From positions 1 through 46,598 of the forward strand of contig CASFUZ010000010.1 of the NCBI GenBank assembly GCA_949298065.1: a stretch of 46,598 bases of DNA. Reading direction: 5' to 3'. Position 1 is the stretch's first letter. Each line of letters starts with the position of its first letter. Origin of the DNA: an uncultured Pseudomonadota bacterium. GTDB lineage: Bacteria; Pseudomonadota; Alphaproteobacteria; RF32; CAG-239. Below are positions 1 through 46,598 of this stretch, piece by piece. A program made the translations under genes and the position numbers. A model generated the notes under the pieces. It ran no database searches, was not told where the DNA came from, and saw only the letters and a list, made by a program, of their open reading frames with translations.

Positions 1-55
1 CTAGACGGTCGTTTTGTAAAAATAGGTTTCAGAGACTATTGTTTTTTTATAAAAT

Positions 56-78
56 GAAATCCGTTTATGACGGATTTC
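56..78. terminator. Perfect hairpin downstream of the serine recombinase gene, possible weak terminator
   Basis: A 9-bp perfect inverted repeat (56-64 and 70-78) with a 5-base loop lies 23 bases beyond the stop codon of the minus-strand recombinase gene. Read on the minus strand it is followed by ATTTTATA, a poor U-tract, so termination is plausible but not convincing. Bases 1-55 show nothing else I can call. Confidence 0.4.
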
Positions 79-100
79 TGAGATGTTTATTGGTTGTAAA

Positions 101-694
101 TTATTGTGAAAAATGGGTTTTTATGTATTTGTCTAATGTTCCCCAACAACAATGGACGTTTCTTGCTATTTCGGCTTTGGAAACGCCTTTATCTATCAAC
201 TCTTTAATTTTTTTGTGTTGTTTTTTTAATTTGTTGTGTTGGAAGCCAAATGGTCGCCCAAGATGTATTCCTTCGTCTTTGAGGCGTTGTAGTGAGTTTT
301 TAGTTCGCTCAGAGATGAGTTGTCTTTCTATTTCACTGGCTAGCGAAAAAGCAAAGGCTAATACTTTGCTTTGAATATCTGCTCCTAAGCGATATTTTTC
401 TTTGATGGTCCAGATTTGGCATTCTTTCTCCAGACAAAATTGTAAAATTCCCATGACTTCAAGCATATTTCTGCCTAAACGAGAGAGTTCTGTAGCAATC
501 AGAATGTCATCTTTTTTGATGCGTTTTAAAATTTTGCTTAGTTTTCTATCTTGTAAATTTTTACGGGATGAGATGATTTCTTCCGTCCATTTATCTATGT
601 GAAGATTGTTTTGTTGGGCAAAAGTTTCTATTTCGTGATGTTGGTTGGCGCAAGTTTGTTGTTCTGTACTTACTCTTATATAGCCATAAATCAT
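101..694 (-). CDS. Serine site-specific recombinase (resolvase/invertase family)
   Basis: Member of the small serine recombinases that cut and rejoin DNA at short crossover sites through a 5'-phosphoserine intermediate. The 197-residue protein has the N-terminal motif YGYIRVST with the nucleophile Ser9, the LSRLGRN signature near residue 70, a helix rich in conserved residues around ASEIERQLISERT (about 118-130), and a C-terminal helix-turn-helix (about 155-190) starting after GRPFG. This length and layout fit the resolvase/DNA-invertase group, including the Mpi-type invertases of gut bacteria, rather than the large integrases. The ATG at 694 is preceded by AGAGGA at good spacing. It is the only mobile-DNA enzyme in the window and sits at the outer edge of the glycan operon. 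Whether it inverts a promoter, resolves a transposon or is a stray remnant cannot be told, since its left side is cut by the window end. Confidence 0.9.
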   Translation of the reverse strand: MIYGYIRVSTEQQTCANQHHEIETFAQQNNLHIDKWTEEIISSRKNLQDRKLSKILKRIKKDDILIATELSRLGRNMLEVMGILQFCLEKECQIWTIKEKYRLGADIQSKVLAFAFSLASEIERQLISERTKNSLQRLKDEGIHLGRPFGFQHNKLKKQHKKIKELIDKGVSKAEIARNVHCCWGTLDKYIKTHFSQ

Positions 695-730
695 ATTATT
701 ATTCCTCTAAAGATTATATGTAGCTTTGTT

Positions 731-763
731 ATTTTATCAGAATTTGCAACAGAAAGATAAAAT
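731..763. repeat. Short inverted repeat upstream of the formyltransferase gene
   Basis: ATTTTATC at 731-738 is mirrored by GATAAAAT at 756-763, with 17 bases between the arms. It lies in the 86-base gap between the divergent recombinase and formyltransferase genes, so it could be an operator for either or both. It is too short to be a recombinase-invertible segment by itself. Confidence 0.35.
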
Positions 764-780
764 ATTGATGGAGAATAAAG

Positions 781-1608
781 GTGTTTTTTGAACAAGTATA
801 TGTTGTTGGTAGTGGTTCTATTTGCATAAATATTGTTAAATCTCTTGTTTCAAAAGGAATAAGTCCGATTGTGCTTATGTATAGGGAGCATAGTTTGTCT
901 CCGTTGTCTATTTTTGTTTCATCAAAAAATATAGAGCATAAATCTTTTTCTGATAAAAAAGAGATGAGTGATTATTTGATAAAAATAGAAAAAAGTTCGC
1001 TTTTAATATCTGCTAATAATATTTTTTTATTTCCTAAAGAGGTTGTGGCTAAGGACAATTTGAAAATTGTTAATTTTCATAATGCTCTTTTGCCGGCACA
1101 TAGAGGAATGAACGCCCCTACATGGGTGATTTATGAACAAGATAAGATTGCCGGCATTACTTGGCATTTGGTTAATGAGAATATTGATGATGGTAATATC
1201 ATTATTCAGAAAAGTATTGATTTGGATAATTCGGAAACAGCTTTATGTTTGATTAGAAAACTTATGAATTTGGCTTTTGATGCCTATAAACAAATTGAAA
1301 ATGATTTGTTAGATTGGACAGTTAAGGCAACACCAATGCCTAAGATGGATGTTTATCAAATACATTATTCTAAGGATGTGCCGAATAATGGAATGTTAGA
1401 TTTGTCTTGGTCATTGTCTAAAATGAGTGCTTTTCTGCGGGCACTTGATTGGGGATGTGTAGAACAATTTGTAAAGCCAATTGTGGAAATAAATAATAGG
1501 CAGCTGATTATTGAGAAGTATAAAATTATGAAAGATGAGCAGATTGACTTGCTTACGAATGGTGGTGTGTTTGTTATTAATAATAAAGGGTTTACTTTAA
1601 CAGACTAA
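781..1608 (+). CDS. Formyltransferase-like protein (Met-tRNA formyltransferase fold), probably sugar or amine N-formylation
   Basis: The 275-residue protein carries the 10-formyl-tetrahydrofolate-dependent formyltransferase core. Asn98 and His100 in VNFHNALLP and Asp137 in IDDGNI match the catalytic Asn-His-Asp of the Fmt/PurN/ArnA superfamily, and HRG follows as expected. The N-terminal 90 residues resemble the usual Rossmann-like half but are divergent. It is shorter than Fmt (about 310) and has a different C-terminal part, so a role on initiator tRNA is unlikely. In surface-glycan loci such enzymes N-formylate 4-amino-4,6-dideoxy sugars, which would fit the VioA-type aminotransferase in the operon it faces. 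The start is GTG, chosen because GGAG sits 6 bases upstream. It converges on the glycan operon across a shared terminator. The catalytic fold is well supported; the substrate is inference. Confidence 0.8.
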   Translation: MFFEQVYVVGSGSICINIVKSLVSKGISPIVLMYREHSLSPLSIFVSSKNIEHKSFSDKKEMSDYLIKIEKSSLLISANNIFLFPKEVVAKDNLKIVNFHNALLPAHRGMNAPTWVIYEQDKIAGITWHLVNENIDDGNIIIQKSIDLDNSETALCLIRKLMNLAFDAYKQIENDLLDWTVKATPMPKMDVYQIHYSKDVPNNGMLDLSWSLSKMSAFLRALDWGCVEQFVKPIVEINNRQLIIEKYKIMKDEQIDLLTNGGVFVINNKGFTLTD

Positions 1609-1633
1609 GAATGGTTATTCTTAGTCTGTTAAA
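1596..1633. terminator. Bidirectional rho-independent terminator between formyltransferase and SDR genes
   Basis: A perfect 17-bp stem (1596-1612 with 1617-1633) and a GGTT loop overlap the stop codon of the formyltransferase gene. A-rich sequence on the left and T-rich sequence on the right allow it to stop transcription from both converging units. It marks the 3' end of the 13-gene minus-strand operon. Confidence 0.85.
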
Positions 1634-1657
1634 ATTTGGAATTTTTGTTATAAGAAA

Positions 1658-2407
1658 TTATCCTGAGATATTAATACTTCGTCCTCCGTCAACGATTATT
1701 TGTTGTCCGGTTATCCAGCTGGCTTTGTCAGAAAATAGAAATTCAACAACATCAGCAATATTATGTGCAGAACCTAAACCAAGAGGGTAGGTGCTTTCTA
1801 TTTCTTTAATCTTTTCTTCATCTTCATAAATAGACTTAGTCATCTCCGTTTCTACAGCCCCGGGTAGAACCGAATTTACTCGTACTTTGGGGGCTAATTC
1901 CATAGCTAAACTTCTCATCATCCCATCTAATCCTGATTTTGATGCACTATAGACGCTAAATGCTTTGGCTCCCATATTGGAAATATTACTGGAAATAAAA
2001 ACAATATTGTTGAGCATGTTTGCATTGTGTCTTTTTCCGGTAAGTGTTTTGGTTATAATTTCTGCACTAACTAGGTTTATCTTCAGGCAATTAATCATGA
2101 AATCTGGCGTAACCAGTTTTAGAGGTAGCATTCCCATTGTTCCTGCGCAATGCAAAAATTTGTTAATGGTGATGTTTTTTTCTTTGATGAAGTTGATTAA
2201 ATTATTTTCTAATGTTTCAATGTGCTCTAAATCACAAACAAAAATAAGGTGCTTTTCGGGGTTTTTGCATAGACCCTTGGTTTCTTGTAATTTATCTTCT
2301 CGTCTGGCGCATAAAATCAGGTTATATTTTTCAGATAACTGGATGGCACATTGCCGTCCAATTCCCGATGATGCTCCGGTGATTAATAAATATTCATTAT
2401 TTTGCAC
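1658..2407 (-). CDS. Short-chain dehydrogenase/reductase, FabG-like (SDR-D), last gene of the glycan operon
   Basis: A classical NAD(P)H-dependent SDR of about 249 residues. TGASSGIG lies at residues 10-17, catalytic Ser at 139/140, and Tyr153-x3-Lys157 in YSASK; LPGAVET and the C-terminal GQQIIVDGG are typical of 3-oxoacyl-ACP reductases. The frame runs back to a TTG at 2422, but GGAGGT at 2417-2412 followed by GTG at 2407 gives a far better start, leaving an 11-base overlap with the upstream SDR. It directly follows a second SDR and closes the KASIII-ACP-KASIII-ACP-SDR-SDR block. I infer reduction of a beta-keto group on an ACP-bound chain, but an action on a sugar keto group cannot be excluded for an SDR. 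Confidence 0.85.
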   Translation of the reverse strand: MQNNEYLLITGASSGIGRQCAIQLSEKYNLILCARREDKLQETKGLCKNPEKHLIFVCDLEHIETLENNLINFIKEKNITINKFLHCAGTMGMLPLKLVTPDFMINCLKINLVSAEIITKTLTGKRHNANMLNNIVFISSNISNMGAKAFSVYSASKSGLDGMMRSLAMELAPKVRVNSVLPGAVETEMTKSIYEDEEKIKEIESTYPLGLGSAHNIADVVEFLFSDKASWITGQQIIVDGGRSINISG

Positions 2408-3161
2408 AAAAACCTCCGTCAATGTTTATTATTGAACCGGTTATCCATTTTGCTGCGTCAGATAGTAAAAAGGCTATGCCGTTTGCTATGTCTGTAGCTT
2501 CTCCTAACCCAAGAGGGTGTAGCTCTTCTATTATTTTGTCATGTTCAGGATTGAAAAAATGGCTGATGTTTTCTCCCATTTTTGTTTTTATAAAACCCGG
2601 AGCTATGCAATTAACTCTGATATTTTTGGGGGCAAGTTCTATGGCTAATGATTTGGTTATGTCTTGTATGGCTGATTTACTCATAGAATATGCTACATTT
2701 GCAGCAGAACCAACATTGGCATAAACAGAAGAAATAAGAACAAAAGAAGCTCCATCTTCCTTGCAAAACCTTTTATTGGATAATGTTTTTGCCAATTCTA
2801 TTGCGGGAAAAGTGTTTATTTCCATTATTTTTTCGCATAATTGATTATCCACCATTTTTAATGGTGCGATGCTTGGAATTCCTGCAATGTGTGCGAAGCC
2901 GTCAAATTTTCCTTTGATTTCTGTTGCCTCTTTAATTGTTTTGTTGAGAGCTTGATTGTCTGCTAAATTAACGGTCAAAGCAAGGTCTGTTTTTTTGCAA
3001 AGTGTTAAGGTTTCTTCTAAGCCTTTTTTATTAATATCTAATAATACCAGGTCAGCGTTAAGCTTAGATAGCAAAACGGCAGTTGCTTTTCCTATTCCGG
3101 AAGCGGCTCCTGTTATGATAAAATTTTTGCCGCTTAGATTTAATGGGTTAAATTCAGACAT
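2397..3161 (-). CDS. Short-chain dehydrogenase/reductase, FabG-like (SDR-C)
   Basis: A 254-residue SDR with the cofactor motif TGAASGIG at residues 17-24, Ser144/145, and Tyr158-x3-Lys162 in YSMSK. IRVNCIAPGFIKT and the terminal GSIINIDGG are hallmark sequences of the FabG-type 3-oxoacyl-ACP reductases. The ATG at 3161 overlaps nothing but lies one base from the stop of the preceding ACP gene, so it is translationally coupled. A distinctive PLGLGEATDIA stretch is nearly shared with the neighbouring SDR-D (PLGLGSAHNIA) and echoed in SDR-A (PFGWGEPDDVA), which suggests duplication within the locus. I infer ketoreduction of the product of the adjacent KASIII/ACP pair. Confidence 0.87.
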   Translation of the reverse strand: MSEFNPLNLSGKNFIITGAASGIGKATAVLLSKLNADLVLLDINKKGLEETLTLCKKTDLALTVNLADNQALNKTIKEATEIKGKFDGFAHIAGIPSIAPLKMVDNQLCEKIMEINTFPAIELAKTLSNKRFCKEDGASFVLISSVYANVGSAANVAYSMSKSAIQDITKSLAIELAPKNIRVNCIAPGFIKTKMGENISHFFNPEHDKIIEELHPLGLGEATDIANGIAFLLSDAAKWITGSIINIDGGFCAK

Positions 3162-3162
3162 A

Positions 3163-3375
3163 TTAATTGTTTACCAGTTTTTTGAGGTTTCCTATAGTTT
3201 TTGCATTTTTTATTTCAGCAACACTGAGTTGCTTATTAAATATTGAGCCCGCTAATGCAATAATAGAAATTATGGCTAATGAGTCCCATGCTTCCATATC
3301 TTCCATAATATCATCATCATTTAATGTATCAACTTCAAATATGTCCAGTAATTTTTCTTCAAATTCTTCCATCAT
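3163..3375 (-). CDS. Acyl carrier protein (ACP-C)
   Basis: A 70-residue acidic helical protein with the 4'-phosphopantetheine attachment Ser32 in EAWDSLAII. Short length and the WDSL context fit the specialised ACPs of secondary pathways rather than the housekeeping AcpP (DSLD). It would carry the growing acyl chain as a thioester between the KASIII encoded just upstream (7 bases between the KASIII stop and this start) and the SDRs just downstream. AGGAG lies properly spaced before the ATG at 3375; a second Met follows directly. No phosphopantetheinyl transferase is in the window, so activation must depend on the chromosomal enzyme. Confidence 0.88.
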   Translation of the reverse strand: MMEEFEEKLLDIFEVDTLNDDDIMEDMEAWDSLAIISIIALAGSIFNKQLSVAEIKNAKTIGNLKKLVNN

Positions 3376-3381
3376 ATTCTC

Positions 3382-4440
3382 CTAATATTCAATTATTTGA
3401 TTAAAGTTTAAGTTATCCAAATCCAAAACCATGGTTGCCCAAGTTAGACCGATGCCGAAACCGGATAAGCATAGTTTTAGAGGCTCTTTTTTGTTTGGTA
3501 AATTAAAACATATGTTGGTTGGAATAGTGACGCCTGAGGCATTGCCGAATTTTTCAACAATGTTGTTTGGCAATTTTTCATAACTAACGCCTAATTTATC
3601 CGCCAGTTTTTGCAACATAAATTTGTTGGGTTGGTGGCAGATAAAATAATCAATATCTTCTTTGGACAAATTCAGATAGGTTAAAAGCTCTTCAATTTGT
3701 TGCGGTACTTGGTTCAGAACAAAGTTGAAAACATCATCGCCTTTCATAACCAGATTATCCAGAGAGCGGAAGTTTCCGGCTTCATCTTCATGCATAACGG
3801 CAGTTTCGGCAGAGCAGGGCATTCTGAAGCCGCCGGCCGGAATATTTAGGGCAAAAGCCTCTTGACCGTTAAATTTTATGTCGGCATAGATTTCTTCGCC
3901 TTTGTTTGATTTTTCTACAATCGTAATGCTCGCTCCGTCGCCAATCAAGGGATTAGAGTTGCGGTCGCGTTTGGATACTTTCGGCGATAAAACGTCGGCA
4001 TTGAGCAAGACAACTTTGTTGATGCTTTCTTGTTCCAAGAGCATAAAAGCTTGCAACAAGCCGATGATAAAACCACAACAACCCTGACAGATGTCTAAAC
4101 AAAAAATGTCTTTCTTTAGCCCAAGTTTTCCGTGCAGAATATTTGTCGTTGCCGGCATAAAATAATCAGGTGATTGGGTTACCATAATTAAGGCGTCAAT
4201 ATCTTCTCTGTTGAGCAATTTGTTGTCAAACAGATAATTCATGCCATATTCGCATAAGTCGGAAGAACAAACACCTTTAGGAGCAATGCGCTTTTGGTCA
4301 TAGCCCATAATCATTTTGAGCTTTTTGCACTGTTTTTCCGAAAAGTTATAATTTTGAATCTCATCATCAAAATTAACCGTATTTTGCGGAACAACAGTTA
4401 ATATGCCGGATATTTTTTTGTTCTGAAAACTAAATTTCAC
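3382..4440 (-). CDS. Beta-ketoacyl-ACP synthase III family protein (KASIII-C)
   Basis: A 352-residue thiolase-fold condensing enzyme. The FabH-type triad is complete: Cys121 in DICQGCCGF, His269 in ICHQPNK and Asn300 in EKFGNASG, with the GFGIGLTWA ending typical of the family. KASIII enzymes normally join an acyl-CoA starter to malonyl-ACP and release CO2; some relatives instead move acyl groups to O or N acceptors. GTG is the start, 8 bases after a GGAG that lies inside the end of the preceding ACP gene, with no intergenic space. It shares the N-terminal pattern K-I-S-G-I-L-T-V-V-P with the other two KASIII in the operon, so all three look like products of duplication. A housekeeping FabH is unlikely because of the glycan setting and the triplication. 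Confidence 0.9.
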   Translation of the reverse strand: MKFSFQNKKISGILTVVPQNTVNFDDEIQNYNFSEKQCKKLKMIMGYDQKRIAPKGVCSSDLCEYGMNYLFDNKLLNREDIDALIMVTQSPDYFMPATTNILHGKLGLKKDIFCLDICQGCCGFIIGLLQAFMLLEQESINKVVLLNADVLSPKVSKRDRNSNPLIGDGASITIVEKSNKGEEIYADIKFNGQEAFALNIPAGGFRMPCSAETAVMHEDEAGNFRSLDNLVMKGDDVFNFVLNQVPQQIEELLTYLNLSKEDIDYFICHQPNKFMLQKLADKLGVSYEKLPNNIVEKFGNASGVTIPTNICFNLPNKKEPLKLCLSGFGIGLTWATMVLDLDNLNFNQIIEY

Positions 4441-4671
4441 TTAGTGAGCTCCGTTCTTTTTCAGCAGTTCAACAATGTTGTCCAAGGTGTCAAAGTTTTC
4501 GGGGGTAATGTCAGCACCATCAATGGAAATGCCAAAGGTTTGGTCAAAAGCGGATACCAAAGTGATGATGTCAAAGGAATCCAGCAAGCCGTCTTCTACA
4601 AAATGGGCATTGTCCAAATCATCAATATCAGGTCTGTTATCTGCAATAATTTCTTTTATTTTTTCTTTCAT
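4441..4671 (-). CDS. Acyl carrier protein (ACP-B)
   Basis: A 76-residue carrier protein with Ser32 in GLLDSFDIITL as the phosphopantetheine site. The DSFD context and the motif IVELL near the C-terminus place it closer to the DltC/D-alanyl carrier-like group than ACP-A and ACP-C (WDSL), so the three carriers are not interchangeable copies. AAGGAGATAGAG precedes the ATG. It lies between KASIII-B (10-base gap) and KASIII-C (contiguous), so it may serve either synthase or pass a chain from one to the other. That is inference from gene order only. Confidence 0.88.
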   Translation of the reverse strand: MKEKIKEIIADNRPDIDDLDNAHFVEDGLLDSFDIITLVSAFDQTFGISIDGADITPENFDTLDNIVELLKKNGAH

Positions 4672-4681
4672 CTCTATCTCC

Positions 4682-5731
4682 TTAGTAATATATAATCGGC
4701 AGAACCAATGGTTTGTCTAATGTTAAAGCGGCACTTCCCCAGGACAAACCGACACCAAAACCGGACAAAACAACATTGTTTTGTTTATTGTTAAATTTTG
4801 TGTGTTCATCACAAATAACCGAAGGAATTGATGCACAGCTTAAATTGCCGTATTTGGAAAGTGTTTGTCGCAATACTTTATTAACATCAATATTGGCGCT
4901 GGTAGCAATGTTTTCCAAAATCATTTTGTTGGCTTGATGCAGAATGTAATAATTTACATCTTTTTCCTGCCAATTTTTACCCGCCATTACGTGGTTTATG
5001 GAAGGTGGAACGATATTCATGGTAAAGTCAAAAACCTTTAAGCCGTCCATGTAATTATCATATTGGAAGTTTCCGTTAGAATCAAACATTGATAATTTAG
5101 GAGGATTACGGTATCCGCCGTTTTTTGTTATTAATACATCATAATCATTTCCTTTGGTACCGATTTCAATACACATAGGGGTGGCCGATGTATCATACTC
5201 TAAAATACATGCGCAGCTTCCATCACCAAAAATAGGTATATCATCAATTGCGTTTATTTGAGAACCAAGTATTTTAGAGGCAGTATCGCCACAAAGTAAT
5301 AGAATTTTTTTGTTAATGTTGTCAATTATGTTAGAGGCAACAAGTAAACCAAAAAGAAAGCCGCAACAACCTTGGTTGATGTCAAAAGCAATGCAAGAAT
5401 CTGGTAGTCCAAGTTTGCCGTGTGCTACGCAGGCTGTTGCCGGCTCAAAATAATCAGGATATTGAGTTACCATAATTACGGCGGAAATATCTTCTTTGGA
5501 AAATCCGTTCTCAAAGAGTTTTTCTGCGGCCTTGATGCATAAATCACCTGCTGTTAAATGCGAATTTTCATCTAATATATGCCGTTTATGAAATCCTGTT
5601 GCTTTAACTACCTTATTGAGCTTTTTTAAGTTGCCTTCATAGATGCTTTTATTGTCATAAATATCCACTTCTCTTGCGGGAACACAAGTGGCTATGGCAG
5701 ATATTTTGACATTTTGAATGGTTTTTAACAT
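4682..5731 (-). CDS. Beta-ketoacyl-ACP synthase III family protein (KASIII-B)
   Basis: A 349-residue KASIII with an intact triad: Cys122 in DINQGCCGF, His265 in ILHQANK and Asn296 in SKYGNLSC. The GFGVGLSWG ending is also in place. The region after the active-site Cys differs from KASIII-A and KASIII-C, as expected if the acyl pocket accepts a different chain. It is three bases downstream of the pyruvyltransferase fusion gene and 10 bases upstream of ACP-B, so it is co-transcribed. The start ATG at 5731 has no strong Shine-Dalgarno (AAAGAATAAATAAACA precedes), which suggests coupling to the preceding gene. Function as a C-C condensing enzyme is the family default; acyl transfer is the alternative. 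Confidence 0.9.
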   Translation of the reverse strand: MLKTIQNVKISAIATCVPAREVDIYDNKSIYEGNLKKLNKVVKATGFHKRHILDENSHLTAGDLCIKAAEKLFENGFSKEDISAVIMVTQYPDYFEPATACVAHGKLGLPDSCIAFDINQGCCGFLFGLLVASNIIDNINKKILLLCGDTASKILGSQINAIDDIPIFGDGSCACILEYDTSATPMCIEIGTKGNDYDVLITKNGGYRNPPKLSMFDSNGNFQYDNYMDGLKVFDFTMNIVPPSINHVMAGKNWQEKDVNYYILHQANKMILENIATSANIDVNKVLRQTLSKYGNLSCASIPSVICDEHTKFNNKQNNVVLSGFGVGLSWGSAALTLDKPLVLPIIYY

Positions 5732-5734
5732 TGT

Positions 5735-8185
5735 TTATTTATTCTTTCTTTTCAGTAGCTCAATTCCAAAGAGTTTGTAACGTTTGGTGTTCTTTTTTTC
5801 TGATATTGTTATTAAATGCAGCCCTAAAAAATAAACTTTCTTTTTGCCGTTTTTGATTTTTGTTTTGATTAAAGGAAGACCAAATAAATACAATTTTTGT
5901 TTGTAATAGGGGGGGGTGTCTCCTTTTTGTTGTAATTCGTTGAGCTCCATTCTTAACTCCAACGCTTCAAGATAGGAACGTGTTTTATCTCTTGTTTCGT
6001 GAAATTTTAATATTTGTTGTAAAAAATCATCGGCTTCAGAGATATATTTTTCAAGCAAAGGTTCTACTTTTGTGTAGTCTACGGGAGTGTTTAATAATCT
6101 TATAAAGTCATTTTTTGTTAATGCTATTCTGTCTTCAAGGTTAAACATTTTAAGTAAAGATGAGTGTCTTTCTGATGCTAAAGGTGCAGTTACAATAAAA
6201 TTTCTTCTGAATATTATTGCGAAGCAAAGACCATGATAAGAGTCTGCAATTACAGTTTGCGCCTGCGATATGATTTTAAGAAAATCTTCAATTTTAGGTC
6301 CTGAGCATGAAAATTCTTTTGCGTTGGTATATATTTTTTCAAAATTGTCAGCTTTATATAAATTGACCACATTATTTAAGTTGTTGATTGTGGAGAGCAT
6401 ATCTTGAGGCAAGCTTTCATAGTTTAAAATATATCTGGCTATGGTATTTTTTTCGACATTGATATCAGATTGTTGGATTAATTTGTTCCATTCGTTTTGA
6501 CGGAGTAGAAATACGGCATCAAGTATATGCGTAGCATCTACATCAAATAAATTTTTACACATATCAATACCGCTTTTTTCTCTGACGCTGATTAAAGAAA
6601 ATCTTTTAAAAAGGCGTTTTCTGTTTTGTATATCTTCTTCTACGGATATTGCTTTTCCTTGATTGTTTAAGTAACATCCATGCATGTTTTTTTGACCGAA
6701 GCTAGCAGCAAAGGAACATAAATTTTTTGAAAAAGGTGCAAATTCAAATAGGTGATCATAAAAATTTCTTGTGATACCATAGTTCATAAACATGATGTCT
6801 GGCCCAACAATAAATGTTTTGTAGTATTTATTAAGTGTTTTCATAGCTTCAGAATCTTCACAATACGGAGTTTCTTCAATGTATTTTTGTTGGAATTCTG
6901 TAAAGTTTGAAGCATCTGGATCGTTTAGCGTATTTCTTAATCTTACATTTTGCGGGTTATAACCATATTTACGAATTTTTTCTTGTAATGCATATGCGGT
7001 TAAAATGCTACCATAATTAAATTTTGCCCAATGGCAATTCAATATAGCAATTCCGTCAGATTTATTTAAAAATGCTTCTATTTTTTCAGAAACATTTTTG
7101 TAATCATGTTTTAAGCTTTCAAAAAAGCTATTACGATTAGCATGAATTAAAGGCTGTCTTTCATCAATATGATTTATTTTAGTAATTTCATTGAGTTTTA
7201 CTTGTTTTATTATTTTAAATTTATTTTTAATATTTTTTAAAATGTTCTGAGCTTTAGCCGTATTTGCTAAAATGGCAGAAGTTCCTTTATTATCATCAAG
7301 ATTTTTGTCTTTTACTCCCCAAAAATCTCCTATTGTAAAGTCTCCGTGTCTTGGCGTTTTTGCAAAAGCACAGTATGCACAGGATTTTCTAATAGACATA
7401 TATTGCCCAAACGCTTTGCCATAAGCCGTTTCATAGAATTTATGTTCATATTTTTTGTCGTTTAGCATATAAGTAAATGTTGCCTCTTTCCAGCCTTGAG
7501 ATTTATCTCGAAAAGAAATATTTCTTACATTTTTTTCTTGTCCATTAGTTAGTTCTTTAAGAAATGTTTTAAAAAGTTTTTGAGGAGGAACACCTAAACA
7601 TAACAAATCTATCGTAAGCAGTTTTTCATAATCTTTTCCAAGAACTTGATATAAGGCAGCGACTTGACACGGCGTGCCCGTAAACAAAACGTAATTATCT
7701 TTTTCCAGAAGTTTTTTTATTTTTTTATAAACATCATGAACATTACTTTGAACATATTTAGAACCTCTGAGCGGAGCTAAGTCTTCTTTGTTATTGATAA
7801 TAACATGTTCTAAGGTTGCTCCTTTTACAAATTTTGCACCGCAAACATAACCCCCTTTGGATAAAACATAGTCTGCTAAAATAGAAAAAACACCGCCGGA
7901 AGAGCTTTTTTCGCGGACTTCATCATTTTTGCTGTAGCCGCCATAGCAAACAGGTGCCGGAAGTTTTTCAACAATCTCAGATGTATTTTGTGGATGAAGA
8001 GCAGGGCATCTCTTGGTGCAGAGACCGCAGTTTGTACATTTGTCTTTGTTTATATGCGGATAGGCAAAGCCGTCGGCATCTTCTTTTATCTCAATAGCTT
8101 TAACGGGACAAACATTATAACAAGCACCACACATTGTGCATTTGTGTTTGTCAATGACGGTGTTTAGCTGAGTATCCTTAAGCAT
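5735..8185 (-). CDS. Fusion of ferredoxin/FrhB-like flavo-iron-sulfur domain with polysaccharide pyruvyltransferase
   Basis: An 816-residue two-part enzyme. Residues about 13-55 hold two 4Fe-4S motifs (CTMCGACYNVCP and CTNCGLCTKRCP). Residues about 65-370 match the F420 hydrogenase/dehydrogenase beta-subunit (FrhB) family: KSSSGGVFS, GTPCQVAAL, CLGVPP, and a further Cys set in SCAYCAFAKTPRHGDFTIGDFWG. Residues about 378-700 form a polysaccharide pyruvyltransferase domain (NYGSILTAYAL near its start, VREKSG and ADSYHG later). The tail (about 765-816) repeats an LFGxxLxK-like motif. The PST domain would move pyruvate from PEP to a sugar or, as in related enzymes, be a glycosyl transferase-like GT-B protein; the redox half probably reduces an unsaturated or keto intermediate using ferredoxin or F420-like flavin chemistry. 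ATG at 8185 has GGAG upstream. The domains are well supported; the coupled reaction is unknown. Confidence 0.88.
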   Translation of the reverse strand: MLKDTQLNTVIDKHKCTMCGACYNVCPVKAIEIKEDADGFAYPHINKDKCTNCGLCTKRCPALHPQNTSEIVEKLPAPVCYGGYSKNDEVREKSSSGGVFSILADYVLSKGGYVCGAKFVKGATLEHVIINNKEDLAPLRGSKYVQSNVHDVYKKIKKLLEKDNYVLFTGTPCQVAALYQVLGKDYEKLLTIDLLCLGVPPQKLFKTFLKELTNGQEKNVRNISFRDKSQGWKEATFTYMLNDKKYEHKFYETAYGKAFGQYMSIRKSCAYCAFAKTPRHGDFTIGDFWGVKDKNLDDNKGTSAILANTAKAQNILKNIKNKFKIIKQVKLNEITKINHIDERQPLIHANRNSFFESLKHDYKNVSEKIEAFLNKSDGIAILNCHWAKFNYGSILTAYALQEKIRKYGYNPQNVRLRNTLNDPDASNFTEFQQKYIEETPYCEDSEAMKTLNKYYKTFIVGPDIMFMNYGITRNFYDHLFEFAPFSKNLCSFAASFGQKNMHGCYLNNQGKAISVEEDIQNRKRLFKRFSLISVREKSGIDMCKNLFDVDATHILDAVFLLRQNEWNKLIQQSDINVEKNTIARYILNYESLPQDMLSTINNLNNVVNLYKADNFEKIYTNAKEFSCSGPKIEDFLKIISQAQTVIADSYHGLCFAIIFRRNFIVTAPLASERHSSLLKMFNLEDRIALTKNDFIRLLNTPVDYTKVEPLLEKYISEADDFLQQILKFHETRDKTRSYLEALELRMELNELQQKGDTPPYYKQKLYLFGLPLIKTKIKNGKKKVYFLGLHLITISEKKNTKRYKLFGIELLKRKNK

Positions 8186-8187
8186 AT

Positions 8188-8838
8188 TTAGTTCTCCGTA
8201 GTTCCTTCTTTAAGAGCTGGATTCCCTGCCATATAGCAATTGTTTTTGCAGCCTTTATAAATAGCACTCATCGGGGCGATAATATTGTTATTGCCGATGT
8301 GTGATTTTGGTAATAAAACGGCATTTGTGCCGATCTGGTTTTCATTACCGATTTTGATGTTTCCCAGAATCATTGCTCTGGGGCCTAAAAAGTTGAGATC
8401 TCCGATTATGCAGTCGTGTCCGACAATTACATCACCGTTTAAGACATTGGCATTTCCGATTTTGCAGTTAACTGATATACTGCCAGTTCCGACAATAACG
8501 TTACATTCACCAATCTCGGAAGACGGGTCTATACTAACATAAGGTGAAATGAGGTTGAAAAATTTGATGCCGCGTGCTTTGAGCTCCAGATATATTTTTT
8601 TGCGGAGTTGGGGATAAGCTGCACCGACGATGGCATATTCATCTTCGGAGAATTGGTGTTCAGAAACTTCGCCGATATAAAGATGTTGAAATGATTTATA
8701 ATCAACACTGGCACCATAGCCACCGTGCCCTAAAAAACCACCGAATTTTATTTCTGTTTCATAGCCGGGGAGAGTTCGCAAGCGCATATAACATTCGCGT
8801 GCAAAACCATCTCCTCCGACAATATATATGGTTTTCAT
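8188..8838 (-). CDS. NeuD/PglD/VioB-type sugar N-acyltransferase
   Basis: A 216-residue protein of the sialic acid O-acetyltransferase NeuD family. An N-terminal Rossmann-like half opens with IYIVGGDGFARE, and a left-handed beta-helix of hexapeptide repeats runs from about residue 105 to 205. His141 in VGHDCIIG is the expected catalytic base by comparison with PglD. In the closest pathways, PglD and VioB acylate the 4-amino group of UDP- or dTDP-4-amino-4,6-dideoxy sugars from acetyl-CoA. Here the operon also makes ACP-bound acyl groups, so an acyl-ACP or longer acyl-CoA donor is possible; this is inference. It overlaps the SDR-A stop by one base (TGATG) with GGAGG upstream, and lies two bases before the pyruvyltransferase fusion. 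Confidence 0.85.
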   Translation of the reverse strand: MKTIYIVGGDGFARECYMRLRTLPGYETEIKFGGFLGHGGYGASVDYKSFQHLYIGEVSEHQFSEDEYAIVGAAYPQLRKKIYLELKARGIKFFNLISPYVSIDPSSEIGECNVIVGTGSISVNCKIGNANVLNGDVIVGHDCIIGDLNFLGPRAMILGNIKIGNENQIGTNAVLLPKSHIGNNNIIAPMSAIYKGCKNNCYMAGNPALKEGTTEN

Positions 8839-9593
8839 CAGAGCATTCCTCCGGAATCAATGACATAATTTTGCCCGGAAATATATTTGGCTTTGTCTGA
8901 GAGCAGATAAACAACCATATTGGCCACGTCATCGGGTTCGCCCCAACCAAAAGGATATTTTTCACTAATTTCATTATGTGTGTTTACGGAAGCACAACAG
9001 TCGTTTAGAGTCATTGGTGTGGCTATCATAGAAGGAAGTAAGCAGTTTATGCGAATTCCCTGTGGGGCAACGTCTTTGGAAACGGATTTCATGGAGGCAG
9101 AGAGCGCGGCTTTGGAACCGCCGTATAACGGTTGTCCTTTAGTGTTGGCCAGAGCATCTAAGGAAGACAGAAAAACCAGAGAGGCACCGCGTCCGATGTT
9201 GTTTCTTCTGTCCAAAAAGCCTTTGGCAAAAAATAATGGGGCAAAATAGTTTGTTTTGAATATTTTTTCTGCTGTTTCATACTCGATCATAAGTAGGGGC
9301 AATAATCCTCCAATTCCTGCACAATATGCTAAGCCGGAAAATTTGCCGTATTTTTCCTTTAAGGCCTTTACATATTTGGGAAGTTCGCCGATATCTTCAG
9401 CTAAGTCCTTTATTTCAATGTGCATATGTTCAGGATGTTCGCAACGAGATTTCATCTTGTTCAGCCGTTCTTCATTGCGTGCTATTGCAACAACCGTCGC
9501 ACCGAGTTTGTTTAACAACAATGCCGTTGCTTCTCCCAAGCCGGAGCTTGCGCCTGTAACAATATAAATTTGGTCGGGGGTAAAGCTAATCAT
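8838..9593 (-). CDS. Short-chain dehydrogenase/reductase (SDR-A)
   Basis: A 251-residue SDR: TGASSGLG at residues 13-20, Ser143/144 and Tyr157-x3-Lys161 in YGGSK are all present, with IRINCLLPS and GQNYVIDSGG near the end. The SDR fold uses NAD(P)H to reduce keto groups; FabG-like sequence and the position directly behind KASIII-A and ACP-A suggest it reduces a 3-oxoacyl-ACP. Start ATG at 9593 overlaps the ACP-A stop (TAATG), and its own stop overlaps the start of the acyltransferase, so KASIII-A, ACP-A, SDR-A and the acyltransferase form one coupled string. This is the first of three equivalent module parts in the operon. Confidence 0.87.
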   Translation of the reverse strand: MISFTPDQIYIVTGASSGLGEATALLLNKLGATVVAIARNEERLNKMKSRCEHPEHMHIEIKDLAEDIGELPKYVKALKEKYGKFSGLAYCAGIGGLLPLLMIEYETAEKIFKTNYFAPLFFAKGFLDRRNNIGRGASLVFLSSLDALANTKGQPLYGGSKAALSASMKSVSKDVAPQGIRINCLLPSMIATPMTLNDCCASVNTHNEISEKYPFGWGEPDDVANMVVYLLSDKAKYISGQNYVIDSGGML

Positions 9594-9820
9594 TATTGAA
9601 TATTATCTCCGGCAAGTTTGATTAGGTCTGCTACCGTGTTGAAGTTTTTTAGTTCGTTTAATGTGATTTTTATGCCAAAGTTTTTGTTATAAAAAGCCAT
9701 AACAGCCATTTTGGACAAAGAGTCCCATTCGTCATAGTCATTCAGATTATCGTTTTCCCGGCAGGGTTCTTCTCTTTGCAGAATGTCTTCCAATTCGGTT
9801 AAAAAATCTGCTTTATTCAT
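9593..9820 (-). CDS. Acyl carrier protein (ACP-A)
   Basis: A 75-residue carrier protein with Ser34 in YDEWDSLSK as the phosphopantetheine site. The WDSL context is shared with ACP-C, and both have a short N-terminal helix unlike AcpP. Its start overlaps the stop of KASIII-A by one base and its stop overlaps the start of SDR-A, the tightest coupling in the operon, which suggests equimolar synthesis of a KASIII/ACP/SDR set. The Shine-Dalgarno AAGGAGAAAACTA lies inside the end of the KASIII-A gene. Confidence 0.88.
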   Translation of the reverse strand: MNKADFLTELEDILQREEPCRENDNLNDYDEWDSLSKMAVMAFYNKNFGIKITLNELKNFNTVADLIKLAGDNIQ

Positions 9821-10992
9821 TAGTTTTCTCCTTTTATTTTATTTCTCCAATAGTTAATATATTCGTCTCTGGTCATAACATAAGACGGTTTGTCAAAATT
9901 TTTGATTTCAGGAAGGTAGGTATCTTCCAGATTAAGAATTGAGCTTGAGCTTACTAAACCATTGCCAAAAGCACAACACAAAAGCTTGTCTTTTGCAATG
10001 CTTTTATCCAACAAAGCAATAGTGGTAGGAATGGAACACATGGTGTTGTTGCCATAGTTCTCAAAGGCTTGATAAGGAACGCGTTTTTCATCTGTTTCAT
10101 CAAAACCGGCTCCGGCGGCAACGGCTTGTACGATTTGTTTATTGGCTTGGTGCAAGCACAGAGCTGAGATTTCGTCTTTATTGGTTTGAGCAAAGTTTAA
10201 TAATTTTTTGATGTTTTCGGGAACAAATTTTACCGTAAAGTCAAAAACGGCTAATCCATCAATATATCCACTGAATAACGATACATCATTGCCGGTCGGC
10301 ATCATAATTCTTTCTTTGCGTAGTTTTGATAAAAGCTCAAAGTCTTCATCGTTGATGATAGGTGTTCTGAATCTGGTGCCGGAAAATGGGGCAATAATGG
10401 CTTCATAGCCATAGGATTGCGTTTCAATGTTAAAATAAGCATCAACATGATTTTCTGTTTTTTCCAGAAGTGTTGCAGTGCCTCCGTCTCCGAAAATAGG
10501 GGCAACATTACGGTTAGATAAGTCTACGCCGACAGAAGGTGTATCACCATTTAACAGTAATATTCTTTTATGCATTCCGGAGGCTATCATCATATGAGCC
10601 ATATATAAACCATATACCCAACCGACACAGCCTTGGTTGATGTCCGTGGCAAGGCAGTTATCCGATAAACCTAGTTTTTGGTGAATAAAATAGGCGGTTG
10701 CCGGATTAACAACGTCCGGTTGTTGAACAACAAAAACCAGAGCATCAATAGAATCTTTATCTATTTTCATCTCATCAATAAGTTTTCTTGCTGCGTCATA
10801 GGCTAAGTCTGCCGGAGTGGTGGTCATATCAGCTACGCGACGTTTATAAAAACCAACCATCTTACGCATACGGTCTATTTTTTTGATGCTGTTTCCGTAA
10901 TATTCAGCTTCATCATAAATATTTATTTCTTGTTCGGGAACAACAGTCAACATTCCTTTAATCTTAACATTTGTAAAATGCGCAAAAGCCAT
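9820..10992 (-). CDS. Beta-ketoacyl-ACP synthase III family protein (KASIII-A)
   Basis: A 390-residue KASIII from the ATG at 10992. The open frame extends upstream to 11031, but that would overlap the preceding gene by 26 bases, and only the shorter start aligns with the N-termini of KASIII-B and KASIII-C (each begins with about 8 residues before K-I). The triad is complete: Cys122 in INQGCVGW, His281 in CLHQANK, Asn315 in ENYGNNTM. It is about 40 residues longer than its two paralogues, with an insert between about 215 and 240 (KLRKERIMMPTGND) and a C-terminal extension after the usual family end that finishes near YWRNKI. These differences suggest a different acyl substrate. GAGAG is a weak ribosome-binding site. 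It follows the glycosyltransferase gene with a 13-base gap. Confidence 0.9.
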   Translation of the reverse strand: MAFAHFTNVKIKGMLTVVPEQEINIYDEAEYYGNSIKKIDRMRKMVGFYKRRVADMTTTPADLAYDAARKLIDEMKIDKDSIDALVFVVQQPDVVNPATAYFIHQKLGLSDNCLATDINQGCVGWVYGLYMAHMMIASGMHKRILLLNGDTPSVGVDLSNRNVAPIFGDGGTATLLEKTENHVDAYFNIETQSYGYEAIIAPFSGTRFRTPIINDEDFELLSKLRKERIMMPTGNDVSLFSGYIDGLAVFDFTVKFVPENIKKLLNFAQTNKDEISALCLHQANKQIVQAVAAGAGFDETDEKRVPYQAFENYGNNTMCSIPTTIALLDKSIAKDKLLCCAFGNGLVSSSSILNLEDTYLPEIKNFDKPSYVMTRDEYINYWRNKIKGEN

Positions 10993-11005
10993 GGGTCTCT
11001 CTTTC

Positions 11006-12157
11006 TTATATTTTTGTTGGAATAAAATCATAGTTTCTTTGGTAAAATCTTTTTATATTATTAAGCCAGCCTTCAAAACTGTAGATTTCTTTGCATTTTT
11101 CAGTTACGGCGGATGAGGTTTGGTAATATAAATCTTTATTACTTATTATCTTTTTTAAGTCCGTTGTGATGTTGTTTAGTAATTCTTCATAGGAAGTATA
11201 TACGTTAAATAAATTATTCCAAGTTTTATTTGGAAAAAACTCATTGTTATATACAGCTATTCCGACAGAACCTACAGCTGAAGGCTGTAAAAAATAGCCA
11301 TCCATACCTTCTCCGAAGGTGATGGTAAAGTAACTGCGCGCAATTAAATCCATATACTCACTGAAAGTCAGGTGGTTTATTGTGATACATTCAAAGTCTG
11401 GAAAATCTTGCTTTAATTTTTTTATTACTCTATCACGATATTCATTTTCATCCGGACTTAGGGCAATGATTTTTTCTTTTTTCTCAAAAGAATATGAGGC
11501 ATATTCGCTGCAATCAATATATACAGATAAAAGATGCGTAGGAATCTGATATTTGTTGCAAATTTCTTGTGTGGCATACCTGTCATGTGCAATGGTTTGT
11601 GTAATGTTTGGAGTAAGCTGTTTTAGTGTGTTTAGTTCTCCGGGGGTAGGCATCAGACTAATGTTTTGATTCAGGATATTAATCTGTAAATCGCTTATTT
11701 TTTTTAGATTTTTTTTGTCAGAAGGACTTAGTTTTTGATAAAAGTTATTTGATAAGCATTCCGGAATGTGAATGATTAGTTTTTTTGTGTGTTTAAGATT
11801 CTTTATAATCTGATCCCAGCGGTATATTTTTTCATTGTTTTTGAACCAAGTTATTTCAGAATAACTGTATTTTTTCCACGGACCCGTTGCTATGATGCTA
11901 CACGCTTCCGGATAAATTTGCCTGGAATATTTGCAAATGGAAAATATTGACTGTATGCCGCCACCGACAACCGAAGTATTGGGTAATAAAAACAAGTTTA
12001 TGATTTGCGCTTGTTTTATGTTTTTTGTATTAAAAGTGTTTTGTTTATGGCGGTGGTAATAATTTATTATTTTTTTTGAAATTGAATAAGGCAACTCCGC
12101 AGTCATACCGCAAAAATTAAAATAAGCCGTATTCGTTTTCCAGTTAATTTTTAGCAT
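11006..12157 (-). CDS. Putative GT-B glycosyltransferase of the surface-glycan operon
   Basis: A 383-residue protein I recognise only by pattern. The N-terminal half contains NTSVVGGGIQS, a glycine-rich turn with the place and look of the acceptor-side loop of GT4-type enzymes. The C-terminal half contains ITFGEGMDGYFLQP followed by SVGIAVYN, which resembles the E-x7-E nucleotide-sugar-binding region of GT-B enzymes. There is no signal peptide or membrane segment. It overlaps the end of the aminotransferase gene by 7 bases, and KASIII-A follows closely. If the operon makes an acylated amino sugar, this would be the enzyme that attaches it to a glycan or protein. Function by context and weak motifs only. 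Confidence 0.6.
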   Translation of the reverse strand: MLKINWKTNTAYFNFCGMTAELPYSISKKIINYYHRHKQNTFNTKNIKQAQIINLFLLPNTSVVGGGIQSIFSICKYSRQIYPEACSIIATGPWKKYSYSEITWFKNNEKIYRWDQIIKNLKHTKKLIIHIPECLSNNFYQKLSPSDKKNLKKISDLQINILNQNISLMPTPGELNTLKQLTPNITQTIAHDRYATQEICNKYQIPTHLLSVYIDCSEYASYSFEKKEKIIALSPDENEYRDRVIKKLKQDFPDFECITINHLTFSEYMDLIARSYFTITFGEGMDGYFLQPSAVGSVGIAVYNNEFFPNKTWNNLFNVYTSYEELLNNITTDLKKIISNKDLYYQTSSAVTEKCKEIYSFEGWLNNIKRFYQRNYDFIPTKI

Positions 12158-13251
12158 GCCGTTTCTCTGTGTCGGGAAATTGTTGAAAGAATAATATTAC
12201 AAATTTTTTTAACATCCTCATAACTTAAATCAGGATATAAGGGCAAACAAGCTATTCGCGTTGATATGTCTTCAGATATGGGACAAGAGCTTACATCTTT
12301 AAGGTAAGGCAGTTTATTCAGGCTCGGGTAAAAATAGCGACGAGGATAAATATCAGCTTGCTCCAAACTTGAAAAGACGCTTAGCAGTTCTTTTTCTGAT
12401 TCAAAGACAGCAGGGTAGTAGGCATAATTGTATTCTAAATCTTTTTGTTTTTGTGGGTGCTGAACATATCCACCTAAAAACGAATCGTAAAGTTCGCTAA
12501 TTTTTTTGCGTTTTTCCATTATTTGTTTGATATAGGGATAAATGGCAAGCCCCATGGCTGCATTGAATTCTGTTTGTTTGCCGTTTATGCCTAAATATTG
12601 ATAGTCATCTCCCAAATGTCCAAAACGCTTTATTAAATCAAGCTTTTTATCAATAATGTCATTGTGGCAAATGCAAGCTCCGCCTTCTATTGTGTGGAAT
12701 AGTTTTGTGGCATGAAAAGATAGAGTGGAGACATCTCCATAAGAGGCAAGTGCGCGTCCTTTATAAGAACTACCAAAGGCATGCGCAGCGTCATAAATAA
12801 CCTTAAGATTATGTTTTTCGGCGATTTTTTGTATTGCGTCTACATCGCAAGCATAGCCAAAAACATGAACAGGCATAATGGCTTTTGTTTTGGGGGTGAT
12901 AGCTGCTTCTATTTTATTAACATCTATAGTAAAGTTATTCGGTTCAATATCAACAAATATTGGTTTGCATCTTTCCCACAAAATACTTGAAGTTGTCGCT
13001 ACATAGGAAAATGGTGTTGTAATGATTTCTCCTTCATCAATATCTAATACTTTTAGGGCAAGTTGCAGAGCAATTGTTCCGTTGGTTACATATTGAAAAT
13101 TTTTGACAGACAAAAATTCCTTCATTTTGTTTTCAAACTCAACCACACAAGGTCCTTGGTTGGTTAAAATATCCCGCAAAAAAATATCTTGAGTGTAGCG
13201 GTTAAACTCCTCAATCGGGGGTAGGAAAGGTTTAGTTACATAAATGCTCAT
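12151..13251 (-). CDS. DegT/DnrJ/EryC1/StrS-family sugar aminotransferase, VioA-like, first gene of the operon
   Basis: A 366-residue PLP-dependent aminotransferase that places an amino group from glutamate on a nucleotide-linked 4-keto (or 3-keto) sugar. PLP-binding features are visible: Lys183 in SFHATKLFH forms the Schiff base, Asp154 and His157 lie in YDAAHAFG, and TNGTIALQLAL supplies the phosphate cup. The SFHATK-x-F-x-T-x-EGGA variant is characteristic of dTDP-4-amino-4,6-dideoxyglucose (viosamine) and related C4 aminotransferases. No sugar 4,6-dehydratase is encoded nearby, so the keto sugar must come from elsewhere in the genome. ATG at 13251 lacks a real Shine-Dalgarno (an A-run precedes it), so translation initiation may be weak. 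It leads a 13-gene transcription unit from the promoter at 13312-13339. Confidence 0.9.
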   Translation of the reverse strand: MSIYVTKPFLPPIEEFNRYTQDIFLRDILTNQGPCVVEFENKMKEFLSVKNFQYVTNGTIALQLALKVLDIDEGEIITTPFSYVATTSSILWERCKPIFVDIEPNNFTIDVNKIEAAITPKTKAIMPVHVFGYACDVDAIQKIAEKHNLKVIYDAAHAFGSSYKGRALASYGDVSTLSFHATKLFHTIEGGACICHNDIIDKKLDLIKRFGHLGDDYQYLGINGKQTEFNAAMGLAIYPYIKQIMEKRKKISELYDSFLGGYVQHPQKQKDLEYNYAYYPAVFESEKELLSVFSSLEQADIYPRRYFYPSLNKLPYLKDVSSCPISEDISTRIACLPLYPDLSYEDVKKICNIILSTISRHRETAC

Positions 13252-13311
13252 TTTTTCTGTTTTTTTTTGAAGGAATTTTTTTTATTTCAAACTTTTTTAA
13301 TTGTCGTAACC

Positions 13312-13339
13312 TTTATAGCATAATTTATTTTAAATACAA
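13312..13339 (-). promoter_or_regulatory. Candidate sigma70-type promoter of the 13-gene glycan operon
   Basis: On the minus strand TTGTAT (13339-13334), a 16-base spacer and TATAAA (13317-13312) preceded by TG form an extended -10 promoter about 60 bases before the aminotransferase start. The leader is a long A/T run without a Shine-Dalgarno. Confidence 0.6.
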
Positions 13340-13366
13340 CTTAAAAATTTAGAAAAAAACGGGTCA

Positions 13367-13397
13367 TTGATTTTTTTTTCTTTTTATTGCATATAGT
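13367..13397 (+). promoter_or_regulatory. Weak candidate promoter for the DUF1796-like gene
   Basis: TTGATT at 13367-13372 and TATAGT at 13392-13397 are separated by 19 bases, longer than ideal. It lies 49 bases before the chosen GTG start, back to back with the operon promoter, so the 194-base gap 13252-13445 is a divergent promoter region. Confidence 0.35.
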
Positions 13398-13445
13398 AAT
13401 GTGTTTGTATTTATATGCAAGTTTTTTTATGAATTGGAGTATTTC

Positions 13446-14225
13446 GTGCTAAAAACTTATGATTTGATTGTGTCGATAGGTTCGCGCTGCAAAATGTCTC
13501 ATAATTTGCGGCGGTGCGGTTTGCAGAAGGAATCTTTTCCGTTTGATTGGATTTATATTCAGAATCCTTTGGTTATAGAAAATTTGTTTGCAACTGATTT
13601 TAAGAACTTTTTTCGGGAAGAAAATTTGCGCTTGCGCTCAAAACAACCTAAATTTGATGAGGTTAATGACTTGGGGACGGGAATTTATTCCGCTCATGAT
13701 TTTGATACAAATCGCTCCATTCATGATTGTTATCCGGAAGTTATGGTCAAATTTAAACGGCGAATCGCTAAACTTAAGGATAGATTGGCGCAGGCTGAAA
13801 CTGTATTGATGGCGTTTGAGGCAGAAGGAGATTTTCTTTCTGACGCGGAAATGGTTGCGGAGTTTACAGCTTTGCAAAAGCAATTTCCTAAACAGCAGGT
13901 GGATTTTTTATATTTGTATTTACCGGAAGAAAAAATTGAATTTGAACGCAAATTGCTGGCTTCAAATATCTTAAAAATAAGCTTTCAGCGTGAAAAAGAT
14001 TTTGAGTGGCAGGGAAATCCGAAATATTTTAATAGGGCCTTAAAAGGCTTCCGTTTGGCATTTAAAACAAAAATTCGGTGGTATACTTCTCCGGTTTATC
14101 TCAATGGCTTGAAGAAAAAGGCAAAAATTGCGTTTTTAAAGTTTTTGAGTAATTTGATTGTTATTAAAAAATATCGTAAGAAGTTTAGAGAAAAATATTT
14201 GGAAAAGCGCAATAAATTTCAATAA
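13446..14225 (+). CDS. DUF1796-family putative papain-like cysteine peptidase
   Basis: A 259-residue protein from the GTG at 13446. The frame is open from 13401, but TTGGAG lies 6 bases before the second GTG and the conserved part begins only there. The motif SIGSRCKMSHNLRRCGL followed by PFDWIY is the signature of DUF1796, a family annotated as putative cysteine peptidase with the first Cys as candidate nucleophile; the biochemical activity is not firmly established. The C-terminal 60 residues are strongly basic and rich in Lys, suggesting contact with nucleic acid, membrane or acidic polymer. It is divergent from the glycan operon and ends at a terminator shared with topA. Members of this family are often found beside polysaccharide genes, which agrees with the setting. 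Confidence 0.75.
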   Translation: MLKTYDLIVSIGSRCKMSHNLRRCGLQKESFPFDWIYIQNPLVIENLFATDFKNFFREENLRLRSKQPKFDEVNDLGTGIYSAHDFDTNRSIHDCYPEVMVKFKRRIAKLKDRLAQAETVLMAFEAEGDFLSDAEMVAEFTALQKQFPKQQVDFLYLYLPEEKIEFERKLLASNILKISFQREKDFEWQGNPKYFNRALKGFRLAFKTKIRWYTSPVYLNGLKKKAKIAFLKFLSNLIVIKKYRKKFREKYLEKRNKFQ

Positions 14226-14255
14226 AAAGAACATCCCAAACGGGGTGTTCTTTTT
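14224..14255. terminator. Bidirectional terminator between DUF1796-like gene and topA
   Basis: A 14-bp stem with one G-U pair (14224-14237 with 14242-14255) and an AAAC loop starts in the stop codon of the left gene and ends in the stop codon of topA. A-rich and T-rich flanks make it work both ways. Confidence 0.85.
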
Positions 14256-16707
14256 ATTTCTTTGCGGTGATGATTTTTAGGGCATCTTCTAAGGTTAAAT
14301 CCTTATCTTTATATTCTCTCGGAATGGCATAATTGTTTTTGCTCCACTTTAGATATGGGCCATAACGTCCTGAATTTAAAGTGATATCCTGTTTGTCTTT
14401 GGGGTGTTGTCCCAAAACTTTTCCAGCAGGTTTTTCGGCAACGCCTTTTAAAATCTCCTCAGCTCTCTCCAAGGTAATATTAAAAATATTATCTGCGCCG
14501 GTTAGGGATTTTGACTTATTCCCTTGCTTCAAATATTGGCCGAATTTGCCAATATTTGCCTCAATACCGTTTCCTAATTGTTTGGGCAAAGTCAATAAGG
14601 TAGTCGCTTGTTCTAAAGTAATTTCTTCAGGTTTTAAAAACTTTGGCAAAGAAGAACGCTTGGGTTTTTCGGTTGTTGCGGTTGCATCTTCGCCAAGCTG
14701 GACATAGTAGCCATAAGGTCCTTTTTTGAGATAAATTTTTAGGCCGTTAAGTTCACCGAGCTCTTTATCTTCCGGATTTGTCGGGCGCGGGGTGTCGTTC
14801 ATTTCCTCATCTTTGACATCCGTCAAAGGTTTGGTATATTTGCATTCGGGATAATTTGAACAACCCAAAAAGGCACCAAACTTACCAAGCTTGACCGACA
14901 AACGTCCTTTGCCGCATTCGGGGCAAATACGCGGGTCGGAGCCATCTTCACGCGGAGGAAAGAGGTGGTAAGACAATACTTCATCAATCTTTTCAATAAC
15001 TTCGCTGACTTGCAAGGGTTTTACGGCATCAATATTTTTGATGAACTTAACCCAGAAGCCGCCAAGAAGCTTTTTCCATTCCATTTCGCCGGCGGAGACA
15101 TCATCCAGATATTCTTCCAGTTGGGCGGTGAAGTCATATTCAACGTACTTCTTAAAGAAGTTTTCCAAAAAGACGGTTACGATGCGACCTCTGTCTTCCG
15201 GAATGAAACGCAGTTTCTCAACACGAACATACTTACGCTCCTGCAAAACGGCAATGATGGAAGCGTAAGTTGACGGACGACCGATGCCTAATTCTTCCAG
15301 TTTTTTGACTAAGCTTGCTTCGGTAAAGCGCGGTGGCGGCGTGGTAAAATGTTGCTCGGGGATGATGTCCCCCTTGCTTACATTTTCGCCATTTTCAACA
15401 TTTGGCAAAATGCGGTTTTCATCATCTTCATCACTATCGTCTTTGCTTTCCTGATAGAGCTTGAGGAAGCCGTCAAAGTCAATGACTTGTCCTGTTGCAC
15501 GCAAAATGATTTTTTCATCGGCAGAAGAAGAATCAATTACAACTTTATCCAAAACGGCCGGATTCATTTGGCAAGCGACAGTGCGTTTCCATATCAGCTC
15601 ATAGAGCTTATGAGCATCAGAATCAAGCTTGGCTTCCAATTTCTTTGGCGTGTCGGTTACGTGAGCCGGACGAATCGCCTCGTGTGCTTCTTGAGCGTTC
15701 TTGGATTTGGTCTTGTATTCTTTGGCAACTTTAGGCAGATAAGCCTCGCCGAAGTATTTTACAATAACCTCGCGGCAAGCCGTAATAGCTTCTTGTGAGA
15801 GGTTAACCGCATCGGTACGCATATAAGTGATATAACCATCTTCGTACAGCTTTTGAGCTACTTGCATGGTTTTCTTCGCGCTAAACCTTAACTTTCTTGC
15901 AGCCTCTTGTTGCAGGGTTGAGGTTGTGAACGGCGGAGCCGGATAGCGATTGGCTTTTTTGCGCTCAACATTGGCAATGTGAAATTCCTGAGCCTCAATC
16001 TTGGCTTTGGCTTCTAAGGCTTTGGCTTCGGTGTTGAGGTCAAATTTTTCAAGCTTTTTGCCATCTAAGGTTATTAAGTGTGAGCGAATCAGCGCCTGAG
16101 TTTTGGTGATGAGGTCTACATCAACCGTCCAATATTCTTCGGGTTTGAATTTTTCAATTTCGTTTTCGCGGTCGCAAATCAGGCGCAGGGCAACGGATTG
16201 GACACGTCCTGCCGATTTTGAGCCGGGGAGTTTGCGCCACAAAACCGGTGAAAGCGTGAAACCAACCAAATAGTCCAATGCGCGGCGCGCCATATAGGCC
16301 GAAACCAGATTATTGTCAATCTGACGCGGGTTTTTGATGGCTTCGGTAACTGCCGATTTGGTGATTTCGTGAAAGACGACACGTTCAATTTTTTTGTCTT
16401 TGATTTTTTTGCGTGCGGTCAGTTCTTCCAAAATATGCCATGCGATTGCTTCTCCCTCTCTATCCGGGTCGGATGCGAGGACAATCGTATCACAGTCTTT
16501 GAGGGCGGTTATGATATCATTGAGGCGTTTTTTGCCGCCGGAGCTTAGCTCCCAGGTCATGGCAAAGTTGTCATCCGGATTGACGGAGCCGTCTTTGCTC
16601 GGAAGATCTCGGATATGACCGAAGCTGGCCAGAACTTTGTAATCTGAACCTAAGTATTTGTTGATGGTTTTGGCTTTGGCAGGGGACTCAACGATAACTA
16701 ACTTCAT
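14254..16707 (-). CDS. topA: DNA topoisomerase I
   Basis: Type IA topoisomerase that relaxes negative supercoils through a 5'-phosphotyrosine link. The 817-residue protein has the Toprim domain at the N-terminus (VESPAKAKTI, then DPDREGEAIAW), catalytic Tyr295 in GYITYMRTDAV, and the GRPSTYAS motif. One C-terminal four-Cys zinc element lies near residues 594-625 (CPECGKG, CSNYPEC), followed by Lys-rich repeats with GRYGPYLK. E. coli TopA has several zinc ribbons; a single one plus Topo C-repeats is usual in Alphaproteobacteria. Its ATG overlaps the dprA stop (ATGA), so plsY, dprA and topA form one unit. Confidence is high. Confidence 0.98.
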   Translation of the reverse strand: MKLVIVESPAKAKTINKYLGSDYKVLASFGHIRDLPSKDGSVNPDDNFAMTWELSSGGKKRLNDIITALKDCDTIVLASDPDREGEAIAWHILEELTARKKIKDKKIERVVFHEITKSAVTEAIKNPRQIDNNLVSAYMARRALDYLVGFTLSPVLWRKLPGSKSAGRVQSVALRLICDRENEIEKFKPEEYWTVDVDLITKTQALIRSHLITLDGKKLEKFDLNTEAKALEAKAKIEAQEFHIANVERKKANRYPAPPFTTSTLQQEAARKLRFSAKKTMQVAQKLYEDGYITYMRTDAVNLSQEAITACREVIVKYFGEAYLPKVAKEYKTKSKNAQEAHEAIRPAHVTDTPKKLEAKLDSDAHKLYELIWKRTVACQMNPAVLDKVVIDSSSADEKIILRATGQVIDFDGFLKLYQESKDDSDEDDENRILPNVENGENVSKGDIIPEQHFTTPPPRFTEASLVKKLEELGIGRPSTYASIIAVLQERKYVRVEKLRFIPEDRGRIVTVFLENFFKKYVEYDFTAQLEEYLDDVSAGEMEWKKLLGGFWVKFIKNIDAVKPLQVSEVIEKIDEVLSYHLFPPREDGSDPRICPECGKGRLSVKLGKFGAFLGCSNYPECKYTKPLTDVKDEEMNDTPRPTNPEDKELGELNGLKIYLKKGPYGYYVQLGEDATATTEKPKRSSLPKFLKPEEITLEQATTLLTLPKQLGNGIEANIGKFGQYLKQGNKSKSLTGADNIFNITLERAEEILKGVAEKPAGKVLGQHPKDKQDITLNSGRYGPYLKWSKNNYAIPREYKDKDLTLEDALKIITAKK

Positions 16708-17855
16708 GATGCGTCTTTCTTTGCTTTTTTGATTAATGCCACTTTGTTGCCGACTTGGCGCTCAATCCGACCGTCCATCTCAAGTTCCAAGAGCTCTAAA
16801 GAAACCGTTGCAGAATCCAGCCCCGTTGCACGAATTATCTCATCAACATAAACGCCTTCCGCCGTCAAACAGTCTATGACTTTGAGCTCGGATTTTGAAG
16901 TGTCCGACTGTTGTGGAATATCAACATTATTTTTTACTTTGTCAAGCGGTTTTGCAAATAAATCATCTTGAGCTGTTTGTGGGCGGGGCTTTATTTTTTT
17001 GTGGCGGCTTAAGTTTAGGTTGCTTAAAATATCTTCTGCATTTTCGGCCAAAAAAGCTCCTTCGCGAATCAGTTTGTTCGGACCTGCCGCTCGGGCTTCA
17101 ATCGGGGAACCAGGGACGGCAAAAACATCTCTTCCTTGTTCTAAAGCCAAACGAGCCGTAATTAAGGAGCCGGAATGAATGCCGGCCTCAACAACCAAGG
17201 TTGCATCAGCCAAAGCAGAGACAATGCGGTTACGGCGCGGAAAGTTGTTGCTTTGTGCACTCGTACCAAGCAAAAATTCTGAAACGACAGCTCCTTGTTC
17301 GGCAATTTGTTCGTAAACGGCTTGGTTCTCTGCCGGATAGACAACATCTGCTCCCGTGCCTAAAACGGCGATGGTTGGGCCTTGTTGATTGAGGGCATAC
17401 ATAGCTCCTTTATGAGCGGCCGTATCTATTCCTCTGGCCATACCCGAGATAACCAAAACATCAGAATTGGTTAGGTCATAGGCGATTTTGGAGGCTAATT
17501 TTCTGCCGTTGATGGAGGCGTTGCGCGCGCCGACAATGGCTACAGAAGGCGTATGGTTTAAAATATCTGTTCGGCCCAAAACATAAATAAACGGCGGAGC
17601 ATCTTCCAGTTCGCGCAGTTTTTGCGGGTAGGCCAAATCATCAAAAGCCAGCAACTTAATGTTTTTGCTTTGAGCTAATTTGAGTTCGTGTTCGGCTTGA
17701 GCTTCCGAAAAAGGACGGAATTTCGGCGGCAGATTTTTCAGGGCTTCTGCTGCCGTATGATAGTTGTTCAGCAGTTTGTAAAAACTTATCGGTCCGATGC
17801 CTTCCGTATTTATCAGCCGAAGGCGCGCCAGAATTTCCGTCTCTGATTGTGCCAA
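16704..17855 (-). CDS. dprA: DNA processing protein DprA (RecA loader for incoming single-stranded DNA)
   Basis: A 383-residue DprA/Smf protein. An N-terminal helical SAM-like part is followed by the Rossmann-fold core (VAIVGARNAS, SGMARGIDTAAH, AVLGTGADVVYP, FPRRNRI, VFAVPGS), then a linker and a C-terminal winged-helix domain (about 315-375). DprA protects imported single strands and loads RecA. Together with the ComEC at 30161 it argues for at least part of a transformation system. Start is TTG, three bases after the plsY stop, with only a weak AAGAAG site; no in-frame ATG close by does better. dprA-topA pairing is common in Alphaproteobacteria. Confidence 0.96.
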   Translation of the reverse strand: MAQSETEILARLRLINTEGIGPISFYKLLNNYHTAAEALKNLPPKFRPFSEAQAEHELKLAQSKNIKLLAFDDLAYPQKLRELEDAPPFIYVLGRTDILNHTPSVAIVGARNASINGRKLASKIAYDLTNSDVLVISGMARGIDTAAHKGAMYALNQQGPTIAVLGTGADVVYPAENQAVYEQIAEQGAVVSEFLLGTSAQSNNFPRRNRIVSALADATLVVEAGIHSGSLITARLALEQGRDVFAVPGSPIEARAAGPNKLIREGAFLAENAEDILSNLNLSRHKKIKPRPQTAQDDLFAKPLDKVKNNVDIPQQSDTSKSELKVIDCLTAEGVYVDEIIRATGLDSATVSLELLELEMDGRIERQVGNKVALIKKAKKDAS

Positions 17856-17857
17856 GG

Positions 17858-18499
17858 TTATTTCTTCTTAAAAGTTATTTTGCTTTCTTCGCCTTTGAGA
17901 AGCCGTCTGATGTTGGCATGATGGCGGATGATGACCAAAACAGCAATGAAGCTGTAGAAGATGGCATAGACCGGCTCAACCAAAAAGAAGGAAAAAACCG
18001 GAACGGAAACCGCCGCGGTCAGTGCTGCCAGGGAAGAATAGCGGAACAAAAAGGCCATAATCAACCAAACACCGAAAGCCAAAAGTCCTAAGTGCCAGTT
18101 GGTTACCAAAATGAAACCAAAAGCCGAAGCAACGCCTTTGCCGCCTTTGAACTTGAGCCAAACGGGGAAGTTGTGTCCTAAAACGCCTAAGCAACCGGCA
18201 ACCAAAGATGCAACAATATTTAATTGAGTGAACAAACCGAAAAAGACATAGTCCGTTGCCGGAACAAATTTATAAGCCAGCCAAGCGGCAAAACCTGCTT
18301 TGAAGGCATCTAAGATAACAGTCAGCAAAGCTAAAGTTTTGTTGCCTGTGCGCAAAACATTGGTCGCGCCGATATTACCTGAGCCGATTTTGCGGATATC
18401 TCCGTAGCCGGCCATGCGGGTTAAAACCAGACCAAAAGGAATGGAGCCGAGCAAGTAACCGCCCAAAGCGCAAAGCAATAAAACCGTGTGAATAGTCAT
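17858..18499 (-). CDS. plsY: Acyl-phosphate:glycerol-3-phosphate acyltransferase PlsY
   Basis: Integral membrane enzyme that acylates glycerol-3-phosphate from acyl-phosphate, the first step of phospholipid synthesis. The 213-residue sequence has the three family motifs: GSIPFGLVL, IGSGNIGATNVLR, and KGGKGVAS, with at least five hydrophobic segments. It is the first gene of the plsY-dprA-topA unit; AAGGA precedes the ATG at 18499. Acyl-phosphate would come from PlsX, which is not in the window. Ends with a short Lys-rich tail. Confidence 0.97.
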   Translation of the reverse strand: MTIHTVLLLCALGGYLLGSIPFGLVLTRMAGYGDIRKIGSGNIGATNVLRTGNKTLALLTVILDAFKAGFAAWLAYKFVPATDYVFFGLFTQLNIVASLVAGCLGVLGHNFPVWLKFKGGKGVASAFGFILVTNWHLGLLAFGVWLIMAFLFRYSSLAALTAAVSVPVFSFFLVEPVYAIFYSFIAVLVIIRHHANIRRLLKGEESKITFKKK

Positions 18500-18627
18500 C
18501 TCTTATGTCCTTATAAAATTTGAATTTAATTCATTCATAAACTTATTGCCGCTTTTTTGCAATTCTAATTTTGCTTGCTTGTGAATTGAGTTGTGAGCTT
18601 TTTTTTCTGAAGAAAAGTGTAAAAATA

Positions 18628-18656
18628 TTGATGACAAAGCTGATTATTCGGATAAT
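18628..18656 (+). promoter_or_regulatory. Candidate sigma70 promoter for the pyrH operon
   Basis: TTGATG at 18628-18633, a 17-base spacer and GATAAT at 18651-18656 lie 36 bases before the pyrH ATG. This is the only gap of size before the envelope run, so it probably drives pyrH through fabZ. Confidence 0.6.
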
Positions 18657-18692
18657 ATAGCCCATAACTATAGTTATATTCGCGAGGAATTT

Positions 18693-19406
18693 ATGAATCC
18701 TAAATATAAACGTATATTGCTCAAGCTCTCAGGTGAGGGGCTTATGGGTGATAAGAGTTTCGGAATGTCTGCCGAGGTGATTGATGCTTTGGCCAAACAG
18801 ATTAAAACCGTGCATGAAAGTGGTGTGGAAGTTTGTGTTGTGGTTGGCGGCGGAAATATTTTTCGGGGAGCCAAAGAGGCCTCAAAAGGTATGAACCGTA
18901 CGGTGGCTGACCAGGTCGGAATGTTGGCAACGGTTATGAATGCTTTGTATGTGCAGAGCGCTTTGGAAAAAATCGGGGTTTCGGCAAGAGTGATGTCCGG
19001 TATTCAGATTCCGGCTGTTTGTGAAACTTATATTTATCGTAGGGCTGTGCGGCATTTGGAAAAAGGGCGCGTTATTATTTTTGCCGGCGGAACGGGCAAC
19101 CCTTATTTTACCACAGATACAGGGGCAGCTCTTCGGGCTTCCGAAATGCAGTGTGATGTGCTCTTGAAGGCTACGCAGGTGGATGGTGTTTATGACTGCG
19201 ACCCCAAGCAGAATCAAAATGCTAAAAAATTTGAGGAGATTACTTATGACGAGGTTATTTCTCGTCAGTTGAAGGTTATGGATACGGCAGCTGTGGCTTT
19301 GGCCAGAGAAAATAATATTCCGATTGTGGTTTTTGCTCAGGTCGGTGAAAACTCGTTGGCTGATGCTGTTTGCGGTAAGGGAAAATTTACAATTATCAAA
19401 AAATGA
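18693..19406 (+). CDS. pyrH: UMP kinase
   Basis: Phosphorylates UMP to UDP with ATP. The 237-residue protein belongs to the amino-acid kinase fold: KRILLKLSGEGL at the N-terminus, VVGGGNIFRG, the KATQVDGVYDCDP region, and FTTDTGAALRA near residue 135. Length matches the bacterial hexameric form. GAGGA precedes the ATG. First of a gene run in which frr follows after 10 bases; the pyrH-frr-uppS-cdsA order is conserved across Proteobacteria. Confidence 0.98.
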   Translation: MNPKYKRILLKLSGEGLMGDKSFGMSAEVIDALAKQIKTVHESGVEVCVVVGGGNIFRGAKEASKGMNRTVADQVGMLATVMNALYVQSALEKIGVSARVMSGIQIPAVCETYIYRRAVRHLEKGRVIIFAGGTGNPYFTTDTGAALRASEMQCDVLLKATQVDGVYDCDPKQNQNAKKFEEITYDEVISRQLKVMDTAAVALARENNIPIVVFAQVGENSLADAVCGKGKFTIIKK

Positions 19407-19416
19407 GGAATAAATA

Positions 19417-19980
19417 ATGGCTGATTATAATGAAATTAAAAATGATGCAAAAACCAGAATGGAAAAAAGCTTGGAAGCCTTGAAGTCCGATTTTGGCGGT
19501 TTGCGCGCGGGCAGAGCTCATGCCAGCTTGTTGGACGGAATTATGGTTGAAGCTTATGGCTCAATGACACCTTTGTCGCAGGTCGGAACAATCTCGGTGC
19601 CGGATGCGCGTACGTTGTCTGTCAGTGTTTGGGACAGAGGTTTGGCTAAAAGTGTTGAAAAAGCTCTGAGAGAATCGGAGTTGGGCTTAAATCCGGCCTC
19701 TGACGGACAGCTTATTCGTATTCCTATTCCGCCGCTTTCTGAAGAGCGCCGCAAAGAGTTGGTTAAAATTGCCGGAAAATATGCTGAGCAAGGAAAAGTT
19801 GCGGTCAGAAACGTGCGCCGCGATGCTCTGGATGGAATTAAAAAGCTGAAAAAAGATAATGAAATCTCTGAAGATGAGGAAAAGAGATTTGAAAATGAAA
19901 TCCAGAAGTTGACGGATGAGACCATCAAAAAGATGGATGAGGCTTTTGCAACCAAAGAAAAAGATATTATGCAGGTTTAA
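19417..19980 (+). CDS. frr: Ribosome recycling factor
   Basis: Works with EF-G to split the post-termination ribosome. The 187-residue sequence is the usual length and shows the family pattern: [13 protein letters not shown] near residue 30, [13 protein letters not shown], and the C-terminal coiled-coil region [16 protein letters not shown]. Cotranscribed with pyrH. The 88 bases that follow before uppS contain no gene and no strong terminator. Confidence 0.98.
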
Positions 19981-20068
19981 GCAAGGATTGAGGTCGGGCT
20001 GTCGGTGTAATCGGCAGCTCAGCTTTTGCTTGTGTGTTTTGTTTTAGAACGAAGTTAAGGTAAAAATT

Positions 20069-20779
20069 TTGAGCAAGGACGAAAATAAGTTACGGCATTT
20101 GGCCATTATTATGGACGGCAACGGAAGATGGGCAACCAAACGTGGTTTGCCTCGTTCTATGGGACACAAAAAAGGTGCCGAAGTTGTCAAAGAAATTACA
20201 AGAGCGGCGGGTGAGCTCGGTGTTGAGTTTTTGACTTTGTATGCTTTCTCTACCGAAAACTGGAAGAGAAGTGAAGATGAGGTGCAAACTCTGATGGGAC
20301 TTCTGCGCGATTATTTGAAAAGTGATTTGAAAGAAGTTCAGGAAAATAATGTGCGAATCCGCTTTATTGGCGAAAGAGAGATGCTTGATGCCGATATTGT
20401 TCAGAAAATGGCAGAGATTGAAAGCGAAACGCTCAAAAATACGGGTATGACACTTTGTATTGCTTTAAGTTATGGTTCCAGACAAGAAATTGTGAATGCA
20501 GTGAAGAAAACGGCTGCGCTTGTAAAAGAGGGTGATATTTCGCTCAATGATATTGATGTGAAATTGTTTTCTGATATGCTCTATACCAAAGATATGCCTG
20601 ATCCGGATTTGGTAGTGAGAACCAGCGGTGAGCAGAGAATCAGTAACTATTTATTATGGCAGATTGCATATTCCGAGTTTTATTTTACGGATGTCTTGTG
20701 GCCTGATTTTAATAAAAAGTTGTTGGAAGATATTATTGCCGAGTTTAACAAAAGGGAGAGACGATATGGAAAAGCCTAA
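20069..20779 (+). CDS. uppS: Undecaprenyl diphosphate synthase (cis-prenyltransferase)
   Basis: Extends farnesyl diphosphate with isopentenyl diphosphate to make the C55 lipid carrier used for peptidoglycan and for the glycan genes in this window. The 236-residue protein has IIMDGNGRWA with the catalytic Asp16, and the signature DPDLVVRTSGEQRISNYLLWQ with C-terminal arginines that bind diphosphate. The start is TTG at 20069 with AAGG upstream; no ATG lies before the conserved region. It overlaps cdsA by 14 bases. Confidence 0.97.
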   Translation: MSKDENKLRHLAIIMDGNGRWATKRGLPRSMGHKKGAEVVKEITRAAGELGVEFLTLYAFSTENWKRSEDEVQTLMGLLRDYLKSDLKEVQENNVRIRFIGEREMLDADIVQKMAEIESETLKNTGMTLCIALSYGSRQEIVNAVKKTAALVKEGDISLNDIDVKLFSDMLYTKDMPDPDLVVRTSGEQRISNYLLWQIAYSEFYFTDVLWPDFNKKLLEDIIAEFNKRERRYGKA

Positions 20780-21560
20780 GAAAAGTTCTTTGTTCAAGCG
20801 GGTGGTTACGGCTCTCGTTTTGGCTCCGCTGACAATCGGTCTAATCTATGCCGGAACGCCGTGGATTAATGTTTTGGCTTTGGTCTTTGGTGCGATGCTT
20901 TCTTGGGAATGGGCGCATATGGTGCCAAACAAAAATACACCGGTATATGCAACGGCTTATACTACGTCTTTGTCTGCATCTGTCTTGCTTGCGTGCCCTT
21001 TGGCTATTGCCGTGGTTATTGTTGGCACAACATTGGTTGTGTGGTTTAAGGCAAAAGGTGAAGAAAGACGTAATTTGTTGACTTTGGGTGTGCCTTATAT
21101 CTCGGTTGGAATCGGCTCTTTGATTTGGTTGTTTAATGTGGTGGGGTTTGTTACAACCTTGTGGTTTTTGATTATGGTTTGGTGTGTTGATATCGGCGGT
21201 TATGTTGTTGGCTGTAATCTGAAGGGGCCGAAGCTTGCGCCGAAAATCAGCCCGAATAAGACTTGGTCAGGCTTAATCGGGGGCGTTATGTTCTCGGTTG
21301 TGGCAAGCGTAATCTTTTCTCAGTTGTTCAGTTTGCATTCAAATGTGTTGTTTTATGCCGTGTTTGGTGGAGTGATTGCTATTATTGCTCAAATTGGAGA
21401 TTTGGTAGAATCGTATATTAAACGCAGTCTGGGAATCAAAGATTCCAGTAATCTGATTCCGGGGCACGGCGGCGTGTTTGATCGCGTTGACGGTCTGATT
21501 TTCTCAGCACCTTTGGTGGTTTTGTGGTTTAAGTTTGGATTGATGTTGTTTGGGGTTTAA
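20766..21560 (+). CDS. cdsA: Phosphatidate cytidylyltransferase (CDP-diacylglycerol synthase)
   Basis: Makes CDP-diacylglycerol from phosphatidate and CTP in the inner membrane. From the ATG at 20766 the protein has 264 residues, seven or so hydrophobic segments and the CdsA signature near the C-terminus (IPGHGGVFDRVDGL) with preceding SPNKTWSG. The frame is open upstream to 20628, but that part lies inside uppS; GGGAG 7 bases before 20766 fixes the start. rseP follows after 6 bases. The dxr gene, which often lies between cdsA and rseP in Proteobacteria, is absent here. Confidence 0.97.
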   Translation: MEKPKKSSLFKRVVTALVLAPLTIGLIYAGTPWINVLALVFGAMLSWEWAHMVPNKNTPVYATAYTTSLSASVLLACPLAIAVVIVGTTLVVWFKAKGEERRNLLTLGVPYISVGIGSLIWLFNVVGFVTTLWFLIMVWCVDIGGYVVGCNLKGPKLAPKISPNKTWSGLIGGVMFSVVASVIFSQLFSLHSNVLFYAVFGGVIAIIAQIGDLVESYIKRSLGIKDSSNLIPGHGGVFDRVDGLIFSAPLVVLWFKFGLMLFGV

Positions 21561-21566
21561 GTAAAA

Positions 21567-22697
21567 ATGGATTGGCTGATTAACGCAATTTATTATGTTG
21601 TGCCGTTTGTTGTTGTCCTTGGCGTATTGGTTTTTGTGCATGAGCTGGGACATTTTTTGGTAGCCAGAATGTGCGGTGTGAAGGTTGATGTCTTTTCCAT
21701 AGGCTTTGGTAAAGAGCTTTGGGGACGGAGAGACAAGCATGGAACATATTGGAAAATTGCGGCTATTCCTTTAGGCGGATATTGCCAGTTTTTGGGTGAT
21801 GATGATGCCTCTTCCAGCGGAGAGAGTAAAGCAGCAGAACTGAGCGAGGAAGAGAAAAAATATACATTCCAGTTTCAGAGCCCCTTCAAGAAATTGATTA
21901 TTGCATTGGCTGGACCTTTGGCAAACTATTTGTTTGCAATTTTGATTTTTGCAGGCATTTTTTTCTTGCTCGGAAAGATTACTTTTCCGCCGATTGTTGG
22001 CGAAGTTTTTGAAGGCTCGGCTGCAGCAAAAGCCGGAATTATTCCTAATGATAGAATCCTGACAATCAATGGAAACAAGATTGAAAGTTTTGATGATATC
22101 AGAAAAGAAGTTGATTTGACTGTTTCTAATGAGATTGTGGTTGAAATTTTGCGTGACGGAAAAGAAATCCGTCTGCAATTTCCGCTCACCGAACTGGAAG
22201 TTCCCGAGGCAAACGGAACGATGAGCAAGCGCCCGATGCTTGGTGTTCAGTCGGTTAATGTTATTGAGCTAAACCATGAAAAATTGTCTTTGTTTGAGGC
22301 TTTTAAGGAAGCCGGACTTGAGGCATGGAATGTTACCGAAGCAACTTTGCGCGGTGTCGGACAGATGATTACGGGAAAGCGTAGCGGCGAGGAAATCGGC
22401 GGAATTATCAGAATCGCCGAAATGTCCGGTGATATTTCTAAGCAAAGCGGTATCTTGGATCTTATTGTTTTTATGGCCTTGTTGTCCATTAATTTAGGTT
22501 TAATTAATCTTTTTCCGATACCAGTTTTAGACGGAGGGCATATCATTATTTATCTGGCTGAAATTGTGGTCGGTAAAGAGATTAATGCAAATGTTAAAGA
22601 TGCGCTGTTTAAGGTTGGGTTTAGCCTGATTGTGGCATTAATGATTTTTGCAACTTGGAACGATTTTGTTCGTTTGTTTCACCGCTGGTTTGCTTAA
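21567..22697 (+). CDS. rseP: Site-2 intramembrane metalloprotease RseP
   Basis: Zinc protease that cleaves transmembrane substrates such as anti-sigma factors and leftover signal peptides. The 376-residue sequence has HELGH at residues 25-29 in the first membrane helix, one recognisable PDZ domain in the middle (VFEGSAAAKAGI then DRILTINGNKIESFDD), and the C-terminal metal ligand motif FPIPVLDGGH. E. coli RseP (450) has two PDZ domains; the shorter single-PDZ form is common in Alphaproteobacteria. Lies between cdsA and bamA. Confidence 0.96.
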   Translation: MDWLINAIYYVVPFVVVLGVLVFVHELGHFLVARMCGVKVDVFSIGFGKELWGRRDKHGTYWKIAAIPLGGYCQFLGDDDASSSGESKAAELSEEEKKYTFQFQSPFKKLIIALAGPLANYLFAILIFAGIFFLLGKITFPPIVGEVFEGSAAAKAGIIPNDRILTINGNKIESFDDIRKEVDLTVSNEIVVEILRDGKEIRLQFPLTELEVPEANGTMSKRPMLGVQSVNVIELNHEKLSLFEAFKEAGLEAWNVTEATLRGVGQMITGKRSGEEIGGIIRIAEMSGDISKQSGILDLIVFMALLSINLGLINLFPIPVLDGGHIIIYLAEIVVGKEINANVKDALFKVGFSLIVALMIFATWNDFVRLFHRWFA

Positions 22698-22729
22698 AAC
22701 GAGCCAATATTGATGAGGAATATTAAAAA

Positions 22730-24994
22730 ATGAAAAAATTATATTTTGGGACTTGTCTGTTTGCGTTGCTTTTGAGCCATGAGGTTTCGGCGGCAGATGT
22801 TTATGTCAGCCAAATCGCGGTGAAGGGGTTGGAACGTGTGGAGCCGGAAACGGTGGCTTCTTATCTGGATATTAAAAAAGGTGAAAATGTCAGCCAAGAG
22901 CAGTTAGATACCTCCTTGAAACAGCTTTATGCTACAGGCTTGTTTAATGATGTGGTCTTTAATATGTCGCAAGATGGAACGCTTTTGATTCAGGTGAGCG
23001 AGAATCCGATTGTGAACAAGCGTGTGTTTGACGGAAATGATAAAGTTGATGACAGTATCTTGGAAACTGAAGTTCAGCTTGCTTCAGGTTCAATCTACAA
23101 TCGGGCGAAAGTACAGGCTGATGTGCAGCGCATTTTGGAGGTTTATAAACGTGCCGGTCGTTATGCCGTGGTGGTTGAGCCAAAAATCATTAAGCGTGAC
23201 CAAAACAGAGTGGATTTGATTTATGAAATTGATGAAGGTCCGGCAGCGGCAATTACTAAAGTGAACTTTGTCGGTAACGTGCATTATTCAGATGAGGATT
23301 TGTCTAACGAGATTATGAGTAAGGAAAGTCGTTGGTACAGAATCTTCTCCAGTGCGGAGAATTATGATCCCGAAAAAACAAATTATGATAAGGAACTTTT
23401 GCGCCGTTTTTATGTTAAACGCGGTTATGCCGATTTTCGTGTTGTTTCTGCCATTGCGGAACTTAGTCCGGACAAAAAGTCTTTTGTTTTGACCTTTGTT
23501 TTGGACGAAGGTAAGCGCTATAAGATTAACAGCGTTACCATTAAGTCTCAGCTTGAGGATGTTCAGGTTGAGCCTTTGTATGAAGAAGTTTTGTTCAAAC
23601 AGGGTGATTGGTATAATGCCGAGTTGGTTGAAAAATCCGTTTATGATATTACGGATGAGTTGGGCAAGAAAGGTTTTGCTTTTGTGGATGTTGTGCCGGA
23701 ACTGAAGAAAAATACGCAAACCGGCGATTTGGATGTGGTCTTTGACATTAGAGAAGGCGACAGAATCTTTGTTAACCGTATTAATATTCATGGTAATACG
23801 CGTACGCATGATGAAGTTATCCGCAGAGAGTTCAGAATTGATGAAGGTGATGCTTTTAATCCTGCAAAAATCAGAGCATCTCGTAGAAATGTGGAGAATC
23901 TGGACTACTTTAGCAAGATTGATATTAATACCGTGCCGACTGATGATGAGAATAAAGCAGATATTGATGTGAAAGTGGAAGAAAAATCTACCGGATATTT
24001 CAATGTCGGTGTTGGATATTCTACAATCAACGGTGCTTTGGTCAGAGCCGGTGTTACAGAAAATAACTTCCAAGGAAAAGGTCAACAGCTCGGTATTGAT
24101 GTCGGTGTATCGCAGGAAACTTCTGACTATAATTTGAGCTTTACGGAGCCTTATTTCTTAGGAAGACGTTTGAGTGCCGGTGCAGACTTATTCAGAACCG
24201 AGCAGGATTACCAAGACGAAGGTTCTTATGATAGTGAAAGTACGGGCGGAAGAATCCGTTTTGGCTGGAATTATACTGATAACTTGGCTCAGTATGTTCG
24301 TTATACATTACGTGAAGATAAAATTAGCAATGTTGATCGCTCTGCTTCCGTTTATATTAAGGAAGAAGAGGGTACATCTTCCGCTTCGGTTATCGGTCAG
24401 ACTTTGGTCTATGATAAACGCGATAGCGCGATTAATCCGAAAGAGGGTTATTATTTGTCATTTGGTAATGATATCGCCGGTCTGGGCGGAGATGAAAAAT
24501 ATCTGCGCTTTGATGGTAAGGTCTATACTTATTATACTTTGGCTGATTATTATACCTTTAAATTGTTTGTTAATGCCGGATATATTGAAGGTTATGGTGA
24601 TGAGAATGTTCGTTTGTCTCAGCGTTATTATCTGGGCGGTTCTACTTTGCGCGGTTTTGATACTGCAGGTATCGGTGCGCGTGATAAGTATACCAAAGAT
24701 GCGTTGGGTGGTAACTGGATGGTTTATTCCGGTGCGGAGATGTCTTTCCCGATTGGCTTAGACGAGCTTGGTGTTAAAGGACGTACGTTTGTTGATATGG
24801 GTATGCTTGGTAAGCCGGATGATATTGACCGTGCGATTGTTGAATATTCGTCATCGCCTCGTGTCGCTGCTGGTTTCGGTTTCACATGGCAGTCGCCGAT
24901 GGGGCAGATTGATGTTGATATTGCTTTCCCGATTGTTAAGGAAGATTATGATGAAACTCAGACCTTCCGTTTGAACTTCGGTAGCCGTCTCTAA
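22730..24994 (+). CDS. bamA: Outer membrane protein assembly factor BamA
   Basis: Essential core of the beta-barrel assembly machine. The 754-residue precursor begins with a signal peptide of about 21 residues ending VSA. Five POTRA repeats follow up to about residue 420 (each with a G-N or D-G turn such as [18 protein letters not shown]), then a 16-stranded barrel of the bacterial surface antigen family, including the loop-6 VRGF-like motif here as [10 protein letters not shown]. The last strand is FRLNFGSRL, without the usual terminal Phe. GAGGA lies 10 bases before the ATG. The chaperone gene skp, often between bamA and lpxD, is missing. Confidence 0.97.
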
Positions 24995-25023
24995 GCATAA
25001 TGAGATTTTTTGAGGAGAAAAAA

Positions 25024-26055
25024 ATGGTTGATACAACATTTTTTATCAATAACGGACCATTTACTCTGCAGCAAGTTGCAGAGATTTGTGAGGCTGAACT
25101 TAAAGCAACAGACAAAGCAAATACGGAAATTGCCAATATTAATACGATGGAAAAAGCCGCTGAGGGTGAAATTTGTTTCTTTTATGATAAAAAAGCAAAA
25201 GCTAAAGGAGCAGAGATTAAGGCCGAAGCTTGTGTTACAACTGAGGAGTTGGCTCCTTTTGTGGCAGAAGGTGTGGCTTTGTTGATTTGTGCTAACCCAA
25301 AAATGGCTTTTTTGAAACTTAATTCTCGTCTTTATGCCGAATACCAGCCCAGAGCAGATATTGCATCTTCTGCCAGAATCCATCCTTCGGCTATTATCGG
25401 GCAAAATTGCAGCATAGGCGACCATGTGGTGATTGGTGAAAATGTAAGAATCGGTGATAATTGTATGATTGAGGCCGGTGTGGTTATTGCCAGAGGATGT
25501 CAAATCGGAAATAATTGCCGTATCGGGGCTAATGCCAGCATTGCCTATACAATTATGGGTAATGACTGCTTTATCTATAACGGGGCGAGAATCGGCTCAG
25601 ATGGTTTTGGCTTTATGATGGTAGCCGGACAGCATAAGCGTATTCCGCAAGTCGGGCGCGTGATTATCGGAAATGATGTTGAAATCGGTGCAAATGCTTG
25701 TGTAGACAGAGGTGCATTGGATGACACGGTTATCGGTGATGGCTGCCGGATTGATAATCTGGTGCAGATTGCGCATAATGATAAACTTGGTAAAGGTTGT
25801 ATCATTGTGGCACAAACGGGAATCGCCGGAAGTTGTACTTTTGGTGATTATGTGGTTTGCGGTGGTCAGACCGGTTTTGCCGACCATCTAAAGATTGGTT
25901 CAGGCGCGCAAATCGGTGCTCAGTCCGGTTTGATGCGTGATGTTGAGCCCGGTGCCGTGATGATGGGATATCCGGCTATCGGAATTAAGGATTTTATGCG
26001 CCAGACAGCCTACTTGCAAAAGTTGGTTAAGGGTGATAAAAACGAAAATAAGTAA
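25024..26055 (+). CDS. lpxD: UDP-3-O-(3-hydroxyacyl)glucosamine N-acyltransferase LpxD
   Basis: Third lipid A step: moves a 3-hydroxyacyl group from ACP to the 2-amine of UDP-3-O-acyl-glucosamine. An N-terminal uridine-binding domain (about 100 residues) leads into a left-handed beta-helix with many hexapeptide repeats and the catalytic His in [10 protein letters not shown], then a short C-terminal helix. The frame begins at 25000, but GAGGAG at 25012-25017 points to the ATG at 25024, giving 343 residues, the usual length. Presence implies a lipid A-bearing outer membrane. Confidence 0.97.
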
Positions 26056-26083
26056 GTTTGTTTTATTTTAAGAAAGGAAAACT

Positions 26084-26533
26084 ATGTCTGAAGTTAAGAC
26101 TTACCATATTGAAGAAATTATGAATATGTTGCCGCATCGGTATCCGTTTTTGTTGGTTGACCGTTTGGAAGTTGAAGTTCCGGGCGAAAAGGGTGTCGGT
26201 ATTAAAAATGTTACGATGAATGAGGAATTTTTTCAGGGACATTTTCCCGGTAATCCGGTAATGCCCGGTGTCTTGCAGATTGAGGCGATGGCTCAGACTG
26301 CCGGTGCTATTGTTGCTTGTTCTGCAGAAGATTATGCTGAACATAAGCGCGGTGTGTTGTTTATGTCTATTGATGGTGTGAAGTTCCGCAAACCGGTTAA
26401 GCCGGGTGATCAGTTGCGTATGCATGTTGAAAAAATCAGAGCGCGCCGTAATGTCTATGTCTTCAAAGGCGAGGCTAAGGTTGATGGAAATGTGGTTTCC
26501 GAAGCTGAATTTACGGCAATGATTATGGAATAA
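26084..26533 (+). CDS. fabZ: 3-hydroxyacyl-ACP dehydratase FabZ
   Basis: Hot-dog fold dehydratase of fatty acid elongation. The 149-residue protein has MLPHRYPFLLVDR with the catalytic His18, and PGNPVMPGVLQIEAMAQ with the catalytic Glu. AAGGA precedes the ATG. Its place between lpxD and lpxA is conserved and balances phospholipid against lipid A acyl supply. A terminator directly follows, so lpxA probably has its own promoter. Confidence 0.98.
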   Translation: MSEVKTYHIEEIMNMLPHRYPFLLVDRLEVEVPGEKGVGIKNVTMNEEFFQGHFPGNPVMPGVLQIEAMAQTAGAIVACSAEDYAEHKRGVLFMSIDGVKFRKPVKPGDQLRMHVEKIRARRNVYVFKGEAKVDGNVVSEAEFTAMIME

Positions 26534-26547
26534 GCAAAACTTTTATG

Positions 26548-26575
26548 AAAAATTCTCCCTAAGGGAGGATTTTTT
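26548..26575 (+). terminator. Rho-independent terminator after fabZ
   Basis: A 10-bp stem with one G-U pair (AAATTCTCCC at 26550-26559 with GGGAGGATTT from 26563), a TAA loop and a run of six T. It splits the lpxD-fabZ part from lpxA, which is unusual for this normally continuous run. Confidence 0.8.
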
Positions 26576-26606
26576 GTAAGAAATTGTAAGGAATTGTGTT
26601 TTTACA

Positions 26607-26634
26607 TTGTAATAAAAAACTTATAGCTTATTAT
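26607..26634 (+). promoter_or_regulatory. Candidate promoter for lpxA
   Basis: TTGTAA at 26607-26612 and TATTAT at 26629-26634, 16 bases apart, lie between the fabZ terminator and the lpxA start (39 bases further on). TTTACA at 26601 with TATAGC at 26622 is an alternative with a short 15-base spacer. Confidence 0.4.
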
Positions 26635-26672
26635 CAGTTTAGGTTTAACTTTTTTGATGAGGAAATAATACC

Positions 26673-27470
26673 ATGTCTAATATTCATCCTTCCGCTGTTG
26701 TTGAAGATGGTGCTCAGATTGCGGCCAGTGCAAAAATAGGTCCTTTATGCTATGTGAGCAGCCGTGCGAAAATCGGTGAAAATGTACAACTGATTGCTCA
26801 TGTTACGATTTTGGGCGACACCACCATCGGCGAAGGGACGATTGTATTTCCGGGAGCTGTTTTGGGTGCCGGTCCGCAAGATCATGGTAATGAGTTTAAG
26901 GAAGAAGCTAAGTTGATTATCGGCAAACGTAATATTATTCGTGAGAATGTTACGATGCACGCCGGTACACCGAAAGAGCACTTTACAACCACAGTCGGTG
27001 ATGACGGTATGTTTATGATTAACTCCCATGTGGCTCATGACTGTGTTGTCGGTAATAATGTAATTATGACAAATAACGCTGTTATCGGCGGACATGTTCG
27101 TATCGGTGATGGTGCGATTTTGGGTGGTAACTGTGCTGTCCACCAGTTTGTTCGTATTGGTCGCAAAGCTATGATTGGCGGTATGACGGGTGTTGACCGC
27201 GATGTTATTCCGTTTGGTATCGTTACCTGCGACAGAGGTAAATTGCGCGGTTTGAACGTTATCGGTTTGAAGCGCAGCGGTATTGACGAGAAAGTTGTTA
27301 AGTCTATCAGCCATGCTTATATGTATATCTTCAAAGGAAAAGAGGACAACTTTGAAACACGTCTGCAAAAGGCTAAAGAGAAATATAAAGACAATGAGAT
27401 GGTTATGGAGCAAATTGCCTTTATTGAAGAGGCTTTGAGTGGTCGTCGCAAGATTATGGTTTCCGACTAA
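26673..27470 (+). CDS. lpxA: UDP-N-acetylglucosamine O-acyltransferase LpxA
   Basis: First step of lipid A synthesis. The 265-residue protein is a left-handed beta-helix with the catalytic His in NSHVAHDCVVG, preceded by VTMHAGT, and a C-terminal helical domain (from about residue 195) with the LRGLNVIGLKRSG motif typical of LpxA. GATGAGGAAATA precedes the ATG. Bounded by terminators on both sides (26548 and 27481), so it may be transcribed alone with some read-through to lpxI. Confidence 0.98.
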   Translation: MSNIHPSAVVEDGAQIAASAKIGPLCYVSSRAKIGENVQLIAHVTILGDTTIGEGTIVFPGAVLGAGPQDHGNEFKEEAKLIIGKRNIIRENVTMHAGTPKEHFTTTVGDDGMFMINSHVAHDCVVGNNVIMTNNAVIGGHVRIGDGAILGGNCAVHQFVRIGRKAMIGGMTGVDRDVIPFGIVTCDRGKLRGLNVIGLKRSGIDEKVVKSISHAYMYIFKGKEDNFETRLQKAKEKYKDNEMVMEQIAFIEEALSGRRKIMVSD

Positions 27471-27480
27471 ACTTTTTTAG

Positions 27481-27520
27481 GGCTTCTGGCACTACTTGTT
27501 GTGTGGCAGAAGCCTTTTTT
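27481..27520 (+). terminator. Rho-independent terminator after lpxA
   Basis: GGCTTCTG at 27481-27488 pairs with CAGAAGCC at 27507-27514, with an inner CAC/GTG extension, and six T follow. lpxI starts 29 bases later, so the hairpin may attenuate rather than fully stop. Confidence 0.75.
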
Positions 27521-27548
27521 GTTTTTATTTGTTTATCTGGTTTGAAAT

Positions 27549-28388
27549 ATGACTTCTGACTTCAAAAAACTTGGTATTATCGCCGGTGGCGGCAGTATTC
27601 CGAAAATGCTGGTTGAACATTGCCGAAAAATCAATCGGCCTTTTTTTGTGATTGCGATTGAGGGGAATGCTGATAAATCTTGGGTAAATGAGAATGTTCC
27701 TCATTTATGGATAAGAATCGGCCAAGCCGGAACGGGTTTTAAGAAGCTTCACGATGAAAAAGTTGAAGAAGTGATTATGATTGGAACAATCAAAAGACCG
27801 AGTTTCTTTGATTTGATTCCCGATATACGGACAACGGCTTTTTTTGCTAAAATCGGAGCTAAGTCTTTGGGCGATGATGGTATTTTGCGTGCTTTGGTTA
27901 AAGAGATTGAAGCAGAAGGTATGGTTGTGCGCGGTGTACATGAAGTTATGCAGGATTTGCTGGTTAAAAAAGGTTGTCTGACAAAGTGCAAACCGAATAA
28001 GCAAGCGCAAGAAGATATTCGCCGCGGTGTGGAAGTTGCTTTGGCGTTGGGCAAACTTGATGTCGGGCAGGCCGTGGTTGTGCAGCAAGGATTGGTTTTG
28101 GCTGTTGAGGGAATTGAGGGGACGGATGAGCTCCTTAAACGCTGCAAAGATTATAAACGTAAAGGCGATGGCGGGGTTTTGGTCAAGCTCAGAAAACCAC
28201 AGCAAGATATGCGGATTGATTTGCCGACAATCGGAGCACAAACGATTAAGCGTGCTAAAGAAAGCGGCTTGCGCGGAATTGCCGTTCATGCCGGAAACGG
28301 TTTGATTGTGGATGAAGCCGATGTGATTAAGCTGGCGGATAAAGAAGGACTTTTTGTTATCGGAGTTGAACCTAATGACTATCTCTGA
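27549..28388 (+). CDS. lpxI: UDP-2,3-diacylglucosamine pyrophosphatase LpxI
   Basis: Hydrolyses UDP-2,3-diacylglucosamine to lipid X and UMP; the alphaproteobacterial replacement for LpxH. The 279-residue protein starts with LGIIAGGGSIP, and contains IGTIKRPSF, DDGILRALVKEIE with acidic metal-site residues, and AVHAGNGLIVDEADVIKLAD at the C-terminus, all typical of the former DUF1009. The genome order lpxA-lpxI-lpxB is the one in which the family was recognised. No clear Shine-Dalgarno precedes the ATG. It overlaps lpxB by 14 bases. Confidence 0.95.
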   Translation: MTSDFKKLGIIAGGGSIPKMLVEHCRKINRPFFVIAIEGNADKSWVNENVPHLWIRIGQAGTGFKKLHDEKVEEVIMIGTIKRPSFFDLIPDIRTTAFFAKIGAKSLGDDGILRALVKEIEAEGMVVRGVHEVMQDLLVKKGCLTKCKPNKQAQEDIRRGVEVALALGKLDVGQAVVVQQGLVLAVEGIEGTDELLKRCKDYKRKGDGGVLVKLRKPQQDMRIDLPTIGAQTIKRAKESGLRGIAVHAGNGLIVDEADVIKLADKEGLFVIGVEPNDYL

Positions 28389-29550
28389 CAGAAAACTTAA
28401 AATCTATTTAGTGGCAGGGGAGCCCTCCGGAGATGCGCTCGGGGCCAGATTGATGCGTGCCATGAAGAAAAAAACAAACGGCAATGTAGAATTTTTCGGT
28501 CTTGGCGGAGATTTGATGGCAGGCGAGGGGATTAAGCCTCTGTTTGATATTTCTGATTTGGCGATTATGGGTTTGGCAGAGATTATTCCGAGTATTCCGA
28601 AAGTTTTGCGCCATATTAAGGAAACGGTTGATGATATTATCAGAGTTCAGCCGGATGTCGTGGTTACGATTGACAGTTGGAGTTTTGCTTCCAGAGTTCA
28701 GAAAGCCTTGCGCAAAAAGAAGACGGGAATCCCGCAAGTGCATTATGTCGCGCCGCAAGTTTGGGCATGGAAAAAGAAACGTGCCAAAACAATGTATAAA
28801 TATGTTGACCATTTGTTGACGCTTTTGCCGCAAGAGCCGAAATATTTTACACCTTATCATTTGCCGACAACGTTTGTCGGGCATCCGGTGATTGAGAGCA
28901 ACGTTACCAAGGGTGATGCTCAGGCTTTCAGACAGAAATATGCCATTGCGCCGGAAAAGAGGATTATTGCCGTGCTTCCGGGGTCTAGGCATAATGAAGT
29001 GGCGCGCTTGCTTCCGGTGTTCTTGGAAACAGCCAAACAAATGCACCAGACGGACGAGAATTTTTATTTTGTTATTCCGACAGTTCAAACGGTTGCCAAA
29101 CGAGTTAAAGAAATGATCAAAAATTGCGGCGTGGATATTTTGGTGGTGGAAACGGAAGAAGACAGGCATAATGCTTTTGTCGCTTCTGAGGCGGCAATTG
29201 CGGCTTCCGGAACAGTGGCTTTAGAATTGGCTATTGCTAATATTCCGCATATTGTGGCCTATAAGGTTTCGCCGATGTCTGCGATGTTGGTTAAGCATTT
29301 TTTGCATATTCAGTTTGTGAATTTATCTAATATCTTGCTTGGGCGGGAGATTATTCCCGAGCTTTTGCAGGAGAGGTGTATTCCGGTTAATATATTGTCT
29401 TATATGAAAAATATATTATCTCATGGCGATTGGTATGACAAGCAGATGGAAGGGTTTGAGAAAGTGCGCCGTATTTTGGGAATGGGCGAGCAAACACCGA
29501 GCGAAAATGCGGCTGATGCCATATTTAAGTTGATTAAAAAGGAGTTTTGA
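28375..29550 (+). CDS. lpxB: Lipid-A-disaccharide synthase LpxB
   Basis: GT19 enzyme that joins lipid X to UDP-2,3-diacylglucosamine to give the lipid A disaccharide. From the ATG at 28375 it has 391 residues. VAGEPSGDALGARLMRAM opens the protein, VAPQVWAWKK sits mid-way, and LPGSRHNEV and AASGTVALELA mark the donor site. The open frame starts earlier at 28354, but GGAG with a 9-base spacing and the family N-terminus favour 28375. Last gene of the envelope run. Confidence 0.97.
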   Translation: MTISDRKLKIYLVAGEPSGDALGARLMRAMKKKTNGNVEFFGLGGDLMAGEGIKPLFDISDLAIMGLAEIIPSIPKVLRHIKETVDDIIRVQPDVVVTIDSWSFASRVQKALRKKKTGIPQVHYVAPQVWAWKKKRAKTMYKYVDHLLTLLPQEPKYFTPYHLPTTFVGHPVIESNVTKGDAQAFRQKYAIAPEKRIIAVLPGSRHNEVARLLPVFLETAKQMHQTDENFYFVIPTVQTVAKRVKEMIKNCGVDILVVETEEDRHNAFVASEAAIAASGTVALELAIANIPHIVAYKVSPMSAMLVKHFLHIQFVNLSNILLGREIIPELLQERCIPVNILSYMKNILSHGDWYDKQMEGFEKVRRILGMGEQTPSENAADAIFKLIKKEF

Positions 29551-29560
29551 TTTTTTTAAT

Positions 29561-29589
29561 TTGACAGAAATGTCCAAAAGTTTTATTTA
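29561..29589 (+). promoter_or_regulatory. Candidate sigma70 promoter for the 29662 orphan gene
   Basis: TTGACA (consensus -35) at 29561-29566, a 17-base spacer and TATTTA at 29584-29589 lie 72 bases before the ATG at 29662. Confidence 0.55.
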
Positions 29590-29661
29590 GAAAAGAGTTT
29601 TTATTTAAGAATATGTTTAACTGCGTGAGACATTTTTGTTTTGCGCCTAAAGTTTATCATT

Positions 29662-30054
29662 ATGAACCTAAAAAAATTATGGCAGGTTTTATTTCCGAAA
29701 CCAAGTTATCCGACTAGTGATGCGGAAGTTATTGCTCTGATGCAGAGCGAGTTGCAAAAACAAAATATTCAGATAGACATATCTCCTAATGATTTGTCTT
29801 TTGGATATTGGGTGGAGCGTGGAAAAAGTAATGTAGTTATTTTTTACAATGTTCTTCATCATATAGGCACGAAGCGCTTGCTTCTCTGTATGGATAAAAA
29901 AATGATGCTTGTTCCTTGGACTTGTGAAAATCTGGTTCCAGCACCAATAGATTTGAATAAGGATAAAGATCATTTGTTGGAAGATAGTTTCTATTGCTGG
30001 GGATTGTTTGTTGATAAAGGTCATTTCAGTATAGATAGGTTGAGGAAAGACTAA
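29662..30054 (+). CDS. Small protein of unknown function
   Basis: I do not recognise this 130-residue protein. It has no signal peptide; MNLKKLWQVLFPKP at the start is basic and mildly hydrophobic. The centre has a beta-rich look (SFGYWVERGKSNVVIFYNVL and KRLLLCMDKKMMLVPWT) and the C-terminus DSFYCWGLFVDKGHFSIDRL. An earlier TTG at 29641 is in frame, but neither start has a good Shine-Dalgarno. With its own promoter upstream and a terminator right behind, it looks like a genuine single-gene unit set between lpxB and comEC. Confidence 0.6.
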   Translation: MNLKKLWQVLFPKPSYPTSDAEVIALMQSELQKQNIQIDISPNDLSFGYWVERGKSNVVIFYNVLHHIGTKRLLLCMDKKMMLVPWTCENLVPAPIDLNKDKDHLLEDSFYCWGLFVDKGHFSIDRLRKD

Positions 30055-30069
30055 TAAAAAACATTTTTT

Positions 30070-30107
30070 AAGTTGCCAGACTGTTGAAGTTTGGCAACTT
30101 TTTTTTG
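30070..30107 (+). terminator. Rho-independent terminator after the 29662 gene
   Basis: AAGTTGCCA at 30070-30078 pairs perfectly with TGGCAACTT at 30092-30100, followed by a run of T. Confidence 0.85.
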
Positions 30108-30160
30108 CATTTGTTGCAAGTTGGCATTACATTATAGAAAAATTTTGGTCAGGGTGCAAA

Positions 30161-32209
30161 ATGCAGATTTTTCTTTATAAACTTAAAGAGATGTTTTTAG
30201 AAGAACGAGAGCGCTGGTTTATGTGGATTCCGGTGTTGTTCGGGATGGGAATCGGCGTTTATTTTTTGTTGCCTGAAGAGCCTTCAAAATGGATTGTGCT
30301 CGGTGTGATTGAGGCTTTGTTGGTGTTGGCTTACATCTGGCGATATTCTTCGGCAAAGTTGACTGCTCTTTTGATTATGATGCTTATGGCTCTCGGGTTT
30401 GCCAATATTCAACTCAAAACGCTTTATCTGGCCAGAAACGAGATTATTCCTTATGACCGCAAACTTTATCTGACGGGCAGGGTTTCCGAGCTTGGCACAA
30501 ATTATCGCGGTAATCCGCGCTTTGTGTTGGAAGATGTGCGGGATTTTGATGGTAATGCGTTGAAGGGAAAATATCGCATCAGCTTGACTTCTAAGAGCTC
30601 GCAACCGCAAAATGGTCAATGTGTGGAGCTTATCGGTACGGTTTCGGCTCCGCCCAGACCGAATATGGTCGGCGGGTATCAGATGGATAGGAAGCTTTTT
30701 TATGAGGGGATTACGGCAACAGGCTTTGCCGCATCGCGCGCTTTGCCAGTTGATTGTGAAAAAGAACTTCCGTTTGTGGCAAAATTAGAAAAAGCAGCAT
30801 CGGATTTGAGAGCAAAAATCGTGGCAAAAATTGAGGCTGTTTTGCCTAAAGATGAAGCCGGAATTACGGCGGCAATCGTGGCCGGAGAGAGGGGCGGAAT
30901 CCGCCAAGAGATTACGGAAAATTATCGTGATTCCGGTTTGGCACATTTCTTGTCTATCTCGGGTTTACATATGAGTATGCTGGCCGGTTTGATGTTCTTT
31001 TTGGTGCGCTTGGTGCTTGCACTGATTCCGCCGCTTTCTCTGCGCTATGATTCTAAAAAAGTGGCTGCAGTATTTGCTATTTTTATGAGTGCGGTTTATT
31101 TGGTCATATCTGGTGCGGAGATTCCGAGCCAGAGAGCTTTTATTATGACCTTTATTGTTTTGCTTGGGGTTTTGTTCTCGCGCAAGGCTATCTCTATGCG
31201 GATGATTTCTTGGGCGGGGCTTATTGTCTTAATCCTTTCTCCTCAGGCCTTAATCAGCGCCAGTTTTCAGATGTCTTTTGCGGCTGTGGTGGCATTGATT
31301 GCTTTTTATGAGCGGTTTGCGGCACCATTGCATCGGTTCTTAAACGGTTCAAGAGATGACGGACTTTCTTTGCCGGTTAAGATTTTGCGCATTGTCTTTG
31401 CTTATGTCGCGGGTATTTTGGTTTCGGATTTGGTCGCGAGTTTGGCAACTTTGCCTTTCTCTATTTATCATTTTAATCAGATTGCATTATACACGACTTT
31501 CGGCAATCTTTTAGCCGGACCGATTATCGGTTTGGTGATTATGCCTTTTGTGCTGATTGCGCTATTGTTGATGCCTTTTAATTTGGAGGTTTGGGCGCTT
31601 AAAATTGTTGGTTTCGGTGTAGAAAAAGTCAATGAAATTACGGCTTATGTTGCCTCAATGCCTGAGGCCGGATATCGGGTTGTGGCAATGCCTTTCTGGG
31701 GTTTGATGTTGATTGTGTTTGGTGGTTTGTGGTTGTGTATTTGGCGGTTGAAATGGCGTTTGTGGGGCTGGATGCTTATTCTTATTGGCGGATTGAGCAT
31801 TCTTACCATCAGAATTCCTGATGCTATGGCGGATAAATATGGTGAGGTTTTTGCTCTTAAAGATGAACAAGGCAAGCTGGTTATTCTGCCATCTCGCGGA
31901 AACAGCTTTACCAAGAAGATTTGGCTGGAAAAGACAGCTAACAAAAAGCTTTCAAAAGAAGATAGTCGTCAGTTGAAAAAGATTTTTGACGGAAAGCTGA
32001 TAGATAAATCTTGGCTTGATTTGGAATGTGACGAACGTGAATGCTTGTATAAAAACGCCGTTAAAATCATTAAGTTCGGCGGTGTGGAAGTTGACGGACA
32101 AGAAGTTGATTTGCATAAGGCAGACGGCGCGCGCTTCTTTATTGGCAAAGATGGCAAAGTCTTAATTGAGACGGTCCGCGGTTATACGGGAAAACGCCCT
32201 TGGAACTGA
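30161..32209 (+). CDS. comEC: ComEC/Rec2-family DNA uptake channel, without beta-lactamase domain
   Basis: Polytopic inner membrane protein predicted to pass single-stranded DNA into the cytoplasm during transformation. The 682-residue sequence has two N-terminal membrane segments, a soluble OB-like DUF4131 region (about 85-200), and the Competence domain from about 225 with the signature DSGLAHFLSISGLHMSML and many hydrophobic segments. The roughly 130 residues after the last helix lack the HxHxDH metallo-beta-lactamase motif of full-length ComEC, as is common in Alphaproteobacteria. AGGGTG precedes the ATG. With dprA it supports natural competence, but pilus genes are not in view. A weak promoter (TTGTTG at 30111, TATAGA at 30133) lies just upstream. 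Confidence 0.93.
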   Translation: MQIFLYKLKEMFLEERERWFMWIPVLFGMGIGVYFLLPEEPSKWIVLGVIEALLVLAYIWRYSSAKLTALLIMMLMALGFANIQLKTLYLARNEIIPYDRKLYLTGRVSELGTNYRGNPRFVLEDVRDFDGNALKGKYRISLTSKSSQPQNGQCVELIGTVSAPPRPNMVGGYQMDRKLFYEGITATGFAASRALPVDCEKELPFVAKLEKAASDLRAKIVAKIEAVLPKDEAGITAAIVAGERGGIRQEITENYRDSGLAHFLSISGLHMSMLAGLMFFLVRLVLALIPPLSLRYDSKKVAAVFAIFMSAVYLVISGAEIPSQRAFIMTFIVLLGVLFSRKAISMRMISWAGLIVLILSPQALISASFQMSFAAVVALIAFYERFAAPLHRFLNGSRDDGLSLPVKILRIVFAYVAGILVSDLVASLATLPFSIYHFNQIALYTTFGNLLAGPIIGLVIMPFVLIALLLMPFNLEVWALKIVGFGVEKVNEITAYVASMPEAGYRVVAMPFWGLMLIVFGGLWLCIWRLKWRLWGWMLILIGGLSILTIRIPDAMADKYGEVFALKDEQGKLVILPSRGNSFTKKIWLEKTANKKLSKEDSRQLKKIFDGKLIDKSWLDLECDERECLYKNAVKIIKFGGVEVDGQEVDLHKADGARFFIGKDGKVLIETVRGYTGKRPWN

Positions 32210-32281
32210 TAAAGGCTTTGACTTGGGAACAGTAAAAGAGTATAATAAAAGAAGTTTATATTAGAAACAGAGGATGAAAAA

Positions 32282-32686
32282 ATGAGTGTGGAAGCGGTTT
32301 TGCCTTATCCCTCACAAGCGGCGGTTAATTTTCAGCTTTTGGCCGGTTTTATGAAAAAAGCTGCTGATTTTGCCGATGATACGGGACGCAAGCTTTTAAA
32401 AGTCTTTAAAGCTGTTGTCATAACAGATGATGCCAATGGTGAGTGCCGCAAAGAAGATATGATTGATTTGGCTCGCCACGAGGCTTTTTTAGAGTTGGTT
32501 AAAAGACCTGAAACGGTTGATGAGGAAATGTATCGTAAGGTGTTTTATGAAAAGCTTAAACGCGTTTTGACCAACTTGGTTATGCTTGAGGATATTCCGC
32601 TTTATCAGGTTTTGACTGAGCAAGAGCAGCGCGTGATTGATGGTGTTTTTGATAAATTATTGAAGTTGGCAGAGACGGAGGAATAA
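32282..32686 (+). CDS. Small conserved-looking protein of unknown function
   Basis: A 134-residue, mainly alpha-helical, charged cytoplasmic protein that I do not recognise. No signal peptide or membrane helix. The pattern VKRPETVDEEMYRKVFYEKLKR and LTEQEQRVIDGVF reads as amphipathic helices. AGAGGATGAAAAA precedes the ATG. A 63-residue gene starts three bases after its stop, so the two are a small operon, possibly transcribed with comEC from which it is separated by 72 bases without an obvious terminator. Confidence 0.7.
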   Translation: MSVEAVLPYPSQAAVNFQLLAGFMKKAADFADDTGRKLLKVFKAVVITDDANGECRKEDMIDLARHEAFLELVKRPETVDEEMYRKVFYEKLKRVLTNLVMLEDIPLYQVLTEQEQRVIDGVFDKLLKLAETEE

Positions 32687-32689
32687 GCT

Positions 32690-32881
32690 ATGGCTATTGA
32701 AATTTCTAAGGAAAAATTTAAATCTACCGTCGGTTTGGGTATGCAACATGCTAATGTTCAGATACGTGAGGTGGTAACCGCTTTGTCTGAATATAACAAA
32801 GAGCGGCGGCAGGAAACGCCGGAAGCCAAGAAAGAGTTGAATCCACAGGTTTGGAATAAAATTTCAAGTAAAGATTATTAA
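32690..32881 (+). CDS. Very small protein of unknown function, paired with the 32282 gene
   Basis: A 63-residue charged protein (MAIEISKEKFKSTVGLG at the start, PQVWNKISSKDY at the end) with no membrane segment. It begins three bases after the stop of the preceding gene, with GGAGGAATAAGCT spanning that junction as ribosome-binding site, and codon use like its neighbours. A real gene by context; function unknown. Confidence 0.65.
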   Translation: MAIEISKEKFKSTVGLGMQHANVQIREVVTALSEYNKERRQETPEAKKELNPQVWNKISSKDY

Positions 32882-32904
32882 AATCTGGTGGTTATGTTTT
32901 GAAA

Positions 32905-32942
32905 TCCCCTTTGTTCCAATAAAGATAGAGGGGAATTTTTTT
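32905..32942 (+). terminator. Rho-independent terminator after the small-gene pair
   Basis: TCCCCT at 32905-32910 pairs with AGGGGA at 32929-32934; an AA bulge-rich lower stem and seven T at 32936-32942 follow. The stem is short, so confidence is moderate. Confidence 0.65.
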
Positions 32943-32974
32943 ATTGCCAAAAATAAGTCTCGTTTCAATAAATG

Positions 32975-33003
32975 TTGACTCTTTTTACAAAAGAGATTAA
33001 GAT
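32975..33003 (+). promoter_or_regulatory. Candidate sigma70 promoter for the cysteine-rich secreted protein gene
   Basis: TTGACT at 32975-32980, a 17-base spacer and TAAGAT at 32998-33003 would give a leader of about 145 bases before the ATG at 33157. That leader holds two consecutive hairpins. Confidence 0.5.
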
Positions 33004-33027
33004 AAGGGTTAATAGGTGTGTTGTTGA

Positions 33028-33063
33028 CCGGAAGATAAGTTCCGGAAGGTCGTGTTAACGACC
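33028..33063 (+). promoter_or_regulatory. Two tandem hairpins in the leader of the cysteine-rich protein gene
   Basis: CCGGAA (33028-33033) pairs with TTCCGG (33040-33045) around a 6-base loop; GGTCGT (33048-33053) pairs with ACGACC (33058-33063) around GTTA. No T-run follows, so they are not plain terminators. They could stabilise the mRNA or control translation. Function unknown. Confidence 0.4.
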
Positions 33064-33156
33064 TTGTTCTGTTGGGCTTCTTTGTCTTATTCCGTTTCTT
33101 ACAGCATGCCTTCTGCTCATGCAGGCTTTGTCTTTGTCAACTGTCGGAGGTGTGCC

Positions 33157-34770
33157 ATGTCTTACTCTCGTTTTCTGCTCGCTTCGGCTCTGGTGCCGGC
33201 GGCTCTCTTTGCCTTTCCGTCTTCACCCGAAGCGGCAGCGTTAAGTCATGGTCACGCTTCCACAGCCGATTGCACACATACACACACATCCACCCTATCG
33301 GCAGAGCCTGCATCTCGTTTTATTGACATGAACCGTGCTTTCAAAACGGCAGCTGTCTGCTTTTTTGGGTACGGTGACTGCGACACGAATGAGGATTATG
33401 AGATTGATCCTGAATTACAATGTTTGAATGAAGGATTCAGCAAGCAGAACTGCAATTCCGTACAGACGATTGATGGTGTTTGTCCGTATCATTCTGCCTA
33501 TGGACTTGGCTGCAAATGTGTCTCTAATCTGATAACCTGTCCGACCGGACAGGTTGGCGTTGGGGAGAGCTGCGGCGGCAAGTATGCCTCCTGTCAGTGC
33601 GACCCGAAACTGGTCAGTTGTGCTTCCAATCAGGTTGGTCAGGGCGCTTCCTGCGGAGGTAAATATCAGTCCTGTGCCTGCAAATCGGAATATGTTTACA
33701 ATTCTTCCAACTGTAAGTCGCCAAGGTCATTATCGGGTGCAAGCTGTGGGGGCAAGTATACCGGCTGTTCCTGTCCGTCTGGTGTAAGCGCAGGAACTTA
33801 TGGCTGTGCCGAATATTACGGTTCACCATGTTCGTCGGTTTGCAAAAAGGCTTATACGGATAACTGCCATAAACGTACGGATAACAACTCGGCGGTTTAC
33901 GGCTGTATGAAATATTGGTCGGACTGTTCTTCCAAATGCGAAACGCCTTATAAGGACAACTGCAGGAACCGAACGGCGGTCAGTACGCCTTATGGCTGTC
34001 AGACTTACTGGAGCGACTGCTCGACCAAGTGTCAAAAGGCTTATACGGACAACTGTAGAAACAGAACAGCCGTTGCCAGAAATTGTCCTGCCAATGCAAC
34101 CTGTACTTATTTTTCCGACTGTTTGTCTAAAATCAGTGGCTGGAGTTGCAATTCAGGATATGAAAAAAATGGTGGTATTTGTGTGGCAGTGTCAGAGGCA
34201 TGTGAGGTTGGCAGTATTTATTACAGTGATGATACTTGCAGTTCAGCAAGTAATTATAACGCCGGCAAGACTGTTTTAGGTGTTGTGGTTGAGTTTGATG
34301 TTGAAATTAACAAAGGACATGTTATGGCTCACAAACCTGTATCACCATGCGGTGGAGCTAGCACCGGTTTGCGATGGTCTAGTGAAGAAAAGAATGTAGA
34401 GGGTTTGGTTGGTATGGGCAGTGAATTTGAAGCCAGTGGCGATTTTGCCAGTTGTGCAAACACGAATGTTCTGATTAATGATAAACAAGCTGATCATCCA
34501 GCAGCTGAAGCCGCAAGAAATTATTTACATGGTTCGAAAACATGGTGTTTGCCTGCAGCAGGAGTTGTACAATGTATATATAAGCAAAAAGCAACCATCG
34601 ATAACTCATTAAGAAAGATTAATGGAGACACAACCCTATGGAATACCCAAATATGGTCATCTACGGCATCATCTAGTCATGAGGCTTGGAACGGTTATTG
34701 GGTATCTCCATACCTACAATCCAACTATAAGACAGACAGTAAGTGTGTTTATCCTGTATTTGAATTTTAG
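33157..34770 (+). CDS. Secreted cysteine-rich tandem-repeat protein, probable surface or adhesin-like protein
   Basis: A 537-residue exported protein; start set at 33157 because GGAGG lies 6 bases upstream. A signal peptide of about 27 residues ends EAA. Two families of Cys-rich repeats follow: three units with G-x-SCGGKYxSCxC (33539-33775), then three units of YGCxxYWSDCSxKC with DNCxxRT (starting 33799, 33898 and 33991). The last 200 residues are Cys-poor and end in WSSTASSSHEAWNGYW, which recalls DUF1566-type C-termini (weak). So many paired Cys imply disulfides and periplasmic or surface location. Bases 33060-34140 are visibly richer in G+C than flanking genes, while the 3' third is AT-rich, so the gene looks mosaic. 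The frame is also open back to 33052 and encodes a second signal-like stretch there. Function unknown; surface binding is inference. Confidence 0.75.
   Translation: MSYSRFLLASALVPAALFAFPSSPEAAALSHGHASTADCTHTHTSTLSAEPASRFIDMNRAFKTAAVCFFGYGDCDTNEDYEIDPELQCLNEGFSKQNCNSVQTIDGVCPYHSAYGLGCKCVSNLITCPTGQVGVGESCGGKYASCQCDPKLVSCASNQVGQGASCGGKYQSCACKSEYVYNSSNCKSPRSLSGASCGGKYTGCSCPSGVSAGTYGCAEYYGSPCSSVCKKAYTDNCHKRTDNNSAVYGCMKYWSDCSSKCETPYKDNCRNRTAVSTPYGCQTYWSDCSTKCQKAYTDNCRNRTAVARNCPANATCTYFSDCLSKISGWSCNSGYEKNGGICVAVSEACEVGSIYYSDDTCSSASNYNAGKTVLGVVVEFDVEINKGHVMAHKPVSPCGGASTGLRWSSEEKNVEGLVGMGSEFEASGDFASCANTNVLINDKQADHPAAEAARNYLHGSKTWCLPAAGVVQCIYKQKATIDNSLRKINGDTTLWNTQIWSSTASSSHEAWNGYWVSPYLQSNYKTDSKCVYPVFEF
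33539..34080 (+). repeat. Two sets of coding tandem repeats in the cysteine-rich protein gene
   Basis: Three degenerate units coding G-x-SCGGKYxSC lie at 33539-33775, and three units of about 93-99 bases coding YGC-YWSDCS-KC-DNC-RT lie at 33799-34080. Units differ at many silent sites, so expansion is not recent. Confidence 0.75.
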
Positions 34771-34778
34771 GAATGATG

Positions 34779-36377
34779 TCAGAGTAAATCTCCATGTACC
34801 TGTTCGCGGGTTTTGCGCAAGACAATCTTTGGAAAATCCTCGCTGACTTTGTTTAGATGCCAAGCATTGCGCGCTAAGAAGACGGTTGCCCCGTCATGGT
34901 CTTCGGCAATGCTGATTTGGTTGGTGTCTAAAAACTTCTTCATAACAGTTTTATCATCACACTCAACCCAACGCGCGGTATAATATTGTGTCGGTTCAAA
35001 GGCAACGGGAATATTAAACTCCGTGCGGATGCGGTCCGCCATAACCTCAAACTGCAGAGCTCCGACAACGCCGACAATCCATTCGGCACCGACAACCGGT
35101 TTGAAGACGCTGGCGCCGCCTTCTTCGGCAATCTGCTGCAGGGCGCTGCCGAGGTGTTTGGATTTAAGCGGATCCAGCGCACGGACGCTTTTCAGAAGTT
35201 CCGGCGCAAAACTCGGAATGCCGGTGAAGTGCAGCTTTTCACCTTCGGTCAGGGTGTCGCCGATGCGAAGCTGTCCGTGGTTGGGGATGCCGATGATATC
35301 TCCGGCATAAGCATCTTCCGCAAGCTCGCGTTCTTGTGCCAAAAACATAACAGGGGTCGGAACTTTCAAACCTTTTCCCGTGCGAACCTGAGTTAAGGTC
35401 ATGCCGCGTTTGAAGTGGCCGGAACAAATGCGCATAAAAGCAATACGGTCGCGGTGCTTGGGGTCCATATTGGCCTGTATTTTGAAAACGAATCCGGTAA
35501 CTTTGTTTTCTTCCGGCTTAACGGTTCTTTCCGCGGCGGGTTGTTCGCGCGGGGTGGGTGCCAGATTATGCAAACCCTCCAGCACCTCTTTAACACCAAA
35601 GTTGTTAATGGCGCTGCCAAAGAAGACAGGAGTTAAAGCACCTGCCAAATATAATTCTTTATCAAAGGCCGGACAAAGCTCTCTGACCATCGTTACATCT
35701 TCACGCAGCTTGGCTACGGCATGTGCCGGCAATAAGCTGTCTAATTTGGGGTCGTCCAAACCTTTGCAGGTTTCAATCGTAGAGTTGATAAGCGATTTGC
35801 TGCCGGTTTTGTTCATCAAAATCAGTTGGTCGTTTAAGAGGTCATAACAACCCAAAAAATCTTTGCCCATACCAATAGGCCAGCTTGCAGGTGTTACATC
35901 CAAAGCCAAAGTTTTTTCAATATCATCCAGCAGGCAGAAAGGATCTTGCCCTTCGCGGTCTAACTTGTTGATGAAAGTGATAATCGGAACATTGCGCAAA
36001 CGGCAAACTTCAAAAAGTTTTTTGGTTTGGCTTTCAATACCTTTTGCCGAATCCAAAACCATAACGGCCGAATCGACCGCTGTTAAAACACGATAGGTGT
36101 CTTCAGAGAAGTCTTCGTGGCCCGGTGTATCAAGCAGATTAAACGTAATGTTTTCATATTCAAAATTCATTACCGAAGAGGCAACGGAAATACCGCGTTC
36201 TTGCTCAACTTTCATCCAGTCTGAATGGGCATGGCGGTTTTCGCCGCGCGCTTTGACGGCACCTGCTTGTTGGATGGCACCGCCGAAAAGCAAAAGTTTT
36301 TCGGTTAGGGTGGTTTTACCCGCGTCAGGGTGCGAGATAATCGCAAAGGTTTTTCTCGGATTTATGGTATTATTCAT
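34779..36377 (-). CDS. prfC: Peptide chain release factor 3
   Basis: GTPase that removes RF1/RF2 from the ribosome after peptide release. The 532-residue protein has the P-loop HPDAGKTT (about 16-23), the switch-II DTPGHEDFS, and NKLD for guanine specificity, then EF-G-like domains II and III. Length is typical (E. coli 529). It lies 24 bases downstream of the TPR lipoprotein gene on the same strand and is probably cotranscribed. It ends 8 bases from the convergent cysteine-rich gene with no clear terminator between them, so antisense read-through is possible. Confidence 0.97.
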   Translation of the reverse strand: MNNTINPRKTFAIISHPDAGKTTLTEKLLLFGGAIQQAGAVKARGENRHAHSDWMKVEQERGISVASSVMNFEYENITFNLLDTPGHEDFSEDTYRVLTAVDSAVMVLDSAKGIESQTKKLFEVCRLRNVPIITFINKLDREGQDPFCLLDDIEKTLALDVTPASWPIGMGKDFLGCYDLLNDQLILMNKTGSKSLINSTIETCKGLDDPKLDSLLPAHAVAKLREDVTMVRELCPAFDKELYLAGALTPVFFGSAINNFGVKEVLEGLHNLAPTPREQPAAERTVKPEENKVTGFVFKIQANMDPKHRDRIAFMRICSGHFKRGMTLTQVRTGKGLKVPTPVMFLAQERELAEDAYAGDIIGIPNHGQLRIGDTLTEGEKLHFTGIPSFAPELLKSVRALDPLKSKHLGSALQQIAEEGGASVFKPVVGAEWIVGVVGALQFEVMADRIRTEFNIPVAFEPTQYYTARWVECDDKTVMKKFLDTNQISIAEDHDGATVFLARNAWHLNKVSEDFPKIVLRKTREQVHGDLL

Positions 36378-36401
36378 TTTTATTATTACTTCTGTTTTTT
36401 A

Positions 36402-37652
36402 TTATTTTATTTCAATATTCTCAAAAGGGCTGGTTACGGCCGGAATTAGCGGTTGCGGCGTGTTTGCCGGCGCTTCTTCCACAGCGATGCTAACCTCGGT
36501 TGTTACTTCCGGAACGGTTGGAGCCAAAGGTGCCGGATTCATACTTTTGGGGGCACCAGCCGGAGCAGCAGCTTTGGCTGTTTTGCTCGGAGCAGGGGCA
36601 ATACCTAAGTATTTTTCAATGGCTTTTTGCTCTTTAGCTTTTTCCTTGGAGGTAATCAAGTTCAGGTCATAAATCACCTCAAGCTTACGGATATCTTTCG
36701 CGGCATCCAGAATGTTGGTGGAAGGCGCTTTTTTCTTCAATCTTTGGCGCGGGTGCGGCGGCAAAATCGCCTCAATTATCAAATCACGCTCAGCGGAAAA
36801 CTCTCTCGGTGTGATGGCGCGAGAAGCAACAGCTTCTTTCAAAGCCTTAATCCTCTCCAAAATTAAATCAGGAGAGGGAACGGGATTGATAACCCCTGCG
36901 GCCGGAGGCGTATTGGTCAAAGGCAGAAGACCGCCGACATTTGCCATACGGCCATTTAAAAATTCTTCTTTGGTAACCATATCATTCTCGGCTAATTCTT
37001 TGAGAATCAGAAAGCGCGAGATGGTATTTTGTTCCTCTGGGGTGAACAGAACTTCAACCGCTTTGACATCAGCTTCGGAAACGGCCTTGTTGTTGGCGGC
37101 ACGAGCTTGCTCGCGGATGAAAAGCGCTTCTTCCAGAGCGGATTTTCCTTGCGCGGCGGAAGCTTCTTCGCTGATGTTGAAAACTTTGTTGCCGTTTTGG
37201 TCTTCAATAATCATCTTTGTTTGGTTCATATTCAACAAACGCAAACGCTGAGCGGCAATCTCGCTCATCTTATGCGGTTTGCCGTCCATTGAGCCCAGAA
37301 TGGTTGTTTCATCTCCACCGACAATCATTAAGTCTTCATAATATTGTCTGGAGCGGTTGGGGCGACCTAATTCCTCATAAACCAAAGCGCCTACCATTAA
37401 GGCTTGCGGGTGGCGCGGGTTGTTGGTTAGGGCTCTGGAAATGTGTTCTTCCGCAGTTTTAAAATCTCCTTGCGAGTATGCAACCGTGGCAAGCGTGGCA
37501 TCTTTGTCGCCATAGCTGTAATAATTTTTGCCATCAATCCAGCTGTGCGAAGGTTCGCCGTTGGCATCACGCTCAAAAAGGGCGCAGGAACTTAAAAGAC
37601 CTGCCGTTAAGGCTGCGGTGAAAAAACTTTTGAATAGATTTCTTGAAAACAC
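36402..37652 (-). CDS. TPR-containing outer membrane lipoprotein of unknown role
   Basis: A 416-residue precursor. The signal sequence ends in the lipobox LLSSC with Cys23 as the lipid site; Ser follows no Asp at +2, so the outer membrane is the likely target. A tetratricopeptide-like pair lies at about 55-115 (YSQGDFKTAEEHISRAL, then NNPRHPQALMVGALVYEELG). The middle is rich in helices; the last 70 residues are a Pro/Ala-rich low-complexity tail, probably disordered. The start is GTG with AGGAG 7 bases upstream. It precedes prfC by 24 bases. Could be a Pal-like or assembly accessory protein, but I cannot name a family. Confidence 0.75.
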   Translation of the reverse strand: MFSRNLFKSFFTAALTAGLLSSCALFERDANGEPSHSWIDGKNYYSYGDKDATLATVAYSQGDFKTAEEHISRALTNNPRHPQALMVGALVYEELGRPNRSRQYYEDLMIVGGDETTILGSMDGKPHKMSEIAAQRLRLLNMNQTKMIIEDQNGNKVFNISEEASAAQGKSALEEALFIREQARAANNKAVSEADVKAVEVLFTPEEQNTISRFLILKELAENDMVTKEEFLNGRMANVGGLLPLTNTPPAAGVINPVPSPDLILERIKALKEAVASRAITPREFSAERDLIIEAILPPHPRQRLKKKAPSTNILDAAKDIRKLEVIYDLNLITSKEKAKEQKAIEKYLGIAPAPSKTAKAAAPAGAPKSMNPAPLAPTVPEVTTEVSIAVEEAPANTPQPLIPAVTSPFENIEIK

Positions 37653-37764
37653 AAGACTGCTCCTTATAAAAAAGCTCTGAAATCAGGGTTATGCCCATAT
37701 TTGCTCCCATATTATAAAATATTAACTTACATTACAATATATTTTCTTGAGTTGTTAATTTTGC

Positions 37765-37792
37765 TTGATTTAAATAAAAATTTCTGTAGTAT
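37765..37792 (+). promoter_or_regulatory. Candidate sigma70 promoter for tRNA-Leu
   Basis: TTGATT at 37765-37770, a 16-base spacer and TAGTAT at 37787-37792 lie 29 bases before the tRNA 5' end. It may also serve tig, which starts 49 bases after the tRNA. Confidence 0.55.
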
Positions 37793-37821
37793 GCAATCAA
37801 CTAAATTAAAATAACTGTATT

Positions 37822-37905
37822 GCGGGCGTGGTGAAATGGTAGACACGCCAGACTTAGGATCTGGTGCCGAAAGGTGTGAGAGTTCGAGTCTCTCCGCCCG
37901 CACCA
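37822..37905 (+). tRNA. tRNA-Leu (anticodon UAG)
   Basis: A complete cloverleaf: acceptor stem GCGGGCG (37822-37828) with CGCCCGC (37895-37901), anticodon stem CCAGA/TCTGG around CTTAGGA (anticodon TAG), a long variable arm typical of class II Leu tRNAs, T-loop GTTCGAGTC, and an encoded CCA end. Reads CUA and, with wobble, other CUN codons. The 48 bases after it before tig show no integrase or attachment-site duplicate. Confidence 0.97.
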
Positions 37906-37953
37906 TTGCGCTGCAAGGCAGTCGGTTAACATTAAATATTTGAAGAGAAAGTT

Positions 37954-39366
37954 ATGAAAACAACCGAATTAAAAAATGAAGGCTTGAAAAAAGAATTCAA
38001 AATCGTAATTCCTGCCGCTGACTTTGAGAAAAAAGTTGACGACAAACTCAATGAAATTTCTAAAAACATCAAACTCCCCGGTTTTCGTCCGGGTAAAGCT
38101 CCGAAAGCTATGTTGAAACAAAAATACAGAGCTTCGGTTATCGGTGAAGTTGTTGATGAAGCCGTCAGAAGCGCTACGGAAGAATTGATTAAGGACAAAA
38201 AGCTCCGTCCGGCTTTGATGCCTGATGTTAAAATTACCTCTTTTGCCGATGGCAAAGATTTGGAATTTGAAGTTTCTTTGGAAGAATTGCCGGAAATTAA
38301 GGCCGGAGATTTTTCTGCAATTGAGCTTGAAAAGCTGATGGCCGAAGTTCCGGCTGAAGAAGTTGATAAGGCTTTGCAATATTTGGCTCAATCTCGCCGT
38401 GAAACGGTTAAAATTGAGGAAGACAGAGCTGCTCAGAAAGGTGATACAACAGTTATTGACTTCGTTGGCTCTATTGACGGTGTTGAGTTCAAAGGCGGCA
38501 AGGGTAACGCTTATCCTCTGCAACTTGGTTCGGGTTCTTTCATCCCCGGTTTTGAAGACCAGTTGGTTGGTAAAAAAGCCGGTGAGAAAGTTGATGTTAA
38601 AGTTACTTTCCCCGAAAATTATCATGCAAAAGATTTGGCCGGTAAAGATGCTGTTTTCGCCGTTGAAATCAAAGAATTGCGTGAAACAAAAAATGTTGAA
38701 ATCAATGATGAATTTGCAAAATCTCTCGGCGAAAAAGATCTGGATGCTCTTAAAACTACCATTTCAGAGCGTATTAAAGGCGATTATGAAGCCGCTTCTC
38801 GTATGAAGTTGAAACGCGCTTTGTTGGATAATTTGGATAAAAACTATAAGTTTGATGTTCCGCAAGGTTTGGTTGATGCTGAATATAAGAGCATTGTTAA
38901 CCAATATGAACAAGCTAAAAAGTATAATCAGCTTGATGAAAGCGAAAAAGCTAAGTCTGAAGAAGAGCTTTTGGCTGAATATAAAGATATTGCCGTTCGC
39001 CGCGTTAAGCTCGGTTTGTTGCTGTCTGAAATCGGTAAAGACGCAAAAATCAATATTACACCCGATGATATCAACAAAGCTATTATGAATGAAGCTAAAA
39101 AATATCCGGGACAAGAAAAAGCTGTTTTTGATTATTATCTTAAAAATAAAGAGGCTATTGAGTCTTTGAAAGCTCCGGTTTTTGAAGAGAAAATCGTTGA
39201 TCATATTTTGAGCAAGGCTAAGGTTAGCGAGAAAGTTGTTTCTATTGAAGAGTTGTATAACTTTGATGAAGGTAAGAAGCCTGCTAAAAAAGCTACAGCA
39301 AAGAAAGAAACAAAAGCTGAAGAAAAGAAAGAAACAACAAAAAAGTCTGCTAAAAAGTCTGCTTAA
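37954..39366 (+). CDS. tig: Trigger factor, ribosome-bound chaperone
   Basis: Peptidyl-prolyl isomerase chaperone at the peptide exit tunnel. The 470-residue protein has the ribosome-binding loop GFRPGKAP (about 43-50), the FKBP-type domain (about 155-245 with DFVGSIDGVEFKGG and GSFIPGFEDQLVG) and a helical C-terminal chaperone part. The last 40 residues are an unusual Lys/Ala/Glu-rich tail (KKATAKKETKAEEKKE), longer than in E. coli. GAGA precedes the ATG. A strong terminator follows. In most Proteobacteria clpP-clpX come next; here about 4.9 kb of glycan genes lie between. Confidence 0.97.
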   Translation: MKTTELKNEGLKKEFKIVIPAADFEKKVDDKLNEISKNIKLPGFRPGKAPKAMLKQKYRASVIGEVVDEAVRSATEELIKDKKLRPALMPDVKITSFADGKDLEFEVSLEELPEIKAGDFSAIELEKLMAEVPAEEVDKALQYLAQSRRETVKIEEDRAAQKGDTTVIDFVGSIDGVEFKGGKGNAYPLQLGSGSFIPGFEDQLVGKKAGEKVDVKVTFPENYHAKDLAGKDAVFAVEIKELRETKNVEINDEFAKSLGEKDLDALKTTISERIKGDYEAASRMKLKRALLDNLDKNYKFDVPQGLVDAEYKSIVNQYEQAKKYNQLDESEKAKSEEELLAEYKDIAVRRVKLGLLLSEIGKDAKINITPDDINKAIMNEAKKYPGQEKAVFDYYLKNKEAIESLKAPVFEEKIVDHILSKAKVSEKVVSIEELYNFDEGKKPAKKATAKKETKAEEKKETTKKSAKKSA

Positions 39367-39396
39367 AGAAGTATCTTAAAGCAAAAGCTTAAAAAA

Positions 39397-39422
39397 ACAC
39401 TCTCTTCGGAGGGTGTTTTTTA
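39397..39422. terminator. Terminator between tig and the convergent gtrA-like gene
   Basis: AACACTCTC pairs with GAGGGTGTT (one G-U) around a TTCG tetraloop, followed by T on the right and preceded by seven A on the left, so it can act on both strands. Overlaps the stop codon of the GtrA gene. Confidence 0.85.
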
Positions 39423-39830
39423 TTGCCTAAAAGAGTAATATTTGTGTAAGCAAAAAGTGATTATCGTTGAGATGATGACATAAACAGCTTGGCTGAAAAG
39501 GACATTGATGTTAAAAATATCTATGAAAAAATATAAAAACACATAGTTAAAAATAAGCATGCTGAGATAAGTGTTCCATGCTTTAACATATTCTTTTCCT
39601 ATGCTTCCGTGAGAGCGAAAAACATAATAGCGCATAGTGAAAATAGAAATATTAACCGTTAGAATATATTGAATTATCAGGCTAAGCTGATAAGGGATTT
39701 GTAAAATGGCAACAAAAAGCATAAATAATACATAAGCTAAAACCGTATTAAACCCGCCAACCAGTAGAAAACGCAGTTGTTGTGGAAGCCTAAACCATTT
39801 AGTTTCAAGATTTTTATATATCTGTATCAT
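39420..39830 (-). CDS. GtrA-family membrane protein (putative lipid-linked sugar flippase)
   Basis: A 136-residue protein with four predicted membrane helices and the GtrA/PfamGtrA pattern (QLRFLLVGGFNTVLAYVLF at 18-37; CLHKYYSFRQ at the end). In Gtr systems GtrA is thought to flip undecaprenyl-phosphate-glucose across the inner membrane for glucosylation of O-antigen. The start ATG overlaps the stop of the polytopic protein (ATGA), so it is the last gene of a three-gene minus-strand unit. The matching GtrB-type synthase lies nearby but on the other strand (43285). Confidence 0.85.
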   Translation of the reverse strand: MIQIYKNLETKWFRLPQQLRFLLVGGFNTVLAYVLFMLFVAILQIPYQLSLIIQYILTVNISIFTMRYYVFRSHGSIGKEYVKAWNTYLSMLIFNYVFLYFFIDIFNINVLFSQAVYVIISTIITFCLHKYYSFRQ

Positions 39831-41476
39831 TTTATCTTATAAATCTGGAAAAGTTTATTTTCAAAAACAAGTTCGTGCTCTAAGTCCTTAATAAGGGGAT
39901 AATCTTGTTCAAAGACATCGTTCTTGATGATGTAATGGTTGCCGCTTTGAGGTTGAGTTATACCTATAATCGGCTTCATATTTTTTCTTAATTTTTTATA
40001 GAGAAAAAGTGTTGTTTGGTTTTGGGGGGTTTTATTGGCTAAATCAGAAAAATTAAACGTTATGTTGTGTTCAGGGAGGTGGTGTTGAAAAGAAATAGCC
40101 CAGCCCTCGCGAATCCAGTCAGATTTTTCTGTATGAGGCGAAAACATTATGATTGTGGTATTGTTTTGTGGCTCTTTGTTAAAAAATTCGGCAACGTCAC
40201 GATAATAATGACCGACTTCATTTTTGTAGATCTTGTAATTGACAAGAACAGAATAAATTATAGTGCAAGAGATAAAACTGACAAAAAGTTTTTTACTGTT
40301 AATATTTTTAATTATGTAAATAAGGCTAAATATGGCCGGTAACAGGGCATAATAACTTTTTAATCTGACATGTGCGGCAACAGGTGACATTTGTAAGTGA
40401 AGAATAATAAAAAGCAGGATAAAACTTCCGCCTAACATTGTACCTTCTTCAAATAGGGGATGCGTAATTTTGTGTTTGATTATTTTGCCCAACATAATTG
40501 ACCAAGCTAAAAGGGTTATGATTATTTCAAACTTGTACAGATTGAAGAGATGAGAAATACTTTGCAGGTGAATCATAATGTAAATATTGCTTTTGCTGGT
40601 GTTTACAATAAAAAAGTAAAAGATGGAATAACTAATACAGATAAGAAGAATAATAAATTCAATCGGAAAATTTTTTATGAAAAACGGGATGTTAAATAAG
40701 TTGGAAAAATTTAGTTTTTTGTTAAAAATATTCCATAAAATTCCTGTAATCATAATCCCGAAATAAAAGATGATAGTGGTTTCTTTGGTATAAACGGCGG
40801 CAAGGGTGAATATTGTAAAACCGCATAAATAAGAGAATTTTTGAGTTTGTAAAAATTTGCGGACTAATATCAGGCTTGCTAAAATGAAAATTAGCAGGTT
40901 TTGTTCTGAGAAGATAATGTTATTTATCCAAAAAAGTGTGGGAATAAAAAGTAAAAGGCTAATTGTGATAAGTCGTTTTGTTGAGGACATAAAGTTTAGA
41001 TGGTGGTAAAAGAGAATGGCGATAAGGATTTGTTTTAAAATAATATATATATTTATTAGGTAAAAATTATGAGTAATGGCATAAACAAAATTTAGGTCAA
41101 AAAAGGCAACAGGCGCTAGTCTGGTAAAGTTTAAGAATGGGGTAACACCTCTGGAAAGTATGTATTGAGTACTTAGATTCATCAGGTCGTAATTGTTAAA
41201 AAAGGAATTTTCCAGAGTATAAATTGTGATGCTATAGATGCTTAAAACCAAAATTGGTAAATAGATTGCGGGCTGGAGTTGGTACTTGTTTTTACTGGTT
41301 TGCGGAAAAAGGTTGGTCGGGACGATGATATGTGGTTTTAGTAGTCCGCAGGTTATGCAGAAGACAACTAATGTTCCGATGGCATAGTAAAACCAGTTAT
41401 CAAAAAAAAGGTAATATTGAAAATTGCGGAAAATGTTTTCTATAATGTTATTTTCAAACAAAGGCTCGTTAATCAT
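39827..41476 (-). CDS. Polytopic membrane protein, probable GT-C type glycosyltransferase
   Basis: A 549-residue protein with about ten membrane segments across residues 25-420, and a soluble C-terminal part (about 430-549). The large periplasmic-looking first loop (QPAIYLP onward) with acidic positions such as YDLMNL and the overall plan fit GT-C glycosyltransferases that use polyprenyl-phosphate sugars, such as the third, specific component of Gtr systems. No signature I can read confirms the family. It overlaps the GT2 gene by 8 bases upstream and gtrA by 4 bases downstream, so all three are coupled. AT-rich compared with tig and clp genes. Confidence 0.6.
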   Translation of the reverse strand: MINEPLFENNIIENIFRNFQYYLFFDNWFYYAIGTLVVFCITCGLLKPHIIVPTNLFPQTSKNKYQLQPAIYLPILVLSIYSITIYTLENSFFNNYDLMNLSTQYILSRGVTPFLNFTRLAPVAFFDLNFVYAITHNFYLINIYIILKQILIAILFYHHLNFMSSTKRLITISLLLFIPTLFWINNIIFSEQNLLIFILASLILVRKFLQTQKFSYLCGFTIFTLAAVYTKETTIIFYFGIMITGILWNIFNKKLNFSNLFNIPFFIKNFPIEFIILLICISYSIFYFFIVNTSKSNIYIMIHLQSISHLFNLYKFEIIITLLAWSIMLGKIIKHKITHPLFEEGTMLGGSFILLFIILHLQMSPVAAHVRLKSYYALLPAIFSLIYIIKNINSKKLFVSFISCTIIYSVLVNYKIYKNEVGHYYRDVAEFFNKEPQNNTTIIMFSPHTEKSDWIREGWAISFQHHLPEHNITFNFSDLANKTPQNQTTLFLYKKLRKNMKPIIGITQPQSGNHYIIKNDVFEQDYPLIKDLEHELVFENKLFQIYKIK

Positions 41477-42299
41477 TGTAATTCCTTAAAAATCTTCTTA
41501 AGCGTAGTTTGCGTAAGATGACCCAAAAATAGGGGCGGAAAGTAAATCTTTTGCCCAAAAGTTTGAGAATATCGCTTTTGACTTTATAATCAGCTTTTAT
41601 CATGGCTTGTTTGTGGGTTAAGGAGTGGTTCTTGCCGTGATAGTGGTAGAAAAACAGAACTTTTTGCAGATTAGCCAATTTCCAGCCTTGAGCGAGAATC
41701 TGGCGGCAGAGGTCATAGTCCTCGGCCGGAGAATAAGTCTGGTTATAGGCAATTTTGCTTTTTATGAGCGCGGAGCGGCGCAGCATTGAGGAGGAATGCA
41801 TTATCGGATTGCCGCAAAGGGTTTCATAAATATCGGGCTCTTGAGGTTGGCACCAAACCCAACCCAGATTGATAAATTTTTGTTTGAGTTTGCCTAAAAA
41901 ACCTTCAAAAGGCGGTTCGGCGCAAAAGAGTTGTCCCCAAGTTCCGAGCATGGCGACTTCGGGGTTGCGTTCCATAAACTCAAATTGTTCGGCAAGTCTG
42001 GTGGGGGCGGAGAGGTCGTCATGGTCCATTACCGCCAAATATTCTCCCTGAGCTAAATCCATGAGTTTATTGCGGGCGGCGGAGATGCCTAAGTTTTTTT
42101 CGGATTGAAAAAACTTAATACGAGAATCCGTATAACTTTTGATGATTTCAGCGGAATTATCGGTAGAAGCATCATCTAAAAGCAGAAGCTCAAAGTCCGC
42201 AAAAGTTTGGTTAAGAATGCTCTCAATGCTTGGGCGCAAATAGGCAGCGCCATTATAAACGGGGATGAGAACGGATATTTTGGGGTTATTGACAGACAT
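41469..42299 (-). CDS. Family 2 glycosyltransferase
   Basis: A 276-residue GT2 enzyme from the ATG at 42299, chosen over the frame start at 42356 because AAAGG lies 6 bases upstream and the conserved region begins at once (ISVLIPVYNGAAYL). The GT-A fold features are LLLDDASTDNS and the metal-binding DHD in VMDHDDLS; a middle CGNPIMHSSSMLRR and PAEDYDLCRQIL follow, as in O-antigen glycosyltransferases. No membrane segment, so it acts on lipid-linked or nucleotide-linked sugars in the cytoplasm. First gene of the GT2-GT-C-gtrA unit. The preceding gap (42300-42438) is a divergent promoter region without clear consensus. Confidence 0.9.
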   Translation of the reverse strand: MSVNNPKISVLIPVYNGAAYLRPSIESILNQTFADFELLLLDDASTDNSAEIIKSYTDSRIKFFQSEKNLGISAARNKLMDLAQGEYLAVMDHDDLSAPTRLAEQFEFMERNPEVAMLGTWGQLFCAEPPFEGFLGKLKQKFINLGWVWCQPQEPDIYETLCGNPIMHSSSMLRRSALIKSKIAYNQTYSPAEDYDLCRQILAQGWKLANLQKVLFFYHYHGKNHSLTHKQAMIKADYKVKSDILKLLGKRFTFRPYFWVILRKLRLRRFLRNYND

Positions 42300-42438
42300 C
42301 TGAAACCTTTCAACGCTTATCATCTTAAGTATAAAGCCGACAAAGCTTTTGAGCAAAGGAAACTATCGGTTATCAACAGTTGACAAATTGTTTAAGAGCG
42401 TGAATCATATAAAAAATTAAACCTGAAGGTGAGCTCAG

Positions 42439-43266
42439 ATGCTTTATGCGCGCAAAATCAACTTAAAAAACAAAAATGACAGCAATGTCTTGCTCTTTGA
42501 TATGGTTAATTTCGGCTCAAGAGTCTTGGATGTCGGCTGTGCCTGTGGGGATTTGTCGGCTGTTTTAGCGCAAGAAAAAAAGTGTTCTTGTGTCGGAATG
42601 GAGGCTGATGATGAAGGCGTGCAGATTTGCCGAAAGCGAAATATATTTGCCGAGGTTTTGCAAATTGATTTGAACAAATTTCAGGCGACTGATTATTCTC
42701 GCTTCATATCTTCTTTTGATGTGATTATTTGCGGGGATGTCTTAGAGCATTTGATGAATCCGCAAGCCGTATTAAGTGAGTTGAAAAAACTCTTAAAACC
42801 TGACGGATATTTTGTGGTGTCATTGCCTAATGTGGTGCATGCAAGCATTAAAATAGGGTTGTTGTTTGATGAATGGAACTATGGCGAGCTCGGAATTTTG
42901 GATAAGACTCATTTACGCTTTTTTGAAGCCAAGTCTATTGCCGAGATGTTTGCAAATTGTGGTTTGAGTATTGCGGAAGCGGGATGTACTCTTTTGCCGG
43001 AAGAGGGGTTTCAGCCGCATAAACTTTCGGAACTTCCGCCTGAAGTGGCTGATTTTATTATGCAATCTCCGCAGTCTAAAGTTTTTCAATATGTGTTTAA
43101 GGCAAAGTTTGCCAAAGGAAATTTGCGCGAAAAAAATCTTAAAGTATTGCTTTCTGCTTTAGATGGTGGTGTCTGTTGCGGCGGGTTTTTGTTCAAAATT
43201 AAACGATTTTTACTGCTTAAATTTCCGTCTTTGGTAAAGTATATTCAAAAATATCGTTCACGCTAA
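42439..43266 (+). CDS. Class I SAM-dependent methyltransferase
   Basis: A 275-residue protein with motif I VLDVGCACGDLSAVL near residues 29-43, the acidic motif GMEADDEG, FDVIICGDVLEHL and a KPDGYFVVSLPN strand: a seven-strand Rossmann methyltransferase of the Methyltransf_11/23 type often seen in glycan loci. The C-terminal 60 residues are hydrophobic/basic. AAGGTGAG precedes the ATG. Followed after 18 bases by the GtrB-like gene. A sugar or lipid-linked glycan is the likely substrate; not proven. Confidence 0.85.
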   Translation: MLYARKINLKNKNDSNVLLFDMVNFGSRVLDVGCACGDLSAVLAQEKKCSCVGMEADDEGVQICRKRNIFAEVLQIDLNKFQATDYSRFISSFDVIICGDVLEHLMNPQAVLSELKKLLKPDGYFVVSLPNVVHASIKIGLLFDEWNYGELGILDKTHLRFFEAKSIAEMFANCGLSIAEAGCTLLPEEGFQPHKLSELPPEVADFIMQSPQSKVFQYVFKAKFAKGNLREKNLKVLLSALDGGVCCGGFLFKIKRFLLLKFPSLVKYIQKYRSR

Positions 43267-43284
43267 AATTTTAAGGAGCGGCTG

Positions 43285-44241
43285 ATGACTGAAAAATTGC
43301 AAAAATTGGTAATCGTTATGCCTTGTTACAATGAAGAAGAGGTATTGCCGCAGACCTTTAAGGTTATCGGCGCTTTGCTCAAAAAGCTGATTAAGGCTAA
43401 AAAAGTTAGTCCGCAAAGCAAGGTTTGTTTTATAAATGACGGAAGCAAGGACAAAACTTGGGAACTTATCCAAAAGGCTGTGGTTAAAGAAAAGATTTTT
43501 TCAGGTATCAGCTTGTCCAGAAATTTTGGGCACCAGAAGGCTATTGTGGCCGGAATGTATGATATTGATGCGGATTTGTATGTTACGATTGATGCGGATT
43601 TGCAAGATGATTGTAGCGTGATTGAGCAGATGCTTGAGAAAATCAAGGAAGGTTGCGAAATTGTTTATGGTGTGCGCGACAGCAGGGATACGGATACATG
43701 GTTTAAGAAATACTCTGCCTTAGCTTTTTATAAGCTGATGAAACTTTTAGGTGTTAATATTGTTTATAATCATGCTGATTTTCGGATGATGACAAGGCGC
43801 GCGGTTAACACCTTAAAATCTTTTCCGGAGCGGAATTTGTTCTTGCGTGCGATGATGCCTTTGGTTGGCTATAAATATGACAAAGTTTATTATGACCGCA
43901 AAGCCAGACCGGCCGGTGAAACAAAATATCCTTTAATGAAGATGATGGGTTTTGCTTGGAGCGGAATCTCAAGTTTCTCAATCGTTCCGTTACGCTTAGT
44001 TACATTTATGGGCTTTTTTATTTGTTTTTTGAGTGTTTGTTTTCTGTGTTATATCATTTATAGATGGTCGGTGAGGGGGACTATTGTCGGTTGGGCCTCG
44101 TTGGTGACGATTATTACAATTTTTTCCGGCGTGCAGCTTATGTCTTTGGGGATTATCGGCGAATATTTGGCAAAGGTCTTTGTGGAGGTTAAAAACCGTC
44201 CGCTTTATATTGTTGACGAGAAAATAGGCTTCGATAATTAA
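43285..44241 (+). CDS. GtrB/DPM-like polyprenyl-phosphate glycosyltransferase
   Basis: A 318-residue GT2 protein: VIVMPCYNEEEVLPQTF at the start, INDGSKD, DADLQDD (metal site), and two C-terminal membrane helices (about 235-300). This is the plan of GtrB, ArnC and dolichyl-phosphate mannosyltransferase-type enzymes that transfer a sugar from a nucleotide to polyprenyl phosphate. In Gtr modules it supplies the lipid-linked sugar flipped by GtrA (39420) and used by a GT-C enzyme (39827). AAGGAG precedes the ATG. Read-through into clpP is possible since no terminator is seen before 44327. Confidence 0.9.
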   Translation: MTEKLQKLVIVMPCYNEEEVLPQTFKVIGALLKKLIKAKKVSPQSKVCFINDGSKDKTWELIQKAVVKEKIFSGISLSRNFGHQKAIVAGMYDIDADLYVTIDADLQDDCSVIEQMLEKIKEGCEIVYGVRDSRDTDTWFKKYSALAFYKLMKLLGVNIVYNHADFRMMTRRAVNTLKSFPERNLFLRAMMPLVGYKYDKVYYDRKARPAGETKYPLMKMMGFAWSGISSFSIVPLRLVTFMGFFICFLSVCFLCYIIYRWSVRGTIVGWASLVTIITIFSGVQLMSLGIIGEYLAKVFVEVKNRPLYIVDEKIGFDN

Positions 44242-44326
44242 ATTTTTAAGGAAATTAACATTTTGTTGAATATATTGGTTTAGAGTGCTATAAAAGTTTA
44301 ATCTGCCAATGAATAAGGAAAACAAA

Positions 44327-44956
44327 ATGGTTGCAAGAAGTTCTATTGAGGTGTTTGACAGCACTTTGGTCCCGATGGTTATTGAACAAACCTCTAAAGG
44401 TGAGCGTTCGTTTGATATTTATTCCAGACTTTTGAAGGAAAGAATCATTTTCCTCACAGGTGAGGTTAATGATGAGGTTTCATCTCTTGTTTGCGCTCAG
44501 TTACTGTTTTTGGAATCTGAAAACCCCAAAAAAGATATTTTCCTTTATATCAATTCTCCGGGCGGTGTAATCACTTCCGGTATGGCTATGTATGACACAA
44601 TGCAATATATCAGCTGTGATGTGGCGACAATGTGTATCGGTCAGGCTTGTTCTATGGGTTCTTTCCTGCTTGCAGGCGGTGCTAAGGGCAAGCGTTTCTC
44701 TTTGCCAAATGCGCAGATTATGATTCATCAGCCTTCCGGCGGCGCTAAAGGACAAGCAACGGATATTGAAATTCAGGCAAAGCTGATTTTGGATATGCGC
44801 AAACGTTTGAACAGCATCTATGCTAAAAATACGGGGCAAAAACTTTCGGTTATTGAAAAAGCTATGGACCGCGATAATTTTATGACCCCGGAAGAAGCCA
44901 AAAAATTCGGCTTGATTGACCATATTGTTACCAACCGCGATGAGATTATTAAATAG
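44327..44956 (+). CDS. clpP: ATP-dependent Clp protease proteolytic subunit
   Basis: Serine protease forming a double heptameric chamber. Start set at 44327 because AAGGA lies 7 bases upstream, while the earlier ATG at 44309 has no Shine-Dalgarno; this gives 209 residues. The triad is Ser109 in GQACSMGS, His134 in IMIHQPSGG and Asp183 in DRDNF. INSPGG follows the expected spacing. Eight bases separate it from clpX. Confidence 0.98.
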
Positions 44957-44964
44957 GTGAAAAA

Positions 44965-46227
44965 ATGAGTGATAAAGATAATAATAACGGTGAGGTTTTA
45001 TGCTGCTCTTTCTGCGGAAAAAGCCAGAATGAAGTGAAAAAGCTTGTGGCCGGTCGCGGTGTTTATATCTGCGATGAATGTATTGAGGTTTGTATCAATA
45101 TCGTTGCTGATGAGATGAACGAAATGGCTAAGGAAGAAGGCGGTAATACGGCTGAAAAACTTCCGACACCTTCCAAAATCAAAGAGTTTTTGGACCAATA
45201 TGTTATCGGCCAAGACCAAGCCAAAAAAGTTTTGTCCGTGGCGGTATATAACCATTATAAACGTTTGAACTGCAAAAAGACTTCTAAAGATATTGAGGTA
45301 TCTAAGTCAAATGTTATCCTTATCGGCTCAACCGGTTCGGGTAAAACTTTGTTGGCGCAGACCTTGGCCAAGATTTTGGATGTGCCTTTTGCTATTGCCG
45401 ATGCTACAACTTTAACCGAAGCCGGATATGTCGGTGAGGATGTTGAAAATATCATTCTCAAGCTGGTACAAGCTGCAAATTATGATATTGAAAAAGCTCA
45501 GCGCGGTATTGTTTATATTGATGAGATTGATAAAATTACACGCAAAACAGATGGCCCGTCCATTACACGCGATGTTTCAGGTGAGGGCGTGCAACAGGCT
45601 TTGTTGAAGATTATTGAGGGTACGGTTGCAAATGTTCCGCCACAAGGTGGTCGTAAGCATCCGCAGCAAGAGTTTTTGCATGTTGATACAACAAATATTT
45701 TGTTTATTTGTGGTGGTGCTTTTGCCGGTTTGGAAAAAATCGTCAGCCGCAGAGGTAATGAAACATCTATTGGTTTTGGGGCTAAAGTTGCTTCCAAGGA
45801 AGAACGCGGAATCGGTGAGATTTTGAAAGATGTTCAGCCGGAAGATTTGCTTAAATATGGCTTAATCCCCGAGTTTGTCGGGCGTTTGCCGGTTATTGCT
45901 ACCTTAGATGATTTGAATGAAGATGCTTTGGTCAAGGTTTTGACCGAGCCGAAAAACGCTTTGGTTAAGCAATATGCTACTTTGTTTGATATGGAAGGTG
46001 TTAAGCTGACAATCACCGATGAGGCTTTGCGTGCTATCGCTAAAAAAGCTATTGAACGCAAAACCGGTGCGCGCGGTCTGCGTGCCATTATGGAAGACAA
46101 CTTGCTTGAGTTGATGTATGATATTCCGGACAAGAAAAATGTTTCTGAAATCATTATCAATGAAGAAGTTGTTAACGAACATAAAGAGCCGGTTTATGTT
46201 TATAAAAAAGAAGAAAAATCAGCTTAA
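44965..46227 (+). CDS. clpX: ATP-dependent Clp protease ATP-binding subunit ClpX
   Basis: AAA+ unfoldase that feeds ClpP. The 420-residue protein has the zinc-binding domain (Cys14, Cys17, Cys36, Cys39), Walker A GSTGSGKT at 121-128, Walker B VYIDEIDK with Asp186-Glu187, the pore loop region GYVGEDV, and the IGF-like loop appears as IGFGAKV near 270. AGGTG precedes the ATG. It ends at a strong terminator; lon, commonly next, is not in the window. Confidence 0.98.
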
Positions 46228-46263
46228 TGTTCTATATGACAGCTATTTGATTTTTGAAAGTAT

Positions 46264-46298
46264 AAAAGCCCTCTGTGAAGAGGGCTTTTGTTATTTTT
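46264..46298. terminator. Rho-independent terminator after clpX
   Basis: A perfect 11-bp stem AAAAGCCCTCT / AGAGGGCTTTT (46264-46274 with 46279-46289) with a GTGA loop, and then TTATTTTTT. It also lies at the 3' end of the minus-strand fragment that ends at 46291. Confidence 0.9.
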
Positions 46299-46377
46299 TG
46301 CCGGAAGAACCAAAACCGCCTTCACCTCGTATTGTCTGAAACTTATTTTCAAAGTCTTCGTTGCTTTCTTTGTGCAT
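46291..46377 (-). pseudogene. C-terminal gene fragment with a dUTPase-like motif V
   Basis: On the minus strand a frame ending at TAA (46293-46291) encodes TIRGEGGFGSSGKK as its last 14 residues. RGEGGFGSxG is the conserved C-terminal motif V of trimeric dUTPases, the flexible arm that closes over the nucleotide. From the Met at 46377 only 28 residues remain, and further upstream the frame runs into palindromic repeats and stops at 46462. The fragment therefore looks like the 3' end of a gene split by repeat insertion, or a decayed copy. The motif also differs from standard dUTPase spacing before it, so identity is tentative. Confidence 0.45.
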
Positions 46378-46407
46378 ATCTATCTTTTGTGCTTTGTGTC
46401 TTTGTGG

Positions 46408-46434
46408 ATTCTTCGGGACAAAGTCCCTCAGAAT
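46408..46434. repeat. Palindromic repeat copy 1
   Basis: ATTCT-TC-GGGAC-AAA-GTCCC-TC-AGAAT: an interrupted palindrome with a perfect GGGAC/GTCCC core and ATTCT/AGAAT arms, preceded by GTCTTTGTGG and followed by GAC. It resembles a common dispersed bacterial repeat with ATTCTGAG ends. Confidence 0.8.
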
Positions 46435-46467
46435 GACGGGGAAGAGAAGTGCCTTATGTCTTTATGG

Positions 46468-46493
46468 ATTCTTCGGAGCAAGCTTCTCAGAAT
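46468..46493. repeat. Palindromic repeat copy 2
   Basis: ATTCT-TC-GGAGC-AA-GCTTC-TC-AGAAT, a second copy of the element at 46408, with the same flank GTCTTTATGG and GAC, 60 bases downstream. The core has one G-U pair and compensating changes relative to copy 1, suggesting that the folded form is selected or inherited as a family. Confidence 0.8.
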
Positions 46494-46598
46494 GACAAGC
46501 TGTTGCCAGCTTGACCGCCACACTGGCTGTGGCGCGAACCATTGTTGAAACGCGATGCTTCCTATGTGCATATCGTGAGATTGTGCCTTATATGCGTT

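What the first reader, a model, noticed from the sequence alone, without database searches (positions are those of the whole stretch)
32975..34770. Cysteine-rich repeat protein with mosaic composition and a doubled signal-like N-terminus
Two unrelated Cys-rich repeat families are joined to a Cys-poor C-terminal domain. The 5' two thirds is G+C-richer than all neighbours and the 3' third AT-rich. The open frame upstream of the chosen start (33052-33156) encodes a second stretch resembling a signal peptide, and a leader with two hairpins precedes it. This looks like a modular, horizontally built surface protein, perhaps one of a family in which N-terminal parts are swapped.
Basis: seen in the sequence. 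Interest (0 to 1): 0.62.

Follow-up and report, generated by a model that had tools for sequence, protein, structure and literature searches.

The report
Shuffled adhesin family with RNA leader
This gene belongs to a large family of secreted, disulfide-rich, probably adhesive proteins in uncultured gut alphaproteobacteria; its front end (promoter, an RNA leader that may act as a switch, and the export signal), its stalk and its lectin-like tip are swapped between gene copies and between species.

Summary
The real start is ATG 33157 (SD GGAGG 33146). P0001 (537 aa, 44 Cys) carries a signal peptide, a conserved VCFxGxGDC module, three SCGGKY repeats, three YGC..DNC repeats, an EGF-like linker and a C-type-lectin-like head (VIA Z 17.6 to a Bacteroides fimbrial protein, 12.9 to the Legionella Lcl adhesin head). 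The genome (CAG-239-type genus, gut Alphaproteobacteria) has about 20 related loci; 14 of its 72 contig ends break inside them. Parts are shared separately: the leader plus signal peptide is 92-98% identical to a non-syntenic gene of another species, and identity collapses right after VCFxGxGDC. The locus carries an import from a high-GC congener: fourfold-site difference is 3%, against 50-60% in flanking genes, and prfC holds a 300-bp import tract. The leader precedes only this family. Its middle segment can pair with the mRNA 5' end or with the Shine-Dalgarno sequence, making it a candidate translation switch. A sister genus has A12-A14 tracts in the same promoters, suggesting phase variation. 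Best reading: an Lcl-like modular adhesin family diversified by recombination. Surface location, ligand and switching are inferred.

The parts
32905..32934 (+). terminator-like hairpin behind the upstream 63-aa gene
   Evidence: consensus match
32975..33003 (+). promoter -35 TTGACT, -10 TAAGAT
   Evidence: same spacing to GGTGTG in the family
33014..33024 (+). P1 5' strand at the mRNA 5' end, AGGUGUGUUGU (resembles the SD region)
33101..33111 (+). P1 3' strand ACAGCAUGCCU; overlaps the anti-SD element
33104..33113 (+). anti-SD element GCAUGCCUUC, P2 5' strand
33112..33125 (+). second small hairpin UCUGCUCAUGCAGG
33146..33155 (+). SD region GGAGGUGUGC, P2 3' strand
33157..34770 (+). CDS P0001, 537 aa
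33157..33240 (+). signal peptide (aa 1-28, by inspection)
   Evidence: sequence; 96% aa and 3% fourfold difference to G002
33328..33381 (+). conserved module ending VCFFGYGDC (aa 58-75), where identity to G002:C24 ends
33382..33783 (+). N-terminal Cys domain and three SCGGKY repeats (aa 76-209)
33784..34116 (+). three YGC..DNC repeats (aa 210-320)
34057..34194 (+). EGF-like linker (aa 301-346), weak fold match
34192..34767 (+). C-type-lectin-like head, AT-rich (aa 346-537)
35028..35327 (-). tract inside prfC imported from a G002-like donor

Best explanation
The gene is one member of a multigene family of exported, disulfide-rich, probably adhesive proteins with an anchor-stalk-head plan: signal peptide and conserved N-terminal module, a Cys-rich stalk of repeat modules, and an exchangeable head, here with a C-type-lectin-like fold. 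The family diversifies by homologous recombination between copies and between related species, with crossovers in shared stretches such as VCFxGxGDC, so that 5' units (promoter, leader RNA, signal peptide), stalks and heads are recombined. This copy appears to have entered the low-GC lineage from a high-GC congener by recombination that also left a 300-bp tract in prfC; the heads of the two orthologues have since become unrelated in sequence except for their fold type. Shown: sharing and chimerism, import signature, family-dedicated leader, predicted fold of the head. Inferred: surface display, adhesion, selection for ligand or antigen variation, and control of expression by a leader in which one element pairs either with the mRNA 5' end (SD free) or with the SD (SD blocked).
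For: About 20 loci in the genome and families in all six other species of the genus. Chimeras: C24b 15091-15558 is 92.5% to C4c, C24b 15533-16044 is 92.2% to C26, while C26 13251-13624 is 89.8% to C4b. Leader plus signal peptide 92-98% to non-syntenic G002:C24, then background. Fourfold-site difference 0.03 in aa 1-45, against 0.60 (comEC) and 0.50 (prfC); import tract in prfC. The site is empty in G005 and holds an unrelated gene in G001 and G004. Of 43 leader hits in the genus, 41 precede a gene with the family N-terminus; the other two precede short ORFs of 18 and 40 aa. Head: Z 17.6 to 4eps, 12.9 to the Lcl head, 9.9 to Bdellovibrio Bd2740, 8.1 to InvE. P1 and P2 are stronger in native than in permuted combinations; P2 in type A is 97% paired against at most 62% when slid, and 1 of 500 shuffles reaches its covariation score. 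In sister genus g10 A12-A14 tracts sit in the promoters; in g8 two copies are frameshifted in a CA-rich repeat with the rest of the frame intact.
Against: No localisation, binding or expression data. The Lcl_C match of P0001 itself is sub-threshold (E 0.017), and many paralogues have other C-termini. A C-type-lectin-like fold alone shows no ligand. The 7-bp core of P1 is invariant in type A, so it shows no covariation there. The permutation tests do not correct for relatedness. Direction of the import is inferred from GC and identity. All genomes are draft assemblies, partly metagenomic.
Confidence: 0.72

Rival explanations
1. The family is adhesive or antigenic and changes mainly by slow birth-and-death and inter-species transfer, not by an active variation system; the leader is only an mRNA-stabilising 5' hairpin.
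For: No site-specific recombinase, reverse transcriptase or silent-cassette arrangement was found; the window's leader strongly prefers P1 (by 7.7 kcal/mol); P1's core is invariant.
Against: Contig ends share exactly 99 nt between copies, so identical stretches exist within one genome; P2 covaries; sister genera carry slippage-prone tracts.
Confidence: 0.35
2. The proteins are secreted or periplasmic binding or structural proteins (for example metal- or glycan-binding) with no adhesive role.
For: Only a signal peptide supports export; no lipobox, sorting signal or outer-membrane anchor was recognised by eye.
Against: The head resembles heads of bacterial adhesins; heads vary and are exchanged while the N-terminus is kept, as expected for an exposed tip.
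Confidence: 0.2
3. The head is a target of a diversity-generating retroelement.
For: C-type-lectin-like heads are usual DGR targets (general knowledge).
Against: No reverse transcriptase (PF00078) in the genome, estimated 100% complete.
Confidence: 0.03
4. The gene has a real second signal-like N-terminus translated from an upstream start.
For: The frame is open from 33052 here.
Against: Not open in most leaders; changes are non-synonymous; a strong SD lies before 33157.
Confidence: 0.03

Closest known systems
Legionella collagen-like adhesin Lcl (PMC11162425; 8q4e)
   Same: Anchor-stalk-head plan with a DUF1566/Lcl_C head of C-type-lectin-like fold (Z 12.9).
   Different: Stalk is disulfide-rich, not collagen-like; many recombining copies with a dedicated leader; head sequence below the Lcl_C threshold.
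Bacteroides ovatus fimbrial protein BACOVA_04982 (4eps)
   Same: Best match of the head by profile (E 0.0033) and by fold (Z 17.6).
   Different: Only the C-terminal part matches; the Cys-rich stalk does not.
Anaplasma Msp2/P44 (Alphaproteobacteria; PMC2789410, PMC11946796)
   Same: Multigene surface-protein family diversified by recombination between copies.
   Different: Msp2/P44 uses one expression site and silent donor copies; here many loci carry their own promoter, leader and start.
Neisseria PorA- and Opa-type phase-variable surface proteins (general knowledge)
   Same: Sister genera have A12-A14 next to the -35 of the promoters and out-of-frame copies in a simple repeat.
   Different: The window's own genus lacks the tract and has the structured leader instead.
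Bistable SD/anti-SD translational switches (general class, includes many riboswitches)
   Same: One element can pair with an upstream competitor or with the SD.
   Different: No conserved aptamer core seen, the inner hairpin is variable, no Rfam match; no ligand known.

Membership tests
Lcl_C / DUF1566 domain (PF07603) | Profile match above the gathering score | tested here: not met
   P0001 15.9 bits, cut-off 34.9; 9 of 37 family members match at E 0.01 or better
Lcl_C / DUF1566 domain (PF07603) | C-type-lectin-like fold of the Lcl head | tested here: met
   8q4e Z 12.9, rmsd 2.3, 120 residues aligned, on a predicted model
Lcl adhesin | Collagen-like repeat stalk | tested here: not met
   stalk consists of SCGGKY and YGC..DNC repeats
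Lcl adhesin | Binds sulphated glycosaminoglycans on host cells | not testable with these tools
   needs a binding assay
Recombining multigene family | Chimeric copies with parts from different paralogues | tested here: met
   C24b/C26/C4c/C4b; G002:C24
Anaplasma Msp2-type system | Single expression site with silent donor copies | tested here: not met
   9 leader-bearing family loci in G000
Phase-variable promoter (homopolymer in the -35/-10 spacer) | Homopolymeric tract between -35 and -10 | tested here: not met
   absent in the window and its genus; 19 copies in sister genome G015 have it
DGR target protein | DGR reverse transcriptase in the genome | tested here: not met
   no PF00078 match in G000
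Known structured RNA family | Rfam match of the leader | tested here: not met
   only one chance-level hit, outside the leader
Bistable SD/anti-SD switch | Two mutually exclusive helices kept across homologues | tested here: inconclusive
   P2 supported; P1 supported by the permutation test but invariant in its core within type A
Bistable SD/anti-SD switch | Expression changes when one helix is disrupted | not testable with these tools
   needs reporter and probing experiments

The most novel reading that the evidence does not exclude
The leader is a new class of aptamer-less bistable mRNA switch: the mRNA 5' end mimics the Shine-Dalgarno sequence and competes with it for one anti-SD element, and the unit of promoter, switch and signal peptide travels as an exchangeable 5' cassette that sets the expression of swapped adhesin bodies. 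A sister genus meets the same need with poly-A phase-variable promoters.
Probability: 0.3. Interest if true: 0.78.

Novelty: new variant of a known kind. Interest (0 to 1): 0.62.

Why it matters
If right, common but uncultured gut alphaproteobacteria keep a large, recombining repertoire of exported lectin-headed proteins, a way to vary host or microbe attachment that was not found described in the papers searched. The repeats break draft assemblies, so the repertoire is hidden in most of them. The shared leader is a new RNA motif candidate that can be tested directly, and the contrast between a structured leader in one genus and poly-A promoters in its sister offers a natural comparison of two ways of controlling the same family.

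Tried and rejected
DGR: no reverse transcriptase. Mobile element, phage or plasmid origin: no match to P0001 in phages, plasmids or viral contigs. Rfam: nothing in the leader. Leader peptide or upstream signal peptide: rejected by frame and substitution pattern. Stalk fold: no PDB match of weight, best Z 4.0 over 42 residues of the EGF-like end; this does not prove a new fold. NCBIfam: no match. MAFFT on mixed or type C leaders misregistered the anti-SD element, so the pair count with controls was done on type A only; the cross-type table chooses the best register and is biased towards pairing. The count of contig ends in family genes (14 of 72) was read from coordinates, and the number expected (about 1-2) is my estimate from family length.

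Full report
What is there. The window lies in a 1.62-Mb, 36-contig genome; related records are Azospirillum sp. CAG:239 and other uncultured gut Alphaproteobacteria. The gene starts at ATG 33157 behind SD GGAGG 33146 and encodes 537 aa with 44 Cys. A promoter-like TTGACT-17-TAAGAT lies at 32975-33003. The frame upstream, read as a second signal peptide, is an untranslated leader: it is open for 35 or more codons in only 9 of 43 homologous leaders, and the four changed codons against the orthologue are all non-synonymous.

Architecture. Signal peptide (by inspection), a His/Thr-rich linker, VCFFGYGDC, a Cys domain with three SCGGKY repeats, three YGC..DNC repeats, an EGF-like linker and a Cys-poorer end. 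An AlphaFold2 model has pLDDT 81.5 (first 60 residues poor; head mostly above 90), and the stalk alone 92.7. The head (345-537) is C-type-lectin-like: Z 17.6 to 4eps, 12.9 to the Legionella Lcl head, 9.9 to Bdellovibrio Bd2740, 8.1 to InvE. A family profile also finds 4eps by sequence (E 0.0033). Pfam Lcl_C is sub-threshold in P0001 (E 0.017) but matches 9 of 37 relatives. The stalk has no clear PDB relative.

A family, with parts shared separately. G000 has about 20 loci that match one or another part, and all six other species of the genus have such families. Fourteen of 72 contig ends fall inside family genes, and three pairs of ends share exactly 99 nt, the mark of an assembly graph broken at identical sequence. 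Chimerism is direct: C24b is 92.5% identical to C4c over leader and signal peptide and 92.2% identical to C26 over the body, and the two segments meet near KLAGVCFMG; C26 in turn has a 5' end 89.8% identical to C4b. C-terminal parts differ between members: lectin-like, long Cys-poor extensions that look beta-helical to me (not tested), or short Cys-rich ends.

Import at this locus. Between the species G000 and G002 the orthologous gene is 93-98% identical in leader and signal peptide, 65-96% in the stalk, and about 40-55% in the head. Fourfold-site differences are 0.03 for aa 1-45, against 0.60 in comEC and 0.50 in prfC. In prfC, 35028-35327 is 94-95% identical to G002 (77-87% elsewhere) but only 84-88% to G001 and G005 (93-98% over most of the gene), with GC 0.57-0.59 against 0.50-0.53 in those relatives. 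G002, G003 and G006 have GC-rich prfC (0.54), the G000 group about 0.465. The simplest reading is recombination from a high-GC congener. The site is empty in G005 and holds an unrelated gene in G001 and G004. G002:C24, at another place, shares leader and signal peptide at 92-98% and then nothing.

The leader. A sequence model of the last 65 nt finds 43 copies in the genus; 41 precede a gene with the family N-terminus, the other two short ORFs. GGTGTG lies 36-40 nt behind TTGAC in most leaders, hence near the expected transcription start. In each leader a middle element can pair with this 5' end (P1) or with the SD region (P2); the two are mutually exclusive. Mean duplex energy for native combinations is -14.5 (P1) and -14.4 (P2), against -12.2 for both when permuted (p 0.0002 or less; within type 0.0002 and 0.003). 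On 14 type A leaders P2 is 97% paired, at most 62% when slid, and 1 of 500 shuffles reaches its covariation score. P1 in type A pairs well in its core but does not covary; its variable part changes in step between types (biased by register choice). Forced P1 and P2 folds have nearly equal mean energies over the set (-34.3 and -34.8), but the window's own leader prefers P1 by 7.7, so it should be mostly on. These tests do not correct for relatedness.

Sister genera. In G015 (another genus) a homologous family has the same SD-proximal leader end, and all copies carry A12-A14 between TTGTTG and the -10 region, an arrangement typical of phase-variable promoters. In G027, two of three copies are out of frame in a CA-rich simple repeat while the rest of the frame is intact. 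Tract lengths come from draft assemblies.

Judgement. The plan resembles Lcl: anchor, stalk, glycan-binding head (PMC11162425). It is not Lcl: the stalk is not collagen-like. Recombination between copies recalls Anaplasma Msp2/P44, but there is no single expression site. I rate it a new variant of a known kind, with a leader that may be new in kind. Function on the surface is inference.

Noticed in passing
35028-35327: Tract inside prfC, GC 0.57-0.59, much closer to the high-GC congener G002 than the rest of the gene; looks like a recombination import.
   Followed up: yes
L063:2379-2960, L062:2213-2575: About 135-bp repeat units, tandem and dispersed, upstream of several family genes in G000; not upstream of the window gene.
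   Followed up: partly
L098 (G005), L097 (G001), L099 (G004): The site between the 63-aa gene and prfC is empty in G005 and holds a 521-548 aa membrane gene, sulfatase-like by eye, in G001 and G004.
   Followed up: partly
L180, L181 (G027): Family copies frameshifted in a CA-rich simple repeat just behind the signal peptide, with the remaining frame intact.
   Followed up: partly
L162-L179 (G015): A12-A14 tracts in the promoters of a sister-genus family; many copies end at contig ends.
   Followed up: partly
L066:3215-4033, L061:2-763: Separate short proteins with a lectin-like domain and, where the start is present, their own signal peptide, in near-tandem pairs at contig ends.
   Followed up: no
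101-694: Serine recombinase-like gene at the window start, next to a cluster of sugar and ketoacyl-synthase-like genes (by eye).
   Followed up: no
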